40,625 nt of DNA, taken from the IMG/VR virus record IMGVR_UViG_3300027852_000023, positions 1 to 40,625 of that record; one strand, written 5' to 3'. Position numbers and translations under genes: made by a program. Under the pieces are notes generated by a model. It was not told the origin of the DNA. It searched no databases and worked only from the letters and a program-made list of their open reading frames with translations. Within the stretch, counting starts at the first letter, position 1; each line of letters opens with the position of its first letter. Positions 1 to 40,625 of this stretch are shown here, one piece after another. Source of the DNA: a virus.

Positions 1-127
1 AAGCCATCGTTAGCGTTCATCCCTCTTGCCTTCGGGAAATTGAATGCACTAAAGTCTTTCGCGCTTCCAGCAGAAAAATCAAACTCAGAGGTATGATATT
101 GTGGTTCATCTCTCCAGCATAAATAAG
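1..127. repeat. Terminal direct repeat, left copy (assembly overlap of a circular genome)
   Basis: Bases 1-127 match 40499-40625 exactly. Both copies lie inside the same beta-helix gene, whose reading frame continues across the join. An exact 127-base overlap is what a de Bruijn assembler using k=127 leaves on a circular contig, so this is more likely an assembly overlap than a packaged terminal repeat. The unit genome is then 40,498 bp. Confidence 0.95.
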
Positions 128-1379
128 CATATAAAGTACCTGCGCCTATGTTCGCAGTATGATCCCATCTCAGACCGGTCTCAGCTGCGCCAAATTGTGA
201 ATCTTCTCTTTCAATCGTAACTACCGCTCCGGTAACATCAGTTATTCGTACTATCTCACCGTTGGGTTTATGCGCTGAAGAAGTTACCCATATTAGATCA
301 CCCGCTACAAAACCAGAAGCATCATCAAAAGTTAATACTGTTGCTCCCTCGTCCCATGCATTACCAGCGTTCCTTGCTGCCCGAATAGCATTTACAACCC
401 TAAAACCACCGCCCCTAAAAGCCTTATTGGTAGTTGTTGCATAAATGTTATTACAGATATAATCCCATCTTGCGGTTACAACTGCTGGAGCAATCATTAC
501 CATTGGCTCGCCCCAGTAATTCGCTGTTGAAGCCGCACCATTTGTCTTATCTTCTGCGTCAGTTACTAATACAATAGGATCGCCTGCCACTCCCTCGCCA
601 TCAGGGAATGGGTAGATATGTACGTGATTATCTCTGCGTAGCGTGTCGTTAAAGTTTGCCCAGAAGTTAGCAGAACCGGCGTCCGTTCTCGCTCCATCCC
701 CACCACCACTGGAGCAGTCTTTTATTGTCCACTCGGTGCAACCAGCGTCAATATTGAATCCTGCCGTTTCATGTCCAACTGAAGTACAGTTATATAAAAC
801 GCCAATGTCCGCACCGTTTGAGATGTTATATCCTGTGGTTGTGGTATTCCCAACCGTGTTGCAGTCGAATAATCTAGTTTGATCACCATCTAAATCCCAA
901 CCAACGGTAGTCTGAAGTCCTGCTGCGCATCTCCTGAAAAGATTGGCCGCTCCGGTTATAAGGAAACCAGTAGCACCCAATTTAACTTTAGTATCAACGA
1001 TATAGTTCTCAATACCTGATACAAGTATGCCAATCTGACCACCTGTTGGCGTTACTGTTAATTTACCCGATACACTGCAATAATTACCAGAAATAGTCAA
1101 TGGTGTCCCACCGTCACCAGCGAATATTGTCCCTATCTCGCACCATAACTCAACCGAATTTTTATTTAATACTATATCTTCCGCATATACTCCGGCTTTT
1201 ATAGTAATAGCATCTCCGGCAGAAGCCGCCCCGATTGCAGCCGTAACTGTTTTCTTTGCTGCCTCTGGGGATAAGCCACTTCCAGTATTGTCTGCTTGTG
1301 CTGCGTCTACATAATAGACATCACCAGTAAATAGCTTATCGTGGTGATTAAGGCGTGTTCCTGGACTATGAACGCTCAT
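1..1379 (-). CDS. Right-handed beta-helix surface/fibre protein, 5' part (gene crosses the window ends)
   Basis: The frame is open from ATG at 1379 to base 1 and continues from 40498 to a TAG at 40423, giving about 484 residues on the circle. The ATG overlaps the upstream stop (ATGA) and has a GGGAG ribosome binding site. After the tag MSVHSPG comes YYVDAAQADNTGSGLSPE and then Gly/Ala/Val-rich rungs, the usual layout of pectin-lyase-like parallel beta-helices in phage fibres and tailspikes. No catalytic residues can be assigned. A second beta-helix gene is at 36074-37036. The likely role is adhesin or fibre on the virion, possibly glycan binding; the exact location is inferred. Confidence 0.82.
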   Translation of the reverse strand, partial: MSVHSPGTRLNHHDKLFTGDVYYVDAAQADNTGSGLSPEAAKKTVTAAIGAASAGDAITIKAGVYAEDIVLNKNSVELWCEIGTIFAGDGGTPLTISGNYCSVSGKLTVTPTGGQIGILVSGIENYIVDTKVKLGATGFLITGAANLFRRCAAGLQTTVGWDLDGDQTRLFDCNTVGNTTTTGYNISNGADIGVLYNCTSVGHETAGFNIDAGCTEWTIKDCSSGGGDGARTDAGSANFWANFNDTLRRDNHVHIYPFPDGEGVAGDPIVLVTDAEDKTNGAASTANYWGEPMVMIAPAVVTARWDYICNNIYATTTNKAFRGGGFRVVNAIRAARNAGNAWDEGATVLTFDDASGFVAGDLIWVTSSAHKPNGEIVRITDVTGAVVTIEREDSQFGAAETGLRWDHTANIGAGTLYAYLCWRDEPQYHTSEFDFSAGSAKDFSAFNFPKARGMNANDG

Positions 1380-1954
1380 GCTACTCCCACTATGCCATAT
1401 TCTCTAATCAATGGACGCCATACTGCTTCAAATATCATAATGAATTCCGCTCCACCACCGTCTGATGTGTAATTGAATCTAAGATAAGTCGTCCCGCCAT
1501 ATTTTGCATTTACTACAAATGGAGCATGTAGGTCCAACCCCACTGCGCCATCAATTATTCTTACCTGATCAGACTTCAATGCAGTTACCGCTGCCGCTGC
1601 CTGATCAACTCTCAAAATAGATGTTTCCAGCGTGCTTGCTGATAAGTCCGTGCCTGCGGCTGAGGTAATCTGCACTACATTTGAATCACCGTCAATCAAA
1701 TCAAAACCAGCAGCCGTTACTGCTGAAACATCAGTAACATCCGTAAATATGCCAGACAGTCTTAGAATCTCAACCCCGCCCTCAATAGTAAACAAGTTCT
1801 CATCCTGCGCACCGTTGGGCGTTCCATCAACTATGAGCCGCTTACTTGCCACTGATCCCAACTGTGAAATATAACAATAAGCAGAATTGACAACCATGTC
1901 CGCGATCTCTGGGGCTGCTAATCCTAACTGGTTTCCTGGTTTATGTACTCCCAT
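1376..1954 (-). CDS. Virion surface protein with VHxPG tag, paralog of 1962-2549
   Basis: 192 residues, with an AGGAGAT ribosome binding site before ATG 1954. It begins MGVHKPGNQL and aligns over its whole length with the protein at 1962-2549: shared LTVDGTP/LIVDGTP, VEILR, LKSDQVRIVDGAVGL / LKSDQVRIIDGAVGL, APFV and the ending IWRPLIESYG / VWRPLIREYG. The two are therefore tandem duplicates. Composition is beta-rich without a signal peptide, as expected for a virion decoration or fibre-base protein. I do not recognise a named family. Its stop overlaps the start of the beta-helix gene, so the two are translationally coupled. Confidence 0.75.
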   Translation of the reverse strand: MGVHKPGNQLGLAAPEIADMVVNSAYCYISQLGSVASKRLIVDGTPNGAQDENLFTIEGGVEILRLSGIFTDVTDVSAVTAAGFDLIDGDSNVVQITSAAGTDLSASTLETSILRVDQAAAAVTALKSDQVRIIDGAVGLDLHAPFVVNAKYGGTTYLRFNYTSDGGGAEFIMIFEAVWRPLIREYGIVGVA

Positions 1955-1961
1955 CTATCTC

Positions 1962-2549
1962 CTAAGCCCAATAAGGGCGTAATCTTCCGTAACTTTCTAT
2001 TAGTGGTCTCCATATAATTTCGTGGCAGATTGTGAAATCTACCGCACTGCCATCCGTTGTGTAACAAAACCTCACTCTTGTATCTGCTCCCTTTTTAGCA
2101 CTTGCCACAAACGGGGCTGATAACTCTAATCCTACCGCACCATCCACAATCCTTACTTGGTCAGATTTCATCAAGTTCACTGCTACGTTGCTTTTATCAA
2201 TCCTGCCCAATAATGACTCAACAGTGGATCCAGTGCAATCTACTCCATCCAATGTTATGTCAACCACATTCGTCTGATCATATAAGTCATAATGTACTTT
2301 TGTTGGTGCTCCTACCACGTTATCCGCATTGTAAAAGAATGACCAGAATCTTAGTATCTCTACCGCTCCCGTTAGCGTTGCAAACTCTACTGTATGCGCT
2401 CCTGCTTGCGGTGTTCCGTCTACCGTCAAGCACTGGATCATCTTTGTACCTGCTCGCCTGTAATAGTCATAAAAACTATCGGAGGCAATTATCATGCCCC
2501 ATTTCCAGCTAAGCGTTACAAATGGATCACCAGGTTCGTGTACTGCCAT
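1962..2549 (-). CDS. Virion surface protein with VHxPG tag, first of tandem pair
   Basis: 195 residues beginning MAVHEPGDPF; the start overlaps the upstream stop as TAATG. It is the paralog of 1376-1954, with strongest conservation in the C-terminal third (KSDQVRIVDGAVGLELSAPF, then WRPLIESYG). The duplicated gene with a conserved core and variable ends suggests two related subunits or alternative receptor-interacting surfaces. Function is inferred from position between head-completion genes and a beta-helix gene; no enzymatic motif is visible. Confidence 0.75.
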   Translation of the reverse strand: MAVHEPGDPFVTLSWKWGMIIASDSFYDYYRRAGTKMIQCLTVDGTPQAGAHTVEFATLTGAVEILRFWSFFYNADNVVGAPTKVHYDLYDQTNVVDITLDGVDCTGSTVESLLGRIDKSNVAVNLMKSDQVRIVDGAVGLELSAPFVASAKKGADTRVRFCYTTDGSAVDFTICHEIIWRPLIESYGRLRPYWA

Positions 2550-2851
2550 TATTCAGTCGCTACTTCATACATCCATTCAACAATATCTCCGTCCTCGGCA
2601 GCATCTATCCACACATCACCGATATTATCTACCTGAAGCCCAATGCTTCCTGCAGGGATAATTGAGAAGTGATTAGCCTCTGCGTCCGCCTTGTTATAGC
2701 CAATATACAAAACTCCTGTATTAGTTGACCTTGCCCTGAATACCGCTATTGCACCCTGTAACACTGCGGCAGCCGTGCATTGCTCTGCCGTTCCCGCTGC
2801 TGCTATTACGTTATGCCCTGTTCTCCATGAAGGAGGATTGAACCCTGCCAT
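2549..2851 (-). CDS. Small beta-rich structural protein (head fibre or decoration candidate)
   Basis: 100 residues beginning MAGFNPPSWRTGHNVI, with an AAGGAG ribosome binding site directly after a terminator-like hairpin. The pattern NTGVLYIGYNKADAE, IPAGSIGLQVDNIGDVWID, GDIVEWMYE resembles small beta-sandwich virion proteins found beside phage head or fibre genes. It is the first gene after the promoter and hairpin at 2861-2971, so its expression may be set separately from the upstream portal block. No homolog is named with certainty. Confidence 0.7.
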   Translation of the reverse strand: MAGFNPPSWRTGHNVIAAAGTAEQCTAAAVLQGAIAVFRARSTNTGVLYIGYNKADAEANHFSIIPAGSIGLQVDNIGDVWIDAAEDGDIVEWMYEVATE

Positions 2852-2860
2852 AATTACTCC

Positions 2861-2893
2861 TTAATAAATAAAGCCCACTCCAAAGGAGCGGGC
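2861..2893 (-). terminator. Rho-independent terminator or leader attenuator
   Basis: On the minus strand GCCCGCTCC-TTT-GGAGTGGGC forms a 9-pair stem (one G-U), followed by TTTATTTATT. It lies about 40 bases downstream of the predicted start of the promoter at 2942-2971 and just before the ribosome binding site of 2549-2851. It may end the head operon, attenuate the surface-protein cassette, or end a short RNA. Confidence 0.75.
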
Positions 2894-2941
2894 AATTTGA
2901 CTGCTCTAATTAATGCAACCTCGAAAGGTGGCTGTTAGTTT

Positions 2942-2971
2942 ATTATATCATAAATTTGACCACACATTCAA
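2942..2971 (-). promoter_or_regulatory. Sigma-70-like promoter with extended -10
   Basis: The minus strand reads TTGAAT (2971-2966), an 18-base spacer, then TGA-TATAAT (-10 at 2947-2942). It overlaps the 3' end of the zinc-ribbon gene. Transcription would start near 2935 and meet first a small ACCU-UUCG-AGGU hairpin and then the terminator at 2893-2861. Confidence 0.6.
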
Positions 2972-3292
2972 TATACTACCCCATCTGCTTTTCGCCGGAT
3001 CACTAAGAAAATAAACAAATCCCTCTTCGTCTGTAATAGGCTCTCCGTATAAAGTAGCTGATGGGATAGGTGGATTCTCTGTTTCTTTTCTTGGGTGACC
3101 ACACGCGCAACAATGCCCTCGGCTATCGTCAAATGTCGAACCAAAGCAATACTCGCAATAAAACTTTTCTGCTGGGCTTTCTGTTATTACCTGTGGTGGA
3201 TTATCTCGCCAGTAATTATTAAAGTCAGACGGCTTTATTACCAATTTTTCTCCTGGCGCGCCGCTAATCGTTCCTGGTATATGCATTGACAT
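2948..3292 (-). CDS. Zinc-ribbon protein with MHIPG N-terminal tag
   Basis: 114 residues. ATG 3292 is chosen because GGAGG lies 5 bases upstream; a longer in-frame start exists at 3310. It begins MSMHIPGTISG, resembling the MxVHxPG starts of the next structural genes. Cys46-x2-Cys49 and Cys61/62-x-Cys64 (CCACGHPRK) form a likely zinc ribbon. A virion-associated role is inferred from the tag and the neighbourhood; nothing indicates DNA binding beyond the ribbon itself. Confidence 0.7.
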   Translation of the reverse strand: MSMHIPGTISGAPGEKLVIKPSDFNNYWRDNPPQVITESPAEKFYCEYCFGSTFDDSRGHCCACGHPRKETENPPIPSATLYGEPITDEEGFVYFLSDPAKSRWGSILNVWSNL

Positions 3293-3303
3293 CACTACCT
3301 CCT

Positions 3304-3396
3304 CTACCAATTATACTTCTTTTCAATCCACCTGACAATAGACAATAATGACGCTCGTAACAACTTGAAGAACGCTTCCCACTCCATGTCGGTCAT
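3304..3396 (-). CDS. Small 30-residue protein coupled to the gp10-like gene
   Basis: MTDMEWEAFFKLLRASLLSI followed by VRWIEKKYNW; the ATG overlaps the gp10-like stop (ATGA) and an AGAGG sequence lies upstream. It fills the only gap between 3393 and 3292. The amphipathic helix with Trp and a basic end resembles the short EWxxFFxLLR-type proteins in many phage head operons. The role is unknown. Confidence 0.6.
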   Translation of the reverse strand: MTDMEWEAFFKLLRASLLSIVRWIEKKYNW

Positions 3397-3809
3397 CTCG
3401 TCAACCTCTTAACCATATTCTCAAAAATGCGATTGACTGCATCTTGCGCTTTCTTGACCACGCCCTGCAAAGTCCACCATCGCCCTTTGTGCATCCATGC
3501 TTGAGGACCAGCACCGCCGCCAGGTTCCTCACTAATAACCCACGGAGCGTAAGGAGTTGGACTTCCTATCGTGCCAATAACATTACTTCCCATTTTCTTC
3601 ACTTTCGTATTTATACTTCCGCCAAGCCCGGCCGCTCCTCTGCGTTCATACGTGCTCCCCACTGGTTTAGGTGGATACGGAGGTACTTTCCCGTGCACAT
3701 AATTGACCGCTTTTCTGGTCGTCTTTTCCATCTCCCTTGTCAATTCAGGGGCAGACAATCGCCTTAGCTTCGCGGTCAGTTTATCAAGTCCGAATATTTT
3801 GATGTTCAT
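3393..3809 (-). CDS. HK97 gp10-like head-tail completion protein
   Basis: 138 residues from ATG 3809, which overlaps the upstream stop. MNIKIFGLDKLTAKLRRL, then a helical region ending in RKAVNYVHGKVPPYPPKPVGSTY, a glycine-rich part and YAPWVISEEPGG are typical of the HK97 gp10 family, small neck proteins that help join the tail to the capsid. The longer open frame to 3842 lies inside the preceding gene and lacks a ribosome binding site. Confidence 0.8.
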   Translation of the reverse strand: MNIKIFGLDKLTAKLRRLSAPELTREMEKTTRKAVNYVHGKVPPYPPKPVGSTYERRGAAGLGGSINTKVKKMGSNVIGTIGSPTPYAPWVISEEPGGGAGPQAWMHKGRWWTLQGVVKKAQDAVNRIFENMVKRLTR

Positions 3810-4402
3810 TCTGGCTCTTTCACAACTGGCTGTATCCAACATTTGCAGTTTACGTGTGCTGGTGGTCTATCGTATTCCATCCCTGCAAAGTCGTGAAACA
3901 TAGCGTCAAGAGGTACTTCCTGCCCCTCTAAACTAAGACATATCGGGCAAACATCAGTTCCGGCGGTATTCCACCTTTTATAATCCACTACTCCGCTATT
4001 CTTATACGTTTCCAAGTTCCCCCCTGCATAAGCATTGGTAACTTCTGTTACCGCTATCCGTTTTGCCCGAACCTTGCCAAACGCCTGAAGAAACTGCGGG
4101 TCTTTTTCCAATTCTCTCAACGGCTCACCGCTTGCAATCCAATCAGCAACCTTATCCTGTACCATCTTCTGCGTTGTCGTGGTAATCAGTGTTACTTCTT
4201 CCGCCGCGAAGTTCCGCGCCCAACTTACCACTGCGTCATTCACAAGTCCCCAATGAACGCCAATACCGATAGCAGCCTGTTTTCCCATATCAACTGCTAA
4301 TTTAGTTATGAGCGGCAGGAGGATAGCGTACAGTATGTCAGCTTCATCCATCCAGAAAAAGGAATCAAAGACTGATTTATTTTCTACAACTTTTCCGGCC
4401 AT
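3806..4402 (-). CDS. SPP1 gp7-like head morphogenesis protein
   Basis: 198 residues. The C-terminal half carries the family signature: RIAVTEVTNAYAGGN, WNTAGTDVCPICLSLEGQ, and RPPAHVNCKCWIQPV with a Cys-x2-Cys / Cys-x-Cys set. This family (SPP1 gp7 / Mu gpF-like) is a minor capsid protein near the portal involved in DNA ejection or assembly. It is shorter than many members, with a brief helical N-terminus. The start overlaps the upstream gene by 19 bases. Confidence 0.85.
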   Translation of the reverse strand: MAGKVVENKSVFDSFFWMDEADILYAILLPLITKLAVDMGKQAAIGIGVHWGLVNDAVVSWARNFAAEEVTLITTTTQKMVQDKVADWIASGEPLRELEKDPQFLQAFGKVRAKRIAVTEVTNAYAGGNLETYKNSGVVDYKRWNTAGTDVCPICLSLEGQEVPLDAMFHDFAGMEYDRPPAHVNCKCWIQPVVKEPE

Positions 4403-4590
4403 TCAAATATGTCCTTATCAATGACTACTTCTCCAAATGGTCTTTCGCTGTGTGCGCATACACACATACACGGGTCACCAAGATTGCCAAACTGGAAAGT
4501 TAGTATACCTTCTCCATCTAATGAAAATTTAGTTATACAAATATCTTTATCGCTGGTATTGTCAAATACAATCTTTTTTAATTCACTCAT
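4384..4590 (-). CDS. Hypothetical small protein between portal and morphogenesis genes
   Basis: 68 residues beginning MSELKKIVFDNTSDKD, with a CMCVCAH cysteine cluster near the middle and an acidic C-terminus. A weak GAGAAG sequence precedes the start and the 3' end overlaps the next gene. No family recognised. Confidence 0.6.
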   Translation of the reverse strand: MSELKKIVFDNTSDKDICITKFSLDGEGILTFQFGNLGDPCMCVCAHSERPFGEVVIDKDIFEWPEKL

Positions 4591-4628
4591 AACTTCTCGC
4601 TTTCTGCTTCATCCAAAATATTCTTTAG

Positions 4629-4838
4629 TCATCTAATTATCGGATAATATAATCCTTCCCATTTTTCTGACGTATGAGGTTTTGGCTCACCAACAAAAAC
4701 TGGCACTATAAAATACTTATACGTTCTACATTCTTTTATAGCTCTTTCTTCTGTTTTGAATATCCCTTGAAATTCCCATGCGGCACATTCGCCTACCTCA
4801 TCACCTGTCCACTGTCCGACTAACCACAGCTTATCCAT
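4629..4838 (-). CDS. Small conserved phage protein of unknown function
   Basis: 69 residues, with a perfect GGAGGTG ribosome binding site inside the end of the portal gene. The pattern WLVGQWTG, CAAWEFQGIFKTEERA, YKYFIVPVFVGE recurs in small phage proteins (WEFQGVFxTEExA ... YFIxPV). No catalytic motif is visible and the function is not known. Confidence 0.7.
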   Translation of the reverse strand: MDKLWLVGQWTGDEVGECAAWEFQGIFKTEERAIKECRTYKYFIVPVFVGEPKPHTSEKWEGLYYPIIR

Positions 4839-4841
4839 TTT

Positions 4842-6218
4842 CTACACCTCCAGTTTTTCTTTCTCTGCTTCATCAACAATTCTATTTTTCTGTTTCCTCA
4901 AATGCGTTTCCATTTTCTTCATTATTTCGTTCTCGTCCTCCGTTCTATCGCCTTCGCCAAGCAGTTTCTTTTCGATAACATCAATAACTGCTTTAGTTGC
5001 GCCTTCCTCAAGCACTGGTACATCAAACTGATTTAGCGTCCTGATAAGTACGTCCCCGCCCCGTAATCGTGGCAAGTTTATCCCTGTTCTGAATTCATTG
5101 ACTGTGATACCGCCACCTCTCAACGCTTCCAAATATCTTGTCCATAACTTCTCAGCTTCTTCCTGATAAGCAGCAACTTTTGAGAAGTCCCACTTACAAT
5201 AGATATTATCCCCGAAGTCAGGTACAAGGCTTGCGTTAATCGTATCATCATAATGCTGGAACATTGCTGAGAGTGTGTCCTGCCACCATGCCTTACGTGC
5301 TTCGGCATAATTAGAGTAGGTGCTTCGCTTTAATCCTACTGCTGCACCGACCAATATGGGCGGTACATCCATCACCATACAAATTCGTGCTTCGTTCCTC
5401 TCGTCCAGTGTTTCAAATCCCATCTCTGAGAATGATAGTCCTGTTTTCTGATATTCAGCATCAGCATCCAAGACTGCAGGATCCACCCAGTTCTCAAATC
5501 CGCCATATCGCTTGCGCCATCTCTTACGAATAGCTGTAACTTGCGCTTCTTGTAAATGTTGTTTGGTTTTCAGGATACCCGGCGGAATACCACCACGCTC
5601 CCAGAACATCTTGATAAAGTCAGTAGATGAGTTATCCACATCTCCAACCCTTGCCGCTACTGCTGCAGGAGGCCAGCCCTGATATAAATTCAATGGATCG
5701 AAGTTCTTGAATACCAGCACATCTTCTTTTAGTAGTGGTATCTTTATACCAGAGCCTGGAATCTCATACTCGTAATAGGCTATAAATTCACTGGATGATT
5801 TTACTGGTCTAATCCAATCCGGTCTTAGTGGCCACAACCCAACTACCCGACCAGCTGCACTTCTTTCCTTCTCCCAATATGCCGTACCAGATAAGTCCTC
5901 ATAAATCACGTTAGCAGACCAGAAGTCATACTCAGCCATTTCGCTATTTGGCTTCTGGATGAGCTGCCTTAGTGGGTGATCAGGAATCTCTTGCTCCGTT
6001 CTCTTATCGTAAACACGTAAAGCCACCTGACTTGCTGAATTAGCTGTCTTTGATATACACGCGAATATAAGTTCATTCTTACGGTATCCCTGCTTTGCCA
6101 GCGTCTCAAAACTTACCTCTGGATATGACGGCCTTCCCTCGTCCCATCCGCTTACTCTTGTTGCTGTTAGTGCCTTCTCTCCCCCGAATAAAATTGATAA
6201 CCTGTCCCATAAATTCAT
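4842..6218 (-). CDS. Portal protein, HK97 family
   Basis: 458 residues, AGGAG before ATG 6218. RKNELIFACISKTANSAS and PDHPLRQLIQKPN in the N-terminal part, then WPLRPDWIRPV, VLVFKNFDPL and GGIPPGILKTK, match the HK97-type portal (Phage_portal). It would form the dodecameric DNA channel at one capsid vertex and the docking site for terminase. The C-terminus is charged and coiled (MKKMETHLRKQKNRI). It follows terminase and precedes the morphogenesis protein, the usual order. Confidence 0.95.
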   Translation of the reverse strand: MNLWDRLSILFGGEKALTATRVSGWDEGRPSYPEVSFETLAKQGYRKNELIFACISKTANSASQVALRVYDKRTEQEIPDHPLRQLIQKPNSEMAEYDFWSANVIYEDLSGTAYWEKERSAAGRVVGLWPLRPDWIRPVKSSSEFIAYYEYEIPGSGIKIPLLKEDVLVFKNFDPLNLYQGWPPAAVAARVGDVDNSSTDFIKMFWERGGIPPGILKTKQHLQEAQVTAIRKRWRKRYGGFENWVDPAVLDADAEYQKTGLSFSEMGFETLDERNEARICMVMDVPPILVGAAVGLKRSTYSNYAEARKAWWQDTLSAMFQHYDDTINASLVPDFGDNIYCKWDFSKVAAYQEEAEKLWTRYLEALRGGGITVNEFRTGINLPRLRGGDVLIRTLNQFDVPVLEEGATKAVIDVIEKKLLGEGDRTEDENEIMKKMETHLRKQKNRIVDEAEKEKLEV

Positions 6219-6226
6219 AATTGCTC

Positions 6227-6448
6227 CTAAAATGGTTTGATTATTCCCAAATCATACAATCGTTGCAACGACTCAAATTCATTAATCGTATTGCATTCTT
6301 GTTCATCTTCTGAATATAGCATTGCCCAACCCTCACAACCAGCTTCACCGCAATTACAAGGAGCACCATATCTACCATGTTTATGCAACCACTCAACGGT
6401 TACGCCACTTCGCTGTGCATATCCCGATTCAAACTCTTCTTTATTCAT
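6227..6448 (-). CDS. Small cysteine-containing protein after the large terminase
   Basis: 73 residues, ATG overlapping the terminase stop, with GGAGG upstream. Cys-x-Cys and Cys (APCNCGEAGCEGWAM) may bind a metal; the remainder is acidic. Small proteins with this CNCG...C motif are seen in phage packaging operons, but I cannot give a function. Confidence 0.65.
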   Translation of the reverse strand: MNKEEFESGYAQRSGVTVEWLHKHGRYGAPCNCGEAGCEGWAMLYSEDEQECNTINEFESLQRLYDLGIIKPF

Positions 6449-7689
6449 ACGTGAATACCTCCAAGCGTAGAAAATCCTATACCACTTACATTATACCTTA
6501 ACCCGTCAAGTCTGTGATAGTCCGCCTTGTCTTTTATCTTCTCGGTTGGCTGACCGTATTCGTCAAGTACCCTTGAGTAGGTCCCAAGTTCATCAAGCAT
6601 TCCCTTACACGTATCGAACACAAATAACCGCCTACTCTTGAATAGCTCAATCACCCGGTCGATTCCCGCTTCGACATTCGTTATCTGCGTGGCTTCCACT
6701 GGTACACCCTCAGCCTGCCAGTCCCACCTCTGCTGCTGTTCGGACTTAGCCCCACCAATCCATCGGATGACGTTCTCGCTCTTTTTATAAGCGAGTGCCA
6801 TGATAGCGTGTTCTTTGGTCGTCTTACCACCTCTCAAGGAACAGCGGTAAATATAGAAACAGTGAGTATTTGGGTCTTCCGCAATCCACACTAAAGCTGT
6901 ATTCACTGCCCCAAAGTCTATGCCTACATATCGCGGCCATTCTGCTGGAATGTCAAACGGTTTTATCTTCTGCGTCGTTTCGTCATAATCGGAATATATT
7001 AGTCCTGCTGGTCTCTCGAATGTGCCATCATAGAACATGTGAAACTTCCACGCAGGTAATATCCGCTTCATCCTGTCATACTCTTCACGAGGAAATATCG
7101 GGTTCATTATCGACTTGAAGTTGATTATCTCAAAGTCAGTATCACCTGCAGCCCACCTATCAAATACTTCTGTTTTTAGCCAGCCCAAGTTATAAGGTGT
7201 AGTAGTACCAAGTGCTCTGCCACCGTAAAGAGATAGCCTGCGCTGGACCGCTTCCCATGCACCCAGCTTGAATTTATCCTGACCGCACTCGTCCAACCAT
7301 GCACCTTTAGCCGTTGCACTTTCAAGTCCGCCCTCTGCATCTGCTGACCTCAATATTATCCTTGATTCACCATTAGATAATACCCTATCGCTTGCCTTGT
7401 ATTCCCAGCCCGGGATATAACCACCGAACACGCTCTTTAGTTCCGGGAGCATTTTCATCTTGAAAAGGTCATAAGTTGCTGTAACTGCCAGGTAGTCCCC
7501 CGCCCCGCGCGTTTCTATTTCTTTGTTCAGCCACCATGGGCCGTAACAAGTTTTTCCTGATTGCGTCCCTGCGATAATAAAAGGGAATCTGGCTTTGCTG
7601 TCATGTGCCCTTGTCTGTCCAGGATGATACCTTATTTTATATTCAATACCATCTGATGTCTCTGTTTGAGTTATAAACTCAGTCGGCAT
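6445..7689 (-). CDS. terL: Terminase large subunit
   Basis: 414 residues. Walker A is GTQSGKT (residues 41-47) and the Walker B-like strand is GAWLDECG (Asp133, Glu134). The C-terminal RNase H-fold nuclease starts YVGIDFGAVNTALVW (Asp258), with a later acidic site at DYHRLDGLRY. It drives ATP-dependent packaging into the portal and cuts the concatemer. The start overlaps the preceding gene by 11 bases and has only a weak ribosome binding site, so translational coupling is likely. The packaging type cannot be judged from this sequence alone. Confidence 0.95.
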   Translation of the reverse strand: MPTEFITQTETSDGIEYKIRYHPGQTRAHDSKARFPFIIAGTQSGKTCYGPWWLNKEIETRGAGDYLAVTATYDLFKMKMLPELKSVFGGYIPGWEYKASDRVLSNGESRIILRSADAEGGLESATAKGAWLDECGQDKFKLGAWEAVQRRLSLYGGRALGTTTPYNLGWLKTEVFDRWAAGDTDFEIINFKSIMNPIFPREEYDRMKRILPAWKFHMFYDGTFERPAGLIYSDYDETTQKIKPFDIPAEWPRYVGIDFGAVNTALVWIAEDPNTHCFYIYRCSLRGGKTTKEHAIMALAYKKSENVIRWIGGAKSEQQQRWDWQAEGVPVEATQITNVEAGIDRVIELFKSRRLFVFDTCKGMLDELGTYSRVLDEYGQPTEKIKDKADYHRLDGLRYNVSGIGFSTLGGIHV

Positions 7690-7906
7690 CTACAGCACGC
7701 CTACATTGGTAATTCTCAAACAACATTATTATTGCGAACATCCAAACAGTAGTGCTTATAGCACCGCAGACAAACAATACCCACAACTTGGTTGTACCAC
7801 AGACAACCCCAAATAAAACTCCGTTTATTATGCTTGCCGCGCAAGTAATTATAAACCTCGTTTTTTCCCAGTCTTTCTCCAATTCTTTGTCTTTCCAGTC
7901 ACTCAT
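7679..7906 (-). CDS. Two-helix membrane protein between terminase subunits
   Basis: 75 residues. A charged N-terminus (MSDWKDKELEKDWEKTR) precedes two hydrophobic segments (about residues 18-37 and 41-62). It overlaps both terminase genes and has GAGGAGG upstream. The position between terS and terL is odd for a membrane protein. Function unknown; a host-interaction or exclusion role is only speculation. Confidence 0.65.
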   Translation of the reverse strand: MSDWKDKELEKDWEKTRFIITCAASIINGVLFGVVCGTTKLWVLFVCGAISTTVWMFAIIMLFENYQCRRAVDAD

Positions 7907-8426
7907 CCTCTTCCTCCTCGCGTTTCAGTATGTGTGTTATTGTTACTGGCTTAATTTCTATTGGCACTTTGTTCTCAGCAAACAATCCGTGCGCCTTGCC
8001 TATCAACTCCAATGCTCTTTGAGAGCTGTATAGTTTTACTTTAGTTCCGTATGCTGACGGCGTGATTGATTCAATTAAGTGGAGCTTACCTTTCTCTTTT
8101 GCCTTTAGAAGATTAAGATGGTAGACTGGTATCATAAGGCCTGGCTTCAATCTGGATTCAACCATTTCTATATCATAACAATCTTCAAGTGTTCCATGCG
8201 CCTGCTCTGACAATAGCTTCAACGCCTCATCAGCAGACATGCACATTTCTTTTACACGCTCCGCTATTATATCGGAAATGTTATCATTGGTTATCAAGCG
8301 GTGACCAGCAACCCTCGCCGACTTCTCAGAATATCCCGCCTTTATTGCCGCTTTAGTAGCGTTCCAGCACTGTAAATACTCGTTGATGAATGCTTCTTGC
8401 TTTTTACTTATTCTTTTACTTGCCAT
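7899..8426 (-). CDS. terS: Terminase small subunit (Terminase_2 type)
   Basis: 175 residues. The N-terminal helix-turn-helix region KKQEAFINEYLQCWNATKAA and AIKAGYSEKSARVAGHRL is diagnostic of the Terminase_2/XtmA family that recognises the packaging site. A helical oligomerisation core follows (MSADEALKLLSEQAHG). The C-terminus is acidic (KREEEEDE) and overlaps the next gene. Confidence 0.92.
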   Translation of the reverse strand: MASKRISKKQEAFINEYLQCWNATKAAIKAGYSEKSARVAGHRLITNDNISDIIAERVKEMCMSADEALKLLSEQAHGTLEDCYDIEMVESRLKPGLMIPVYHLNLLKAKEKGKLHLIESITPSAYGTKVKLYSSQRALELIGKAHGLFAENKVPIEIKPVTITHILKREEEEDE

Positions 8427-8615
8427 TTATCTAGTGTCTTTTGTGATAATCTCTAGTTTATATTTTTCTATTCCGCACCTTTCTACGACTTCACAACCGA
8501 AAACACACCTTCCTTTACAAACTTCTACGGTATCGCCAATCTTCAGTGTTTTCCAGATATGTCGATAAAAATATTGCCCTACCTTTTTATGAACCAGTTT
8601 AGTTCGCTTGGGCAT
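8427..8615 (-). CDS. Small basic protein upstream of terS
   Basis: 62 residues, MPKRTKLVHKKVGQYFYRHI followed by IGDTVEVCKGRCVFGCEVVERCG. A beta-rich, cysteine-containing core and basic ends suggest a small nucleic-acid or metal-binding protein. It ends directly before the terS start codon. No family recognised. Confidence 0.6.
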   Translation of the reverse strand: MPKRTKLVHKKVGQYFYRHIWKTLKIGDTVEVCKGRCVFGCEVVERCGIEKYKLEIITKDTR

Positions 8616-8819
8616 CTATTCCTCAATAAAGCCTTCTGGGGACGAGTCTGGGTCTGGGACACGAGTATTCCATTGGTTTGTGACACTTGAAAGAGATAAA
8701 TCTTCATCTAATGTTCCTATGCCACAATTTCCACACCTGACAATATAATCCTGGCCTATTGACCATTGATAATATTCTGCCTTTCCGCCACAAAACGGAC
8801 ACGGCAATAGTTTATCCAT
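8616..8819 (-). CDS. Lar-like zinc-ribbon protein
   Basis: 67 residues from ATG 8819 (a TTG two codons earlier is less likely). LLPCPFCGGKAEYYQ, CGNCG and QWNTRVPDP match the Lar-type (restriction alleviation) family: CPFCG, then C..CG, then WNTR. Known Lar proteins modulate host type I restriction, but most small phage members are untested. A paralog is at 11681-12031. Confidence 0.78.
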   Translation of the reverse strand: MDKLLPCPFCGGKAEYYQWSIGQDYIVRCGNCGIGTLDEDLSLSSVTNQWNTRVPDPDSSPEGFIEE

Positions 8820-8835
8820 TCTCAACCCTCACCTT

Positions 8836-9063
8836 TCATAACGCACCCTCAGCCCTTATAGCTGACTGCAGCCCAGTTTTCAGCTCTTTTAGATAGTCAA
8901 ACTGTACCCGAATTGTATCATATTGTGCTTTAACTGCGAAATACTCCCTACTTTTAGACGCTAATTCGCCCTTAATTGACACCATTTCTGCGATAGTGCG
9001 CTCTAATAGCTTTACTTTCTGGTCGTATTCGAGAGCGTAGACGTCCGGTATTAATTCAGCCAT
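8836..9063 (-). CDS. Small coiled-coil protein
   Basis: 75 residues, almost wholly helical (KLLERTIAEMVSIKGELASK, then QFDYLKELKTGLQSAIRAEG). AAAGG lies about 15 bases upstream and a TATAAT sequence lies 12 bases before the ATG, too close for an ordinary leader. Function unknown. Confidence 0.6.
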   Translation of the reverse strand: MAELIPDVYALEYDQKVKLLERTIAEMVSIKGELASKSREYFAVKAQYDTIRVQFDYLKELKTGLQSAIRAEGAL

Positions 9064-9075
9064 ATCTATATTATA

Positions 9076-9222
9076 CTACCTTTCACATTCTTTATTATTC
9101 AAATCAAATCTTCGCCATTCCCCATCAATACGCCACATCATATACCGCTCCTCGTGATAGTATTCATCAAGTATCATCAGCTGATCGCCAACAGCACCAA
9201 TATAATGAGCATCACGCCACAC
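9076..9222 (-). CDS. Small hypothetical protein with GTG start
   Basis: 48 residues: VWRDAHYIGAVGDQLMILDE then YMMWRIDGEWRRFDL. The start is a GTG at 9222, with GAGGGG about 12 bases upstream, overlapping the end of the preceding small membrane-protein gene in another frame. The regular YIG...DE...MWRIDGEW pattern looks like a real small fold. Unknown function. Confidence 0.5.
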   Translation of the reverse strand: MWRDAHYIGAVGDQLMILDEYYHEERYMMWRIDGEWRRFDLNNKECER

Positions 9223-9326
9223 ATGATTATTGTTCCCCTCGCTTGGTCTGCCCGATAATGCATGAAGTCATATATAGCGTTTTGTAGTTCTTCGGCGTCT
9301 TCATCTGTAAAATTATCTGGGAACAT
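9177..9326 (-). CDS. Small single-span membrane protein
   Basis: 49 residues with AAGGAG before ATG 9326. An acidic N-terminus (MFPDNFTDEDAEELQNAIYD) leads to one C-terminal hydrophobic helix (IIMCGVMLIILVLLAIS). Tail-anchored topology is expected. Function unknown. Confidence 0.6.
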   Translation of the reverse strand: MFPDNFTDEDAEELQNAIYDFMHYRADQARGTIIMCGVMLIILVLLAIS

Positions 9327-9335
9327 TTTTACTCC

Positions 9336-9581
9336 TTATTTAAATATTACAGCGGGGTCAGAGTTACCCTCGAACACGCAACTCACAACTACCTGGTTAT
9401 TTCCAATAATAGTTAGCGTTTCTGAAATCACCTTATCATTAATTAGCTTTGGGTCTAAAATAATCTTATCCTTGTTGTTGCGTAAGAACTCAACCATCTC
9501 ACCAGTTGCCTGATATTTCATGTCCCGCTTTAGTCTCTCTTGCCCTTTTTTAGTTAGTATCTGAATTCCAAATATGTTCAT
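9336..9581 (-). CDS. Hypothetical early protein
   Basis: 81 residues, GGAGG before ATG 9581. Basic helical N-terminal half (TKKGQERLKRDMKYQATGEM) and beta-rich C-terminal half. No recognisable family. Confidence 0.55.
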   Translation of the reverse strand: MNIFGIQILTKKGQERLKRDMKYQATGEMVEFLRNNKDKIILDPKLINDKVISETLTIIGNNQVVVSCVFEGNSDPAVIFK

Positions 9582-9582
9582 A

Positions 9583-9843
9583 TCAATCCTCCATTATTTT
9601 CATACAATTTTCAAAACTCTCTACTCGGTCAATTTGCCCTTTCCATGAAGCGTGCAGTTCTTTTTGATTAGGCCTCAATTCTTTGTCTATTCGTTTAATT
9701 TCAAATAAGTAGTTCTTTCCTCGCCAGCCCACTATTATATCAACCTCACACGTTGCAGATATGACAAGCACAGAACAGCCGATCGATCGCAACTCTTTAA
9801 CAATTCCGGCTTGATTCGAGTCACTACGCTGTCTATTATACAT
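9583..9843 (-). CDS. VRR-NUC-like nuclease
   Basis: 86 residues. The order RQRSDSNQAGIVKELRSIGC, then CEVDIIVGWRGKNYLFEIKR, then RPNQKELHASW fits the small phage VRR-NUC fold of the PD-(D/E)xK superfamily: helix, Asp of EVDII, E-x-K of FEIK, then the Gln helix. Such proteins are often Holliday-junction or structure-specific nucleases in phage replication modules. It sits next to an HNH gene, ahead of packaging genes. The family call is from motif order only. Confidence 0.7.
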   Translation of the reverse strand: MYNRQRSDSNQAGIVKELRSIGCSVLVISATCEVDIIVGWRGKNYLFEIKRIDKELRPNQKELHASWKGQIDRVESFENCMKIMED

Positions 9844-9860
9844 TTGATTCTAATAGTGAT

Positions 9861-10163
9861 TTATTCACCAAACCCCTCCCTCCTCCATTCACTCACCTGC
9901 TTATTCCAACTCTCCATATCATACCCATCGCTTTCCCTTTTCTTCCAGTGGCGCATCTTTGTTGCGCGACTGTTCCCGTTTCCATTGTACCCGCAGTTAC
10001 AAGCAGGGCAGGATGATTGGCAATTCTCAAAAGTATCGTAAATGTCGCCGTGCTGATGGTAAAGACAATGGTTCACTTGGCTGGCGGGAGCAATGCCGCA
10101 TACCTCGCAGACGGGATAGCGAGATAATAGTAATAACTTGAAGTCTTTATAATCCTTTTTCAA
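9861..10163 (-). CDS. HNH-type nuclease (zinc-bound)
   Basis: 100 residues. CEVCG, then SQVNHCLYHQHGDIYDTFEN, then CPACN carry the paired Cys-x2-Cys sites around an Asn-His HNH core. The rest is basic. It overlaps 10147-10515 by 17 bases. Phage HNH enzymes nick or cut DNA in packaging or replication, or spread as homing endonucleases. Its place inside a tightly packed operon suggests a resident function rather than an inserted homing gene. Confidence 0.72.
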   Translation of the reverse strand: MKKDYKDFKLLLLSRYPVCEVCGIAPASQVNHCLYHQHGDIYDTFENCQSSCPACNCGYNGNGNSRATKMRHWKKRESDGYDMESWNKQVSEWRREGFGE

Positions 10164-10515
10164 TGCGCTCCATAAGGGCTTTGTGTTGGTCGAGAACGCT
10201 CATTAATTCATCACAATCAACTCGTATTAAATATCCATCGTCTCCGAATTCGGTCATATCCTCGTTATGGGAAAATACAAATGATTCAATATTTCTCAAC
10301 AATCTAATTGCTCTCTCCCCATCTTCCAGTAATGCTCTGTTCTGCTTTCGGAGTGATTGCAGTTCTTCGAAAGCTGATATTTCATCTAATATCTGATTGT
10401 ATATTTTTCCGACTTCGGATTCATCATAAGTTTCGCTATAAGAGGCGTAAATTTTTCTGTTCCTGTTTCTATCAGCTATCAACTCTTCCAGCCTATCATC
10501 AGTTACTTTATTCAT
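10147..10515 (-). CDS. Coiled-coil early protein
   Basis: 122 residues from ATG 10515 (GTG at 10518 is the alternative; AGGA precedes both). Long acidic helices (ILDEISAFEELQSLRKQNRA, then LLRNIESFVF) and a C-terminal MSVLDQHKALMERIEKGL. Possible oligomeric scaffold; function unknown. Confidence 0.6.
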   Translation of the reverse strand: MNKVTDDRLEELIADRNRNRKIYASYSETYDESEVGKIYNQILDEISAFEELQSLRKQNRALLEDGERAIRLLRNIESFVFSHNEDMTEFGDDGYLIRVDCDELMSVLDQHKALMERIEKGL

Positions 10516-10690
10516 CACTCATCCTATTTGCATAATCATATCCCGCCATGATTGCATTTGCAAACCAACCAAGCATTGTGCCTCTATCTGTTGGTATTGA
10601 CGGGTTCTTGCTTATTGTTTTCATCCATTCATCTACCCATACTTTAGCGGAAAACTCATCATGTAAATTTACTTCTTTTGTCTTATTCAT
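10508..10690 (-). CDS. Small conserved phage protein (GTMLGWFANAIMAGYD type)
   Basis: 60 residues with GAGGAG before ATG 10690. The C-terminal RGTMLGWFANAIMAGYDYAN segment is a pattern I associate with small conserved phage early proteins of unknown role. It overlaps the next gene by 8 bases. Confidence 0.65.
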   Translation of the reverse strand: MNKTKEVNLHDEFSAKVWVDEWMKTISKNPSIPTDRGTMLGWFANAIMAGYDYANRMSDE

Positions 10691-10892
10691 TATTCACTCC
10701 TCGTGGCATTTCAGCCCACATAATAACATCTCCCCAAAAATCTTAGTTGTATTCGTCATACCATCTGCCTTTAGAAATAAAACCCTTGCTTATTGATGTA
10801 TCTAAAGCGTAGGTAGTTTTTACCAAATACACTCGGCTTTCGTCTTGCGGCTTCACATCTGGATAATCAAACCATACGATTGTTTCTTTCAT
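10683..10892 (-). pseudogene. DUF551-like small protein gene interrupted by an in-frame TAA
   Basis: ATG 10892 overlaps the upstream stop. The frame gives 49 residues (MKETIVWFDYPDVKPQDESR ... RWYDEYN) to a TAA at 10745-10743. The same frame then continues DFWGDVIMWAEMPRGVNNE to a TAA at 10683. The paralog at 14718-14918 (MKITLECHPYPECKPTHRGD ... DDYVIAWAEMPE) has the WAEMP ending uninterrupted. The gene is thus either freshly truncated, read through, or affected by a sequence error. Confidence 0.7.
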
Positions 10893-11107
10893 TGGTTTGT
10901 TTCCATCTCAAGCAAAGCAAGTATTATGTTTCTGGTTTTGGGATACGCAAAATATAGCGTCCCAAATATAAGCATAGCTAAATTCGCTGTTGCCAAGAAT
11001 AATCCAAACAACAATTTTTCAATTCCCAAGTCTTCTTTTGGCTTTTCAACTCTTGTCGCTAAAGATATTACTAAACACAATAACGCAAATTGTTCTATCT
11101 CATTCAT
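10889..11107 (-). CDS. Small membrane protein, two helices
   Basis: 72 residues. Two hydrophobic stretches (FALLCLVISLAT and LLFGLFLATANLAMLIFGTL) flank a charged loop (RVEKPKEDLGIEK). It overlaps both neighbours by 4 bases. Function unknown. Confidence 0.6.
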   Translation of the reverse strand: MNEIEQFALLCLVISLATRVEKPKEDLGIEKLLFGLFLATANLAMLIFGTLYFAYPKTRNIILALLEMETNQ

Positions 11108-11436
11108 CTCTCACCTCCGATAGCTTCTGCTATACATTCGCAGATTGCTTTGGGAAATTCTGTAATAGACACTACTGGACTAAAGTATATGTCTTCAATA
11201 TCCGCCCACCACTTGCGGCCGCCTTTGCTAATGTTCATATCTAACCTCATTTCATCCGCACACATCATCGCTTGATTCATGTCCTCTGTGGGATTCCATC
11301 TGAATCGCCACATAATAAATTTATCATCTTTTACATAGCAATCTGCTTCCCGTATTACTTGGTTGAACATCTCGCCATGTTTTACCAACTGCCATCCCAT
11401 CACTTCTGCCATCAGTTCATTTAGTTTGTTATTCAT
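11104..11436 (-). CDS. Phage ABA-sandwich-like protein
   Basis: 110 residues. The order GEMFNQVIREADCYVKDDKF, RWNPTEDMNQAMMCADEMRL, KWWADI and a C-terminal AICECIAEAIG resembles the phage ABA-sandwich family (W-x-P-S/T-x-D-x-x-Q-A). These proteins are common in phage early regions and have no assigned function. Confidence 0.65.
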   Translation of the reverse strand: MNNKLNELMAEVMGWQLVKHGEMFNQVIREADCYVKDDKFIMWRFRWNPTEDMNQAMMCADEMRLDMNISKGGRKWWADIEDIYFSPVVSITEFPKAICECIAEAIGGER

Positions 11437-11439
11437 TTT

Positions 11440-11514
11440 TCACCTCCACATAATCCACTTGCTAATTAGTGCAAATATCATTATCGCAATAAACATAATA
11501 TTATCTTCGCTCAT
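11440..11514 (-). CDS. 24-residue membrane peptide
   Basis: MSEDNIMFIAIMIFALISKW then IMWR, with AGAGGTG before the ATG. One transmembrane helix with an acidic N-end and a basic C-end. Both flanks couple tightly to neighbouring genes, which supports it as a real micro-gene. Confidence 0.5.
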   Translation of the reverse strand: MSEDNIMFIAIMIFALISKWIMWR

Positions 11515-11684
11515 TCTTTCACCTCTGGTTGATATTTCCAATCGCCTTTTACAATATTTACAATCCCATGCCTTGCTAATATATATAAACAAGAAACATG
11601 CCCTTTGCCAATTCCCGTATCACAACCATAATAATTAGTTTTGCGTATTATCTCTTTTATGGCTTCTTTAACATTTTCTTTCAT
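11511..11684 (-). CDS. Hypothetical small protein
   Basis: 57 residues (MKENVKEAIKEIIRKTNYYG ... CLYILARHGIVNIVKGDW). It starts in an ATGA overlap with the Lar-like gene and has GGAGG upstream. Compact helical fold likely; no family recognised. Confidence 0.58.
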   Translation of the reverse strand: MKENVKEAIKEIIRKTNYYGCDTGIGKGHVSCLYILARHGIVNIVKGDWKYQPEVKE

Positions 11685-12031
11685 TTTTTCGCCTCCGGTA
11701 TATGCTTGTAGATAATGTCAAGTGTCCCTTTTGCAACACCAAGCATAGCCATATATGCTGTTTTATTATTTGCAGATATTTTTGCTTTTTCCATTCTTGA
11801 TATTGAGTGCTTTATATCTTTTATAACTTCCTTGAGGCGTGGGTCTGGGGTGCGGGTGTTCCATTTTTCTACTGCTAATTCTTTTGTTCCGCATGGTCCA
11901 TTATTGTATGAAAGATAGCAGTTATCACAACTTACCCAAAACATAGTACGCTTACGATCTACACCATATTTTGATGTGGTTATATAAGCGCAATCTTCCC
12001 CACAAAACGGACAAGGCAATAATTTAGTCAT
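11681..12031 (-). CDS. Lar-like zinc-ribbon protein with helical extension
   Basis: 116 residues. LLPCPFCGEDCAYI, CDNCYLSY and VEKWNTRTPDP repeat the Lar-like layout of the gene at 8616-8819; the shared WNTRxPDP points to common origin. A helical tail follows (KDIKHSISRMEKAKISANNK). It starts inside the end of the upstream zinc protein. A role in restriction alleviation is possible but untested. Confidence 0.75.
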   Translation of the reverse strand: MTKLLPCPFCGEDCAYITTSKYGVDRKRTMFWVSCDNCYLSYNNGPCGTKELAVEKWNTRTPDPRLKEVIKDIKHSISRMEKAKISANNKTAYMAMLGVAKGTLDIIYKHIPEAKK

Positions 12032-12320
12032 CGTGTGCCTCCCATTGGTTACAGCCGAAGTCTTTTTCTACAATAAATGGTTTTCTAAATTGAAAAGAGT
12101 ATTTTGTCATTAATGGGCACCTACACCACTTGCCAGCCCACCACTTACAAGTCTTGCAGGTGCGCTCTGTTTCCGTCTTTGATAATCTCTTTGTGACTTC
12201 TCGCTGTTTCTTTTTCACATACCGCCCATTGTTATAATTTGGATTGTTATGACATCTCGGACACTCTTTATCAGATTCTTTCAATCGCTTGCCACAATTT
12301 GTACAGGTAATTTCAGCCAT
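12024..12320 (-). CDS. Double zinc-ribbon protein
   Basis: 98 residues from ATG 12320 (TGATG overlap with the upstream stop). First ribbon CTNCGKRLKESDKECPRC; second CKTCKWWAGKWC with further cysteines, CRCPL and FGCNQW. Between them lies a basic linker (KKKQREVTKRLSK). A nucleic-acid-binding role is plausible. Confidence 0.68.
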   Translation of the reverse strand: MAEITCTNCGKRLKESDKECPRCHNNPNYNNGRYVKKKQREVTKRLSKTETERTCKTCKWWAGKWCRCPLMTKYSFQFRKPFIVEKDFGCNQWEAHDD

Positions 12321-12526
12321 CACATCCTCCTCAATACTTTATAAATAAGCTCAATTCCCATATTCTTGCTCGCCTGCGAATTGCTCCTGTCATTCACGTA
12401 CTTGATATAATTGGCAATCAGCCCATCCACGCTCTCTTTATCATGGTGATACAGGTTAGCATACCACCGCTTTGCCCGTTCTAATTCTACCTTACTGTCA
12501 GCACTTGGTTTGTATTTCGGTTTCAT
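12320..12526 (-). CDS. Small basic helical protein
   Basis: 68 residues (MKPKYKPSADSKVELERAKR ... NMGIELIYKVLRRM). It lies between the methyltransferase and the zinc-ribbon gene with end-to-end overlaps. Function unknown. Confidence 0.6.
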   Translation of the reverse strand: MKPKYKPSADSKVELERAKRWYANLYHHDKESVDGLIANYIKYVNDRSNSQASKNMGIELIYKVLRRM

Positions 12527-13587
12527 TAATCAACCTCCAATAATCTCATCTGTTGGCTTGCTTTGTATGTTCTTTTCTCGGCCATCTTCACATATTCAGG
12601 GTTCAATTCAATCCCTATAAAATCCCGGCCAAACCTCGCACACACTACGCCCGTTGTACCACTTCCGCAGAATGGATCCATAACTATCCCACCTTTTCTG
12701 GACCCGGCCAGTATGCAAGGTTCAATTAGTTTTTCAGGAAATACAGCAAAGTGAGCTTCTTTGAATGGCTTTGTATTTACGGTCCAGACTGTACGTTTAT
12801 TTCTACCCTTGCCAGAATAAATATCTTGGCCATGATGTTGTGGATTCTCTGTATTGTCTTTTGTTTTATATCCCCTGACCTTTGGCAACTTATCAATATC
12901 CACCTTACCCATATAGTTTTTTAGATGATTTTGAGGACCACCAGGATAACCTCTATCTCCATCGCCATTCCATCCTCTTGTCAATCTTTCAACACTATTC
13001 TTCTTTTGGTTTTCCATTATCGCTTCGTTATCATAATAATATTTCTTATTCTTCGACAACAGGAATATGTACTCATGGCTTTTGGTCGGCCTATCCTTCA
13101 CACTTTCGGGCATTGGGTTGGGTTTATGCCAGATAATGTCTGAGCGGAGATACCATCCATCCGCTTGTAGTGCGAATGCTACTCGCCAGGGGATACCAAT
13201 TAGGTCTTTAGGTTTTATTCCACAGCCTTTCAATACCCTTTTCTTTTCACTTGCAGATTGAGCATTCCTATAACCCCTGTTATTTCTAATTGCTTTTCCC
13301 TGAAAGCCACCAACATTTTCTACATTTCCTGTTCCATGAGAGTTGTAAGAATCTCCTAAATTTAACCAAACAGTTCCGCCATCTCTCAACACCCGCTTGA
13401 CTTCTCTGAATACTTCTACCAGTTTATTGACGTATTCTTCTGGAGTTTGCTCAAGTCCGATTTGTCCCTCTACTCCGTAATCACGCAAGCCATAGTAAGG
13501 GGGGCTGGTTACACACATATCCACAGTACCAGCGTCAAGCGTTTTCATCACTTCTATTGCATCGCCTTGCAGGATTTTATAGGTCAT
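12526..13587 (-). CDS. DNA methyltransferase, class beta (SPPY, probable N4-cytosine)
   Basis: 353 residues from ATG 13587 (TGATG overlap with the replication gene; in-frame TTG codons lie just upstream). Catalytic motif IV TSPPYYGLRDYG is at residues 27-38 and the S-adenosylmethionine-binding motif I DPFCGSGTTG is near the C-terminus, so the order IV then I is the beta class. SPPY favours N4-cytosine over N6-adenine. No cognate nuclease is adjacent, so it is an orphan enzyme, likely protecting phage DNA from host restriction. Its 5' 88 bases are duplicated at 14641-14728. Confidence 0.9.
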   Translation of the reverse strand: MTYKILQGDAIEVMKTLDAGTVDMCVTSPPYYGLRDYGVEGQIGLEQTPEEYVNKLVEVFREVKRVLRDGGTVWLNLGDSYNSHGTGNVENVGGFQGKAIRNNRGYRNAQSASEKKRVLKGCGIKPKDLIGIPWRVAFALQADGWYLRSDIIWHKPNPMPESVKDRPTKSHEYIFLLSKNKKYYYDNEAIMENQKKNSVERLTRGWNGDGDRGYPGGPQNHLKNYMGKVDIDKLPKVRGYKTKDNTENPQHHGQDIYSGKGRNKRTVWTVNTKPFKEAHFAVFPEKLIEPCILAGSRKGGIVMDPFCGSGTTGVVCARFGRDFIGIELNPEYVKMAEKRTYKASQQMRLLEVD

Positions 13588-13589
13588 CA
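13500..13589. repeat. 90-bp duplicated segment, copy 1 (methyltransferase start)
   Basis: Bases 13500-13589 match 14641-14730 with 3 differences. This copy is the functional 5' end of the methyltransferase. Confidence 0.92.
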
Positions 13590-14402
13590 ACAACTCCCAA
13601 CCTCTCCATATTCACCTTTGATGTAACGCTGGTAATCTTCCTGATCTGGTGTCTTTTGTCTCGCCTTTCGCATATTCATTTCTGCAATAACAGATTCCCC
13701 AATAGACAAGAACCGGACACATTTGTATTTATCGCTACCGTTCAGGAAATCAACCGCACTAATAATGTCCTCGTTGGTGACACCTGCAGCTATAAGTGAT
13801 TCTGACAGTTCCTTTGCTCCCTTTCCTGCCTTTAGTTTAGTGTAATCAGTAAAAGTTTTTATTAAATTGGGGGCGTTGTTGTTGAGAGAATCATTATCTA
13901 CAACTTCATCTTCATTAATATCTTCATTACTTCTTTTATTATCTTCTTTTATCTTATGCGTTTCGGTATCGATAGGGATGTTATTCTCTTTGTCTACTGT
14001 ATCGATAGGGTATCTATACCCATATAAATATTCATATTTCTGTATACATACGGTCTTTGGTTTGCAGTCACAAATTGATTCAATATCAATATTTATTCTC
14101 GTAACCACTTTTGGGGATCTGCTAAAGTGTCTTTTGAATTGATTGACAACAAAATAAATGTTACCCTCTTTGATTATCTTCCCTGCTTTCTGGAATTTCT
14201 CAACCGCTTTGTTGATATATTCTTTTTCAAGCCCGGTATGAAAGATTATCTGTTTTGTGCTTATTTCATACAATCCACATAGTGAAGTTCTTGCGTTGCT
14301 GAATAGATAAATAAACAACAATTTTTCATCTGATTCAAGATCAAGAACAAACGGATCGTCCCACATTTCCGGGTGTATTTGTCTGTATCCTGCATTACTC
14401 AT
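13587..14402 (-). CDS. Replication initiator / replisome organiser-like protein
   Basis: 271 residues. ATG 14402 is chosen for its GGGGGG sequence and the 8-base overlap with the upstream gene; the longer frame to 14447 has no signal. The N-terminal winged-helix part (YRQIHPEMWDDPFVLDLESD, EKLLFIYLFSNARTSLCGLY, ISTKQIIFHTGL) is typical of phage replisome organisers. A polar Asn/Asp/Glu linker follows, then a small helical C-terminal domain (LKAGKGAKELSESLIAAGVT). It probably binds the origin and recruits host replication proteins. No helicase loader is seen next to it. Repeats inside the gene may be the origin. Confidence 0.75.
   Translation of the reverse strand: MSNAGYRQIHPEMWDDPFVLDLESDEKLLFIYLFSNARTSLCGLYEISTKQIIFHTGLEKEYINKAVEKFQKAGKIIKEGNIYFVVNQFKRHFSRSPKVVTRINIDIESICDCKPKTVCIQKYEYLYGYRYPIDTVDKENNIPIDTETHKIKEDNKRSNEDINEDEVVDNDSLNNNAPNLIKTFTDYTKLKAGKGAKELSESLIAAGVTNEDIISAVDFLNGSDKYKCVRFLSIGESVIAEMNMRKARQKTPDQEDYQRYIKGEYGEVGSC
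13966..14010. repeat. Candidate iterons inside the replication gene
   Basis: GTATCGATAGGG occurs at 13966-13977 and 13999-14010, 33 bp apart, in the A/T-rich part of the gene coding for the polar linker. The core TATCGATA is palindromic. Placement inside the initiator gene recalls the lambda O arrangement. They also encode a repeated PIDT peptide, so coding repetition is an alternative reading. Confidence 0.45.
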
Positions 14403-14577
14403 AAATACCCCCCAAATAATCCACAACGTACTTAATCGCCCGGTCATAGTCGGTGAAGCTCAGGCTCATGTCACGGATCGCCCACTTCATACGCTCATAA
14501 TCCTGATAACTTTTAGATCCATGCTCAATACGTTTTATGTCTAATAGTGTTTGAATGTCATCCAGTAGTCTGTCCAT
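14395..14577 (-). CDS. Small acidic helical protein
   Basis: 60 residues (MDRLLDDIQTLLDIKRIEHG ... DYDRAIKYVVDYLGG), AGAGGTG before the ATG. It is translationally coupled to the replication protein. Unknown function. Confidence 0.62.
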   Translation of the reverse strand: MDRLLDDIQTLLDIKRIEHGSKSYQDYERMKWAIRDMSLSFTDYDRAIKYVVDYLGGIYE

Positions 14578-14578
14578 A

Positions 14579-14728
14579 TCACCTCTTAAATAAACCAGCC
14601 TCCCAATTTACCATGCAAGCTGTTGAGAACACGCACGTATGGGGGCTGGTTACGCACATATCCACAGTACCAGCGTCAAGCGTTTTCATTACTTCTATTG
14701 CATCGCCTTGCAGAATTTTATAGGTCAT
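14579..14728 (-). pseudogene. 5' remnant of a duplicated DNA methyltransferase gene
   Basis: ATG 14728 opens MTYKILQGDAIEVMKTLDAG TVDMCVTSP, the same as the start of the methyltransferase at 12526-13587, then switches to unrelated sequence exactly before the second Pro of the catalytic TSPPY and stops after 49 codons. Only the 90 bp at 14641-14730 are homologous. It keeps an overlapping start (ACTGATGACC) with the gene at 14718-14918, so it may still be translated into a non-catalytic peptide. Confidence 0.85.
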
Positions 14729-14730
14729 CA
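14641..14730. repeat. 90-bp duplicated segment, copy 2 (methyltransferase remnant)
   Basis: Partner of 13500-13589, 87 of 90 positions identical by eye. Divergence is low, so the duplication is recent or kept similar by recombination. Confidence 0.92.
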
Positions 14731-14918
14731 GTCAAACTCTCCGGCATTTCAGCCCATGCAATTACGTAATCATCTGCAAGCTCCCATCCAGCTCTCTGCC
14801 ACTCGACAACAGCGACTATATCGCTGTACGGGGATGGTCGCGTATATTGCACAAGGTAATCACCCCTGTGTGTCGGTTTACATTCCGGGTATGGATGACA
14901 TTCAAGTGTTATTTTCAT
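14718..14918 (-). CDS. DUF551-like small protein
   Basis: 66 residues from ATG 14918 (GGTGAG upstream); a GTG at 14933 would add five residues. MKITLECHPYPECKPTHRGD, a middle beta region with VVEWQRAGWELADD, then YVIAWAEMPESL follow the small phage DUF551-like layout: P...KP, YLV, W, WxxMPE. The interrupted gene at 10683-10892 is its paralog. No function is known. Confidence 0.65.
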   Translation of the reverse strand: MKITLECHPYPECKPTHRGDYLVQYTRPSPYSDIVAVVEWQRAGWELADDYVIAWAEMPESLTDDL

Positions 14919-14922
14919 TTTC

Positions 14923-15138
14923 TCACCACTCACCTATATCGCTTGATTCGATAATTCTGAATATATTTTCAGACATACCTTCCAAATCATCGGAAGGTGT
15001 ACAGTCAATACATTTCTCGTATGCTTTTGTAAATAACTTGTCCAATGGACTAAATTGCTTTTCGCCACAAACAGGACAATAAATTGACTGGCTTTTCATT
15101 ATTTCAGAACAATTTTTTGCAACCTCAACAATATTCAT
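14923..15138 (-). CDS. Small zinc-ribbon protein
   Basis: 71 residues with GAGGAC before ATG 15138. CPVCGEKQFSPLDKLFTKAY then EKCIDC give two Cys-x2-Cys pairs. The acidic C-terminus ends SSDIGEW. Function unknown. Confidence 0.65.
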   Translation of the reverse strand: MNIVEVAKNCSEIMKSQSIYCPVCGEKQFSPLDKLFTKAYEKCIDCTPSDDLEGMSENIFRIIESSDIGEW

Positions 15139-15240
15139 TTAGTCCTCAAATCTTTGTAACACCGCTATAACCGCCAATATGCTCAGTAACCAATAAACTA
15201 TTCTCGGTGCTTCTACCATCTCAATCATCCATTTATACAT
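15139..15240 (-). CDS. 33-residue membrane peptide
   Basis: MYKWMIEMVEAPRIVYWLLS then ILAVIAVLQRFED, with TAGGAGG before the ATG. One hydrophobic helix. It fills the gap between SSB and the zinc-ribbon gene and ends 1 base before the next ATG. Confidence 0.6.
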   Translation of the reverse strand: MYKWMIEMVEAPRIVYWLLSILAVIAVLQRFED

Positions 15241-15249
15241 TTATTCCTC

Positions 15250-15585
15250 CTAAAAATAATCCTCTTCCTGCTTCTTGCTACCCATCAGCTTTATATCCAC
15301 CACGGACACTTCAAACCTTGCGCACAGTGGATCCCCCCACAATTTTGGATTGCCATCTTCGTGCATCAGCCGCCCCTCTACCGATACGGGCAGTCCCTTT
15401 GTCAAGTATTGAGTAAGTGCTTCCGCTCGCTTCTCCCACAGTGTACACTTTATCCAGATGGTTGATTTATTCTCACCCCAGCCATCATCCACCGCAACGG
15501 TGAAACCCGTTACCGCTTTCCCAGCTTGTGTGTACCGCATCTCTGCGTCTTTAGTTACCCGTCCTGAAAAATGTAATTTGTGCAT
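15250..15585 (-). CDS. ssb: Single-stranded DNA-binding protein
   Basis: 111 residues, shorter than the usual 140-180. LHFSGRVTKDAEMRYTQAGK, VTGFTVAVDD, IWIKCTLWEKRAEALTQYL and GLPVSVEGRL are the standard SSB OB-fold strands. The C-terminus is acidic and ends EEDYF, similar to the DDDIPF tip that recruits host repair and replication proteins. The start overlaps the stop of the repeat protein. Confidence 0.93.
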   Translation of the reverse strand: MHKLHFSGRVTKDAEMRYTQAGKAVTGFTVAVDDGWGENKSTIWIKCTLWEKRAEALTQYLTKGLPVSVEGRLMHEDGNPKLWGDPLCARFEVSVVDIKLMGSKKQEEDYF

Positions 15586-16328
15586 TATTGATCCTTTTCT
15601 AATTCATAAATAATTTTTGCGTCTTTACCTGTATGTAATCGCCACGTCTTACCATCATTTGATGGTACCAATCCATCGTTCCACAATTTTATTCCTGCGG
15701 AAAAATTGAATTTATATTCAATATCAAAAAACTCTGAAATATAACACCAGACCGAATCCCCGACCGAATCCCAGACCGAATCCCTGGCCGAATCCCAGAC
15801 CGAATCCCCGACCGAATCCCAGACCGAATCCCTGACCGAATCCCTGACCGAATCCCTGACCGAATCCCCGACCGAATCCCAGACCGAATCCCCGACCGAA
15901 TCCCTGGCCGAATCCCCGACCGAATCCCCGACCGAATCCCTGACCGAATCCCTGACATTAATAAACTCTTTCAGTAATTTAATGTGTTCTTGTGTTACTT
16001 GTTCAACTTCTTTCAATTCAAATGGGTTTACAATCTCTTTTACAATAAGTGGTTTTACTATCTTCTTGAAGTCAAGCGCTTTTACCCACTTTTCAACCTG
16101 TACCCTATCGTCTACGTCAGAATTTATCTGATCTACATTAAATTCTTTTGTCAGTGGATTGAACTCGTACTTATTACAAATATCCTCATTTAGCTTATAG
16201 TGCTTGCATATCATTGAGTGACTATCACATTCGCCTGATATGTCTTTCTTGCGTTGATTCCAATTAAAGTAAAATCGTTCTCCGCCCCTACTGTCTGGCT
16301 CTGTTACAAAACTAAAAAACTGGCACAT
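15585..16328 (-). CDS. Protein with 17 tetrapeptide xDSV repeats
   Basis: 247 residues, AAGGAGG before ATG 16328. The N-terminal domain (CQFFSFVTEPDSRGGERFYF, HSMICKHYKL) is followed by 17 four-residue units of R/G/W-D-S-V (two end in A) and a C-terminal region starting WCYISEFFDIEYKF. The repeats come from a 12-bp DNA repeat, so the frame survives copy-number change. Similar xDSV runs occur in phage and bacterial proteins of unknown function and may form a helical or solenoid spacer. It sits between ssb and the recombination-like genes. Confidence 0.8.
   Translation of the reverse strand: MCQFFSFVTEPDSRGGERFYFNWNQRKKDISGECDSHSMICKHYKLNEDICNKYEFNPLTKEFNVDQINSDVDDRVQVEKWVKALDFKKIVKPLIVKEIVNPFELKEVEQVTQEHIKLLKEFINVRDSVRDSVGDSVGDSARDSVGDSVWDSVGDSVRDSVRDSVRDSVWDSVGDSVWDSARDSVWDSVGDSVWCYISEFFDIEYKFNFSAGIKLWNDGLVPSNDGKTWRLHTGKDAKIIYELEKDQ
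15751..15954. repeat. 12-bp minisatellite, 17 units
   Basis: Units read N-GG-GAT-TCG-GTC on the coding strand. Only the first base of each unit varies freely (A, G or T, never C); the other eleven are fixed except two GTC to GCC changes. Confidence 0.95.
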
Positions 16329-16371
16329 CGTTTTCTACCTCCTTGTATAAGAATATTATTAACTTTTACTA

Positions 16372-16593
16372 TCAAACACTGCCAACTGGTATAAAAAGGT
16401 TATTCCCGTGAATATACACCGTTTTCGGTTCTCTCCCGTACTTCTGCTCATACTCATACACCGAACATTCAATAGCGTGCTCCTCTTCTGACTGCCCGTC
16501 TTTGAGTGGGATGGCGAAGAAAGGAACACTGTACATAATCAGCTCTTTACTTCTCGGCAAACCCTTGACGTTAGATATGCGTCTTATTTTCAT
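16372..16593 (-). CDS. Hypothetical early protein
   Basis: 73 residues (MKIRRISNVKGLPRSKELIM, then FFAIPLKDGQSEEEHAIECS). TAATG overlap with the upstream gene. Beta-rich; no family recognised. Confidence 0.6.
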   Translation of the reverse strand: MKIRRISNVKGLPRSKELIMYSVPFFAIPLKDGQSEEEHAIECSVYEYEQKYGREPKTVYIHGNNLFIPVGSV

Positions 16594-16814
16594 TACGGTT
16601 TACCAGAATTACACCATGCGATACCGACCACCAGCCCCATAAACATCCCCAAAGACACACTCACTAATATTGTGGCAAGCCGACTTATTGTAAACGCATA
16701 AATTATTAGTCCTCCAAGTGCTGTTATAATGCTCATCGCCAATGAATATGCACTCCAATTTCTGTTTATCCATTCATACATTTCTTTTGTTTCGCTATCA
16801 GTAAATTCTTTCAT
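16593..16814 (-). CDS. Small membrane protein, two helices
   Basis: 73 residues from ATG 16814 with GGAGG upstream (a GTG one codon earlier is possible). A charged N-terminus (MKEFTDSETKEMYEWINRNW) leads to two hydrophobic segments (SLAMSIITALGGLIIYAFTI and ILVSVSLGMFMGLVVGIAW). Function unknown. Confidence 0.62.
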   Translation of the reverse strand: MKEFTDSETKEMYEWINRNWSAYSLAMSIITALGGLIIYAFTISRLATILVSVSLGMFMGLVVGIAWCNSGKP

Positions 16815-16837
16815 CACTACCTCCGTTATAATTGTTT

Positions 16838-16864
16838 GACCGGGAAACCCCCCGAAACCCGGTC
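16838..16864 (-). other. G/C-rich hairpin between operon segments
   Basis: GACCGGG (16864-16858) pairs with CCCGGTC (16844-16838), seven pairs around a T/G-rich loop. There is no U-run after it, so it is a processing, stability or weak pausing structure rather than a clear terminator. Confidence 0.5.
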
Positions 16865-16880
16865 CATAAGGAGAAGAAAA

Positions 16881-17771
16881 TTATCCCTGTTCTCGATGTT
16901 TCTTTATCGTCAAGATAGCATCCCGTTTCAGCATGTACGCCTCTCGCTTGTCCGATTCCGAGTTATCTGGATTATTCAGCCACTTTGTAATTCCCATCAT
17001 CTTCTTGCTCAACACATCAGTTACACAATCGCCGTACCGCACGCCATCTGACCCGGTTTCATTCTCTGCCATTTCTAAACTCATCGGTGTGTCGATGTTT
17101 TTACGTGTCGGATTTCGCTTCTGCGCCGTTTTACCGGATTTATTGGGCGATTGTGTGCCTTCTTTCTTCTCGGTGAATTCAGCGTCAACAATAGACAAGT
17201 CCTCCATATCCTGCGTGAAGAATTCGGAGGCGTTAGCTGCGAGTAAAATTGCTCCAACGTATGCCCGTTTCTGCGCCATCTTCTGTAATGTGTTCACCTG
17301 GTCAAATATCTCTTTATTCTCAATCCGGTACGAAGTGTACGGTTTTCCGTTTCTTCCCACGCGCTCAATCCGCGTGCCACTTTCCTTTTCTTCTGGCGTT
17401 GCCTTGTTATCAAACACATAGCGATATCGGTATTTCTTTTCGTAGCTGTTGGTTGATCCCTCACACTCAGCAATCACATGGTCATCATGCCATACCTGAC
17501 ACTTGTACCGATAATAGAAAAATGGCTTGTCCCAATCCTCTTTAATATCAATCGGGGCGAATGTTGCTCGCAGCTTGAATAATCGCTGCAGCTTCTCTGC
17601 ACCCGGCTTTAGTAATGTAGGTTTCTTCGTTCCGGGAATTTCCCCATAGTCAATACCCTTTTTCATTACCGTCTGAACGTACTGCACCATCATATTGTAC
17701 TGATCAACTGCCTCTACAATTGCTGGTACTTGTATCCCCTTTGTCTCAATTACTTCTAATCCTTTATTCAT
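16881..17771 (-). CDS. Conserved phage protein of the recombination/replication module
   Basis: 296 residues. The N-terminal MNKGLEVIETKGIQVPAIVE, the strongly patterned KKGIDYGEIPGTKKPTLLKP GAEKLQRLF and the strand-rich FFYYRYKCQVWHDDHVIAEC ... SYEKKYRYRYVF core recur in phage proteins encoded beside SSB. A helical TLQKMAQKRAYVGAILLAAN segment and a basic low-complexity tail follow. A role in single-strand DNA annealing is a guess from location; no RecT or Erf motif is certain. Confidence 0.6.
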   Translation of the reverse strand: MNKGLEVIETKGIQVPAIVEAVDQYNMMVQYVQTVMKKGIDYGEIPGTKKPTLLKPGAEKLQRLFKLRATFAPIDIKEDWDKPFFYYRYKCQVWHDDHVIAECEGSTNSYEKKYRYRYVFDNKATPEEKESGTRIERVGRNGKPYTSYRIENKEIFDQVNTLQKMAQKRAYVGAILLAANASEFFTQDMEDLSIVDAEFTEKKEGTQSPNKSGKTAQKRNPTRKNIDTPMSLEMAENETGSDGVRYGDCVTDVLSKKMMGITKWLNNPDNSESDKREAYMLKRDAILTIKKHREQG

Positions 17772-17782
17772 TCCGCTCCTCC

Positions 17783-18157
17783 TTATTTCACTTTTCTAAT
17801 TGATACAGATGGCTTGCCTGTTGTTCTCAAGTACGCAATCTCTGGATGTACGCTAAGATAATTCATCAATCCTGCGTCATTCCATTTGGTGCGCCCTTTC
17901 ATCCATATTGCCTGGAACTTCGCACCTTTTACGGTTTCACCATGTTCAAGGATTTCTGACTTGATTTCTTTCCGCAATTCAGAATCTTTACTGTTGATCG
18001 CTTCAAGCTGTGGTTCAAACTCAGCATCTATTCCTGCTATCTGACTTTTAATTTCAGCCGTCAGAACGCTGTCAATCAATTCTTGTTTCTTGAGTCGTAG
18101 CAAATCTTTCTGTGCATTTAATTCTGCCAACTGGTTTAACTTATCTGTTGTGTTCAT
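17783..18157 (-). CDS. Coiled-coil phage protein paired with 16881-17771
   Basis: 124 residues. The N-terminal 75 residues are a long coiled coil (LAELNAQKDLLRLKKQELID, IDAEFEPQLEAINSKDSELR). The C-terminal TVKGAKFQAIWMKGRTKWND, YLSVHPEIAYLRTTGKPSVS IRK is a compact basic module. The layout (coiled coil plus small DNA-binding-like end) resembles Gam-like proteins, but this is not established. It lies directly upstream of the annealing-like gene. Confidence 0.6.
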   Translation of the reverse strand: MNTTDKLNQLAELNAQKDLLRLKKQELIDSVLTAEIKSQIAGIDAEFEPQLEAINSKDSELRKEIKSEILEHGETVKGAKFQAIWMKGRTKWNDAGLMNYLSVHPEIAYLRTTGKPSVSIRKVK

Positions 18158-18426
18158 TACGGTTTACCTTTCTCGTAGTTATTGACTACAGTATAGTTTG
18201 CGCGTGCATTTTCTAAACTCTGCTCAAAGCCCTCTTGGTAATGTTCGGCATACGGAGCATGTCCAAACCCTACAACTGTCTTTGTTTTACATTTTGGGCA
18301 CATCCACACATCAGCACACCAGATTTTATAGGGCTGTGGTGGTTCAGAAAACCATTCAATAACTCGTACATCGTTTTCTTCTGGTCGCATTTCTATTTCA
18401 CATTTTACACAAATTGGTCGCTTCAT
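18157..18426 (-). CDS. Zinc-ribbon protein
   Basis: 89 residues with GAGGAGG before ATG 18426. CVKCEIEM and CPKCKTKTVV form the metal site, separated by a beta hairpin with EWFSEPPQPYKIWCADVW. The C-terminus is helical. It overlaps the next coiled-coil gene by 1 base. Confidence 0.65.
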   Translation of the reverse strand: MKRPICVKCEIEMRPEENDVRVIEWFSEPPQPYKIWCADVWMCPKCKTKTVVGFGHAPYAEHYQEGFEQSLENARANYTVVNNYEKGKP

Positions 18427-18575
18427 TTATCCTCCTCATATAATTCATCCTGCAACTTTTTCAATTCCCCATACCGCGGATGTTCTGCCATTGATTGCAA
18501 CCCGTCCCTCATGCCCTCGTCTACTATGAGTTTGGTCAGGCGCAATTCCTCTGCTTGCATTTCGGGTCTATTCAT
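18423..18575 (-). CDS. Small helical protein
   Basis: 50 residues (MNRPEMQAEELRLTKLIVDE, then MAEHPRYGELKKLQDELYEE), overlapping both flanking genes (ATGA at its 3' end). Acidic amphipathic helices; unknown function. Confidence 0.58.
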   Translation of the reverse strand: MNRPEMQAEELRLTKLIVDEGMRDGLQSMAEHPRYGELKKLQDELYEEDK

Positions 18576-18750
18576 CTTGTTTCTCGCTTGGGTTTACGTC
18601 TCCACATCGAGTACAGCAATAATGGCTCATTACTGGATAACCACATTTTGCGCAAGGATAAACTTTGCCAACAAAATTTATGGCTTCTTCGCCTGCTAAC
18701 TTCCACCAGTCTTTTGTATATGGAGTTATGTATTCAAGTTTTTTATTCAT
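18568..18750 (-). CDS. Small zinc-ribbon protein
   Basis: 60 residues from ATG 18750, which overlaps the upstream stop; the longer frame to 18798 lies inside that gene. KVYPCAKCGYPVMSHYCCTR CG gives two Cys-x2-Cys pairs. N-terminal part MNKKLEYITPYTKDWWKLAG. Unknown function. Confidence 0.62.
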   Translation of the reverse strand: MNKKLEYITPYTKDWWKLAGEEAINFVGKVYPCAKCGYPVMSHYCCTRCGDVNPSEKQDE

Positions 18751-18922
18751 CTTCTGTATGTCCGCATGATTTACAGTGCCAGACGAAACCGAGATCATAT
18801 TCCTCGCCTTGCACGTTGTGGCCTACGCCCATATCTTCACTCACCATTTCGCCACCACATTTCCTGCAGGCTACTTTCAATTCTTCGTCAAGCCCCTGTA
18901 TTGATAAGATTGATTTATTCAT
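18743..18922 (-). CDS. Small zinc-ribbon protein
   Basis: 59 residues from ATG 18922 with TTAGGAGGAG upstream; the frame extending to 19006 shadows the membrane-protein gene. CRKCGGEMVSEDMGVGHNVQ then WHCKSCGHTEDE give two Cys-x2-Cys knuckles. Unknown function. Confidence 0.65.
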   Translation of the reverse strand: MNKSILSIQGLDEELKVACRKCGGEMVSEDMGVGHNVQGEEYDLGFVWHCKSCGHTEDE

Positions 18923-18936
18923 TCCGTCCGCTCCTC

Positions 18937-19113
18937 CTAACCGTTTACCATATTGAATATACAATAAACAAACCAAATGCTTCCAATAACATAGAAAGCC
19001 ATCCATCCGATTACTCTCCCTTTATCACCCCTGTTTGTTATTAAAGAAACAAGGTACATTCCAAAACCAAGCCCGAATATAAATATCAATATCAAATATG
19101 TTAATAACATCAT
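18937..19113 (-). CDS. Small membrane protein, two helices
   Basis: 58 residues (MMLLTYLILIFIFGLGFGMY, loop TNRGDKGR, then GWMAFYVIGSIWFVYCIFN). Two adjacent ATGs at 19113 and 19110 follow AGGAGGA; the second has better spacing. Function unknown. Confidence 0.6.
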   Translation of the reverse strand: MMLLTYLILIFIFGLGFGMYLVSLITNRGDKGRVIGWMAFYVIGSIWFVYCIFNMVNG

Positions 19114-19118
19114 TCCTC

Positions 19119-19295
19119 CTAATTCCTCGGATCATCACGGTCTGGATTTTTCAGGTACTCCCGATATGACTCGTTGTACCTCTCATCAATCATCAGCTCA
19201 AAGATCCCGGTCATTGACACCCCCTCTTCTTTTGCCATCTCTTTCAGCCTGCGCTTGTGTTCGGGTGAGATTGAGAATAAACTTCGTTCTTTCAT
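19119..19295 (-). CDS. Ribbon-helix-helix transcription regulator candidate
   Basis: 58 residues, GGAGG before ATG 19295. A short strand (RSLFSISPE) is followed by HKRRLKEMAKEEGVSMTGIF ELMIDERY, the strand-helix-helix layout of Arc/MetJ-like dimers that bind A/T-rich palindromes. It is the third gene after the early promoter and is preceded by an 80-base gap with an inverted repeat. It is the best candidate for the protein acting on the TATATACAG / CCYCTATAT sites, although this link is inferred. Confidence 0.68.
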   Translation of the reverse strand: MKERSLFSISPEHKRRLKEMAKEEGVSMTGIFELMIDERYNESYREYLKNPDRDDPRN

Positions 19296-19323
19296 TTTGC
19301 CTCCATTATAATTTTACTATTGA

Positions 19324-19357
19324 GGCTGACTATAAACTGCCCAGAATATAATCAGCC
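19324..19357 (-). promoter_or_regulatory. Inverted repeat in the leader of the RHH gene
   Basis: GGCTGATTATA (minus strand, 19357-19347) pairs with TATAGTCAGCC (19334-19324), 11 pairs including one G-U, loop of 12. No U-run follows. It may be an operator for the RHH protein (autoregulation) or a leader hairpin. Confidence 0.5.
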
Positions 19358-19374
19358 CGGATAATGAAATTATC

Positions 19375-19602
19375 CTATATCACTTCGTAAAACTTGATTA
19401 TAGGTTTTCCAGCTTTACGGTTATGTTTCACGCGCATTCGCACATCAATCGGATTCATTGGTGATCCAGAGCAAATAACCTTCCTTCTGAATCTGCGCTT
19501 GATTGTTGTTGCCGGATAAACCTTACCGTTTATCGTGCGCTTAGGAAGAGATATAATCCTGTCTGCTCCAGTTGGTAAATTATCTAAATAATTCATTTTC
19601 AT
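19375..19602 (-). CDS. Small basic early protein
   Basis: 75 residues. AGGAG precedes ATG 19602 and a second ATG at 19596. LPTGADRIISLPKRTINGKV then ATTIKRRFRRKVICSGS are strongly basic, so nucleic-acid binding or host-protein binding is possible. Second gene after the early promoter. No family recognised. Confidence 0.62.
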   Translation of the reverse strand: MKMNYLDNLPTGADRIISLPKRTINGKVYPATTIKRRFRRKVICSGSPMNPIDVRMRVKHNRKAGKPIIKFYEVI

Positions 19603-19624
19603 TTCTCCTGTGTTTGTTTATCTG

Positions 19625-19777
19625 CTATTTATTTCTAAAACACTTTTCACAAATGTAGAATGTTTTGTGGCTTGTCATCCCGTATTGAAAATATCCCGCA
19701 CCCTTTTTTATTTCTTCTCCACATCTCCCACACTTGCATTTTCTTTTGTTAGCCGTTTCTGAAACCTTGTTTTTCAT
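19625..19777 (-). CDS. First early gene: 50-residue zinc-ribbon protein
   Basis: MKNKVSETANKRKCKCGRCG with a second pair ICEKC near the C-terminus (four or more cysteines). ATG 19777 lies about 15 bases downstream of the predicted transcript start, with GAGGAAA upstream. As the first product of the strongest early promoter it is a candidate host-takeover factor. Confidence 0.65.
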   Translation of the reverse strand: MKNKVSETANKRKCKCGRCGEEIKKGAGYFQYGMTSHKTFYICEKCFRNK

Positions 19778-19786
19778 TTGTTGTTT

Positions 19787-19819
19787 CCTCTATATACAGT
19801 ATATACGATTATATAGAGG
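19787..19819. promoter_or_regulatory. Palindromic operator over the early promoter
   Basis: CCTCTATATA (19787-19796) and TATATAGAGG (19810-19819) are perfect 10-bp inverted arms. A nested palindrome TATATAC-A-GTATATA occupies 19791-19805. Together they cover the -10 and most of the spacer of the early promoter, so a bound dimer would block it. Confidence 0.7.
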
Positions 19820-19826
19820 TTGTCAA
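19798..19826 (-). promoter_or_regulatory. Strong early promoter (TTGACA-N17-TATACT)
   Basis: On the minus strand TTGACA (19826-19821), 17 bases, TATACT (19803-19798). It is the closest to consensus in the window and faces the early operon beginning at 19777. Confidence 0.82.
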
Positions 19827-19859
19827 GTACCTTTAGACTTTTTAAGGTAAGCGTAGGGT

Positions 19860-19888
19860 ATTACATTTCTCTGATGATGTGCTATAAT
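19860..19888 (+). promoter_or_regulatory. Possible plus-strand promoter
   Basis: ATTACA (19860-19865), 17 bases, TATAAT (19883-19888) preceded by TGC (extended -10). It would give an RNA from about 19895, antisense to the end of the structured-RNA region and with several hairpins, but no credible plus-strand gene follows. Confidence 0.4.
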
Positions 19889-19924
19889 GTAACTGGTGCA
19901 GGACAATCGTCTTGTGCCCCTCCT

Positions 19925-19952
19925 GAGCCGGTGTCCTTTCATTCGCCGGCTC
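19925..19952. other. GAGCCGG/CCGGCTC hairpin
   Basis: Seven-base perfect inverted arms (19925-19931 and 19946-19952) around a 14-base loop. On the plus strand the stem is followed by TTCC and then A/T-rich sequence. It could end the plus-strand transcript or form part of it. Confidence 0.5.
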
Positions 19953-19960
19953 TTCCAATT

Positions 19961-19986
19961 AAAATAAAGAAGCCCATAAGGGCTTC
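19961..19986 (-). terminator. Rho-independent terminator of structured RNA 1
   Basis: Minus strand GAAGCCC-TTAT-GGGCTTC then TTTATTTT: seven pairs, four-base loop, U-rich tail. Confidence 0.85.
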
Positions 19987-20130
19987 CAATCTACTCCTAC
20001 GCGTAGCAGGTGAGACTAAAGCATGGCGTTCAGGTCGCTCTGTGTATCTGCGCAGGTCATAATTCCACTGTTATGCCTCTTTGACAGAAATCAAGCACTG
20101 ATTGCGGACAGCCCTCAATGCGCCATGCTT
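19961..20130 (-). ncRNA. Structured RNA 1 (about 170 nt) with own promoter and terminator
   Basis: The predicted start (about 20130) is the first base of a 10-bp closing stem: AAGCAUGGCG (20130-20121) pairs with CGCCAUGCUU (20028-20019). Between the arms lie further helices CAUUGA/UCAGUG, UUGA/UCAA, CAUAA/UUAUG and CGC/GCG, giving a multi-branched shape. It ends in a rho-independent terminator. There is no open reading frame of note. It is not tRNA- or tmRNA-like and I recognise no Rfam family. A regulatory or virion-related RNA is possible. Confidence 0.6.
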
Positions 20131-20136
20131 GAATAT

Positions 20137-20145
20137 ATTATACCA
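20137..20145 (-). promoter_or_regulatory. Extended -10 promoter for structured RNA 1
   Basis: TGG-TATAAT on the minus strand, within an 11-base core ATGGTATAATA that is also present at 20338-20328 and 20509-20499. The -35 is weak. The expected start coincides with the RNA 1 closing stem. Confidence 0.65.
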
Positions 20146-20152
20146 TAGCAGA

Positions 20153-20322
20153 ACACCGCCTTGTGATATAGGATGCTCGTAAGTATCTCACGGCATGAAG
20201 CCGAATTTTGTCACATGAGGCGGTGTAATAAACAGGTCCCGGACTTCATACCTTTCGGTGATTGCGTGTTTCAGCAACTAGTTCTCTTTCGAGTCCATAA
20301 AGCACTCCGCGCATACCTGCTA
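20153..20322 (-). ncRNA. Structured RNA 2 (about 170 nt)
   Basis: Transcription from the extended -10 at 20337-20329 should begin near 20322, at the arm AGCAGGU (20321-20315), which pairs with ACCUGUU (20237-20231). Inside are GGACU/AGUCC, UUGC/GCAA and ACC-GAAA-GGU, a GNRA-capped hairpin. A second domain is closed by a 14-pair stem with a 2-base bulge (20226-20211 with 20166-20153) enclosing CGGC-UUCAU-GCCG. No clear U-run follows, so the 3' end is uncertain and read-through into RNA 1 is possible. Confidence 0.52.
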
Positions 20323-20328
20323 ATTTAT

Positions 20329-20337
20329 ATTATACCA
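20329..20337 (-). promoter_or_regulatory. Extended -10 promoter for structured RNA 2
   Basis: TGG-TATAAT on the minus strand, with TTGTGG 18 bases upstream as a partial -35. Confidence 0.6.
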
Positions 20338-20371
20338 TACAATTTCCATGGACCACAAATTACATGACTAA

Positions 20372-20427
20372 CCCCTATATGTAGTGCAAAAGGTATAAAA
20401 ACATGCATAAAACCCTGTATATAGGGG
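20372..20427. promoter_or_regulatory. Inverted operator-like pair CCCCTATAT / ATATAGGGG
   Basis: CCCCTATAT (20372-20380) and ATATAGGGG (20419-20427) are perfect inverted 9-mers 38 bases apart; the right one extends to CCCTATATACAG on the minus strand. This matches CCTCTATATACAG at 19787-19799 in 11 of 12 aligned positions, so both are probably bound by the same regulator. Confidence 0.55.
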
Positions 20428-20439
20428 TGTTTAATAGGT

Positions 20440-20493
20440 CCCAAAGCAAAACACCGCTGAAGCGGTGCTTGCCCTTTTGCAGGCGCCTAATAA
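20440..20493 (-). ncRNA. Short hairpin RNA 3 candidate
   Basis: Downstream of the extended -10 at 20508-20500. GCAAAA (20480-20475) can pair with UUUUGC (20451-20446) around the stem CACCGC-UUCA-GCGGUG, which is followed by UUUUGCUUU. It may be a short terminated transcript of about 50 nt or only a terminator protecting the RNA region. Confidence 0.4.
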
Positions 20494-20499
20494 CAACTT

Positions 20500-20508
20500 A
20501 TTATACCA
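20500..20508 (-). promoter_or_regulatory. Extended -10 promoter, third copy
   Basis: TGG-TATAAT on the minus strand, within the same ATGGTATAATA core; -35 is weak (TTATTA at 17 bases). Confidence 0.55.
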
Positions 20509-20509
20509 T

Positions 20510-20792
20510 TAACCACATTAGTTAATAATCGACTCACCATGCTGGTTTACGTCCGTTAAACCGCCGATAACATAGCCGATAAAATGATAATAACTTTTGT
20601 AGTATTTTTATTTGCGGTGTATTGTGAAAATAAGGACTGCGATAATTACTTCTGGGCTAATTTGCGCAGTTTGTTTTGTATATCGTTATTAATGCGTATG
20701 GGTTAATAGGCAGAGTATTACCAGTTAAGTGCTATTTATGCGTCTAACGGGTAACATATTACCTATTCAGATGTTCGGTGTTTGCGTACAGC
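20510..20792. other. Gene-free A/T-rich stretch
   Basis: No credible reading frame on either strand. It holds a palindrome GGTAACATATTACC (20750-20763), a direct repeat CCGATAA (20564-20570 and 20576-20582) and a TTAAC..GTTAA inverted pair near 20510-20526. It could contain replication or packaging sites, but nothing decides this. Confidence 0.5.
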
Positions 20793-20990
20793 TCAAATCT
20801 CCCGGCAGAAGAAGTCCTGCACCGTGTACCATAGACAGTCAAGCCAATCAGGTATCCAGGTGGGGATTTCATTCACGATCACCGACACATCAAGCTCCTG
20901 ATCCCACCATTCTTGCAAGAACTCTGGCTCGCTATCGAAGTTGAAGTAGAACGGCTTTGTTCTACCCTGAACAAGTATCTGCATTTTCAT
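20793..20990 (-). CDS. Small acidic protein at the end of the late transcript
   Basis: 65 residues (MKMQILVQGRTKPFYFNFDS, then WIPDWLDCLWYTVQDFF). GGAG lies 12 bases before the ATG. Tryptophan-rich and acidic; last gene before the structured-RNA region. No family recognised. Confidence 0.58.
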   Translation of the reverse strand: MKMQILVQGRTKPFYFNFDSEPEFLQEWWDQELDVSVIVNEIPTWIPDWLDCLWYTVQDFFCREI

Positions 20991-20998
20991 AAACCGAT

Positions 20999-21523
20999 TT
21001 ACTCCACTTCCTCAACGGTTACGATAGCAGTTATTTTGTACTTACCTACTCCAAAAACTACGGGAGGATCTTCTGGGGGATCTCCGGGATTGACTGGGGG
21101 AATTACTGGCGGCGCGCCAGGAACATAGTCTCTTAGTTCGTGTGCGAAATATGCTTCAAACTGCGATTTCGTTCCGTTAAAATAAACATCCCTGTTCGCT
21201 CGTTCCCACAGAACCCAAGGGTTTCCACCGCTATCAGACCAATCCGGCAGAACGCCGCTGGGGTGTTCCTCGTTGTATGGGTCAAACACAAACAAATCGA
21301 CATGCGCTGGGATATTATCGGTAAGCCCAGACGGGTCGTGTACTGGACTCTTCCACGGCTTGTCCCAACCCGGAACAGCCGCTCCTGGAATGTGAACAAC
21401 GGGCGCATATCCTAATTCTCTCCACTTATCCCCAAACGCCATTATTTCATCGAGCGATTTAGAACAATTTATTACCCTAAAATTCGCTTTTACCCAACCT
21501 AATCCACCTAAAATTTTATACAT
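20999..21523 (-). CDS. Hypothetical protein with proline-rich linker
   Basis: 174 residues, AAGGAG before ATG 21523, after a terminator hairpin. The N-terminal part (MYKILGGLGWVKANFRVINC) continues to a Trp/Gly/Asp-rich middle (FVFDPYNEEHPSG), then a Pro linker (VPGAPPVIPPVNPGDPPEDP) and a short strand-rich end. The linker suggests two domains in an extracellular or virion protein. No signal peptide. Confidence 0.6.
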   Translation of the reverse strand: MYKILGGLGWVKANFRVINCSKSLDEIMAFGDKWRELGYAPVVHIPGAAVPGWDKPWKSPVHDPSGLTDNIPAHVDLFVFDPYNEEHPSGVLPDWSDSGGNPWVLWERANRDVYFNGTKSQFEAYFAHELRDYVPGAPPVIPPVNPGDPPEDPPVVFGVGKYKITAIVTVEEVE

Positions 21524-21535
21524 AATATCTCCTTA

Positions 21536-21566
21536 AATAGAAATATAGCCCTCGATATGAGAGCTA
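21536..21566 (-). terminator. Terminator-like hairpin
   Basis: Minus strand TAGCTCTC-ATATC-GAGGGCTA (one G-U), followed by TATTTCTATTT. Located between the small holin-like gene and 20999-21523. Confidence 0.7.
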
Positions 21567-21575
21567 TTATTTCGG

Positions 21576-21767
21576 TTATTTATTAACCTTTTCTGCCATA
21601 TCTTCTCCCGCAATCGCAGCAATCAAAACCATGATTAATGCGGAAGTCGCCTGCCACAATTCTTCTGGGACGGCAAGGTAATATAAAACTACCGCCTGAA
21701 CAACCCCGAATACGGCAAGCCAAAACTTACGACTTTTTAGTAAACCACTCATAAATTCACTTTCCAT
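21576..21767 (-). CDS. Holin-like membrane protein
   Basis: 63 residues with AAGGAG before ATG 21767. A basic start (LLKSRKFW) precedes two hydrophobic helices (LAVFGVVQAVVLYYLAV and ATSALIMVLIAAIAG) and a charged end (EDMAEKVNK), the usual class II holin layout. It is separated from the lysozyme by four genes, so two lysis-related membrane proteins may exist (see 23908-24204). Confidence 0.65.
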   Translation of the reverse strand: MESEFMSGLLKSRKFWLAVFGVVQAVVLYYLAVPEELWQATSALIMVLIAAIAGEDMAEKVNK

Positions 21768-21793
21768 CTTATTACTCCTTTCCTATTTCTCAA

Positions 21794-22012
21794 TTATAAC
21801 ATAAACCGATACACGTACACACGCCTACCACTTGCAAATGCTTTCCTCCTTTCATACGCTATCTCGTTGACCTCAAAATACTGTAATAAGCCAACGGGGG
21901 ATATATTAAAACACTCCGCAATTTCTTTAGCGGTGAATTCGTCATCCTCCCTTTCTGCAATGCCAAGTTTCGCCTTAATTTCCTCTAATGCTTCCTGCCT
22001 GTCAAATTCCAT
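21794..22012 (-). CDS. Small helix-turn-helix protein
   Basis: 72 residues, TGATG overlap with the methyltransferase stop. After an acidic helix comes DEFTAKEIAECFNISPVGLL QYFEVNEI ... RRVYVYRF, a winged-helix or MerR-like DNA-binding layout. Possible regulator or packaging accessory protein. Confidence 0.6.
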   Translation of the reverse strand: MEFDRQEALEEIKAKLGIAEREDDEFTAKEIAECFNISPVGLLQYFEVNEIAYERRKAFASGRRVYVYRFML

Positions 22013-22995
22013 CAGAACTCCAATCTCATCTGCTGTTGTGCGTCTTTTACTCTCTTCACAGCAATATCAAAGTATTTCTTCTCTATTTCAATTCCGATAA
22101 ACTTACGCCCTGTCTGAACACAAGCTACGCCTGTTGTGCCTGAACCCATGAATAAATCTAAAATTAAATCACCCTCATTAGAACTATGCTTAATAATATT
22201 TTCAATCAATGGTTCTGGCTTCGGTGTAATGTGTCCGTTTTTCTTTGCAATCTCATAATTCCAAACGCTGTGGTGTGTTTTCTGGTTATTGAACGTGTAG
22301 CGCAAGTCCTCATATTCTCGGCGCAAGTCCTCATATTCTCGGCGCACGAACTCATTATTTATTGGCAAAGTTGCCAACTCGTTATATGTTTCTTCTGTTG
22401 GCATATCCCATTGGCTTGATCCCCACCTGAAACAGTGGTCTACCTGTTGTCCTAACAAATCCATTATCTGTTTCTTGTTCATCCCCAACGCTTTTTGATA
22501 ATCCTTGAAATACTGACGCAAGGTTGTAAAATTATTCATATCAAGTTTTACGGTTGTCAATCCAGTTTCATCTTGAAATGTATAAAACAAGCAATATTCA
22601 GCCATTTGCTGATAGTTACGCAATCCTTCGGGGACAATAAACCCATCCAGAAAACCCTTGTTGCTCGCCTCGTCAAACCGCTTATTCCACACAATAAACT
22701 GCTTGAATATAAATTGCGTGTTCTCTCTAATCCATAGCATCAAATCGGCTATTGTTTCCATGTCATTGTGGAAGAAATAAAAAGAACCGTTATCCGCTAA
22801 CACCCTTTGACATTCCAACAACCACTTACCGCACCATTCAATATAATTCGGTATCTTGTCCCAATCGGCTTTTCCTATGTTATAAGGCGGGTCAGTGCAA
22901 ATTAGATTGATACTTTTATTAGGCAAATCTTTCATAACAGTTAAACAATCCCCGTGATATAAGGTGCAGTCGCCCAATACTACTTTATTCATCAT
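22012..22995 (-). CDS. DNA methyltransferase, class beta (DPPY, probable N6-adenine)
   Basis: 327 residues. Motif IV TDPPYNIGKADWD (Asp35-Pro-Pro-Tyr38) precedes motif I DLFMGSGTTG near residue 280, so beta class; DPPY suggests N6-adenine. The target-recognition region between them holds a tandem REYEDLR duplication. Two ATGs (22995 and 22992) follow CAGGTGG. No partner nuclease is present, so host-restriction evasion or regulation of phage DNA is the likely role. It is distinct from the SPPY enzyme at 12526-13587. Confidence 0.9.
   Translation of the reverse strand: MMNKVVLGDCTLYHGDCLTVMKDLPNKSINLICTDPPYNIGKADWDKIPNYIEWCGKWLLECQRVLADNGSFYFFHNDMETIADLMLWIRENTQFIFKQFIVWNKRFDEASNKGFLDGFIVPEGLRNYQQMAEYCLFYTFQDETGLTTVKLDMNNFTTLRQYFKDYQKALGMNKKQIMDLLGQQVDHCFRWGSSQWDMPTEETYNELATLPINNEFVRREYEDLRREYEDLRYTFNNQKTHHSVWNYEIAKKNGHITPKPEPLIENIIKHSSNEGDLILDLFMGSGTTGVACVQTGRKFIGIEIEKKYFDIAVKRVKDAQQQMRLEF
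22301..22342. repeat. 21-bp tandem duplication in the DPPY methyltransferase gene
   Basis: 22301-22321 is repeated exactly at 22322-22342. It is in frame and adds one REYEDLR unit to the predicted target-recognition region. Confidence 0.95.
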
Positions 22996-23849
22996 ACCAC
23001 CTGCGTTTCATCTTGTGCATACGAGTTCTTAATTGTCTTATGCCAGCACCGCCCATCTTCTTCAATGACAATAACCACCATGCCAATATCAGATAATTGA
23101 GAGCCAGCTACGCGATATGCGTATCCCGTCTTGAATTGGAATGATGGCGTAACAAATCCCTCTATCTCCCCACGCTTACCCTTGTATTGCCCGTAGGCAT
23201 ATTTATGTAAGTGCGATCTGATAAAATATCTCGGTAGTTTAGTTTCATCTTCAAGGTGCTGAAAATATAAAGATTTGACGAGGTTGTGCATTCCGTTATT
23301 TGTAGTCCATGCCCTGCGTCCTACTGATCCGCCGTGATGTGCTATGTCAAATAGTATGCCGTTGACCTTTAGAAGTAACCTATCCCATGTATACCTTGCC
23401 TTGTTCTTCGGGACAATCCCCCACTCTTCAATATCCCGCGCTATGTTCTCTTCAGCCCGTGAACCTACTCCACCATGACTTTCTGTGCCCGCCATGATAT
23501 AAGCGAGATCGCCTTTATCCTTGTTGAATTTCAGATAATTGAAAGTGTGCTCAAGAATATCAACCGCTATCTGTTCGTGCTCGTCTGTCCTTGAGGTAGT
23601 TATCTGTGTTGTGCCGTGATGGATACCCTCTGTACAATCCCCGTTCTCAATCCAAATTAGCCTCGACCTCTTGCGCTCTTCCTTAATAAAAAACAGGCAC
23701 TCCATATACTGTGCCCATATTTTCTTTTGTAGTACACTTGGTAAGTAGGTTCCCCCATCGTGTAATTGCATTGGTTCTGGGCTCATTAAACCCAACGATG
23801 AACCAGAATGCTTGTCCGCTGAAATTGCTATAACGGTTCGCTTTCTCAT
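22992..23849 (-). CDS. Calcineurin-like metallophosphoesterase
   Basis: 285 residues with AAGGAGGA before ATG 23849. Metal-site motifs appear in order: SADKHSG (Asp12, His14), ENGDCTEG (Asp71), GTESH (121-125, in place of GNHE), HHGG (171-174) and SHLH (212-215, in place of GHxH). This is a two-metal phosphoesterase; phage members may act on DNA ends, nucleotides or protein phosphates. Its own promoter is just upstream. Confidence 0.82.
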   Translation of the reverse strand: MRKRTVIAISADKHSGSSLGLMSPEPMQLHDGGTYLPSVLQKKIWAQYMECLFFIKEERKRSRLIWIENGDCTEGIHHGTTQITTSRTDEHEQIAVDILEHTFNYLKFNKDKGDLAYIMAGTESHGGVGSRAEENIARDIEEWGIVPKNKARYTWDRLLLKVNGILFDIAHHGGSVGRRAWTTNNGMHNLVKSLYFQHLEDETKLPRYFIRSHLHKYAYGQYKGKRGEIEGFVTPSFQFKTGYAYRVAGSQLSDIGMVVIVIEEDGRCWHKTIKNSYAQDETQVV

Positions 23850-23877
23850 GTTCCTCCTTAATTAACAACCTGTATAT

Positions 23878-23905
23878 ATTATACGATATTAAGTCGGATT
23901 GTCAA
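23878..23905 (-). promoter_or_regulatory. Promoter for the phosphoesterase/methyltransferase genes
   Basis: Minus strand TTGACA (23905-23900), 16 bases, TATAAT (23883-23878). The palindrome GTATA-TAT-TATAC overlaps the -10, and CTGTATATA (23870-23878) shares the 9-mer seen at the early promoter and at 20415-20423, suggesting common regulation. Confidence 0.78.
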
Positions 23906-23907
23906 GT

Positions 23908-24204
23908 CTATTTAAACTGTAATGTCGCTTGCCCGGTAACTAATCCAATCAGGACTGCCACTAATATTGTGGTAATAATTCCAATCGCCCATGAAGCAAT
24001 CTTGTTTGTTTGCGCGTTAGATATTTCTATTTTCAATAATGCGGTTTCCACAGTATCCATAGCAGAAGATAACCGCTTGACGCCCTTACAGTTACGCTCA
24101 ATTCTCAAGTCTTGAACCGCCTCTTGGGTTTTCAGATTCCCAATCTCTCTGCTGTGTTCGTCAATCTCAAGTTTCAGGTCTTTAGTTAAATATCTAACTG
24201 CCAT
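23908..24204 (-). CDS. XhlA-like holin-associated protein
   Basis: 98 residues. An N-terminal coiled coil (KLEIDEHSREIGNLKTQEAV, VKRLSSAMDTVETALLK) leads to one C-terminal transmembrane helix (WAIGIITTILVAVLIGLV). This matches the XhlA/haemolysin-type layout that accompanies phage endolysins. Encoded two genes downstream of the GH25 lysozyme. Confidence 0.72.
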   Translation of the reverse strand: MAVRYLTKDLKLEIDEHSREIGNLKTQEAVQDLRIERNCKGVKRLSSAMDTVETALLKIEISNAQTNKIASWAIGIITTILVAVLIGLVTGQATLQFK

Positions 24205-24211
24205 AGTGCTC

Positions 24212-24403
24212 CTATTTACACTTTTCGCATACTGTAATTTCTTTTGCTATTTCCCAGCCCGCACCGCCATTGTCAATTATTTTGCTCTTTACATCCAATG
24301 GGTTTTCTCTTCGCATCGGATATATTTTCTCTCGCTTTTCAACAATTATCTTTATCGGTTTTCCTGCTTGTGTTGCACCACATCTTGCACATTTAAAAGA
24401 CAT
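24212..24403 (-). CDS. Small zinc-finger protein in the lysis cassette
   Basis: 63 residues from ATG 24403 with GGGAGAATT upstream; a longer frame to 24493 lies within the lysozyme gene. Cysteine pairs CARCG at the start and CEKC at the extreme end enclose a basic beta region (KPIKIIVEKREKIYPMRREN). Unknown role. Confidence 0.62.
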   Translation of the reverse strand: MSFKCARCGATQAGKPIKIIVEKREKIYPMRRENPLDVKSKIIDNGGAGWEIAKEITVCEKCK

Positions 24404-24411
24404 AATTCTCC

Positions 24412-25296
24412 CTATAAATATTTCACGTATCTTTTGCTGACGTACCCAATAAAACCACCCTCGTATTTTGATGGTGTAAATACTGGAAGCCATGTAATTC
24501 CTGACGCTGGCTCATAAATCGTTGCGCCTGCAATCTGAAGAACCTCTCCATGCTCTACTATTAAAGTCTTTATATGTGGATTGTAAACAGGTTCAGGGCG
24601 GAATCGTAAGAAACTGGAAGCGGTAATTTCTACATAGTCCGCTGATGGCTCTGGATCGGGTATCTCTCCCATCCCCGCATAAGCAAGCAGGTCGATTAGT
24701 TCGCCATTGAAATAGTTATGATCGATCACCTTTCCGTCTACTTCAGTTGTATCGCTGAACTGGTGGATCTTCCACTCTGTAAAAGGCGGGGGCAGGTATA
24801 TGTTCTCTGTGGGGTTGTATTGCGCTAACCATAAATCATAATCGGTTGACCATGCAGGACTGCCAACGTTATCACGCCAGATATAATAGCCAGTGTAGAT
24901 AATTGGCTTTCTTCCGAACAGTCTTTCAATTTCCTGAAGGCAGGTTAGAATGTGGCCTGAATTGAAATATGGGTTATTTGCATTCTCGATGTCAAGAGCA
25001 GGAGGCAAATCAAAATTACCTCGCGTTGCTTCCCAGAACTCCTGTGCCTGTCTTTTTGGCTCACACCATATCTGTTGATTATCTAGGTTTGGTATTGTTT
25101 GACGGTAGTACCAGTAGCACCCTGTTAATAATCCATTATCCTTTGCCAGCTTTACATAGTCTTGAGACCGATAATCTCTCCACCCTTCTCCCGCTTTAAT
25201 TATTATAAATTTACCGTCCTTTGCTTTTAGTGCCTCGTAGTCCAACACCCCTTGGTATCCCTCGTGTGCATCAAATCCGAGCGTAAAATTATCCAT
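24412..25296 (-). CDS. GH25 lysozyme with SH3-like C-terminal domain (endolysin)
   Basis: 294 residues. LGFDAHEGYQG (Asp9), KFIIIKAGEG and PPALDIENANN (Asp102, Glu104 catalytic pair) define glycoside hydrolase family 25, which cleaves the peptidoglycan glycan chain. Residues from about 220 onward (YVEITASSFLRFRPEPVY ... GFIGYVSKRYVKYL) fit a bacterial SH3 wall-binding domain. No signal peptide, so holin dependent. Its ribosome binding site (GGGAG) lies inside the end of the homing-endonuclease gene. A 5' fragment of a related lysozyme gene lies on the other side of that gene. Confidence 0.92.
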   Translation of the reverse strand: MDNFTLGFDAHEGYQGVLDYEALKAKDGKFIIIKAGEGWRDYRSQDYVKLAKDNGLLTGCYWYYRQTIPNLDNQQIWCEPKRQAQEFWEATRGNFDLPPALDIENANNPYFNSGHILTCLQEIERLFGRKPIIYTGYYIWRDNVGSPAWSTDYDLWLAQYNPTENIYLPPPFTEWKIHQFSDTTEVDGKVIDHNYFNGELIDLLAYAGMGEIPDPEPSADYVEITASSFLRFRPEPVYNPHIKTLIVEHGEVLQIAGATIYEPASGITWLPVFTPSKYEGGFIGYVSKRYVKYL

Positions 25297-26049
25297 CTAA
25301 ATCTCCCGCACCCTTTTTAGATTGTGTATTTTGTCATAATAACCATTTTTTACATTTCGCACCGTATCTCTACAAACACACGCATATTCAGCCACTTTTG
25401 TTTGTGACAAGTTCTTATTTAATAACCATTGAACTTTCAATACCGTTTCCTTTTTTATAACGTTTGCCTTGCGGATTCTCATAATAACTTCTGCTGTATG
25501 AGTTCTTCCATAAAATGGGTTCTCTTTTCCGCAACGTTTTTCCTTATTTGCTAAAGATATTTTTAGGTTATGTTCAAGAGAACACTTTTTACCTTTGTTT
25601 TTTAAAGATAAGAGCTCTTTCGTTTCTTTTGTATGGTGCTTACCAAAAAAGTGATTATTTTTACCGCTTTGATTAGGCATGCTTTTGCGCCTTTTATCAA
25701 TAGATTCTTGCGAACGCACAACCCCTTTTTGGCTATCCACACATTCTAAACAAATATTATAAAGTAAACTTTTCTTTTTATATCTATCCACAAAAGATTG
25801 TTCATATCTTGTTAATTCAAAAGGCTCGCAATAAACAAGTACTTCAAAAATAAAGTCTTTTCTCCTATGCTTATTGAAAGAATTTTGCAAATAACTGTTT
25901 CTATGTTTATTATTTTTCAGGTTTGCCCAATGATGTCTTTTCCTATCATTCAAATCAATGCTTTGTCCAACATAACAAACCCCAGTTACAATATTTCTGA
26001 TTTGATATATTCCGCAATTCAAGTTATTCGCCACAGAACGTTTATTCAT
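25297..26049 (-). CDS. GIY-YIG homing endonuclease with NUMOD3 repeats and HTH
   Basis: 250 residues. GIYQIRN (13-15) and CYVGQS (26-28) open the nuclease domain, with Arg36/Arg38 and Glu83 as likely active-site residues. NUMOD3-type motifs are KNNHFFGKHHTKETKELLSL and KENPFYGRTHTAEVIMRIRK. The C-terminus is helix-turn-helix (LSQTKVAEYACVCRDTVRNV). The gene is clearly more A/T-rich than its surroundings, a sign of transfer. It is a free-standing homing gene, inserted at codon 31 of a lysozyme gene. Confidence 0.93.
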   Translation of the reverse strand: MNKRSVANNLNCGIYQIRNIVTGVCYVGQSIDLNDRKRHHWANLKNNKHRNSYLQNSFNKHRRKDFIFEVLVYCEPFELTRYEQSFVDRYKKKSLLYNICLECVDSQKGVVRSQESIDKRRKSMPNQSGKNNHFFGKHHTKETKELLSLKNKGKKCSLEHNLKISLANKEKRCGKENPFYGRTHTAEVIMRIRKANVIKKETVLKVQWLLNKNLSQTKVAEYACVCRDTVRNVKNGYYDKIHNLKRVREI

Positions 26050-26056
26050 AATAGTA

Positions 26057-26152
26057 TTATATCATTTGATATTCAGCGCCGCCCTTTGCTTTTAGGGCAT
26101 CATAATTTAACTTACCTTGATAATGTTTTGCTGCATCGTATCCAAGTATCAT
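26057..26152 (-). pseudogene. 5' fragment of a GH25 lysozyme gene, cut by the homing endonuclease
   Basis: 31 codons from ATG 26152, with TAGGATATAG upstream: MILGYDAAKHYQGKLNYDAL KAKGGAEYQMI, then TAA. It aligns with the first 33 residues of the intact lysozyme (LGFDAHEGYQGVLDYEALKA K), and AAAGCAAAG is shared at the DNA level. The frame is lost at the point where the intact protein reads FIIIKAGEG. It follows the tail-fibre gene directly and keeps a good ribosome binding site, so this was probably the original start of the lysozyme gene. Confidence 0.82.
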
Positions 26153-26161
26153 TTCTATATC

Positions 26162-27658
26162 CTATAATTCTGCAGTACAAGTAAACCCCTTTGTTGTCGC
26201 ATCTGCGTAAAAGAACGTATCGCCTGCCGCTGTTGAGTTGGAATAAAGTGAGAGAAAATTAACTCTGCTGATATTTACCGTTGGCTGTGCGCAATTCTGA
26301 ACAACCCATACCCCAACTACCGTACAGGTTGGTGCTACTCTCATAGGCACTTGATAGTAATAGGTAAATATTATACTGGTAACGGCTCCAGGGGCTGTAT
26401 AACGTGTAAAAAACGCAAGCGGGGGCGTAGCTTCGCCCCAATCTTCTGTATAAAATCTGAGGCATAACTCTGTCTCGTCTGTAATTATTCTCGGTACAAA
26501 ATCTGTTGCCGTTTCCCCAACCTCTAATTTAACCCCCGTGATATAAATAGCGTCATCAACTACCCCATCAGTTTGGTCACAGAAAATAAATACAGCCAAG
26601 TTTGCCATTGAAGCCGTGTCAATAGAGATATTTTCAATCGTGAAAGTTTGCCATGAAGTAGTTAGCGTGTTAGAAGCAGGCGTGTTCTCGCCTGTCCAGT
26701 TAGCCACATAAGTTGGAGTTGCTAACCAGGCATTTACTACATCAGAAGTTACCGTATCAGCTGCACCATCCCACGCAAGCACGATTGCCTTTAATGAATG
26801 AGTATTGTCGTCTGCCGCAGCCATCCTTGCCTGAAAAGACAGGGACGCTTTCATTCCCGCAAATGCCATAGCGTCTTTATTTTCAAGAATCTGCAATATA
26901 CCAAACTGTTTATTAGCAGTCTCTACTTCTAATTTAATAGAAGCCTTTGCTCCGTCTGGAATTGTAGTTGTTTCTTGTGAAACATCCACAATGTCATTAC
27001 CGTCTGATAGCAATATCCATCTATCCAGCAAATAGGTATCGTCACTATTTAATGGAGAAGTAGTAGCGTCAAAAGTTGTGCCTCTTTGTCCCACTCGAAA
27101 GCCACCATTAATGATAAAGTTTTGTCCAATTCCAGCACCGCCAGCATTATCATCTACATACTTTTTTATACTTTGTTGTGTTGCCAGCGCAGATGCTGAA
27201 TCAGAACCCATAGCATCTTCATCTAACACAGTCCACTGACTGAATGCCATCCACGCAGTAAGCGTTTCATCATAAATCAGAAAGGCAAAGTCATGGGAAT
27301 CGTCAAGAGTAATATCCACGCTTCCATTACACAGAATATTATCCTGATTGTGCCTGATAACAATAGTCCTATCTGTGTGGTCTGGGCGGAGGATTAGAAT
27401 AGTCCCCTCTTCAATATTCCCGCTGATTGTGATTGTGTCAAGGTTATCACTTGCTGCATCCGCAAGAGTATCAACCGTGTGAAAGTTCTGTGTTACCGTG
27501 ATTGCGCCGGCAGCGTCAATAGTTAATTCCGTTGCCTCGACAAATGACAAGGTGTTCCAGATTTCCTCTTGGTTGGTTTGCAACGTGTTGACGTGGGCAG
27601 CCATTACATCGTCCACCGCGTCTACCTTCGGGGTGAGATTTAATATTGATCGTGCCAT
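26162..27658 (-). CDS. Tail fibre / receptor-binding protein
   Basis: 498 residues beginning MARSILNLTPKVDAVDDVMA, with an anchor-like helix (VNTLQTNQEEIWNTL). A beta-rich shaft with THVDT-like repeats follows, then KKYVDDNAGGAGIGQNFIIN GGFRVGQRG and a carbohydrate-binding-like module (YLLDRWILLSDG, SFQARMAAADDNTHSL, VKLEVGETATDFVPR). The GGFRVGQRG...LDRW pattern is common in phage fibre proteins. Probably a distal adhesin. Confidence 0.82.
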   Translation of the reverse strand: MARSILNLTPKVDAVDDVMAAHVNTLQTNQEEIWNTLSFVEATELTIDAAGAITVTQNFHTVDTLADAASDNLDTITISGNIEEGTILILRPDHTDRTIVIRHNQDNILCNGSVDITLDDSHDFAFLIYDETLTAWMAFSQWTVLDEDAMGSDSASALATQQSIKKYVDDNAGGAGIGQNFIINGGFRVGQRGTTFDATTSPLNSDDTYLLDRWILLSDGNDIVDVSQETTTIPDGAKASIKLEVETANKQFGILQILENKDAMAFAGMKASLSFQARMAAADDNTHSLKAIVLAWDGAADTVTSDVVNAWLATPTYVANWTGENTPASNTLTTSWQTFTIENISIDTASMANLAVFIFCDQTDGVVDDAIYITGVKLEVGETATDFVPRIITDETELCLRFYTEDWGEATPPLAFFTRYTAPGAVTSIIFTYYYQVPMRVAPTCTVVGVWVVQNCAQPTVNISRVNFLSLYSNSTAAGDTFFYADATTKGFTCTAEL

Positions 27659-27668
27659 AAATTACTCC

Positions 27669-28220
27669 TTATTCGCCTGTATAGTCTTTCTGTAACTCCC
27701 AAACTCTTTCCCAATCATAATATTCTCTAAAATATTCTGGTGTATTTTCAGGAACGCCTCTACTATGTTCTAAAATTGAAGCGTATAATTCAACATATCC
27801 ACCCCAACACATAATCCCTATATCATTACAAGGATTATCTCCAATGCCAGGAAAATTATAAATCCTGTCTTCTATTTTGTCTAGATTTCCGGTAGATATA
27901 AATATTTCTTCACGGTAATAATCTACTATCTCAGCCCATTCTTTAGTTTCGCTAAACCGATTATTTTCCTCGTAATCAAGTTTATGCCCTATTTCATGTA
28001 AACATATCCACTTATCAAAACAAACTATTCCCCCATTATGAGGAAAATATGCCCCAGCAATACCATCTGGTAATTTACTTGGCAATGATAGTTCTTCATC
28101 AATAACAGCGGTTAGGGTTGGCGATATAGTTGGTTTAGTAATTTCATAAACAGGCGTACAGTTTATTAATAATACAAACGATAAAACAATCAGTCTTTTC
28201 ATATTGCTATATTTTATCAT
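27669..28220 (-). CDS. Lipoprotein-like HExxH zinc metalloprotease candidate
   Basis: 183 residues. A basic N-terminus and hydrophobic helix (MKRLIVLSFVLLINC, Cys21) look like a lipoprotein signal, although Asn before the Cys is unusual. CLHEIGHKLDYE carries HExxH (His75, Glu76, His79), and YVELYASILEH (Glu144) could supply the third zinc ligand, as in gluzincins of the lethal-factor/Pro-Pro type. TAATG overlap with the upstream gene; a second ATG is at 28202. A secreted protease inside a fibre cluster could trim a host surface layer or act on infected cells; this is inference. Confidence 0.62.
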   Translation of the reverse strand: MIKYSNMKRLIVLSFVLLINCTPVYEITKPTISPTLTAVIDEELSLPSKLPDGIAGAYFPHNGGIVCFDKWICLHEIGHKLDYEENNRFSETKEWAEIVDYYREEIFISTGNLDKIEDRIYNFPGIGDNPCNDIGIMCWGGYVELYASILEHSRGVPENTPEYFREYYDWERVWELQKDYTGE

Positions 28221-28849
28221 TACAATCTCACTAGCCCTAATTCTGCATTAATTACATTCAAGTTCCCGCCGCTATTCTGCCAAGTCTTGAGTGTTATAAC
28301 GTCAGCGGCTAAAAACGGTCTTACCCTACTTCCAAAGGTTATAGTTGTATCTCCATTGATGGCAGGTATTCGCACTTCCGAAAAACTTATCTGTGGTCCG
28401 TTTACACAAAGAACAATCTCTCTAAACCCAGTAGCATTTGAGGCATATTCAACATGATAATTAATTAAATAATTTCCATCAAAATTCGCAGGAATTGTTA
28501 TCTTATTCGCTACGGGGTTGGCAACAAACTCATCTATATCCACGTCCTCAATTGTCAGTGTTACCTCTGTATATGTAGCGTCAGGAATTGCCCTTGGTGT
28601 TGTATCACTAATTAGCGCGTTTAATAACCCCCCCCATTCTGGAGCGGTTTCACCAGCACTCACCCTTTGCACTTCTCCCACCGTGCCTATTGCCAACCGC
28701 GCTAATGTATCTGCCGCAGTAGCATGAATCATGTCCCCGGCATTAGTGTATGGCCAATGTGCAACCTCATTGTCCCTCAAGTAGGTGTTCAAATAGGCAG
28801 CGGTTACAAGCTGCCCAGTTGTGTGTGTAGGAATCGCTGTTCTTGCCAT
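28220..28849 (-). CDS. C1q/TNF-like surface protein, second of pair
   Basis: 209 residues beginning MARTAIPTHTTGQLVTAAYL NTYLRDNEVAHWP. The C-terminal half (PANFDGNYLINYHVEYASNA, IVLCVNGPQI, ADVITLKTWQNSGGNLNV) is a jelly-roll of C1q/TNF type used by trimeric phage fibre tips. It is a paralog of 28850-29494, with matching ends (QNSGGNLxVxNAxLxL). Confidence 0.8.
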   Translation of the reverse strand: MARTAIPTHTTGQLVTAAYLNTYLRDNEVAHWPYTNAGDMIHATAADTLARLAIGTVGEVQRVSAGETAPEWGGLLNALISDTTPRAIPDATYTEVTLTIEDVDIDEFVANPVANKITIPANFDGNYLINYHVEYASNATGFREIVLCVNGPQISFSEVRIPAINGDTTITFGSRVRPFLAADVITLKTWQNSGGNLNVINAELGLVRL

Positions 28850-29494
28850 TTAATCTCCCAACATCAACGATAATGATAACGTTGCATTTTCTACATCTAA
28901 GTTCCCGCCACTATTTTGATAAACGCAAATAGTTATATAATCTGCAGCGTCTGCGTGTATGATTGCCACTCCAGATATACACGTATCGCCGCCATCAACG
29001 GCTTTCATCCTTATTATTGTATTATCTATATCTACCAGCCCAGCGTTCTTTCTTAATTTGACGGTTCTATATCCTACGGCACTGGCATCAATTTCCACGT
29101 AATAATTAGCAAGATAATAGCCATCAAAACCAGCCGGAATAGTTATTCTATCATTAACAGGAGTAGCAACAAAGCCGTCTATATTTATATAAGATGTATC
29201 CATTTCAACAAGCGTATCCGCTGCTGTTCCAACTGTTGTGTCTACCGCAGCATAAATAGAACCGTAAATAATCCCACCCCACACTGGAGCATCAGCTGCC
29301 GCATTCACCCTCTGAATTTGTCCAGCAGTGCCTATTGCTTGACGGGACAATGTATCCCCAGCAGCAGCATAAGCCTTATCACCTACGGCGGTAAATGGCC
29401 ATTCCGCAGCCTCGTTGTCTCTCCAGTAGGTGTTAGAATGAGCGGCTGTAATAACTTGGTTCGTGACGTACAACGGGATGGCTGATCGTGCCAT
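28850..29494 (-). CDS. C1q/TNF-like surface protein, first of pair
   Basis: 214 residues beginning MARSAIPLYVTNQVITAAHS NTYWRDNEAAEWP. PAGFDGYYLANYYVEIDASA, RTVKLRKNAG and YITICVYQNSGGNLDV form the jelly-roll. Same layout as 28220-28849; the duplication allows two receptor-binding variants. The N-terminal 45 residues are the best conserved part, fitting a common attachment site on the tail. Confidence 0.8.
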   Translation of the reverse strand: MARSAIPLYVTNQVITAAHSNTYWRDNEAAEWPFTAVGDKAYAAAGDTLSRQAIGTAGQIQRVNAAADAPVWGGIIYGSIYAAVDTTVGTAADTLVEMDTSYINIDGFVATPVNDRITIPAGFDGYYLANYYVEIDASAVGYRTVKLRKNAGLVDIDNTIIRMKAVDGGDTCISGVAIIHADAADYITICVYQNSGGNLDVENATLSLSLMLGD

Positions 29495-29994
29495 TACTTC
29501 ACCGCCTTTATTGACTCATTCTCTTTGCGCAAATCTTTTACGGTCTCTCCTGGCTTCCAGCTTCTTGATAAAACTCCTTTATTGTCTATTATAGCAGGTC
29601 TTGCATTTATTGTTCTTTCAATCATGTGTGTACCACCCTTTATAATGACCGGGCGTTTCAATAATACAGTTTCAATGTCTTTAATTTCCTTCTTTGGCGG
29701 GAATATAACTTTTCTGGGTTTGCCATGATTGGTATAATTACCACAAGAGAAGCAATAGAAAATTGGCTCATCCGGGTCAACCGATTCAGCACCACCGCAC
29801 TCACAGACGGCCAGCCACTGACCAAAGTTCACTTCTGCATAAACGGGTTTTCCTACTGGCTCGCAATCTACAAAAGGAGTATCAAGTGTATCACCCATCT
29901 TTTTACATATCTTATTAATACGTTCCTTCATAGTATTAACATGTTCTCTCTTCATATAGTCTTGAGCATTTATAACTTTCATTTTATGCTGCAT
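29494..29994 (-). CDS. Zinc-ribbon protein in the tail module
   Basis: 166 residues. Cys pairs CECGG and CFSCGNYTNHGKP form a zinc ribbon in the middle. The C-terminal part has RPVIIKGGTHMIERTINARP. An alternative start is Met5. No signal peptide; position after the tail-tip gene suggests a baseplate or assembly accessory role. Like the gene at 2948-3292, a zinc ribbon occurs beside fibre genes. Confidence 0.62.
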   Translation of the reverse strand: MQHKMKVINAQDYMKREHVNTMKERINKICKKMGDTLDTPFVDCEPVGKPVYAEVNFGQWLAVCECGGAESVDPDEPIFYCFSCGNYTNHGKPRKVIFPPKKEIKDIETVLLKRPVIIKGGTHMIERTINARPAIIDNKGVLSRSWKPGETVKDLRKENESIKAVK

Positions 29995-29997
29995 TAT

Positions 29998-31524
29998 TCA
30001 CCATCCCAGTATAGTTCCTACTCCCAATAAGTCTACCCCTAATCGCCAGAAATCTCCACCGCCTACGCTGTAAGTAGGTTCAAATTGAAATTCTGTTCTC
30101 ACTAATTGCCCCGATCTATCCAGCCACTTATGTTTGATTTTACTAATTTGAAAATTAGTATCGATACCCCACGTAGCCAGAGTTAAAGTAACCTTATCAA
30201 ACAATTCTAAATCAAATTGTATCGTAGGCCTGTCCTCTACAAAACCCTTTGGAAATATTGGGTTGGCCAATAGATAACCGGCTAAGAATGTAGCCAAATC
30301 TTGAGCAACATTCGTGTCTTGCAACCACGGAAGATCCAAGTTAAATGCCTTTGGATTAGTTAAATATCCATTACCTTCTCCCACGTTTTCAGCTACATCA
30401 GGAGAACTAACTGGCTTACCCCTAATCTGTAAAAGAGTTAAATATCCTGTGTTAGCGTTATTATTCGTGATTATAGTTTTTGCCGTTTCTCCAAAGTCGG
30501 TAAAAGAAATGGTGCAATCTCCAGTAATGTTTACTCCGCCACCATCTTCTTGCGTGTTTACAGTCCAATCAGTATTAGCCAATGGCTCTACAACATCAAT
30601 AACCGGAACATTCTCGGCATTATATGTATAATATGACCAAACCTCATAAGCCCCGCCACTACCATCTATACTTGGTATTTCATTCAGCGTCCATACTACT
30701 TGTAACACCTGTTCCACTTTAGGATATGCCTGAACACCTACAATATTTCGAGTAAACTTTCCCGGCTGTGGAATACTTATGTCTTTTAGTAATTCATCTT
30801 CTGTTAATATCATAACTGCTGCCGCGTCATTATGACGACTGTAATAAGTTAGTTTCCCGTCTCGCGCTACGAACACAAATCCTAACCCGGCTTCGGATAA
30901 ACTTTCAATCTCTCCCTTTGCTTTCTTTTTAGGAGACCACCAGTAGTCAATATTATCTGGGCCAACATCTAAAGCCCTGCCCCAAATGGTAGGCCATGCT
31001 ACATAATCTAATATCGCACCAATCGCAGTGTCAGCAGTTATATCCTCTTGAATTTCTGCCCGTGAATCTGCTTCCTGTAAGAAACTCCAACAGCCTTTTA
31101 CAATAAGATCGACTGTCCCTCTGCGCCCGTAAGGGATAAGCTCATCAAGTGTTCCGGTGAATACAGGATAGTTTTCTCCAGCAGTTCCGTTCTTTACTTT
31201 TATCTGTACTTTCTTCCCGGATTCCAAATTGCCATATAAAGCACCTGCGGCATTGAATGGGTCGTACCGCCCTGTATCATTATAGAGCCTAATCACCGCC
31301 TCTCCGATGGGCATTCTTTCAAAGCCATCTGCATTAGGTCTGATGTAATAATCTCTCCCTCTTGACGACTGAAAATCATAAGCGTATGGAGCTTCATTAG
31401 TACCGTCAAATACATCGTCATCATCCCAATCTACTTCCATGCTCCAAAGTAGGTTTGTAGTTGTAGTGACTCCATACTTAAATTCAGAATATTTCTCTGG
31501 TGATACCCAACCATATTTCGTCAT
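29998..31524 (-). CDS. Tail-tip / minor tail protein
   Basis: 508 residues, ATGA overlap with the tape measure stop. Features: MEVDWDDDDVFDGTNEAPYA, RIYNDTGRYDPFNA-like IRLYNDTGRYDPFNAAGALY, GTLDELIPYG and a hub-like KGCWSFLQEADSRAEIQEDI. Such proteins follow the tape measure in siphophages and form the distal tail or baseplate hub. No peptidoglycan hydrolase motif is visible. Confidence 0.8.
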   Translation of the reverse strand: MTKYGWVSPEKYSEFKYGVTTTTNLLWSMEVDWDDDDVFDGTNEAPYAYDFQSSRGRDYYIRPNADGFERMPIGEAVIRLYNDTGRYDPFNAAGALYGNLESGKKVQIKVKNGTAGENYPVFTGTLDELIPYGRRGTVDLIVKGCWSFLQEADSRAEIQEDITADTAIGAILDYVAWPTIWGRALDVGPDNIDYWWSPKKKAKGEIESLSEAGLGFVFVARDGKLTYYSRHNDAAAVMILTEDELLKDISIPQPGKFTRNIVGVQAYPKVEQVLQVVWTLNEIPSIDGSGGAYEVWSYYTYNAENVPVIDVVEPLANTDWTVNTQEDGGGVNITGDCTISFTDFGETAKTIITNNNANTGYLTLLQIRGKPVSSPDVAENVGEGNGYLTNPKAFNLDLPWLQDTNVAQDLATFLAGYLLANPIFPKGFVEDRPTIQFDLELFDKVTLTLATWGIDTNFQISKIKHKWLDRSGQLVRTEFQFEPTYSVGGGDFWRLGVDLLGVGTILGW

Positions 31525-32798
31525 CTCGCCATCACCGTTCTAAGCCCCTTTTCAATGAAGGGCACTAATACTCTTTCAGCTTCTGCTCTATCAGCTAAAG
31601 ATACGGCGGAATTCATGTGCAGATGTACGGTAACCCCGCCAAGTTTATTATTTGGCGTTACATATCCATCGCTCCCCATAGTAAGCATTTCTGGCCCACG
31701 TTCACCAACAAGATAACTACCGCCTGCGGATACCGAGCCACCAGAGGCACGTCCGCCAGAATATAAAGTTCTATTGACATCACTCCTGCTGTGCATATAT
31801 GCTTGCTGTGCCATCTTAGGCGCAAACGGTTGATATGTTCGTGCGAATGCTGCCGGAATATCTGACAATGCAAATTTAAGATTATTGACAATATCCAACA
31901 CTTTTTGTACTGACTTATATGCCCCCTCCCCAAACGCGGTGTCAAAAGCTGCTTCTACATTTCCGTCAGCTAAATAATTGACAATATCTACTATTGAATC
32001 AGCTACGCCCTCAATCCATACAAATAACTTGCCTATTGCTTCTTGTACCTTCGGGTCATCCCACAGGACTATTAATTTATCTGCTAACACCTCTAATATC
32101 GGTAGAAATCTCCTGCCAATTTCTACTTTTAGGTTATCAACTTTAGCCTGTAATCTCGCCATGCTTGCTGCTGCGCCAGTTCCCTGCTCGCCAACCTTTT
32201 CCATTGTTTTGCTGCCTTCCTCCATGACAGCATTCATAAATGCCTGTTCTCTTGTCATACTCTTATCAGCTTCCATCAATTCAAGAATACGGTCTCTTAC
32301 AACACCTGAAGAAATACCGAAATTATCAAGTCGTGGAATTGATTGATTGGCTAACATCAAGGCAAACGCCTCCGCCGCTTCCGTGGCATCCATGCCCATA
32401 GCAGAGCCTAACTGTGTTGACATTTCAACTAACTTAGATGACTCCTCTGAAGTTTCAGCAAGCCCCATAGCCACAAGTTTATTAGATGCTTGCATGAGGT
32501 CAGCATCATTTAACATACCTCTTGAGGCTACTCGAAGATCTTTTATCATCAAGTCGGCGTTCTCGTTTATGCTATCGGCAAGGGCGTCAAACGTGCCTTT
32601 TAATTTCTCTACTTGTGCAGCTTCTTTAGTCATCTTGATTATAGCCACACCAGCAGCAACACCCATAGCGGCAACAGCAACCCCGGTAGCCGCCGCGGCT
32701 ACACCGAGTTTCTTAAAAACACCGTCCAGCCCCTTCATCTTCTTGGAGGCTTGATCAGTTGCTTTAATTACAATTTCGACTATGTTTTTACTTGCCAT
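31521..32798 (-). CDS. Tail tape measure protein
   Basis: 425 residues, short for the family. An N-terminal VEIVIKATDQASKKMKGLDG helix is followed by a hydrophobic Ala/Gly/Val segment (VAAAATGVAVAAMGVAAGVA), long helices, and a C-terminal ASGGSVSAGGSYLVGERGPE module seen in many tape measures. At about 0.15 nm per residue the tail would be roughly 60-65 nm (estimate). The frameshifted chaperone overlaps its start by 11 bases, the normal arrangement. Confidence 0.93.
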   Translation of the reverse strand: MASKNIVEIVIKATDQASKKMKGLDGVFKKLGVAAAATGVAVAAMGVAAGVAIIKMTKEAAQVEKLKGTFDALADSINENADLMIKDLRVASRGMLNDADLMQASNKLVAMGLAETSEESSKLVEMSTQLGSAMGMDATEAAEAFALMLANQSIPRLDNFGISSGVVRDRILELMEADKSMTREQAFMNAVMEEGSKTMEKVGEQGTGAAASMARLQAKVDNLKVEIGRRFLPILEVLADKLIVLWDDPKVQEAIGKLFVWIEGVADSIVDIVNYLADGNVEAAFDTAFGEGAYKSVQKVLDIVNNLKFALSDIPAAFARTYQPFAPKMAQQAYMHSRSDVNRTLYSGGRASGGSVSAGGSYLVGERGPEMLTMGSDGYVTPNNKLGGVTVHLHMNSAVSLADRAEAERVLVPFIEKGLRTVMAR

Positions 32799-33251
32799 TT
32801 GCCTTCATCCATCCTCTTAGCCTATAAAACCATTCTTCGGTGCATTCTTTCTCAAATTGCCATGGTGACATATTACATTCATCTGCCATCATTTTTGTTA
32901 TCACCCATAGAGGTACTACTGCTTTTACTCCTTTTTTGATAGCTCTGATTTCGTTGATGGTTTCCCATCCACAGTAGGGTTTTCTTTTTCGTCCTCTTCC
33001 TCTGTTCCGGTTATCATATCAATTACATAATTGTATTGTTCTTCGTTAGCATTCATCATAGCTTCACGAGCCTCGTCTCTATCTTTTGGCTCTTCTATAT
33101 ATTCAATTAGAAATTCAATCATGTCATCAATCGTTTCAGGACTTGGTTCTTTTCCTGCTAACTTTGCTCTATATTCCAAACCCTTCTTTAGACGCTTTAA
33201 ATATCCCGGCGTTTGCGGGGTCAACTCTGTAAATACTATTTTAGCAATCAT
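32788..33251 (-). CDS. Frameshifted tail assembly chaperone, long form (gpGT-like)
   Basis: A -1 shift at A AAA AAG (32937-32931) joins the first 107 residues of the short form to GVKAVVPLWVITKMMADECN ... RLRGWMKANGK (47 residues), total 154, ending at TAA 32790-32788, 11 bases inside the tape measure gene. In siphophages the short and long forms bind the tape measure and tail tube subunits during tail assembly in a set ratio. Confidence 0.88.
32925..33251 (-). CDS. Tail assembly chaperone, short form (gpG-like)
   Basis: 108 residues, GAAAGG before ATG 33251. Composition and length (TPQTPGYLKRLKKGLEYRAK, then EEDEKENPTVDGKPSTKSEL) with an acidic, flexible C-terminus ending KSELSKKE fit gpG. 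It lies between tail tube and tape measure. Confidence 0.85.
   Translation of the reverse strand: MIAKIVFTELTPQTPGYLKRLKKGLEYRAKLAGKEPSPETIDDMIEFLIEYIEEPKDRDEAREAMMNANEEQYNYVIDMITGTEEEDEKENPTVDGKPSTKSELSKKE
32931..32937 (-). promoter_or_regulatory. -1 ribosomal frameshift slippery site A AAA AAG
   Basis: In the 0 frame TCA-AAA-AAG-GAG-TAA; the X XXY YYZ heptamer AAAAAAG sits two codons before the stop. The 0-frame stop TAA lies directly after GAG. Confidence 0.92.
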
Positions 33252-33268
33252 GTTACCTTTCTACTGCT

Positions 33269-34513
33269 CTAAGGCAGTGTTGGCAGCGAATCTGCTACCA
33301 CTATAATTGTTGAGTATGCTGCTTCGGTAGTGTTATATTGTCCTCTAAAGACAACATCAACAATATCATTCCCGTTATCTTCACCAATCTTTTCAAACTT
33401 CTCATACTGACCAGCAACGTCAATAATAAGTGTCTTGTAGGTATAAGCTCCTGCAGTTGCTAATTCAGAACCTTCAACCTTTATTCTGATCAGCCGTCCT
33501 GCATGTCCGCCATCTTTCCATAGCTGTTTCTCATCGCTTGAGTTCCCATCCCATTCAAGCGTCATTCTGAGCATAATGCTAGGATTGACTAATGCAGCTC
33601 TTGGGAAATATAATTCTCCACTTGCCGCTGGTCGTGCCTGGATTCCTGTTTCTACTTCAAGGTCAAAGCCCATCAGAATACTATTAACCGCCGAATCACC
33701 AAATGAACCAGTGTCAGGATCAATGTATAATTGCGCTTTTGAAAAGACAATACATTCAACGTCTGGAAGTGCAGCACTGTCGGTAAAATCTTGCTGAATC
33801 GTTACCGCTTCTGCAGCGTGGGCCGCCAACGTTTCTGTTACAGTTAGCACGTCATCCGTGCAAGAGACTACTGTATAAGTACCATCGTTACCTGTTGATC
33901 CCTCTATTCTAATCATTGAACCGTCAGGGAAGTTGTTCACACCGGCAAATTGTCCAGCTACCGTTGGGGTAATTGTCTCTGGTCCCGTAGCAAATACCGC
34001 GTCCGCAATAGCAAGTTTCAATCGTTCTGCCTGCCTCGCCTCGAAAGCACCACTAACCATTATTGGTAATTTCTGCCTACCAGATAACTTAAGCGTTTTC
34101 AAGAAGCTATAAGGTAGTATTTCCATTTCCTCATTATCACCAGCTTCAATGGTGTATGTCTGAAAGTCATTTACTGGTTCTTTGAACGAGAATGGGTAAG
34201 TGTAAATATCCCCAGTGCCACCACCATCAGCAACAGCGGTGTTATGTAGTAAAACACCAGCAGATAGATAATACGGCAGTTGTTCAAATGTAGCCGGGTT
34301 CTCTTCAATCTCTAATACTGCTGATTTGTAAGGATTGCATACCCGTTCAACATCTACCAGATAACCAATATCTTCATCCGGAAAGTGCATTACTCTTTGA
34401 TCATCAACCGTTCCGGTACATCTCAATACAGATGTGGCTATCCCGGTCGTTCCTTTTGTTGCAGTCGCTTCCTGAAATAGTTGGATGCGCCGCAGTCTTT
34501 TAATTCCGCTCAT
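33269..34513 (-). CDS. Major tail (tube) protein
   Basis: 414 residues. RLRRIQLFQEATATKGTTGI, VMHFPDEDIGYLVDVERVCN and the beta-rich remainder match siphophage tail tube proteins with a C-terminal extension. Located upstream of the chaperone as expected. The middle section (TPTVAGQFAGVNNFPDGSMI RIEGSTGNDGTYTVVSC) is an inserted beta domain, perhaps surface exposed. Confidence 0.82.
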   Translation of the reverse strand: MSGIKRLRRIQLFQEATATKGTTGIATSVLRCTGTVDDQRVMHFPDEDIGYLVDVERVCNPYKSAVLEIEENPATFEQLPYYLSAGVLLHNTAVADGGGTGDIYTYPFSFKEPVNDFQTYTIEAGDNEEMEILPYSFLKTLKLSGRQKLPIMVSGAFEARQAERLKLAIADAVFATGPETITPTVAGQFAGVNNFPDGSMIRIEGSTGNDGTYTVVSCTDDVLTVTETLAAHAAEAVTIQQDFTDSAALPDVECIVFSKAQLYIDPDTGSFGDSAVNSILMGFDLEVETGIQARPAASGELYFPRAALVNPSIMLRMTLEWDGNSSDEKQLWKDGGHAGRLIRIKVEGSELATAGAYTYKTLIIDVAGQYEKFEKIGEDNGNDIVDVVFRGQYNTTEAAYSTIIVVADSLPTLP

Positions 34514-34704
34514 TCAGTCACCTCGCTTTTATTTTCCTTTCCGCCCACACGCATTTTATTAGCTTTGGGCTTTGGTTTTTCATATACACCATTCATAGTC
34601 AGGTACTCTTCACCGCCATACTTTTTGACTTCTTCAACCGATAAGTTCCTGGCTGGTATCCCGCGAAGAGAACCGCTCACATGCACTAATCCTATTTTCA
34701 CCAT
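34510..34704 (-). CDS. Small tail-module protein
   Basis: 64 residues from ATG 34704 (AGAGG upstream; the longer frame to 34740 lies inside the neighbour). MVKIGLVHVSGSLRGIPARN then LSVEEVKKYGGEEYL. Basic C-terminus. Overlaps the tail tube gene. Function unknown. Confidence 0.6.
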   Translation of the reverse strand: MVKIGLVHVSGSLRGIPARNLSVEEVKKYGGEEYLTMNGVYEKPKPKANKMRVGGKENKSEVTE

Positions 34705-34714
34705 TATTACCTCT

Positions 34715-35128
34715 TTATATTTCAATTTTGCCCTTGACATCCAGCTCCATTTGCCATCCGATTGTGCCTACTCCAGCATATTCCATATATCCGAATGTAC
34801 CCCTAAAGTCTGTAAACGTATCCACAGAATCGCCTATCATCGGATCAGCTATCAGTTTCTCGTGTATCTGTATCCTGTACGGTAGGGCGGCTTTATAAGC
34901 TGTCGGTAGGTTCTGCCTTGTCAGGTGTATCTCAATCACAATAGTGTCAATACACTCGTCCCAGTGATAAGTTCCGCCTGTCGTTTCAAATTCTTTTATA
35001 TAAACAAGAGAGAATGGGTACTGATTCATGGCTTCAGGCGGTCCAACTGGTGCGGCTTTTATTTCTGCCGCGATTGTCTGAACCATCGTCTGAATATTGG
35101 TCAGGGCAGTTTCGAGGTCATAACTCAT
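34715..35128 (-). CDS. Tail terminator / neck protein candidate
   Basis: 137 residues from ATG 35128 (AGAAAGG upstream); the frame to 35266 is a shadow of the connector gene. TALTNIQTMVQTIAAEIKAA, then NQYPFSLVYIKEFET and IVIEIHLTRQNLPTAYKAAL and a strand-rich end fit the size and layout of siphophage tail terminators (gpU-like). Position between connector and tail tube agrees. Confidence 0.65.
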   Translation of the reverse strand: MSYDLETALTNIQTMVQTIAAEIKAAPVGPPEAMNQYPFSLVYIKEFETTGGTYHWDECIDTIVIEIHLTRQNLPTAYKAALPYRIQIHEKLIADPMIGDSVDTFTDFRGTFGYMEYAGVGTIGWQMELDVKGKIEI

Positions 35129-35739
35129 ATAGTTACCTTTCTGAGATAGTCCACCATAAGCTCCACATCGGGATCCATTCGTTTCACGTATTTTAGTTGT
35201 CCTAATTCCGCAACTGCTCCGGTATCCTGGAATCCTTGTTGTCCTCTTTTGAACCAACGGGCACATTGAATAATCGCTGCCTGCTTCACATCATCAGGAA
35301 CAGCAGCAGCATAGCCAAACTTACCGACTATAACTATTGACTTCTGAAACGATGGCCAATGCGCCCAATCGCCATTCAACACGTCCAGCTTTATAAAGTT
35401 GTATGGCAATCCCTCAAGTAGAGCATTGTACGGCTCCATAAAGTAATCAGTTGCCACAAGGGCGGTTAAGTCTGTAATATCGCCCGCTTCTGCTATTGAT
35501 ACAGTTGTCGGAGCAGCAGCCATTTCACCTACTTGCAACTCAACTTCACCCTCAGATGTAAAATATCTGGTGGTGTCTGCTGCCACATAATAAGCTCCTG
35601 GCTCTCGCTTCGTGTAGCGGTCTAATGCCCTTGAAGCTCTTGTAACCAGTAAGGCAAGCAGGGCGTCATAACTCGCTCCCCAGTTACCGTCTGGCATGGC
35701 TGCTTTTACTTCGTCAGCAGTACAATAATCATTCGCCAT
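35125..35739 (-). CDS. Head-tail connector (gp6-like)
   Basis: 204 residues. MANDYCTADEVKAAMPDGNW, LLVTRASRALDRYTKREPGA and DVKQAAIIQCARWFKRGQQG, ending DPDVELMVDYLRK, match the HK97 gp6/SPP1 gp15-type adaptor that rings the portal. Overlaps the next gene by 4 bases. Confidence 0.85.
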   Translation of the reverse strand: MANDYCTADEVKAAMPDGNWGASYDALLALLVTRASRALDRYTKREPGAYYVAADTTRYFTSEGEVELQVGEMAAAPTTVSIAEAGDITDLTALVATDYFMEPYNALLEGLPYNFIKLDVLNGDWAHWPSFQKSIVIVGKFGYAAAVPDDVKQAAIIQCARWFKRGQQGFQDTGAVAELGQLKYVKRMDPDVELMVDYLRKVTI

Positions 35740-35935
35740 TGTCTATGTCCTCAAGCATGTCAGATACATCACCATCCCACGCGGCAGGATTATCCATTAT
35801 TTCATCGGGGGTGGAATATCTCCCACCCCTTCTGTTTTTAGACTTTTTCCCATATCTGCGGATTACCGCTTTTCTAATCTCTGGGTCAATCTCTTTGCGT
35901 GGACTGGCAGTTTTCTTAACTGCTTTCTCTGTCAT
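35729..35935 (-). CDS. Lys/Arg-rich small protein with acidic tail, paralog of 35935-36063
   Basis: 68 residues beginning MTEKAVKKTASPRKEIDPEI RKAVIRRYGKKSKNRRGG and ending with an acidic stretch (DVSDMLEDIDNGE). The KAVKKTA..PRK and AVIRRYG cores repeat those of the upstream 42-residue gene, so the two are duplicates with different ends. It may bind DNA or RNA inside the head; unknown. Confidence 0.68.
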   Translation of the reverse strand: MTEKAVKKTASPRKEIDPEIRKAVIRRYGKKSKNRRGGRYSTPDEIMDNPAAWDGDVSDMLEDIDNGE

Positions 35936-36063
35936 TATTTCTTCAACCCATATCTACGGATTACTGCTTTTGTAATAATTGGATTAAGTTTCTTGACAGC
36001 TTTTTTACGCGGTTTAGCAGTCTTTTTAACTGCTTTCTTTTCCACTGCTTTCTTTTCCATCAT
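35935..36063 (-). CDS. Lysine-rich 42-residue protein
   Basis: MMEKKAVEKKAVKKTAKPRK then KAVKKLNPIITKAVIRRYGL KK. GAAAGG precedes two ATGs (36063, 36060). Stop TAA overlaps the next ATG by one base. Histone-H1-like AVKK/AKPRKK composition suggests nucleic-acid binding; its place among head genes suggests DNA condensation or a scaffold role (inference). Confidence 0.62.
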   Translation of the reverse strand: MMEKKAVEKKAVKKTAKPRKKAVKKLNPIITKAVIRRYGLKK

Positions 36064-36073
36064 TTACCTTTCT

Positions 36074-37036
36074 TTAGGTCACCATTTCTACTGCAACACC
36101 ACTAAGATCAACGGGCGTTACAACGTCCATATTACCCATTAGGACGCCGCGATCATTCGCATCCCATTTAGTAAAGCCATAACCAATGCAGTCCTTAAGG
36201 AACATGCGCCGATGCGCTGGTGCTCCAGCAGGCATTACAAACGCTGAATCCATATCTGTTCCACTGGTATTTATGAATTTGCAATTATCGAAAAGCATAT
36301 AACGATCAACTGCGCTCAGTGCTTCCCATTCAACAAACATTGCGCCGCCTGCGCCTGCGTATGAGATGAAATTGCAATCCTTAAAAACATTTCGCGGGGT
36401 TCCGCCGATTATTGCAAGGCATCTCATTCCAGCCGCCTGAGCAATCGTGTCAACACCAATGGTACAGTTTACAAACTTATGCTCGCCCTCAGAACCAACT
36501 AAGCGAAGGCTTGCACCACCGTCTATTGCCTGGCTCGCATGTCCGCCGCCAGCAAAGTGAACATTCTCAAAATAGTTACGTCCACCAGAAACTTGAGCAT
36601 TGACATTTGCAACCGCTTCATCTACACCCTGGAAGATATAGAAGTTCTTGAAAACACACCCGCTCCCAGTTATATTGAGTAGCGGCGTTACGCCGGTTGT
36701 AGTCTCATTGTGAATCCTTGCTCGCTGTGCTGCCATTACTGGTGCACATGCGCCAATTAAGTGTGTGTAGCTTTTTGCCCATGTTAGCGTAGCAGCTAAA
36801 GTTGCTCCTGTTGCTCCGCCCAAATAAATTACTTTGTCATTTGCCCCATCGGTGCAGGCGGCGTAAGCTATCGGAATAGTTGCCATTGCCTTATCCCATG
36901 ACATTCCATCATTATTGTCATCGCCATTTGCCGGGTCAACAAAATACTCTGTGCCTTTCCCGCTTAACATCCCATCTCCACCATAGATGACCAGATTTCC
37001 AGCCATCCATTTGGAGTATAGTCTCATATCAGTCAT
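36074..37036 (-). CDS. Right-handed beta-helix virion protein
   Basis: 320 residues from ATG 37036 (AAAGGAG upstream; the frame to 37057 has no signal). MTDMRLYSKWMAGNLVIYGG is followed by GTEYFVDPANGDDNNDGMSW DKAMATIPIAY and repeated rungs (VFKNFYIFQG, NYFENVHFAGG, HKFVNCTIGV, NVFKDCNFIS, LFDNCKFINTSG). It is a pectin-lyase-fold protein of the same kind as the gene crossing the window ends (FVDPANGDDN versus YVDAAQADNT). Likely head fibre or surface adhesin, placed right after decoration genes. Confidence 0.82.
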   Translation of the reverse strand: MTDMRLYSKWMAGNLVIYGGDGMLSGKGTEYFVDPANGDDNNDGMSWDKAMATIPIAYAACTDGANDKVIYLGGATGATLAATLTWAKSYTHLIGACAPVMAAQRARIHNETTTGVTPLLNITGSGCVFKNFYIFQGVDEAVANVNAQVSGGRNYFENVHFAGGGHASQAIDGGASLRLVGSEGEHKFVNCTIGVDTIAQAAGMRCLAIIGGTPRNVFKDCNFISYAGAGGAMFVEWEALSAVDRYMLFDNCKFINTSGTDMDSAFVMPAGAPAHRRMFLKDCIGYGFTKWDANDRGVLMGNMDVVTPVDLSGVAVEMVT

Positions 37037-37057
37037 AATAAACTCCTTTATATACAA

Positions 37058-37074
37058 GGGGGATTTCTCCCCCC
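37058..37074 (-). terminator. Hairpin between decoration and beta-helix genes, possible attenuator
   Basis: Minus strand GGGGGG-AGAAAT-CCCCC then TTGTATAT. The short G/C stem with a weak U-rich tail could lower expression beyond the abundant capsid and decoration genes. Confidence 0.5.
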
Positions 37075-37080
37075 ATTTTG

Positions 37081-37554
37081 TTAATCACTAATCATCGAGG
37101 GTAACCCATCGCCTGCATAACGTGGCAGGACTTGATAAGTTACGGCTACAATGTTTGAAGCGTTTGATGCGCCTACGGCTGCGGCTAAGCAGTCATAAGC
37201 CCCAAGGATTGAAGGATCAATCACAAAGACAACCAGCTTGTTGGCTAATCCTACGTCAAGCGTGTAGTTTGCTGCGTCTGTTGCTCTTGTGAATATGTCA
37301 GTCGTGCAATCCAGGTTATAGTAAATCGGGAAGGTTGCCGTAACAGCCGCCTCTCCAGTTGCAGCAACATCAGTTGCTTTTGTCAGACTGAGAACCGCTT
37401 GTGCAGCGTTTCCCTGCGTCATGTGAAAGATAACCAGCACCTTGTGCGCCAGTTTTAGGCTAATGTAATCACCAGCCAAAGCTCCCGCATTAGTCTGCGG
37501 TTCTAGTGCTTGAATTAATCCCACTTCTTCCGGGATCATAAAGTTTTTACTCAT
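37081..37554 (-). CDS. Decoration-like capsid protein, second of tandem pair
   Basis: 157 residues, same length as the neighbour at 37567-38040, and clearly homologous: KLAHKVLVIFHMTQGNAAQA / KLAHKIWVVFHMAQGHAAQS, YNLDCTTDIFTRATDAANYT and ASNASNIVAVTY. Beta-sandwich pattern without enzyme motif. Encoded directly downstream of the major capsid protein, the usual place for decoration or cement proteins. Confidence 0.75.
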   Translation of the reverse strand: MSKNFMIPEEVGLIQALEPQTNAGALAGDYISLKLAHKVLVIFHMTQGNAAQAVLSLTKATDVAATGEAAVTATFPIYYNLDCTTDIFTRATDAANYTLDVGLANKLVVFVIDPSILGAYDCLAAAVGASNASNIVAVTYQVLPRYAGDGLPSMISD

Positions 37555-37566
37555 GTTTTATCTCCT

Positions 37567-38040
37567 TTAATCAATAATCACCGATGAAGGTGTCGCCTGT
37601 TTGTAGCGATTGTCTAAGACGTAGGTACAGCCAACGATATTCAAAATGTTGGAAGCTCCGGCATAACCTTTTACACAATCAAAACCAGATGAGAACTGAG
37701 AAGCGTCAAACTGAAATACTACCAGTTTTGTTTTCAATGCAACATCAAGCTCGTATGTTGCCGCGTCTGTTGCCCTCGTGAAAATATCGGTATCACAATC
37801 CAGGTTGTACCAGATTGGATGCGTTTCTGTAACTACTGCTGCATCCGTTCCGGCTACATCCGTTGCTTCATACAGGCTTAATGTGGATTGTGCGGCGTGT
37901 CCTTGTGCCATGTGAAATACAACCCATATCTTATGCGCCAACTTCATACTCACCCAATCACCGGCAATGGCCGCAGTGTTTACCTGTGGCTTAAATCCGT
38001 TTATTAATAGTCCGCCTTGCGGTAATTGTAGGTTACTCAT
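37567..38040 (-). CDS. Decoration-like capsid protein, first of tandem pair
   Basis: 157 residues starting in a TAATG overlap with the major capsid stop. LINGFKPQVNTAAIAGDWVS MKLAHKIWVVFHMAQG and YNLDCDTDIFTRATDAATYE define the family shared with 37081-37554. Likely expressed at high level together with the capsid protein. Virion location is inferred. Confidence 0.75.
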   Translation of the reverse strand: MSNLQLPQGGLLINGFKPQVNTAAIAGDWVSMKLAHKIWVVFHMAQGHAAQSTLSLYEATDVAGTDAAVVTETHPIWYNLDCDTDIFTRATDAATYELDVALKTKLVVFQFDASQFSSGFDCVKGYAGASNILNIVGCTYVLDNRYKQATPSSVIID

Positions 38041-39341
38041 TATCGTGTCTCGATCCCAATGAACGGGCTGAGTGTTACTGCACTATTCGCTGGGGTTAAT
38101 GTTCCTGGCCATGAAGGCTGTCCGTCCACTCGATATACGAACCGGAAGCAAGTTTCATCAGTCACAAACTGAACGTGAATCGATGTTGCTTTCTGCATGG
38201 TGCCTTTGTCAATCAGCCAATACTGTGAGAGGTCGGCAAAAATAATATCGCCTACCGTTCCGACAGTCTGGCAATGCTCAACAGGAATCACCGGGCGGCC
38301 ATATAGTGTCGCATACGGTGAAGCGGATAATCCGCCTGCAGGCAAGTAAACTGGTACACCAGTCGCGCCCACTGCCACATACATACTGTGAAGCTGTGGC
38401 TCACAATCCTGATTGATCAGCCATACGCCATTCTTGCGAAGTGGCGCAAACATTCTTGACCACATATTTACGATATTCTCGCTAACAATAGTGTCAGCAG
38501 GCTGTCCTGCTTCTTCTGCGATTGCGATAAACGATGGGGAATTGACAATACCTAAAGGCTGTCCTGCACCCGTTCCGTTGATAATCGCTGCTTCCACCTG
38601 GTACGTAAATTCCATTTGGAACGCCCAAGAGATGATTGATTCTAATGCAACCGCGTCTTGAAGTAACTCGTCAGTAGCGTAGCAAAGACCAATCAGCTTG
38701 TTTAGTTCAAGTAAGATCTGGCCGAATGTTGGATTGCTTGCGACTTTCGTTGCACCTTCTGCTTTCCAATAAGCCAATACTCCACCCCAACGAGAGCCGT
38801 CTGCTCGACTGCCTTCGTCAAGATAGTTTGCCCGTAGGCTGTTTGAGTTTGCTGAAATAGGCATCCTCTTAACCCGGCTCATAATTTCGCCTTCAGCGAA
38901 CACAAGTTTAAGCATTTCTGATGCAAAATCTTCCTGCACCAAGAACCCACCATCGGCGGGTACGCCTTCGCTCATTCCGGTCTGCTTCATTTCTACCAAG
39001 CGGGGGTCCATATAACCACGCCCGGATGATTTGGCAATACTTTGCAGTTGCTCGCCTAAGCTCTTGAAGCCCATAGACCCTTGAGAAGGAGGAGCGTCTG
39101 CTGCCATACCTTGTATAGCGGCTTTTGTTCCTAATCCTTCAGTTAAGAAAGCTGCCTGCTCTTCTAGTTGCATAGCGACTTTCAGCTTTCCTGTTAAGTC
39201 AGTAGCTTCTGCTACCAGATTACTAATTTCGTCTGCAACCTCGGACGGCATTTCATCTTCCTTGCCCTCCCATTCATCAGAAATTAGGCTGGCTTTGCCA
39301 ACCACTGCTTGTAGTTTTTCTCTAATACTTTCAATGTTCAT
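38040..39341 (-). CDS. Major capsid protein, HK97 fold
   Basis: 433 residues. Residues 1 to about 110 are helical and charged (MNIESIREKLQAVVGKASLI, KLKVAMQLEEQAAFLTEGLG), resembling the delta/scaffold domain removed by the protease. The mature part begins near SLGEQLQSIAKSSG and contains GGFLVQEDFASEMLKLVFAE, RVKRMPISANSNSL, AYWKAEGATK and GGGLSASPYATLYGRPVIPVE-like LYGRPVIPVEHC, standard for HK97-like capsids. Encoded right after the protease. Confidence 0.95.
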   Translation of the reverse strand: MNIESIREKLQAVVGKASLISDEWEGKEDEMPSEVADEISNLVAEATDLTGKLKVAMQLEEQAAFLTEGLGTKAAIQGMAADAPPSQGSMGFKSLGEQLQSIAKSSGRGYMDPRLVEMKQTGMSEGVPADGGFLVQEDFASEMLKLVFAEGEIMSRVKRMPISANSNSLRANYLDEGSRADGSRWGGVLAYWKAEGATKVASNPTFGQILLELNKLIGLCYATDELLQDAVALESIISWAFQMEFTYQVEAAIINGTGAGQPLGIVNSPSFIAIAEEAGQPADTIVSENIVNMWSRMFAPLRKNGVWLINQDCEPQLHSMYVAVGATGVPVYLPAGGLSASPYATLYGRPVIPVEHCQTVGTVGDIIFADLSQYWLIDKGTMQKATSIHVQFVTDETCFRFVYRVDGQPSWPGTLTPANSAVTLSPFIGIETR

Positions 39342-39353
39342 TTCAATATCCTT

Positions 39354-40415
39354 TTATAATGCTTCAATTTGTTTTTTAATAAGCTCTAATTTACTCAATG
39401 CAAGAAAAGTGAGTGCGGGGTTAGCTTTATCGGCTTCCCACGGCTCGGCTGTTTCCATCGCCTCTTTCAAATTAAAGAATAGCGATCCGATATTATCCAC
39501 CCGACTGCTGAAGTATCCAGCTAACCCGCGCTCAATCTCTTCTGCTGATAGAGATGTGGTTTTACTGATGGCTTCAATAAACTTAAAATCAGGTGGTATC
39601 TTATCGAATTGTTTATAATGTTCTGCCAGATGGTCATATACTTCCTTTCTATCTAACTCAGGAATATCACAACCCGGCTTCATTAGTTCGGTCATGGCAA
39701 GTGCCACGCCCATCCATACTGCCGGCCCAACTCTGTCCATAACTATTCTGTGATGTCCTAACTTCACTTCACTACCGGCGTAAGCGAAATGACTTTTTAT
39801 TATGGTTTGTTCTGTTTCTGATAATACTTCCCAGCTTTCTTTAGTAAAATCATCAAGCTCAATCGGGACCCACTCGCCATCATCTGTACCAGTGTCCTTG
39901 TATTGGACGGCTGATTTAGATGCAACTGTGGCAGGGTTCATTCCCCAATTCACGTCTGAGGTATCCCATAACCTCAGTTCACGCAAATTTCTAACTAACT
40001 GGCCTTTCCCCTTGACTTCCTCATAGTCAAATTTTATGGGGTCAAAACCAAATGACATTTCCTTGATAGCACCTGTGAGGATACCTTGCAGTATTTCTTC
40101 TCCTCTTGGGGTATCCAGGTATTCCCGTTCTACAAGCAGTCCGCCCGTAGCTTCCGGGAACTTCTCTTTGATAGTATCCGGTAATTTACTCGCGGTTACT
40201 TCCTGTAAACTATTGATAACCGCAACCGGAGGATCACTGAAATTATGCTGCCATAAGTGGCGGATGTGATCCATGCCTTCCTTGATGGTCTTTTTAAACG
40301 CACCTTTATGGATCCGATCTGCGCCCAGATCAATGTTGCCGAAGATGGCAGCAAAACCAGTGACCCTTCTCCCGTCTACTTCTTTTGTTTGGCTTATGTG
40401 TGATTTATATTCCAT
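39354..40415 (-). CDS. Prohead protease (HK97/U35 family) with C-terminal HHxxxx domain
   Basis: 353 residues. MEYKSHISQTKEVDGRRVTG FAAIFGNIDLGADRIHKGAF, LWQHNFSDPPVAV (catalytic His) and GAIKEMSFGFDPIKFDYEEV (catalytic Ser in EMSFGF) form the serine protease in residues 1-165. The C-terminal half carries KLGHHRIVMDRVGPAVWMGV ALAMTEL and KEVYDHLAEHYKQFDKIPPD, a fused domain often found behind phage proteases and probably a scaffold. It matures the capsid shell. Confidence 0.92.
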   Translation of the reverse strand: MEYKSHISQTKEVDGRRVTGFAAIFGNIDLGADRIHKGAFKKTIKEGMDHIRHLWQHNFSDPPVAVINSLQEVTASKLPDTIKEKFPEATGGLLVEREYLDTPRGEEILQGILTGAIKEMSFGFDPIKFDYEEVKGKGQLVRNLRELRLWDTSDVNWGMNPATVASKSAVQYKDTGTDDGEWVPIELDDFTKESWEVLSETEQTIIKSHFAYAGSEVKLGHHRIVMDRVGPAVWMGVALAMTELMKPGCDIPELDRKEVYDHLAEHYKQFDKIPPDFKFIEAISKTTSLSAEEIERGLAGYFSSRVDNIGSLFFNLKEAMETAEPWEADKANPALTFLALSKLELIKKQIEAL

Positions 40416-40422
40416 AGTTCTC

Positions 40423-40625
40423 CTAATCCTTATAACAAACTGTCATATCAAATCCAGCACCATTTGTGCCGTCTGTGCTGTTCTGTATTCTTACAATCAA
40501 GCCATCGTTAGCGTTCATCCCTCTTGCCTTCGGGAAATTGAATGCACTAAAGTCTTTCGCGCTTCCAGCAGAAAAATCAAACTCAGAGGTATGATATTGT
40601 GGTTCATCTCTCCAGCATAAATAAG
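40423..40625 (-). CDS. 3' end of the boundary-crossing beta-helix gene
   Basis: Same frame as 1-1379: residues ...EFDFSAGSAKDFSAFNFPKA RGMNANDGLIVRIQ ... MTVCYKD, stop TAG at 40425-40423. Bases 40499-40625 duplicate 1-127. Eight bases separate the stop from the protease start. Confidence 0.88.
   Translation of the reverse strand, partial: YLCWRDEPQYHTSEFDFSAGSAKDFSAFNFPKARGMNANDGLIVRIQNSTDGTNGAGFDMTVCYKD
40499..40625. repeat. Terminal direct repeat, right copy
   Basis: Exact copy of 1-127; see that entry. Confidence 0.95.

Follow-up and report, generated by a model that had tools for sequence, protein, structure and literature searches.

Anchors that carry variable bodies are already known from virus particles. 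In lambda, KHP30 and Pam1, the extended N-terminus of the cement protein contacts the capsid protein, either at the E-loop or at the N-arm (PMC9698820). T5 pb10 and its relatives possess a conserved N-terminal capsid anchor, while their bodies diverge between related phages (43% versus 4% identity) (PMC5292684). The adenovirus fibre is plugged into the capsid as a surface protein by a short conserved N-terminal peptide, FNPVYPY (PMC8156859), and in PRD1/PR772 the two vertex proteins P5 and P31 are alike in their N-terminal part and sit at the same site (PMC6750898). The phage locus described here, in which a seven-residue tag heads several unrelated folds encoded in one head module, is distinct from every one of these systems as far as the open papers searched are concerned.

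With the cement and decoration proteins, including lambda gpD and those of KHP30 and Pam1 (PMC9698820), the locus has in common a small protein, here of predicted beta-sandwich-like fold and predicted flexible N-terminus, whose gene belongs to the head module, but there the arm belongs to one protein species whereas here one short peptide stands on several unrelated bodies per genome. The conserved, putatively anchoring N-terminus with diverging bodies recalls pb10 (PMC5292684); the pb10 anchor is, however, a folded alpha-helical domain encoded by one gene per phage, and not a 7-residue peptide present in one to four genes per genome. The short conserved N-terminal peptide of the adenovirus fibre (PMC8156859), whose binding is established where ours is proposed, bears no sequence relation to the tag and serves a single type of body, the fibre, whereas P5 and P31 (PMC6750898), likewise different proteins with a common N-terminal part, are homologous over an entire domain (about 125 residues) instead of sharing a short tag. 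On the sequences at hand, the tag is probably an N-terminal anchor peptide that would dock exchangeable accessory proteins on one virion site.

The window, by which we mean the whole analysed stretch of 40,625 nucleotides, represents a circular or circularly permuted tailed-phage genome of 40,498 bp with a 127-bp direct terminal repeat (bases 1-127 are identical to 40499-40625). Its genes follow the order TerS, TerL, portal, MuF, HK97-gp10-like, the cassette of tagged genes, prohead protease and HK97-type capsid protein (Table 1). Because the end repeat makes the genome circular, the fourth tagged gene can be regarded as complete, ending at 40423. A preliminary description had reported four neighbouring genes with a common start and differing bodies, and the starts MSVHSPG (1379), MGVHKPG (1954), MAVHEPG (2549) and MSMHIPG (3292) are all found at these places on the minus strand, with the consensus M-[SGA]-[VM]-H-x-P-G. 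The genes do lie in the same segment, bordered by the neck/MuF genes on one side and the prohead protease gene on the other, but an untagged gene for a 100-aa protein separates the first from the second. Likewise, the bodies are of three unrelated kinds and not four (a zinc ribbon, a pair built of a helix and a beta-sandwich, and a beta-helix), since the second and third tagged genes are paralogs.

Table 1. Features of the tagged-gene cassette and its borders in the window, and composition of the corresponding cassettes in related phages.
Feature	Position	Strand	Basis
Mu F-like minor head protein	3806..4402	-	Pfam/PHROG
HK97-gp10-like neck/tail-completion protein; upstream border of the cassette	3393..3842	-	Pfam/PHROG
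Tagged gene 1: MSMHIPG, then LVIKPSDFNNYWRDN segment and CxxC...CxxC zinc-ribbon-like body, 114 aa	2951..3292	-	
Tag codons MSMHIPG	3272..3292	-	
Untagged 100-aa gene within the cassette	2549..2851	-	
Tagged gene 2 (pair A): MAVHEPG, then helix and beta-sandwich, 195 aa	1962..2549	-	
Tag codons MAVHEPG	2529..2549	-	
Tagged gene 3 (pair B): MGVHKPG, 192 aa; 43% identical to gene 2, its paralog	1376..1954	-	
Tag codons MGVHKPG	1934..1954	-	
Tagged gene 4: MSVHSPG, then beta-helix-like body and C-terminal beta domain, 484 aa	1..1379, continuing at 40423..40625	-	
Tag codons MSVHSPG	1359..1379	-	
Prohead protease (Peptidase_S78); downstream border of the cassette	39354..40415	-	
HK97-type major capsid protein; candidate docking partner	38040..39341	-	
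Window cassette: zinc ribbon, pair A, pair B, beta-helix			
L017 cassette: pair A, pair B, beta-helix protein with ~285 residues deleted (tag HTSG)			
L016 cassette: pair A, pair B, A2 family (MTRHSPG)			
L025 cassette: pair A, pair B, A2 with longer N-terminus (MTVHNPG)			
L014 cassette: lone A2 gene (MTVHTPG)			
L007/L024 cassette: pair B and beta-helix			
L023 cassette: pair A and pair B, then untagged genes in the last slot			
L131 cassette: pair-type protein (MTTHRAG) and 426-aa beta-helix-like protein (MTGHRAG)			

The ATG at 3292 lies inside a longer TTG-started ORF and is immediately preceded by GAGGAGG, and at TAATG the start of pair A and the stop of the 100-aa gene overlap. Since several starts in the cassette overlap upstream stops and their Shine-Dalgarno sites are weak, translational coupling is likely, and the conservation might be thought to serve translation, through the codons near the start or an RNA element that the genes of the operon have in common. 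This is highly improbable, as the amino acids stay the same while codon choice and upstream DNA differ between the genes, and as the operon also contains genes without the tag, namely those for the 100-aa protein, the protease and the capsid protein. Neither the pair nor the zinc-ribbon bodies found a match in Pfam or PHROG, and the beta-helix protein gave a weak beta-helix match in Pfam, below the cut-off, and a weak tail-protein match in PHROG. The LVIKPSDFNNYWRDN stretch behind the tag of the zinc-ribbon protein resembles (V/I)TAAxxNTYxRDNE, found at the N-terminus of two adjacent proteins of the tail region that are encoded at 28220-28849 and 28850-29494 on the minus strand.

From amino-acid composition, H.PG at the offset of the tag is expected in 0.004 genes of the window, and the probability of at least three genes starting with it, counting the three unrelated bodies, is about 1e-8. 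Among the 1,091 distinct ORFs of all fetched loci, 21 begin with M..H.[PAS]G (near-identical copies counted), and 20 of these belong to this cassette. The remaining one, MAGHNAG in L030, comes from another phage lineage with a different head module and is located directly behind a relative (39%) of the 100-aa gene of the window.

Scans of viral contigs yielded about nine members of the lineage, which were compared from the gp10-like gene to the protease. Across these relatives the tag is present on two bodies beyond the three of the window, and the modular exchange proposed at the outset finds support, the body in the last slot being swapped with the tag retained. The slot behind pair B is occupied by the beta-helix protein (window and L007), by a version of it lacking the helix (L017) or by the unrelated A2 family (L016 and L025), and the gene is tagged in each case. 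The short form in L017 retains its first 52 residues together with the C-terminal domain and carries the tag HTSG rather than HSPG; compared with a long form (L017:6138-6737 versus L041:171-1625), about 285 central residues are missing in frame. The zinc-ribbon gene was seen only in the window and in one near-identical contig. In profile comparisons, the alignment of the pair with the A2 (L014) family, and that of the pair with the beta-helix family, is limited to residues 1-8, and the A2 protein of L025 is 72% identical to the beta-helix-like protein of L131 over the first 32 residues with no similarity beyond. Non-homologous bodies thus begin with the same N-terminal peptide, as would be expected of a short docking peptide. 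Close relatives of the cassette genes were not found in named phages, nor was any relative found in the GTDB genomes scanned for prophages or a host; a weak match to the pair body occurs in an uncultured 485-kb phage (LR745208.1), where the tag is absent.

The distribution of the A2 (L014) family, which is tagged in three of three cases inside the lineage and in none of eight outside it (Fisher p = 0.006), shows that the tag follows the phage and not the body, the eight homologs in other phages starting with MIDETGR... or otherwise and never with the tag. In the portal tree, a fully supported branch (100/98) has the cassette-bearing phages on one side, so that the tag goes with the portal lineage. 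The preliminary description had named tagless homologs that still assemble on virions as evidence that would speak against docking. Homologs lacking the tag do exist, but the phages that carry them belong to other lineages, whose head genes differ, and therefore they are no test of docking in this lineage. Sister phages whose portals or proteases are 47-58% identical have no tagged genes, so that the docking site, if there is one, does not have to be filled. Such genes are absent from the more distant phages L018/L050, L051, L049, L019, L020 and L053, in which the protease gene comes directly, or almost directly, after the gp10-like gene. When gene lengths were compared by eye, no insertions special to the cassette-bearing phages were evident in the portal, gp10-like and capsid proteins.

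H4 and G7 are invariant in the 21 tagged genes, which is in part by construction since the set was picked by the pattern M..H.[PAS]G, and position 6 is proline in 17 of them; homologs within the lineage that were found through their bodies carry the tag too. Between body families, the codons for H4, P6 and G7 show 205 synonymous and 66 nonsynonymous differences as opposed to 90 and 1,096 for codons 8-14, counts that are non-independent because the tagged genes are related. The tag is therefore more conserved than the adjoining sequence, as would be expected of a docking peptide, while the residues just behind it are not kept. Since the histidine and the glycine stay while their codons vary synonymously, selection acts on the peptide. 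This bears on the view that the tag is a functionless relic of recombination or gene duplication, with bodies having been joined behind a common gene start. Such an origin would fit the paralogy of two of the four tagged genes, the fact that third-slot bodies join on directly after the 3' end of pair B and the 32 initial residues common to two different bodies, but it is unlikely considering that histidine and glycine remain constant despite synonymous differences in the tag codons while residues 8-14 change freely, and that both tagged genes of one genome (L131) read HRAG with different codons (AGG GCT and AGA GCA). The shared HRAG, a single case, fits an adaptation of both genes to one partner.

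Constraint on the peptide could also stem from a metal site. Position 2 is S, T, A or G in all 21 tagged genes (background 47%), for which reason removal of the initial methionine by methionine aminopeptidase is predicted; this would leave X-X-His with an invariant histidine at mature position 3, the Cu(II)/Ni(II)-binding (ATCUN) arrangement, and a metal or metal bridge would then be what matters, with or without docking. We regard this as quite unlikely, since the ATCUN arrangement requires the histidine alone and leaves the invariant G7 and the near-invariant P6 unexplained; a search of open papers turned up no phage structural case, which is no proof of absence.

The anchor reading further depends on where the proteins reside. 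From the position of their genes, with MuF and gp10-like genes upstream and protease and capsid protein genes downstream, we infer that the tagged proteins are virion proteins, and a place in the head gene module near the capsid protein and protease genes is also characteristic of cement and decoration proteins. The cassette directly precedes the protease gene, which would also suit a recognition signal for processing or co-packaging (e.g., by the prohead protease or a scaffold) in place of an anchor in the mature particle. That alternative is improbable, given that a related protease occurs in sister phages without tagged genes and that the tag, located at the extreme N-terminus, leaves little to be cut off.

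Other genes of the head segment show features of their own. Directly behind the capsid gene, two paralogous 157-aa proteins (MSNLQLPQGG... and MSKNFMIPEEV...) are encoded at 37567-38040 and 37081-37554 on the minus strand, which are likely decoration proteins and exist as a single copy in some relatives. A second conserved N-terminal stretch, approximately S[KR]W[LFMY][AK]GN[LM]xIYxG, heads the protein encoded at 36074-37057 (minus strand) and recurs in L014, L016, L017, L023, L024, L025 and L047, in a looser form in L016 and L047. The proteins carrying it are encoded behind the capsid and decoration genes and their bodies differ among relatives; this stretch is possibly another anchor.

A moderately confident model of the pair (12 sequences, pLDDT 60) predicts residues 1-6 to be disordered, followed by a helix at 9-33 and a beta-sandwich. 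Cement proteins are among its best structural matches (KHP30 with Z 7.7, KHP40 with 7.2, Pam1 with 7.0 and GP4 with 6.0), values that are middling and not above those of unrelated rows; other viral jelly-rolls match at similar Z, and cement-like scores below 8 can reflect a common arrangement. Naming of the pair model by Foldseek was dropped because of low TM values (about 0.2-0.4); the model of the beta-helix protein was discarded at pLDDT 34 (3 sequences).

The docking peptide envisaged in the preliminary description holds with regard to the short tag common to unrelated bodies, the constraint at the peptide level, the association with the phage lineage instead of the body and the exchange of bodies behind the tag, while virion location, binding and partner rest on inference. 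According to this anchor model, each protein from one operon segment would expose M-[STAG]-x-H-x-P-G at its free N-terminus, followed in most proteins by a short helix and then by the variable body, be it a beta-sandwich, a beta-helix or a zinc ribbon. The anchor would dock on one kind of head site, for which the exterior of the major capsid protein is the most likely candidate, in the manner of cement-protein N-arms, with the neck/portal vertex as second choice, so that the bodies would be displayed and could be exchanged behind it by recombination. A more far-reaching version, tentative and on balance doubtful, is that of a universal 7-residue plug, where one virion site would take any protein starting with M-[STAG]-x-H-x-[PA]-G, the mature X-X-His possibly binding a metal, and unrelated surface proteins would be mixed and exchanged on one symmetric site.

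If the anchor model is true, the tag would constitute a minimal natural attachment device by which a phage head displays unrelated proteins, one discovered from sequence alone and clearly read out as seven shared residues on several folds, and it would account for the swapping of accessory head proteins without loss of assembly. For metagenomic phages, the tag provides a short testable motif by which unknown genes beside head genes may be sorted.

Follow-up and report, generated by a model that had tools for sequence, protein, structure and literature searches.

A phage array of structured RNA genes that includes a diverged relative of the DUF3800-VII RNA family

Two phage-encoded RNAs described previously come closest to the case reported here. 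Racrs are the lone RNA part of a protein-RNA system, encoded by a phage and situated right behind a promoter (PMC10651486). The pseudo-ToxI of phage PhiTE, which is set against ToxIN, is a phage RNA that resembles the bacterial inhibitory RNA but is not identical to it (PMC5449768). On the bacterial side, DUF3800 proteins have an RNase H fold and accompany some class 2 CRISPR systems as well as ncRNAs (PMC10910872; PMC12669027). In the literature within our reach, no function is assigned to the DUF3800 RNA families.

The locus described here is an array of three RNA units in a viral genome record, of which the second, RNA 2, is related to the DUF3800-VII RNAs. Like a Racr, RNA 2 is just the RNA component of such a system, which has a promoter of its own and is not accompanied by the protein genes. 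It differs from Racrs in that the system concerned is DUF3800 rather than CRISPR-Cas, and in that inhibition by RNA 2 is putative. As with pseudo-ToxI, RNA 2 resembles a bacterial RNA without identity, and duplication is part of the story in both cases. However, RNA 2 is not a short repeat, it belongs to an unrelated RNA family, and the toxicity of its partner is presumptive.

The array between the lysis and early genes

The window, by which we mean the whole stretch of 40,625 nucleotides that was analysed (IMG/VR record IMGVR_UViG_3300027852_000023), carries the array in a non-coding gap of ~1 kb. Tail and lysis genes lie upstream of the array and small early genes lie downstream, in agreement with the placement between late and early operons proposed by the first-pass annotation. 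On the minus strand no ORF of at least 50 amino acids is present within 19777-20793, and the flanking minus-strand ORFs end at 20793 and start at 19777. The three units share an orientation towards the early genes. The array is also found on a second IMG/VR contig (L002).

Each unit begins with an exact minus-strand copy of the extended −10 core ATGGTATAATA, and the three copies fall within 374 bp. That three identical cores each precede a different folded segment had been claimed from the first reading, and the exact matches at all three sites and the foldable segments behind them bear this out. The cores are spaced 171 and 192 bp apart; the former value agrees with the earlier measurement, whereas the latter replaces its 190 bp. 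When one mismatch or none is allowed, there are 6 ATGGTATAATA-like sites in the window versus 1.6 expected by shuffling, and six or more were reached in 3 of 100 shuffles. The only exact copies in the window are those of the array. The units comprise the following features.

20499 to 20509, minus strand: extended −10 core ATGGTATAATA of RNA 1 (exact match, one of three copies)
20430 to 20498, minus strand: RNA 1 body (fold z score −2.0; shares elements with RNA 2)
20493-20486 with 20438-20431, minus strand: RNA 1 closing stem, UUAUUAGG with CCUAUUAA
20467-20452, minus strand: RNA 1 inner hairpin CACCGC-UUCA-GCGGUG with a U-rich tail, which may itself terminate transcription
20328 to 20338, minus strand: extended −10 core ATGGTATAATA of RNA 2 (exact match, directly before stem P1)
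20226 to 20323, minus strand: RNA 2 body, related to DUF3800-VII (RF02967, covariance model R1, covariation and invariant nucleotides)
20153 to 20226, minus strand: RNA 2 3ˊ domain with the long-range stem ACACCGCC/GGCGGUGU (fold z score −4.5)
20136 to 20146, minus strand: extended −10 core ATGGTATAATA of RNA 3 (exact match)
19988 to 20135, minus strand: RNA 3 body (fold z score −2.1)
20130-20121 with 20028-20019, minus strand: RNA 3 closing stem, AAGCAUGGCG with CGCCAUGCUU
19961 to 19987, minus strand: RNA 3 intrinsic terminator, GGAAGCCC-UUAU-GGGCUUCU followed by a U-rich tail (terminator scan)

Fold z scores, computed against dinucleotide shuffles, differ among the units. RNA 2 reaches −3.2 with its 3ˊ domain and −1.9 for the body, and RNA 3 reaches −3.5 with its terminator. 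RNA 1 has a z score of −0.4 over its 160-nt segment, and the listed value applies to its 69-nt body. The initial statement that folding is far more than random thus applies to the whole segments of RNA 2 and RNA 3, but not to that of RNA 1. In the terminator scan, RNA 3 has a listed terminator (19987-19968). The terminator of RNA 1, which had been called textbook, is absent from the scan listing, although by eye CACCGC-UUCA-GCGGUG-UUUUGCUUU is a good one. The 3ˊ domain of RNA 2 is possibly the terminator of that RNA, and in a related phage the RNA at this position also finishes with a stem of this kind (L160:13241-13323). These features support an array of structured RNA genes, each of which follows the same promoter core. 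The locus is best explained as an accessory RNA island of the phage, built from three promoter-RNA-terminator units.

Several other elements of the window were observed in passing. A minus-strand early promoter (TTGACA...TATACT, 11 of 12 positions, 19798-19826) is overlapped by a CCTCTATATA...TATATAGAGG dyad, which is probably a repressor operator of the early genes. On the plus strand, opposite to the array, a twin-hairpin element (19874-19960; fold z score −5.7 in the window) lies behind the extended −10-like sequence TGTGNTANAAT, with CCUCC between its hairpins, the second of which has a UUCAUU loop. Equivalents are found in L161 (plus strand) and L160 (minus strand), such that pairing is kept in three related phages with different stem sequences. 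The element may represent an additional small RNA or a regulatory site. A gene resembling GIY-YIG-type homing endonucleases is located on the minus strand (25297-26049) between the tail fibre and endolysin genes.

RNA 2 and the DUF3800-VII family

An Rfam search of the window at the gathering threshold returned no match. At a permissive threshold, the DUF3800-VII model (RF02967) matched 20226-20321 over its full length with 24.8 bits (gathering threshold 36.2). This match alone proves nothing, because a Brucella sRNA model obtained a similar E-value on RNA 1. Therefore, members of the DUF3800-VII family were gathered independently of RNA 2. A degenerate-pattern search yielded 13 DUF3800-VII RNA loci outside the window, including one on a viral contig (L117, 80.6 bits), ten in bacterial MAGs (75-87 bits), and two on phage-classed contigs (L145 and L146). 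By record title, the MAGs belong to Calditrichaeota, WOR-3, Chloroflexi (including Anaerolineae and Thermoflexus), Armatimonadota, Deltaproteobacteria, Planctomycetota, and Nitrospirae. Two sets of pattern matches were discarded. L105, the best candidate from a first degenerate pattern of promoter plus AUGCGC, is a chance match inside coding sequence, and the two matches in L144 are coding repeats. Among 400 Chloroflexota genomes, searched with strict filters, only the centre genome gave a match, which indicates that the family is sparse.

A covariance model (R1) was built from the 13 loci with RNA 2 left out. When applied to the window, R1 has RNA 2 as its sole match, with 27.1 bits and an E-value of 6.9e-5. 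Across 0.82 Mb of other loci, many picked for an AUGCGC pattern, unrelated sequence scores 18.1 bits at best. The base of RNA 2 recognized in this manner consists of the following parts.

20320-20315 with 20237-20232, minus strand: stem P1, GCAGGU/ACCUGU
20314-20309, minus strand: AUGCGC
20309-20306 with 20243-20240, minus strand: stem P2, CGGA/UCCG
20302-20297 with 20249-20244, minus strand: stem P3, CUUUAU/AUGAAG

The order of the basal elements (P1, AUGCGC, P2, GGG, P1ˊ) is the same as in DUF3800-VII, and RNA 2 shares with that family the AUGCGC/GGG internal loop and a length of ~95 nt. A promoter directly before P1 is a further likeness, as a −10-like element is seen by eye to precede P1 in the DUF3800-VII loci also. 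In the joint alignment of RNA 2 with its 13 relatives, 98.2% of cells pair and 12 of the 25 pairs exhibit double changes. These counts lean towards the model because the alignment was fitted to R1, although sliding the partner by one column cuts pairing to 47%. The covariation score of the alignment was reached by none of 500 shuffles.

RNA 2 retains all 16 pairs of P1-P3, and two of these carry double changes that occur in no other member (the pair that ends P2 went from G-C to A-U, and one in P3 from C-G to U-A). In addition, 19 of 22 basal invariants are kept, all of the unpaired ones among them, and none of 20,000 shuffles of the array produced the basal motif in full. The preserved and compensated pairs, together with the invariants, indicate that the base is under selection, and the R1 score and the shuffle count exclude a chance likeness to DUF3800-VII. 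Compensatory changes in the stems among relatives, whose absence would have spoken against the first-pass annotation, are therefore present for RNA 2. Predicted pair probabilities are 0.73-1.0 for P1-P2 and about 0.4-0.5 for P3, where another upper stem competes.

The top of RNA 2 has been remodelled. None of the 12 apical invariants is alignable, the conserved apical GCAG and UGGGAUC motifs are lost, and GAAA-capped hairpins are found instead. By eye, the first arm of DUF3800-VII may survive in part as a GUUGC/GCAAU arm. Thus, from sequence comparison, the relationship is well supported and RNA 2 is a diverged, remodelled DUF3800-VII relative, which revises the earlier opinion that no known family fits. 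Because its score falls short of the gathering threshold and the apical motifs are missing, RNA 2 should not be filed as a member of DUF3800-VII. It also differs from the family in its location within a tandem array and in having no DUF3800 gene. We consider it a relative that may work in the manner of RNA counter-defence.

RNA 1 shares with RNA 2 the promoter core, the GGGACCU strand (74% over 19 nt), and the GCGGTGTTYTGCT element (88% over 17 nt). On the basis of these common parts, RNA 1 is probably a duplicated, reduced tandem paralogue of RNA 2. R1 recognizes neither RNA 1 nor RNA 3, with the RNA 3 match reaching at most 6.3 bits. GGCGC is located exactly 11 nt after the core in RNA 1 and RNA 3, with GGUAUGCGC in RNA 2, which may be chance. 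At the sensitivity used (Rfam, and BLASTN against phages and plasmids), RNA 1 and RNA 3 have no database homologue, and BLASTN of the array yielded nothing useful. Hence, the suggestion that the locus holds a new family no longer applies to RNA 2 and, within these searches, may still hold for RNA 1 and RNA 3. Matches to BSnc120, RT-5, RsaA, and SpF51 fall below gathering and were judged to be chance. For RT-5 (RF03026), RNA 1 exhibits the GCGCCUGC string followed by a hairpin, but its 20.0 bits (E 0.25; gathering threshold 45.7) are no better than the evidently spurious Brucella match in the same table.

The DUF3800 gene in the relatives and in the phage

A convergent DUF3800 gene is located at the 3ˊ end of the RNA in six of the 13 relatives (L124, L130, L138, L143, L145, and L146; the gene of L130 is cut by the locus end). 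Direct tblastn shows a complete gene in these loci only, and so the gene is not universal in the family. This result lowered our confidence that an orphan copy signals a decoy. Only DUF3800 fragments remain on the 3ˊ side of the intact RNA in L132, L137, and L139. By tblastn, the gene was not found beside the RNA in L127, L129, or the phage contig L117, and L126 has only 200 bp present on this side. Intact RNAs that face a truncated, deleted, or absent gene are situated at L127:2254-2341, L129:1874-1962, L132:632-720, L137:2857-2951, and L139:2405-2493. L132 keeps just the two ends of the gene, as do non-autonomous derivatives of mobile elements.

The RNA and the next gene (94.6% identical) are common to L127 and L143, and DUF3800 is present in L143 only, which implies that L127 most likely lost the gene. 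Even so, the RNA of L127 differs from that of L143 by a compensated pair in P2 (G-C to A-U). Intact RNAs beside damaged DUF3800 genes suggest either an inhibitor RNA that outlives its toxic protein or a mobile element. In this family the RNA frequently persists after its protein is gone, as is expected of an inhibitor RNA that loses a toxic partner, with recent decay as the alternative.

Gene loss of this kind raises the question of whether RNA 2 is a functionless relic of a complete DUF3800 pair once carried by the phage. Complete pairs do occur on the phage-like contigs L145 and L146, and RNAs remain intact next to the fragments in L132, L137, and L139 and after the loss in L127 relative to syntenic L143. 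We nevertheless consider a relic unlikely because the pairing of RNA 2 is intact and compensated, although the chromosomal examples demonstrate that loss of the protein need not entail loss of the RNA. Every basal pair is preserved, and the two phage-unique double changes would not be retained in a neutral relic. The near-consensus promoter core, identical in three tandem units, likewise argues against decay.

The 40.6 kb record of the window holds no DUF3800 gene by Pfam or by tblastn with five DUF3800 proteins. Similarly, the phage contig L117 carries a canonical DUF3800-VII RNA and no DUF3800 gene in 24.6 kb. The RNA of that contig (L117:5201-5289) converges on a small zinc-ribbon-like ORF (5326-5712) instead. 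It is highly improbable that RNA 2 is one half of a complete pair, with a DUF3800-like protein that the phage encodes but that the record lacks or that has diverged beyond recognition by Pfam. In favour of this reading, the record is classed as linear, has no end repeats, and may be short of some bases, and its synteny with G020 would allow perhaps one gene in the space between the two ends. However, the gene of the relatives lies directly at the 3ˊ end of the RNA, a position that is occupied here by the 3ˊ domain of RNA 2 itself and by RNA 3, and the searches with Pfam and the five proteins speak against this explanation as well. Orphan DUF3800-VII RNAs are also chromosomal, and therefore orphan status alone is no sign of counter-defence. 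The capsid protein of the phage has relatives in one Chloroflexota genome (54% identity) and in Planctomycetota (up to 45%), and does not discriminate between the two as hosts.

The predicted structure of the L143 DUF3800 protein (pLDDT 74, pTM 0.80) is nearest to RNase HII/H2 (E 3e-4, TM-scores 0.4-0.5), which agrees with the published RNase H fold of DUF3800 (PMC10910872; PMC12669027). The partner is therefore predicted to be an RNase HII-like nuclease. A sequence search with DUF3800 against solved structures gave chance matches only. Instead of inhibiting it, RNA 2 might be a working partner that recruits the putative host enzyme for the phage, or it might serve another phage protein, with the remodelled top providing a new target or function. 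A base that is kept with compensatory changes beneath a top rebuilt into stable hairpins would fit such a role. However, the array has no linked phage protein, the ORFs closest to it lack a confident match to known families, and a guide function of the natural RNA is hypothetical. We regard a working partnership as quite unlikely.

The same site in related phages and a putative counter-defence role

Related phages, found via their capsid protein (77-78% identical), carry RNA units in the syntenic gap between lysis and early genes. In the first relative, the unit (L160:13198-13335) includes a TAGTATAAT element and an ACACCGC/GCGGUGU stem like that at the end of RNA 2, and ATGGTATAATA also precedes a terminator-ended segment elsewhere in this phage. 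The second relative (L161) has an RNA unit of about 70 nt in the gap, and ATGGTATAATG precedes a foldable segment in that phage. The latter segment (minus strand, about 640-540; also in L172) has a UGUCAGG/CCUGACA closing stem, and ahead of a U-run a AGCACUGAUUAG/CUAAUCAGUGCU pairing overlaps with it, perhaps as a pseudoknot or switch. The RNAs of the related phages have no confident Rfam family match and no R1 match. Because different RNA units are present at the same site, the site is a variable RNA locus in this phage group. Among the viral contigs searched, the proteins encoded at 20999-21523 and 22992-23849 have no relatives, and a search with the 75-aa early protein returned already-known loci only.

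Different promoter-RNA-terminator units in L160 and L161, at the same site and beside the conserved twin-hairpin element, would also be expected of ordinary phage regulatory RNAs, such as antisense RNAs, leaders, or attenuators of early genes, to whose role the likeness to DUF3800-VII is incidental. The orientation of all three units towards the early genes is consistent with this possibility. However, RNA 3 is closed by a terminator, the early genes have a TTGACA...TATACT promoter of their own, and the R1 score and shuffle count exclude that the likeness of RNA 2 arose by chance. We therefore regard ordinary regulation as improbable.

The explanation that we put forward, as a tentative proposal with a probability somewhat below even, is that RNA 2, and perhaps RNA 1, occupies a putative host DUF3800 protein via the conserved base and acts as a surrogate inhibitor or a decoy. 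RNA 2 descends from the DUF3800-VII family, in which the bacterial RNA is often encoded against a convergent DUF3800 gene. The phage retains the basal module (P1, AUGCGC, P2, GGG, P1ˊ) beneath a remodelled top, with the DUF3800 gene absent. Phage-made RNA might then occupy the host protein, such that the DUF3800-RNA pair of the host could not act against infection. This might occur by either of two modes. RNA 2 could be a surrogate inhibitory RNA, as the phage pseudo-ToxI is for ToxN, or it could be a non-productive decoy, as Racrs are for Cas proteins. We slightly favour the surrogate inhibitor, since truncation or loss of DUF3800 in the relatives often leaves the RNA intact.

The analysis demonstrates the relationship in sequence, structure, and covariation, the conserved base, the altered top, the position of the promoter, and the absence of the partner gene. 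From these we infer binding of the DUF3800 protein to the base, toxicity or a defensive role of DUF3800-VII pairs, and their inhibition by the phage RNA. The loss of the apical invariants means that protein binding by RNA 2 is not assured. The defence context of some relatives was counted in favour of the proposal. Specifically, in L139 (457-6604) the hsdM and hsdS genes of a type I restriction operon are separated by an insertion of the RNA and a short remnant of DUF3800, the L138 DUF3800-RNA pair adjoins a ResIII protein, and the L124 DUF3800 protein matches the PADLOC candidate PDC-M04A. A broader version, which is rather unlikely, holds that DUF3800-RNA pairs are antiviral and that the array consists of three counter-defence RNA genes, with RNA 1 and RNA 2 directed against DUF3800 and RNA 3 against another undescribed protein-RNA system. 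Related phages would, in that event, exchange RNA units at the same site.

A phage RNA that keeps the base of a family and remodels its top, without the protein, offers a direct handle on the DUF3800 RNA families. The site also provides one genomic position in a phage group where more such RNA genes can be sought. If RNA 2 indeed binds and disarms a host DUF3800 protein, this would mean that DUF3800-RNA pairs act against phages, and RNA counter-defence would extend past CRISPR and type III toxin-antitoxin systems.

Follow-up and report, generated by a model that had tools for sequence, protein, structure and literature searches.

A GIY-YIG homing endonuclease gene between a lysozyme gene start and a rebuilt lysozyme gene in a phage genome: a probable cassette with a replacement 5′ end

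The window, the whole stretch of 40,625 nucleotides analyzed here (IMG/VR record IMGVR_UViG_3300027852_000023), carries on its minus strand a lysozyme gene start, hereafter the stub (26152-26078), followed by a homing endonuclease gene (HEG; 26049-25297) and then by an intact lysozyme gene of glycoside hydrolase family 25 (GH25; 25296-24412). The features of this locus are given in Table 1. The arrangement is largely the one that an earlier note had read from the letters of the DNA: the native ribosome binding site (RBS) is retained before the fragment, with a weaker duplex than that of the lysozyme; the gene between fragment and lysozyme matches the Pfam families GIY-YIG and NUMOD3; and the intact lysozyme directly downstream has a homologous but diverged start, with its RBS inside the endonuclease end. 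The fragment itself had been described as 31 codons of lysozyme. While the stub ORF (26152..26057) indeed comprises 31 codons, only the first 25 are lysozyme-like, and the last six belong to the insert. The lysozyme ORF (25296..24412) encodes 294 aa, and its ATG follows the HEG stop codon immediately, without a gap.

Table 1. Positions of the features at the lysozyme locus of the window, in the direction of transcription.
Feature	Positions	Strand	Basis
Native lysozyme RBS AGGA, now preceding the stub	26160..26163	-	Sequence; 16S tail duplex -4.0 kcal/mol
Stub, native lysozyme codons 1-25 (MILGYDAAKHYQGKLNYDALKAKGG)	26078..26152	-	Likeness to L001 and L025 starts
44-nt direct repeat, upstream copy (stub end)	26079..26122	-	Repeat search of the window
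Foreign end of the stub ORF, AEYQMI (six codons) plus stop TAA; left insert end	26057..26077	-	Likeness to L001 and the downstream lysozyme stops here
HEG, GIY-YIG catalytic domain and NUMOD3 repeats, I-TevI-like	25297..26049	-	Pfam, PHROGs, PDB sequence matches, GC
RBS GGGAG of the downstream lysozyme, within the HEG 3′ end	25303..25307	-	Sequence; duplex -7.4 kcal/mol
Rebuilt lysozyme 5′ end, 28 codons (MDNFTLGFDAHEGYQGVLDYEALKAKDG), stub-homologous, diverged	25213..25296	-	46/69 nt, 15/23 residues compared to stub
44-nt direct repeat (75%), downstream copy, HEG-flanking	25214..25257	-	Repeat search of the window
Lysozyme body, GH25 barrel and C-terminal domain	24412..25212	-	Pfam Glyco_hydro_25, GH25 PDB folds, L025 C-terminal DNA match

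The product of the HEG (250 aa) matches GIY-YIG (Pfam, 4.4e-8) as well as NUMOD3 (7.1e-13, in two stretches), and comparison with PDB sequences revealed matches to the I-TevI structures 1mk0, 1ln0, and 1i3j, with the catalytic arginine in register with 1mk0, while 1ln0 has an alanine at that position. The GC content of the gene (0.319, compared to 0.423 for the genome) lies within the lowest 0.25% of 753-bp windows; neither the rebuilt lysozyme 5′ end (0.476) nor the lysozyme body (0.42) is AT-rich. By domains and composition, the gene is an intact, predicted I-TevI-like free-standing GIY-YIG homing endonuclease gene of foreign composition, for which sequence searches returned no close relatives.

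Pairing with the 16S tail amounts to -4.0 kcal/mol before the stub, -1.8 kcal/mol before the HEG, and -7.4 kcal/mol before the lysozyme. The HEG is devoid of an RBS of its own and starts 7 nt past the stub stop codon, and its translation probably relies on re-initiation at the end of the stub. T4 also has HEGs that lack start signals (PMC2988022), and the T4-type seg genes covered there resemble the HEG of the window in encoding GIY-YIG enzymes, in their weak or absent RBS, and in their neighbor-coupled expression. However, seg genes usually lie between intact genes, and the passages covered describe neither a stub nor a replaced gene end, whereas the window has a stub and probably a replaced end.

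The lysozyme matches Pfam Glyco_hydro_25 (E 6.6e-23), and the fold matches from a structure search are GH25 structures. Its acidic residues D9, D102, E104, and D192 are invariant among five relatives, and the rebuilt 5′ end includes the conserved Asp9 together with the first barrel strand (strand 4-11 in the structure model). This rebuilt start is identical to the stub in 15/23 residues (46/69 nt), and the local alignment score of 77, compared to a maximum of 50 among 5000 shuffles, means that the likeness is not due to chance. The final part of the downstream repeat copy, CTAAAAGCAAAGGACGG, is identical to the stub end in 16 of 17 bases, which gives a brief near-identity (CTAAAAGCAAAGGRCGG, 16/17) at the junction. 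When the 25 codons of the stub are joined in silico to the body from its codon 29 onward, a single open frame results, with a length of 291 codons.

I-TevI-type HEGs of phages are often located in group I introns, and this frequency is what speaks for taking the stub as the 5′ exon of a lysozyme gene that is interrupted by a self-splicing intron, or by an intein, with the HEG as its passenger. However, only 28 nt separate the end of the stub homology from the HEG start and 0 nt separate the HEG stop from the lysozyme start, and the HEG is followed by 84 nt of conserved coding sequence that form a 5′ end with a start codon. Furthermore, an Rfam search of 24400-26300 at E values up to 1 gave no match, and thus none to group I intron core RNA, and the intron reading was dropped on this result. 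Stop codons end both the stub ORF and the HEG, so there is no in-frame fusion with exteins and no intein. The difference from an intron or intein that the earlier note had pointed out is thereby borne out, and we regard an element of this kind as extremely improbable.

A single uninterrupted homologue of the locus was found, in the relative L001, whose lysozyme is 61-63% identical to that of the window. The gene starts with MILGFDAHEGYQGKLDYNALKAKGGKFIIIK (MILG...ALKAKGGKF), to which the window stub is 76% identical, and its stub-type features (MILG, QGK, and KAKGG) run straight into the body. A relative with the fragment start fused directly to a full lysozyme had been predicted by the earlier note, and L001 is such a relative, albeit not a close one. 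The identities to L001 of stub (52/69), rebuilt start (52/69), and body (82/120) are overall not separable. At third positions, the stub (16/23) exceeds the body (11/40; P 0.0016), a difference that does not favor stub and body having once formed one gene. Scans of viral and genome sequences revealed no close HEG-free relative of the window phage, only L001 and the stub of L025, and the GenBank phages contain only distant GH25s (up to approximately 35% identity) and no match to the stub peptide. Without a close empty relative, the assignment of foreign and native parts in the window locus is indirect.

L025, a HEG-free relative, harbors a remnant of the lysozyme start (6732-6779) between its tail genes and its lysozyme. 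This remnant is identical to the window stub in 44 of 48 nt, a value that was reached by 0 of 2613 other aligned 48-column stretches. Behind it, with no HEG between, lies a different GH25 catalytic domain that has a start of its own, while the C-terminal domain of the L025 lysozyme is 77% DNA-identical to that of the window (265 nt C-terminal). The stub start thus occurs independently at the same place in L025, which marks it as the native start of this lineage. Start remnants can also arise without an HEG, and they may be retained as translation leaders. Taken as an explanation in itself, the latter idea would have selection keep the stub as a functional leader peptide or translation-coupling element, with a lysozyme likeness that reflects its origin only. 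The high identity between the stubs of window and L025 fits this idea, as do the L025 differences, which create a stronger RBS for the replacing lysozyme (-8.5 vs -4.0 kcal/mol), and the position of the window HEG, without its own RBS, 7 nt behind the stub stop. However, such a role accounts for the retention of the stub and not for its origin, is compatible with a homing insertion, and is drawn from one comparison of a short sequence; as an explanation in its own right, it has a minimal probability.

L025 also bears on the possibility of a module swap, in which another phage supplied the HEG in a single event with the downstream lysozyme or the complete catalytic domain of the latter. Recombination would have been one-sided, with homology at the C-terminal end of the lysozyme and an illegitimate joint at the other, and would have cut the resident gene to its start; the HEG would be a passenger or the trigger, and the entire catalytic part would be foreign, beyond the first 28 codons. 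L025, with the same stub, a different GH25 catalytic domain, and the shared C-terminal domain, is such an outcome without an HEG. Moreover, swaps of lysin N-terminal domains over retained C-terminal domains are known from Bacillus phages (PMC10674732), in which, as in the window, the lysozyme locus is a hot spot of exchange and the C-terminal domain is kept, although the passages covered describe neither an HEG nor a start remnant, and the window has both. The third-position difference between stub and body is in line with a swap as well, and so is the failure of the L001 identities to separate the rebuilt start from the body. On the other hand, rebuilt start and body both resemble L001, and the L001 lysozyme is of the stub's type, which makes a change of module type unnecessary. 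We consider a swap of this kind the main rival reading, a possible but not a probable course of events.

Elsewhere in the window, the start of a DNA methylase gene occurs twice, at 14730-14641 and at 13589-13500, as a direct repeat of 90 nt (87/90). Its 5′ stub is followed by a small ORF and a replication-type gene and then by the intact methylase gene, with no endonuclease. In the relative G013, the methylase precedes the replication gene, which makes duplication followed by loss the simplest account of the methylase stub, and the repeat looks like a recent duplication-and-loss scar. Given the HEG-free stubs of L025 and of the methylase gene, general recombination can leave scars similar to that at the lysozyme locus. 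The methylase case is also what would support an old tandem duplication of the lysozyme gene, in which decay left only a 25-codon stub of the upstream copy and the HEG settled between the copies later. However, two lysozymes at this place were found in none of the relatives, which have one each on contigs that are partly short, and the window stub ends precisely where the HEG insert begins, with no remains of the first copy beyond it. HEG-free relatives with two complete lysozyme genes, which the earlier note had named as the mark of such a duplication, were thus not encountered, and since the L001 sequence reaches just 79 bp upstream, we call the duplication merely unlikely, with a small chance of being correct.

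Filled and empty alleles of a comparable locus were identified in a survey of HEG loci in 18 GenBank phage records, a sample rich in crAss-like phages, in which 51 usable loci were subjected to a flank test. The majority of the surveyed phage HEGs do not have the architecture described here, which is rare: the 5′ and 3′ end-replacing kinds together account for 2 of the 51 loci, with cr112_1 (L045, NC_055881.1) as the one 5′ case. In this phage, an intact GIY-YIG HEG occupies an HKD-nuclease gene, approximately 70 nt after the stub stop, while the same gene is empty in crAss001, PhiCrAssBcn22, PhiCrAssBcn4, and cr106_1. Compared to crAss001, the stub of cr112_1 is identical in 71/75 nt, the rebuilt start in 44/75, and the body past codon 60 at 93%; the first ~150 nt of the body are less identical than the remainder, which is what co-conversion would give. 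A decayed allele, with the HEG reduced to approximately 97 codons, is present in PhiCrAssBcn14 (L057, OQ221549.1). Its stub matches the start of the gene in Bcn22 up to the junction, its rebuilt start is identical to Bcn4 and crAss001 in 43/75 nt, and its body is identical from codon 26 in 105/105 nt (crAss001, Bcn22) and at 97-99% thereafter. For both phages, the rebuilt 5′ end thus agrees with the empty alleles in 43-45 of 75 nt, and Fisher tests of the rebuilt start against the body gave P values of 7e-15 and 1e-13.

Judged against the empty alleles, these comparisons show a native stub, a foreign rebuilt 5′ end, and a native body in these crAss-like gut phages, so the insert brought the HEG and ~22-25 foreign 5′ codons. 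The arms at the empty site overlap by 8-11 bp, and the insertion point lies near nt 64-74 of the HKD-nuclease gene, compared to nt 74 in the window. Kehishuvirus 'tikkala' (L058:1180-1808) contains the mirror image in the form of an HNH HEG in the 3′ end of the neighboring glycoside hydrolase gene: a foreign 3′ end precedes the HEG, the native 3′ end is fused in frame to the HNH protein, and the arms overlap by 43 bp. The HKD-nuclease case and the window are closely alike in their ~25-codon stub, GIY-YIG HEG, diverged restart, and brief near-identity at the junction, while they differ in host gene and phage family. The small number of foreign codons that the crAss cases need, merely ~25, speaks against the arrival of a whole lysozyme module in the window.

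Because the crAss-like phages show the same architecture together with close empty relatives, we read the window locus as a homing cassette with a replacement 5′ end, which probably entered the GH25 lysozyme gene of a phage behind codon 25. The earlier note's proposal that the insert brought its own replacement 5′ end is borne out by the empty, filled, and decayed alleles of the crAss-like phages; for the window itself, in which the identities to L001 are not separable, we infer a foreign rebuilt start on a native body. Such a cassette would carry the HEG, the diverged foreign first 28 codons with their start codon, and an RBS provided by the HEG 3′ end. The enzyme would cut an uninterrupted lysozyme gene close to the stub/body junction, and the break would be repaired from a cassette-bearing genome, with the stub and upstream DNA serving as the left arm and the lysozyme body as the right arm. 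The product would retain both stub and HEG along with a full lysozyme gene. The foreign start would be sufficiently unlike the native one to spare the rebuilt gene from being cut again or lost by loop-out through repeat recombination. In the product, the start signal of the stub would probably feed HEG translation, and the lysozyme would be translated from the site inside the HEG. In more general terms, we see about an even chance that some free-standing phage HEGs are composite elements, which combine an HEG with a spare, recoded version of one end of the gene they target and could invade essential genes near either end without an intron or intein, the recoded end rescuing the gene and giving immunity to both the enzyme and loop-out.

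The known routes by which HEGs persist in essential genes are removal by splicing (introns and inteins), occupation of sites between genes, and splitting of genes that are functional in pieces. A recoded spare end is a further route, which is known for 3′ ends in fungal mitochondria, and the phage cases add 5′ ends with new start signals and account for odd gene-start fragments beside phage HEGs. In the fungi, mitochondrial HEGs carry foreign C-terminal ends of atp6 in Allomyces macrogynus and of atp6, atp9, cox2, and nad3 in Glomus (PMC3630166). These elements and that of the window have in common an HEG in a coding sequence with a diverged gene end, which is foreign in the fungi and probably so in the window, a native end left as a remnant, and an intact rebuilt gene; in the window, the remnant corresponds to the stub (26152-26078), the empty allele to L001, which is not close, and the diverged end to the rebuilt start with its 46/69 nt. 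While the fungal cases concern 3′ ends (C-termini), mitochondria, and mostly LAGLIDADG enzymes, the window case concerns the 5′ end of a phage gene with the HEG upstream of the rebuilt gene, so that, unlike in Allomyces and Glomus, a new start codon and RBS are needed. The window locus would thus be the 5′ counterpart of the fungal 3′-end-replacing elements.

Among phages, free-standing HEGs in essential genes without an intron are exemplified by mobE in nrdA of phage Aeh1 and mobA in T4 gene 60 (PMC2988022). Insertion leaves these genes in pieces and the two polypeptides assemble, whereas in the window the downstream gene is complete again. HEG islands are known as well (PMC10448857). For an HEG that replaces a 5′ end in a phage, open-access text contained no description, which is not proof of absence. 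HEGs can, on this reading, import foreign gene ends and so contribute to gene mosaicism in a small but directed way, and the set of crAss001, Bcn14, cr112_1, and 'tikkala' makes the mechanism testable in phages with cultured hosts.

A likely second HEG case within the phage group of the window, with a stub of only about 10 codons, was identified in the relative G007 (L018, IMGVR_UViG_3300025736_000076). In this contig, an endonuclease VII-type ORF (104-742) opens in frame with the tail-fiber start MARSTLSYVA, which is closest to MARSTLSYIA of L025, and uses the tail-fiber RBS, while the complete tail fiber restarts as MARAILALTP from position 735, 8 nt inside the end of the endonuclease VII-type ORF. 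A GIY-YIG HEG with a MARS start that precedes a gene with a MARTAI start in L023 was not counted, as it was too short and the flank test gave no excess.

Furthermore, additional repeats were observed in the window. Its ends (1-127 and 40499-40625) form a perfect 127-bp repeat, and the contig L004 spans the joined ends, so the window represents a complete genome of 40,498 bp, either circular or circularly permuted. Approximately 16 copies of a 12-nt unit at 15711-15992 (minus strand) encode the repeat DSVGDSVRDSVWD within a 247-aa protein. Finally, two tandem paralogous genes for 157-aa proteins, 69% DNA-identical over 242 nt and present in relatives as well, are located at 37081-38040 (minus strand) and adjoin a capsid-type gene (38040-39341).
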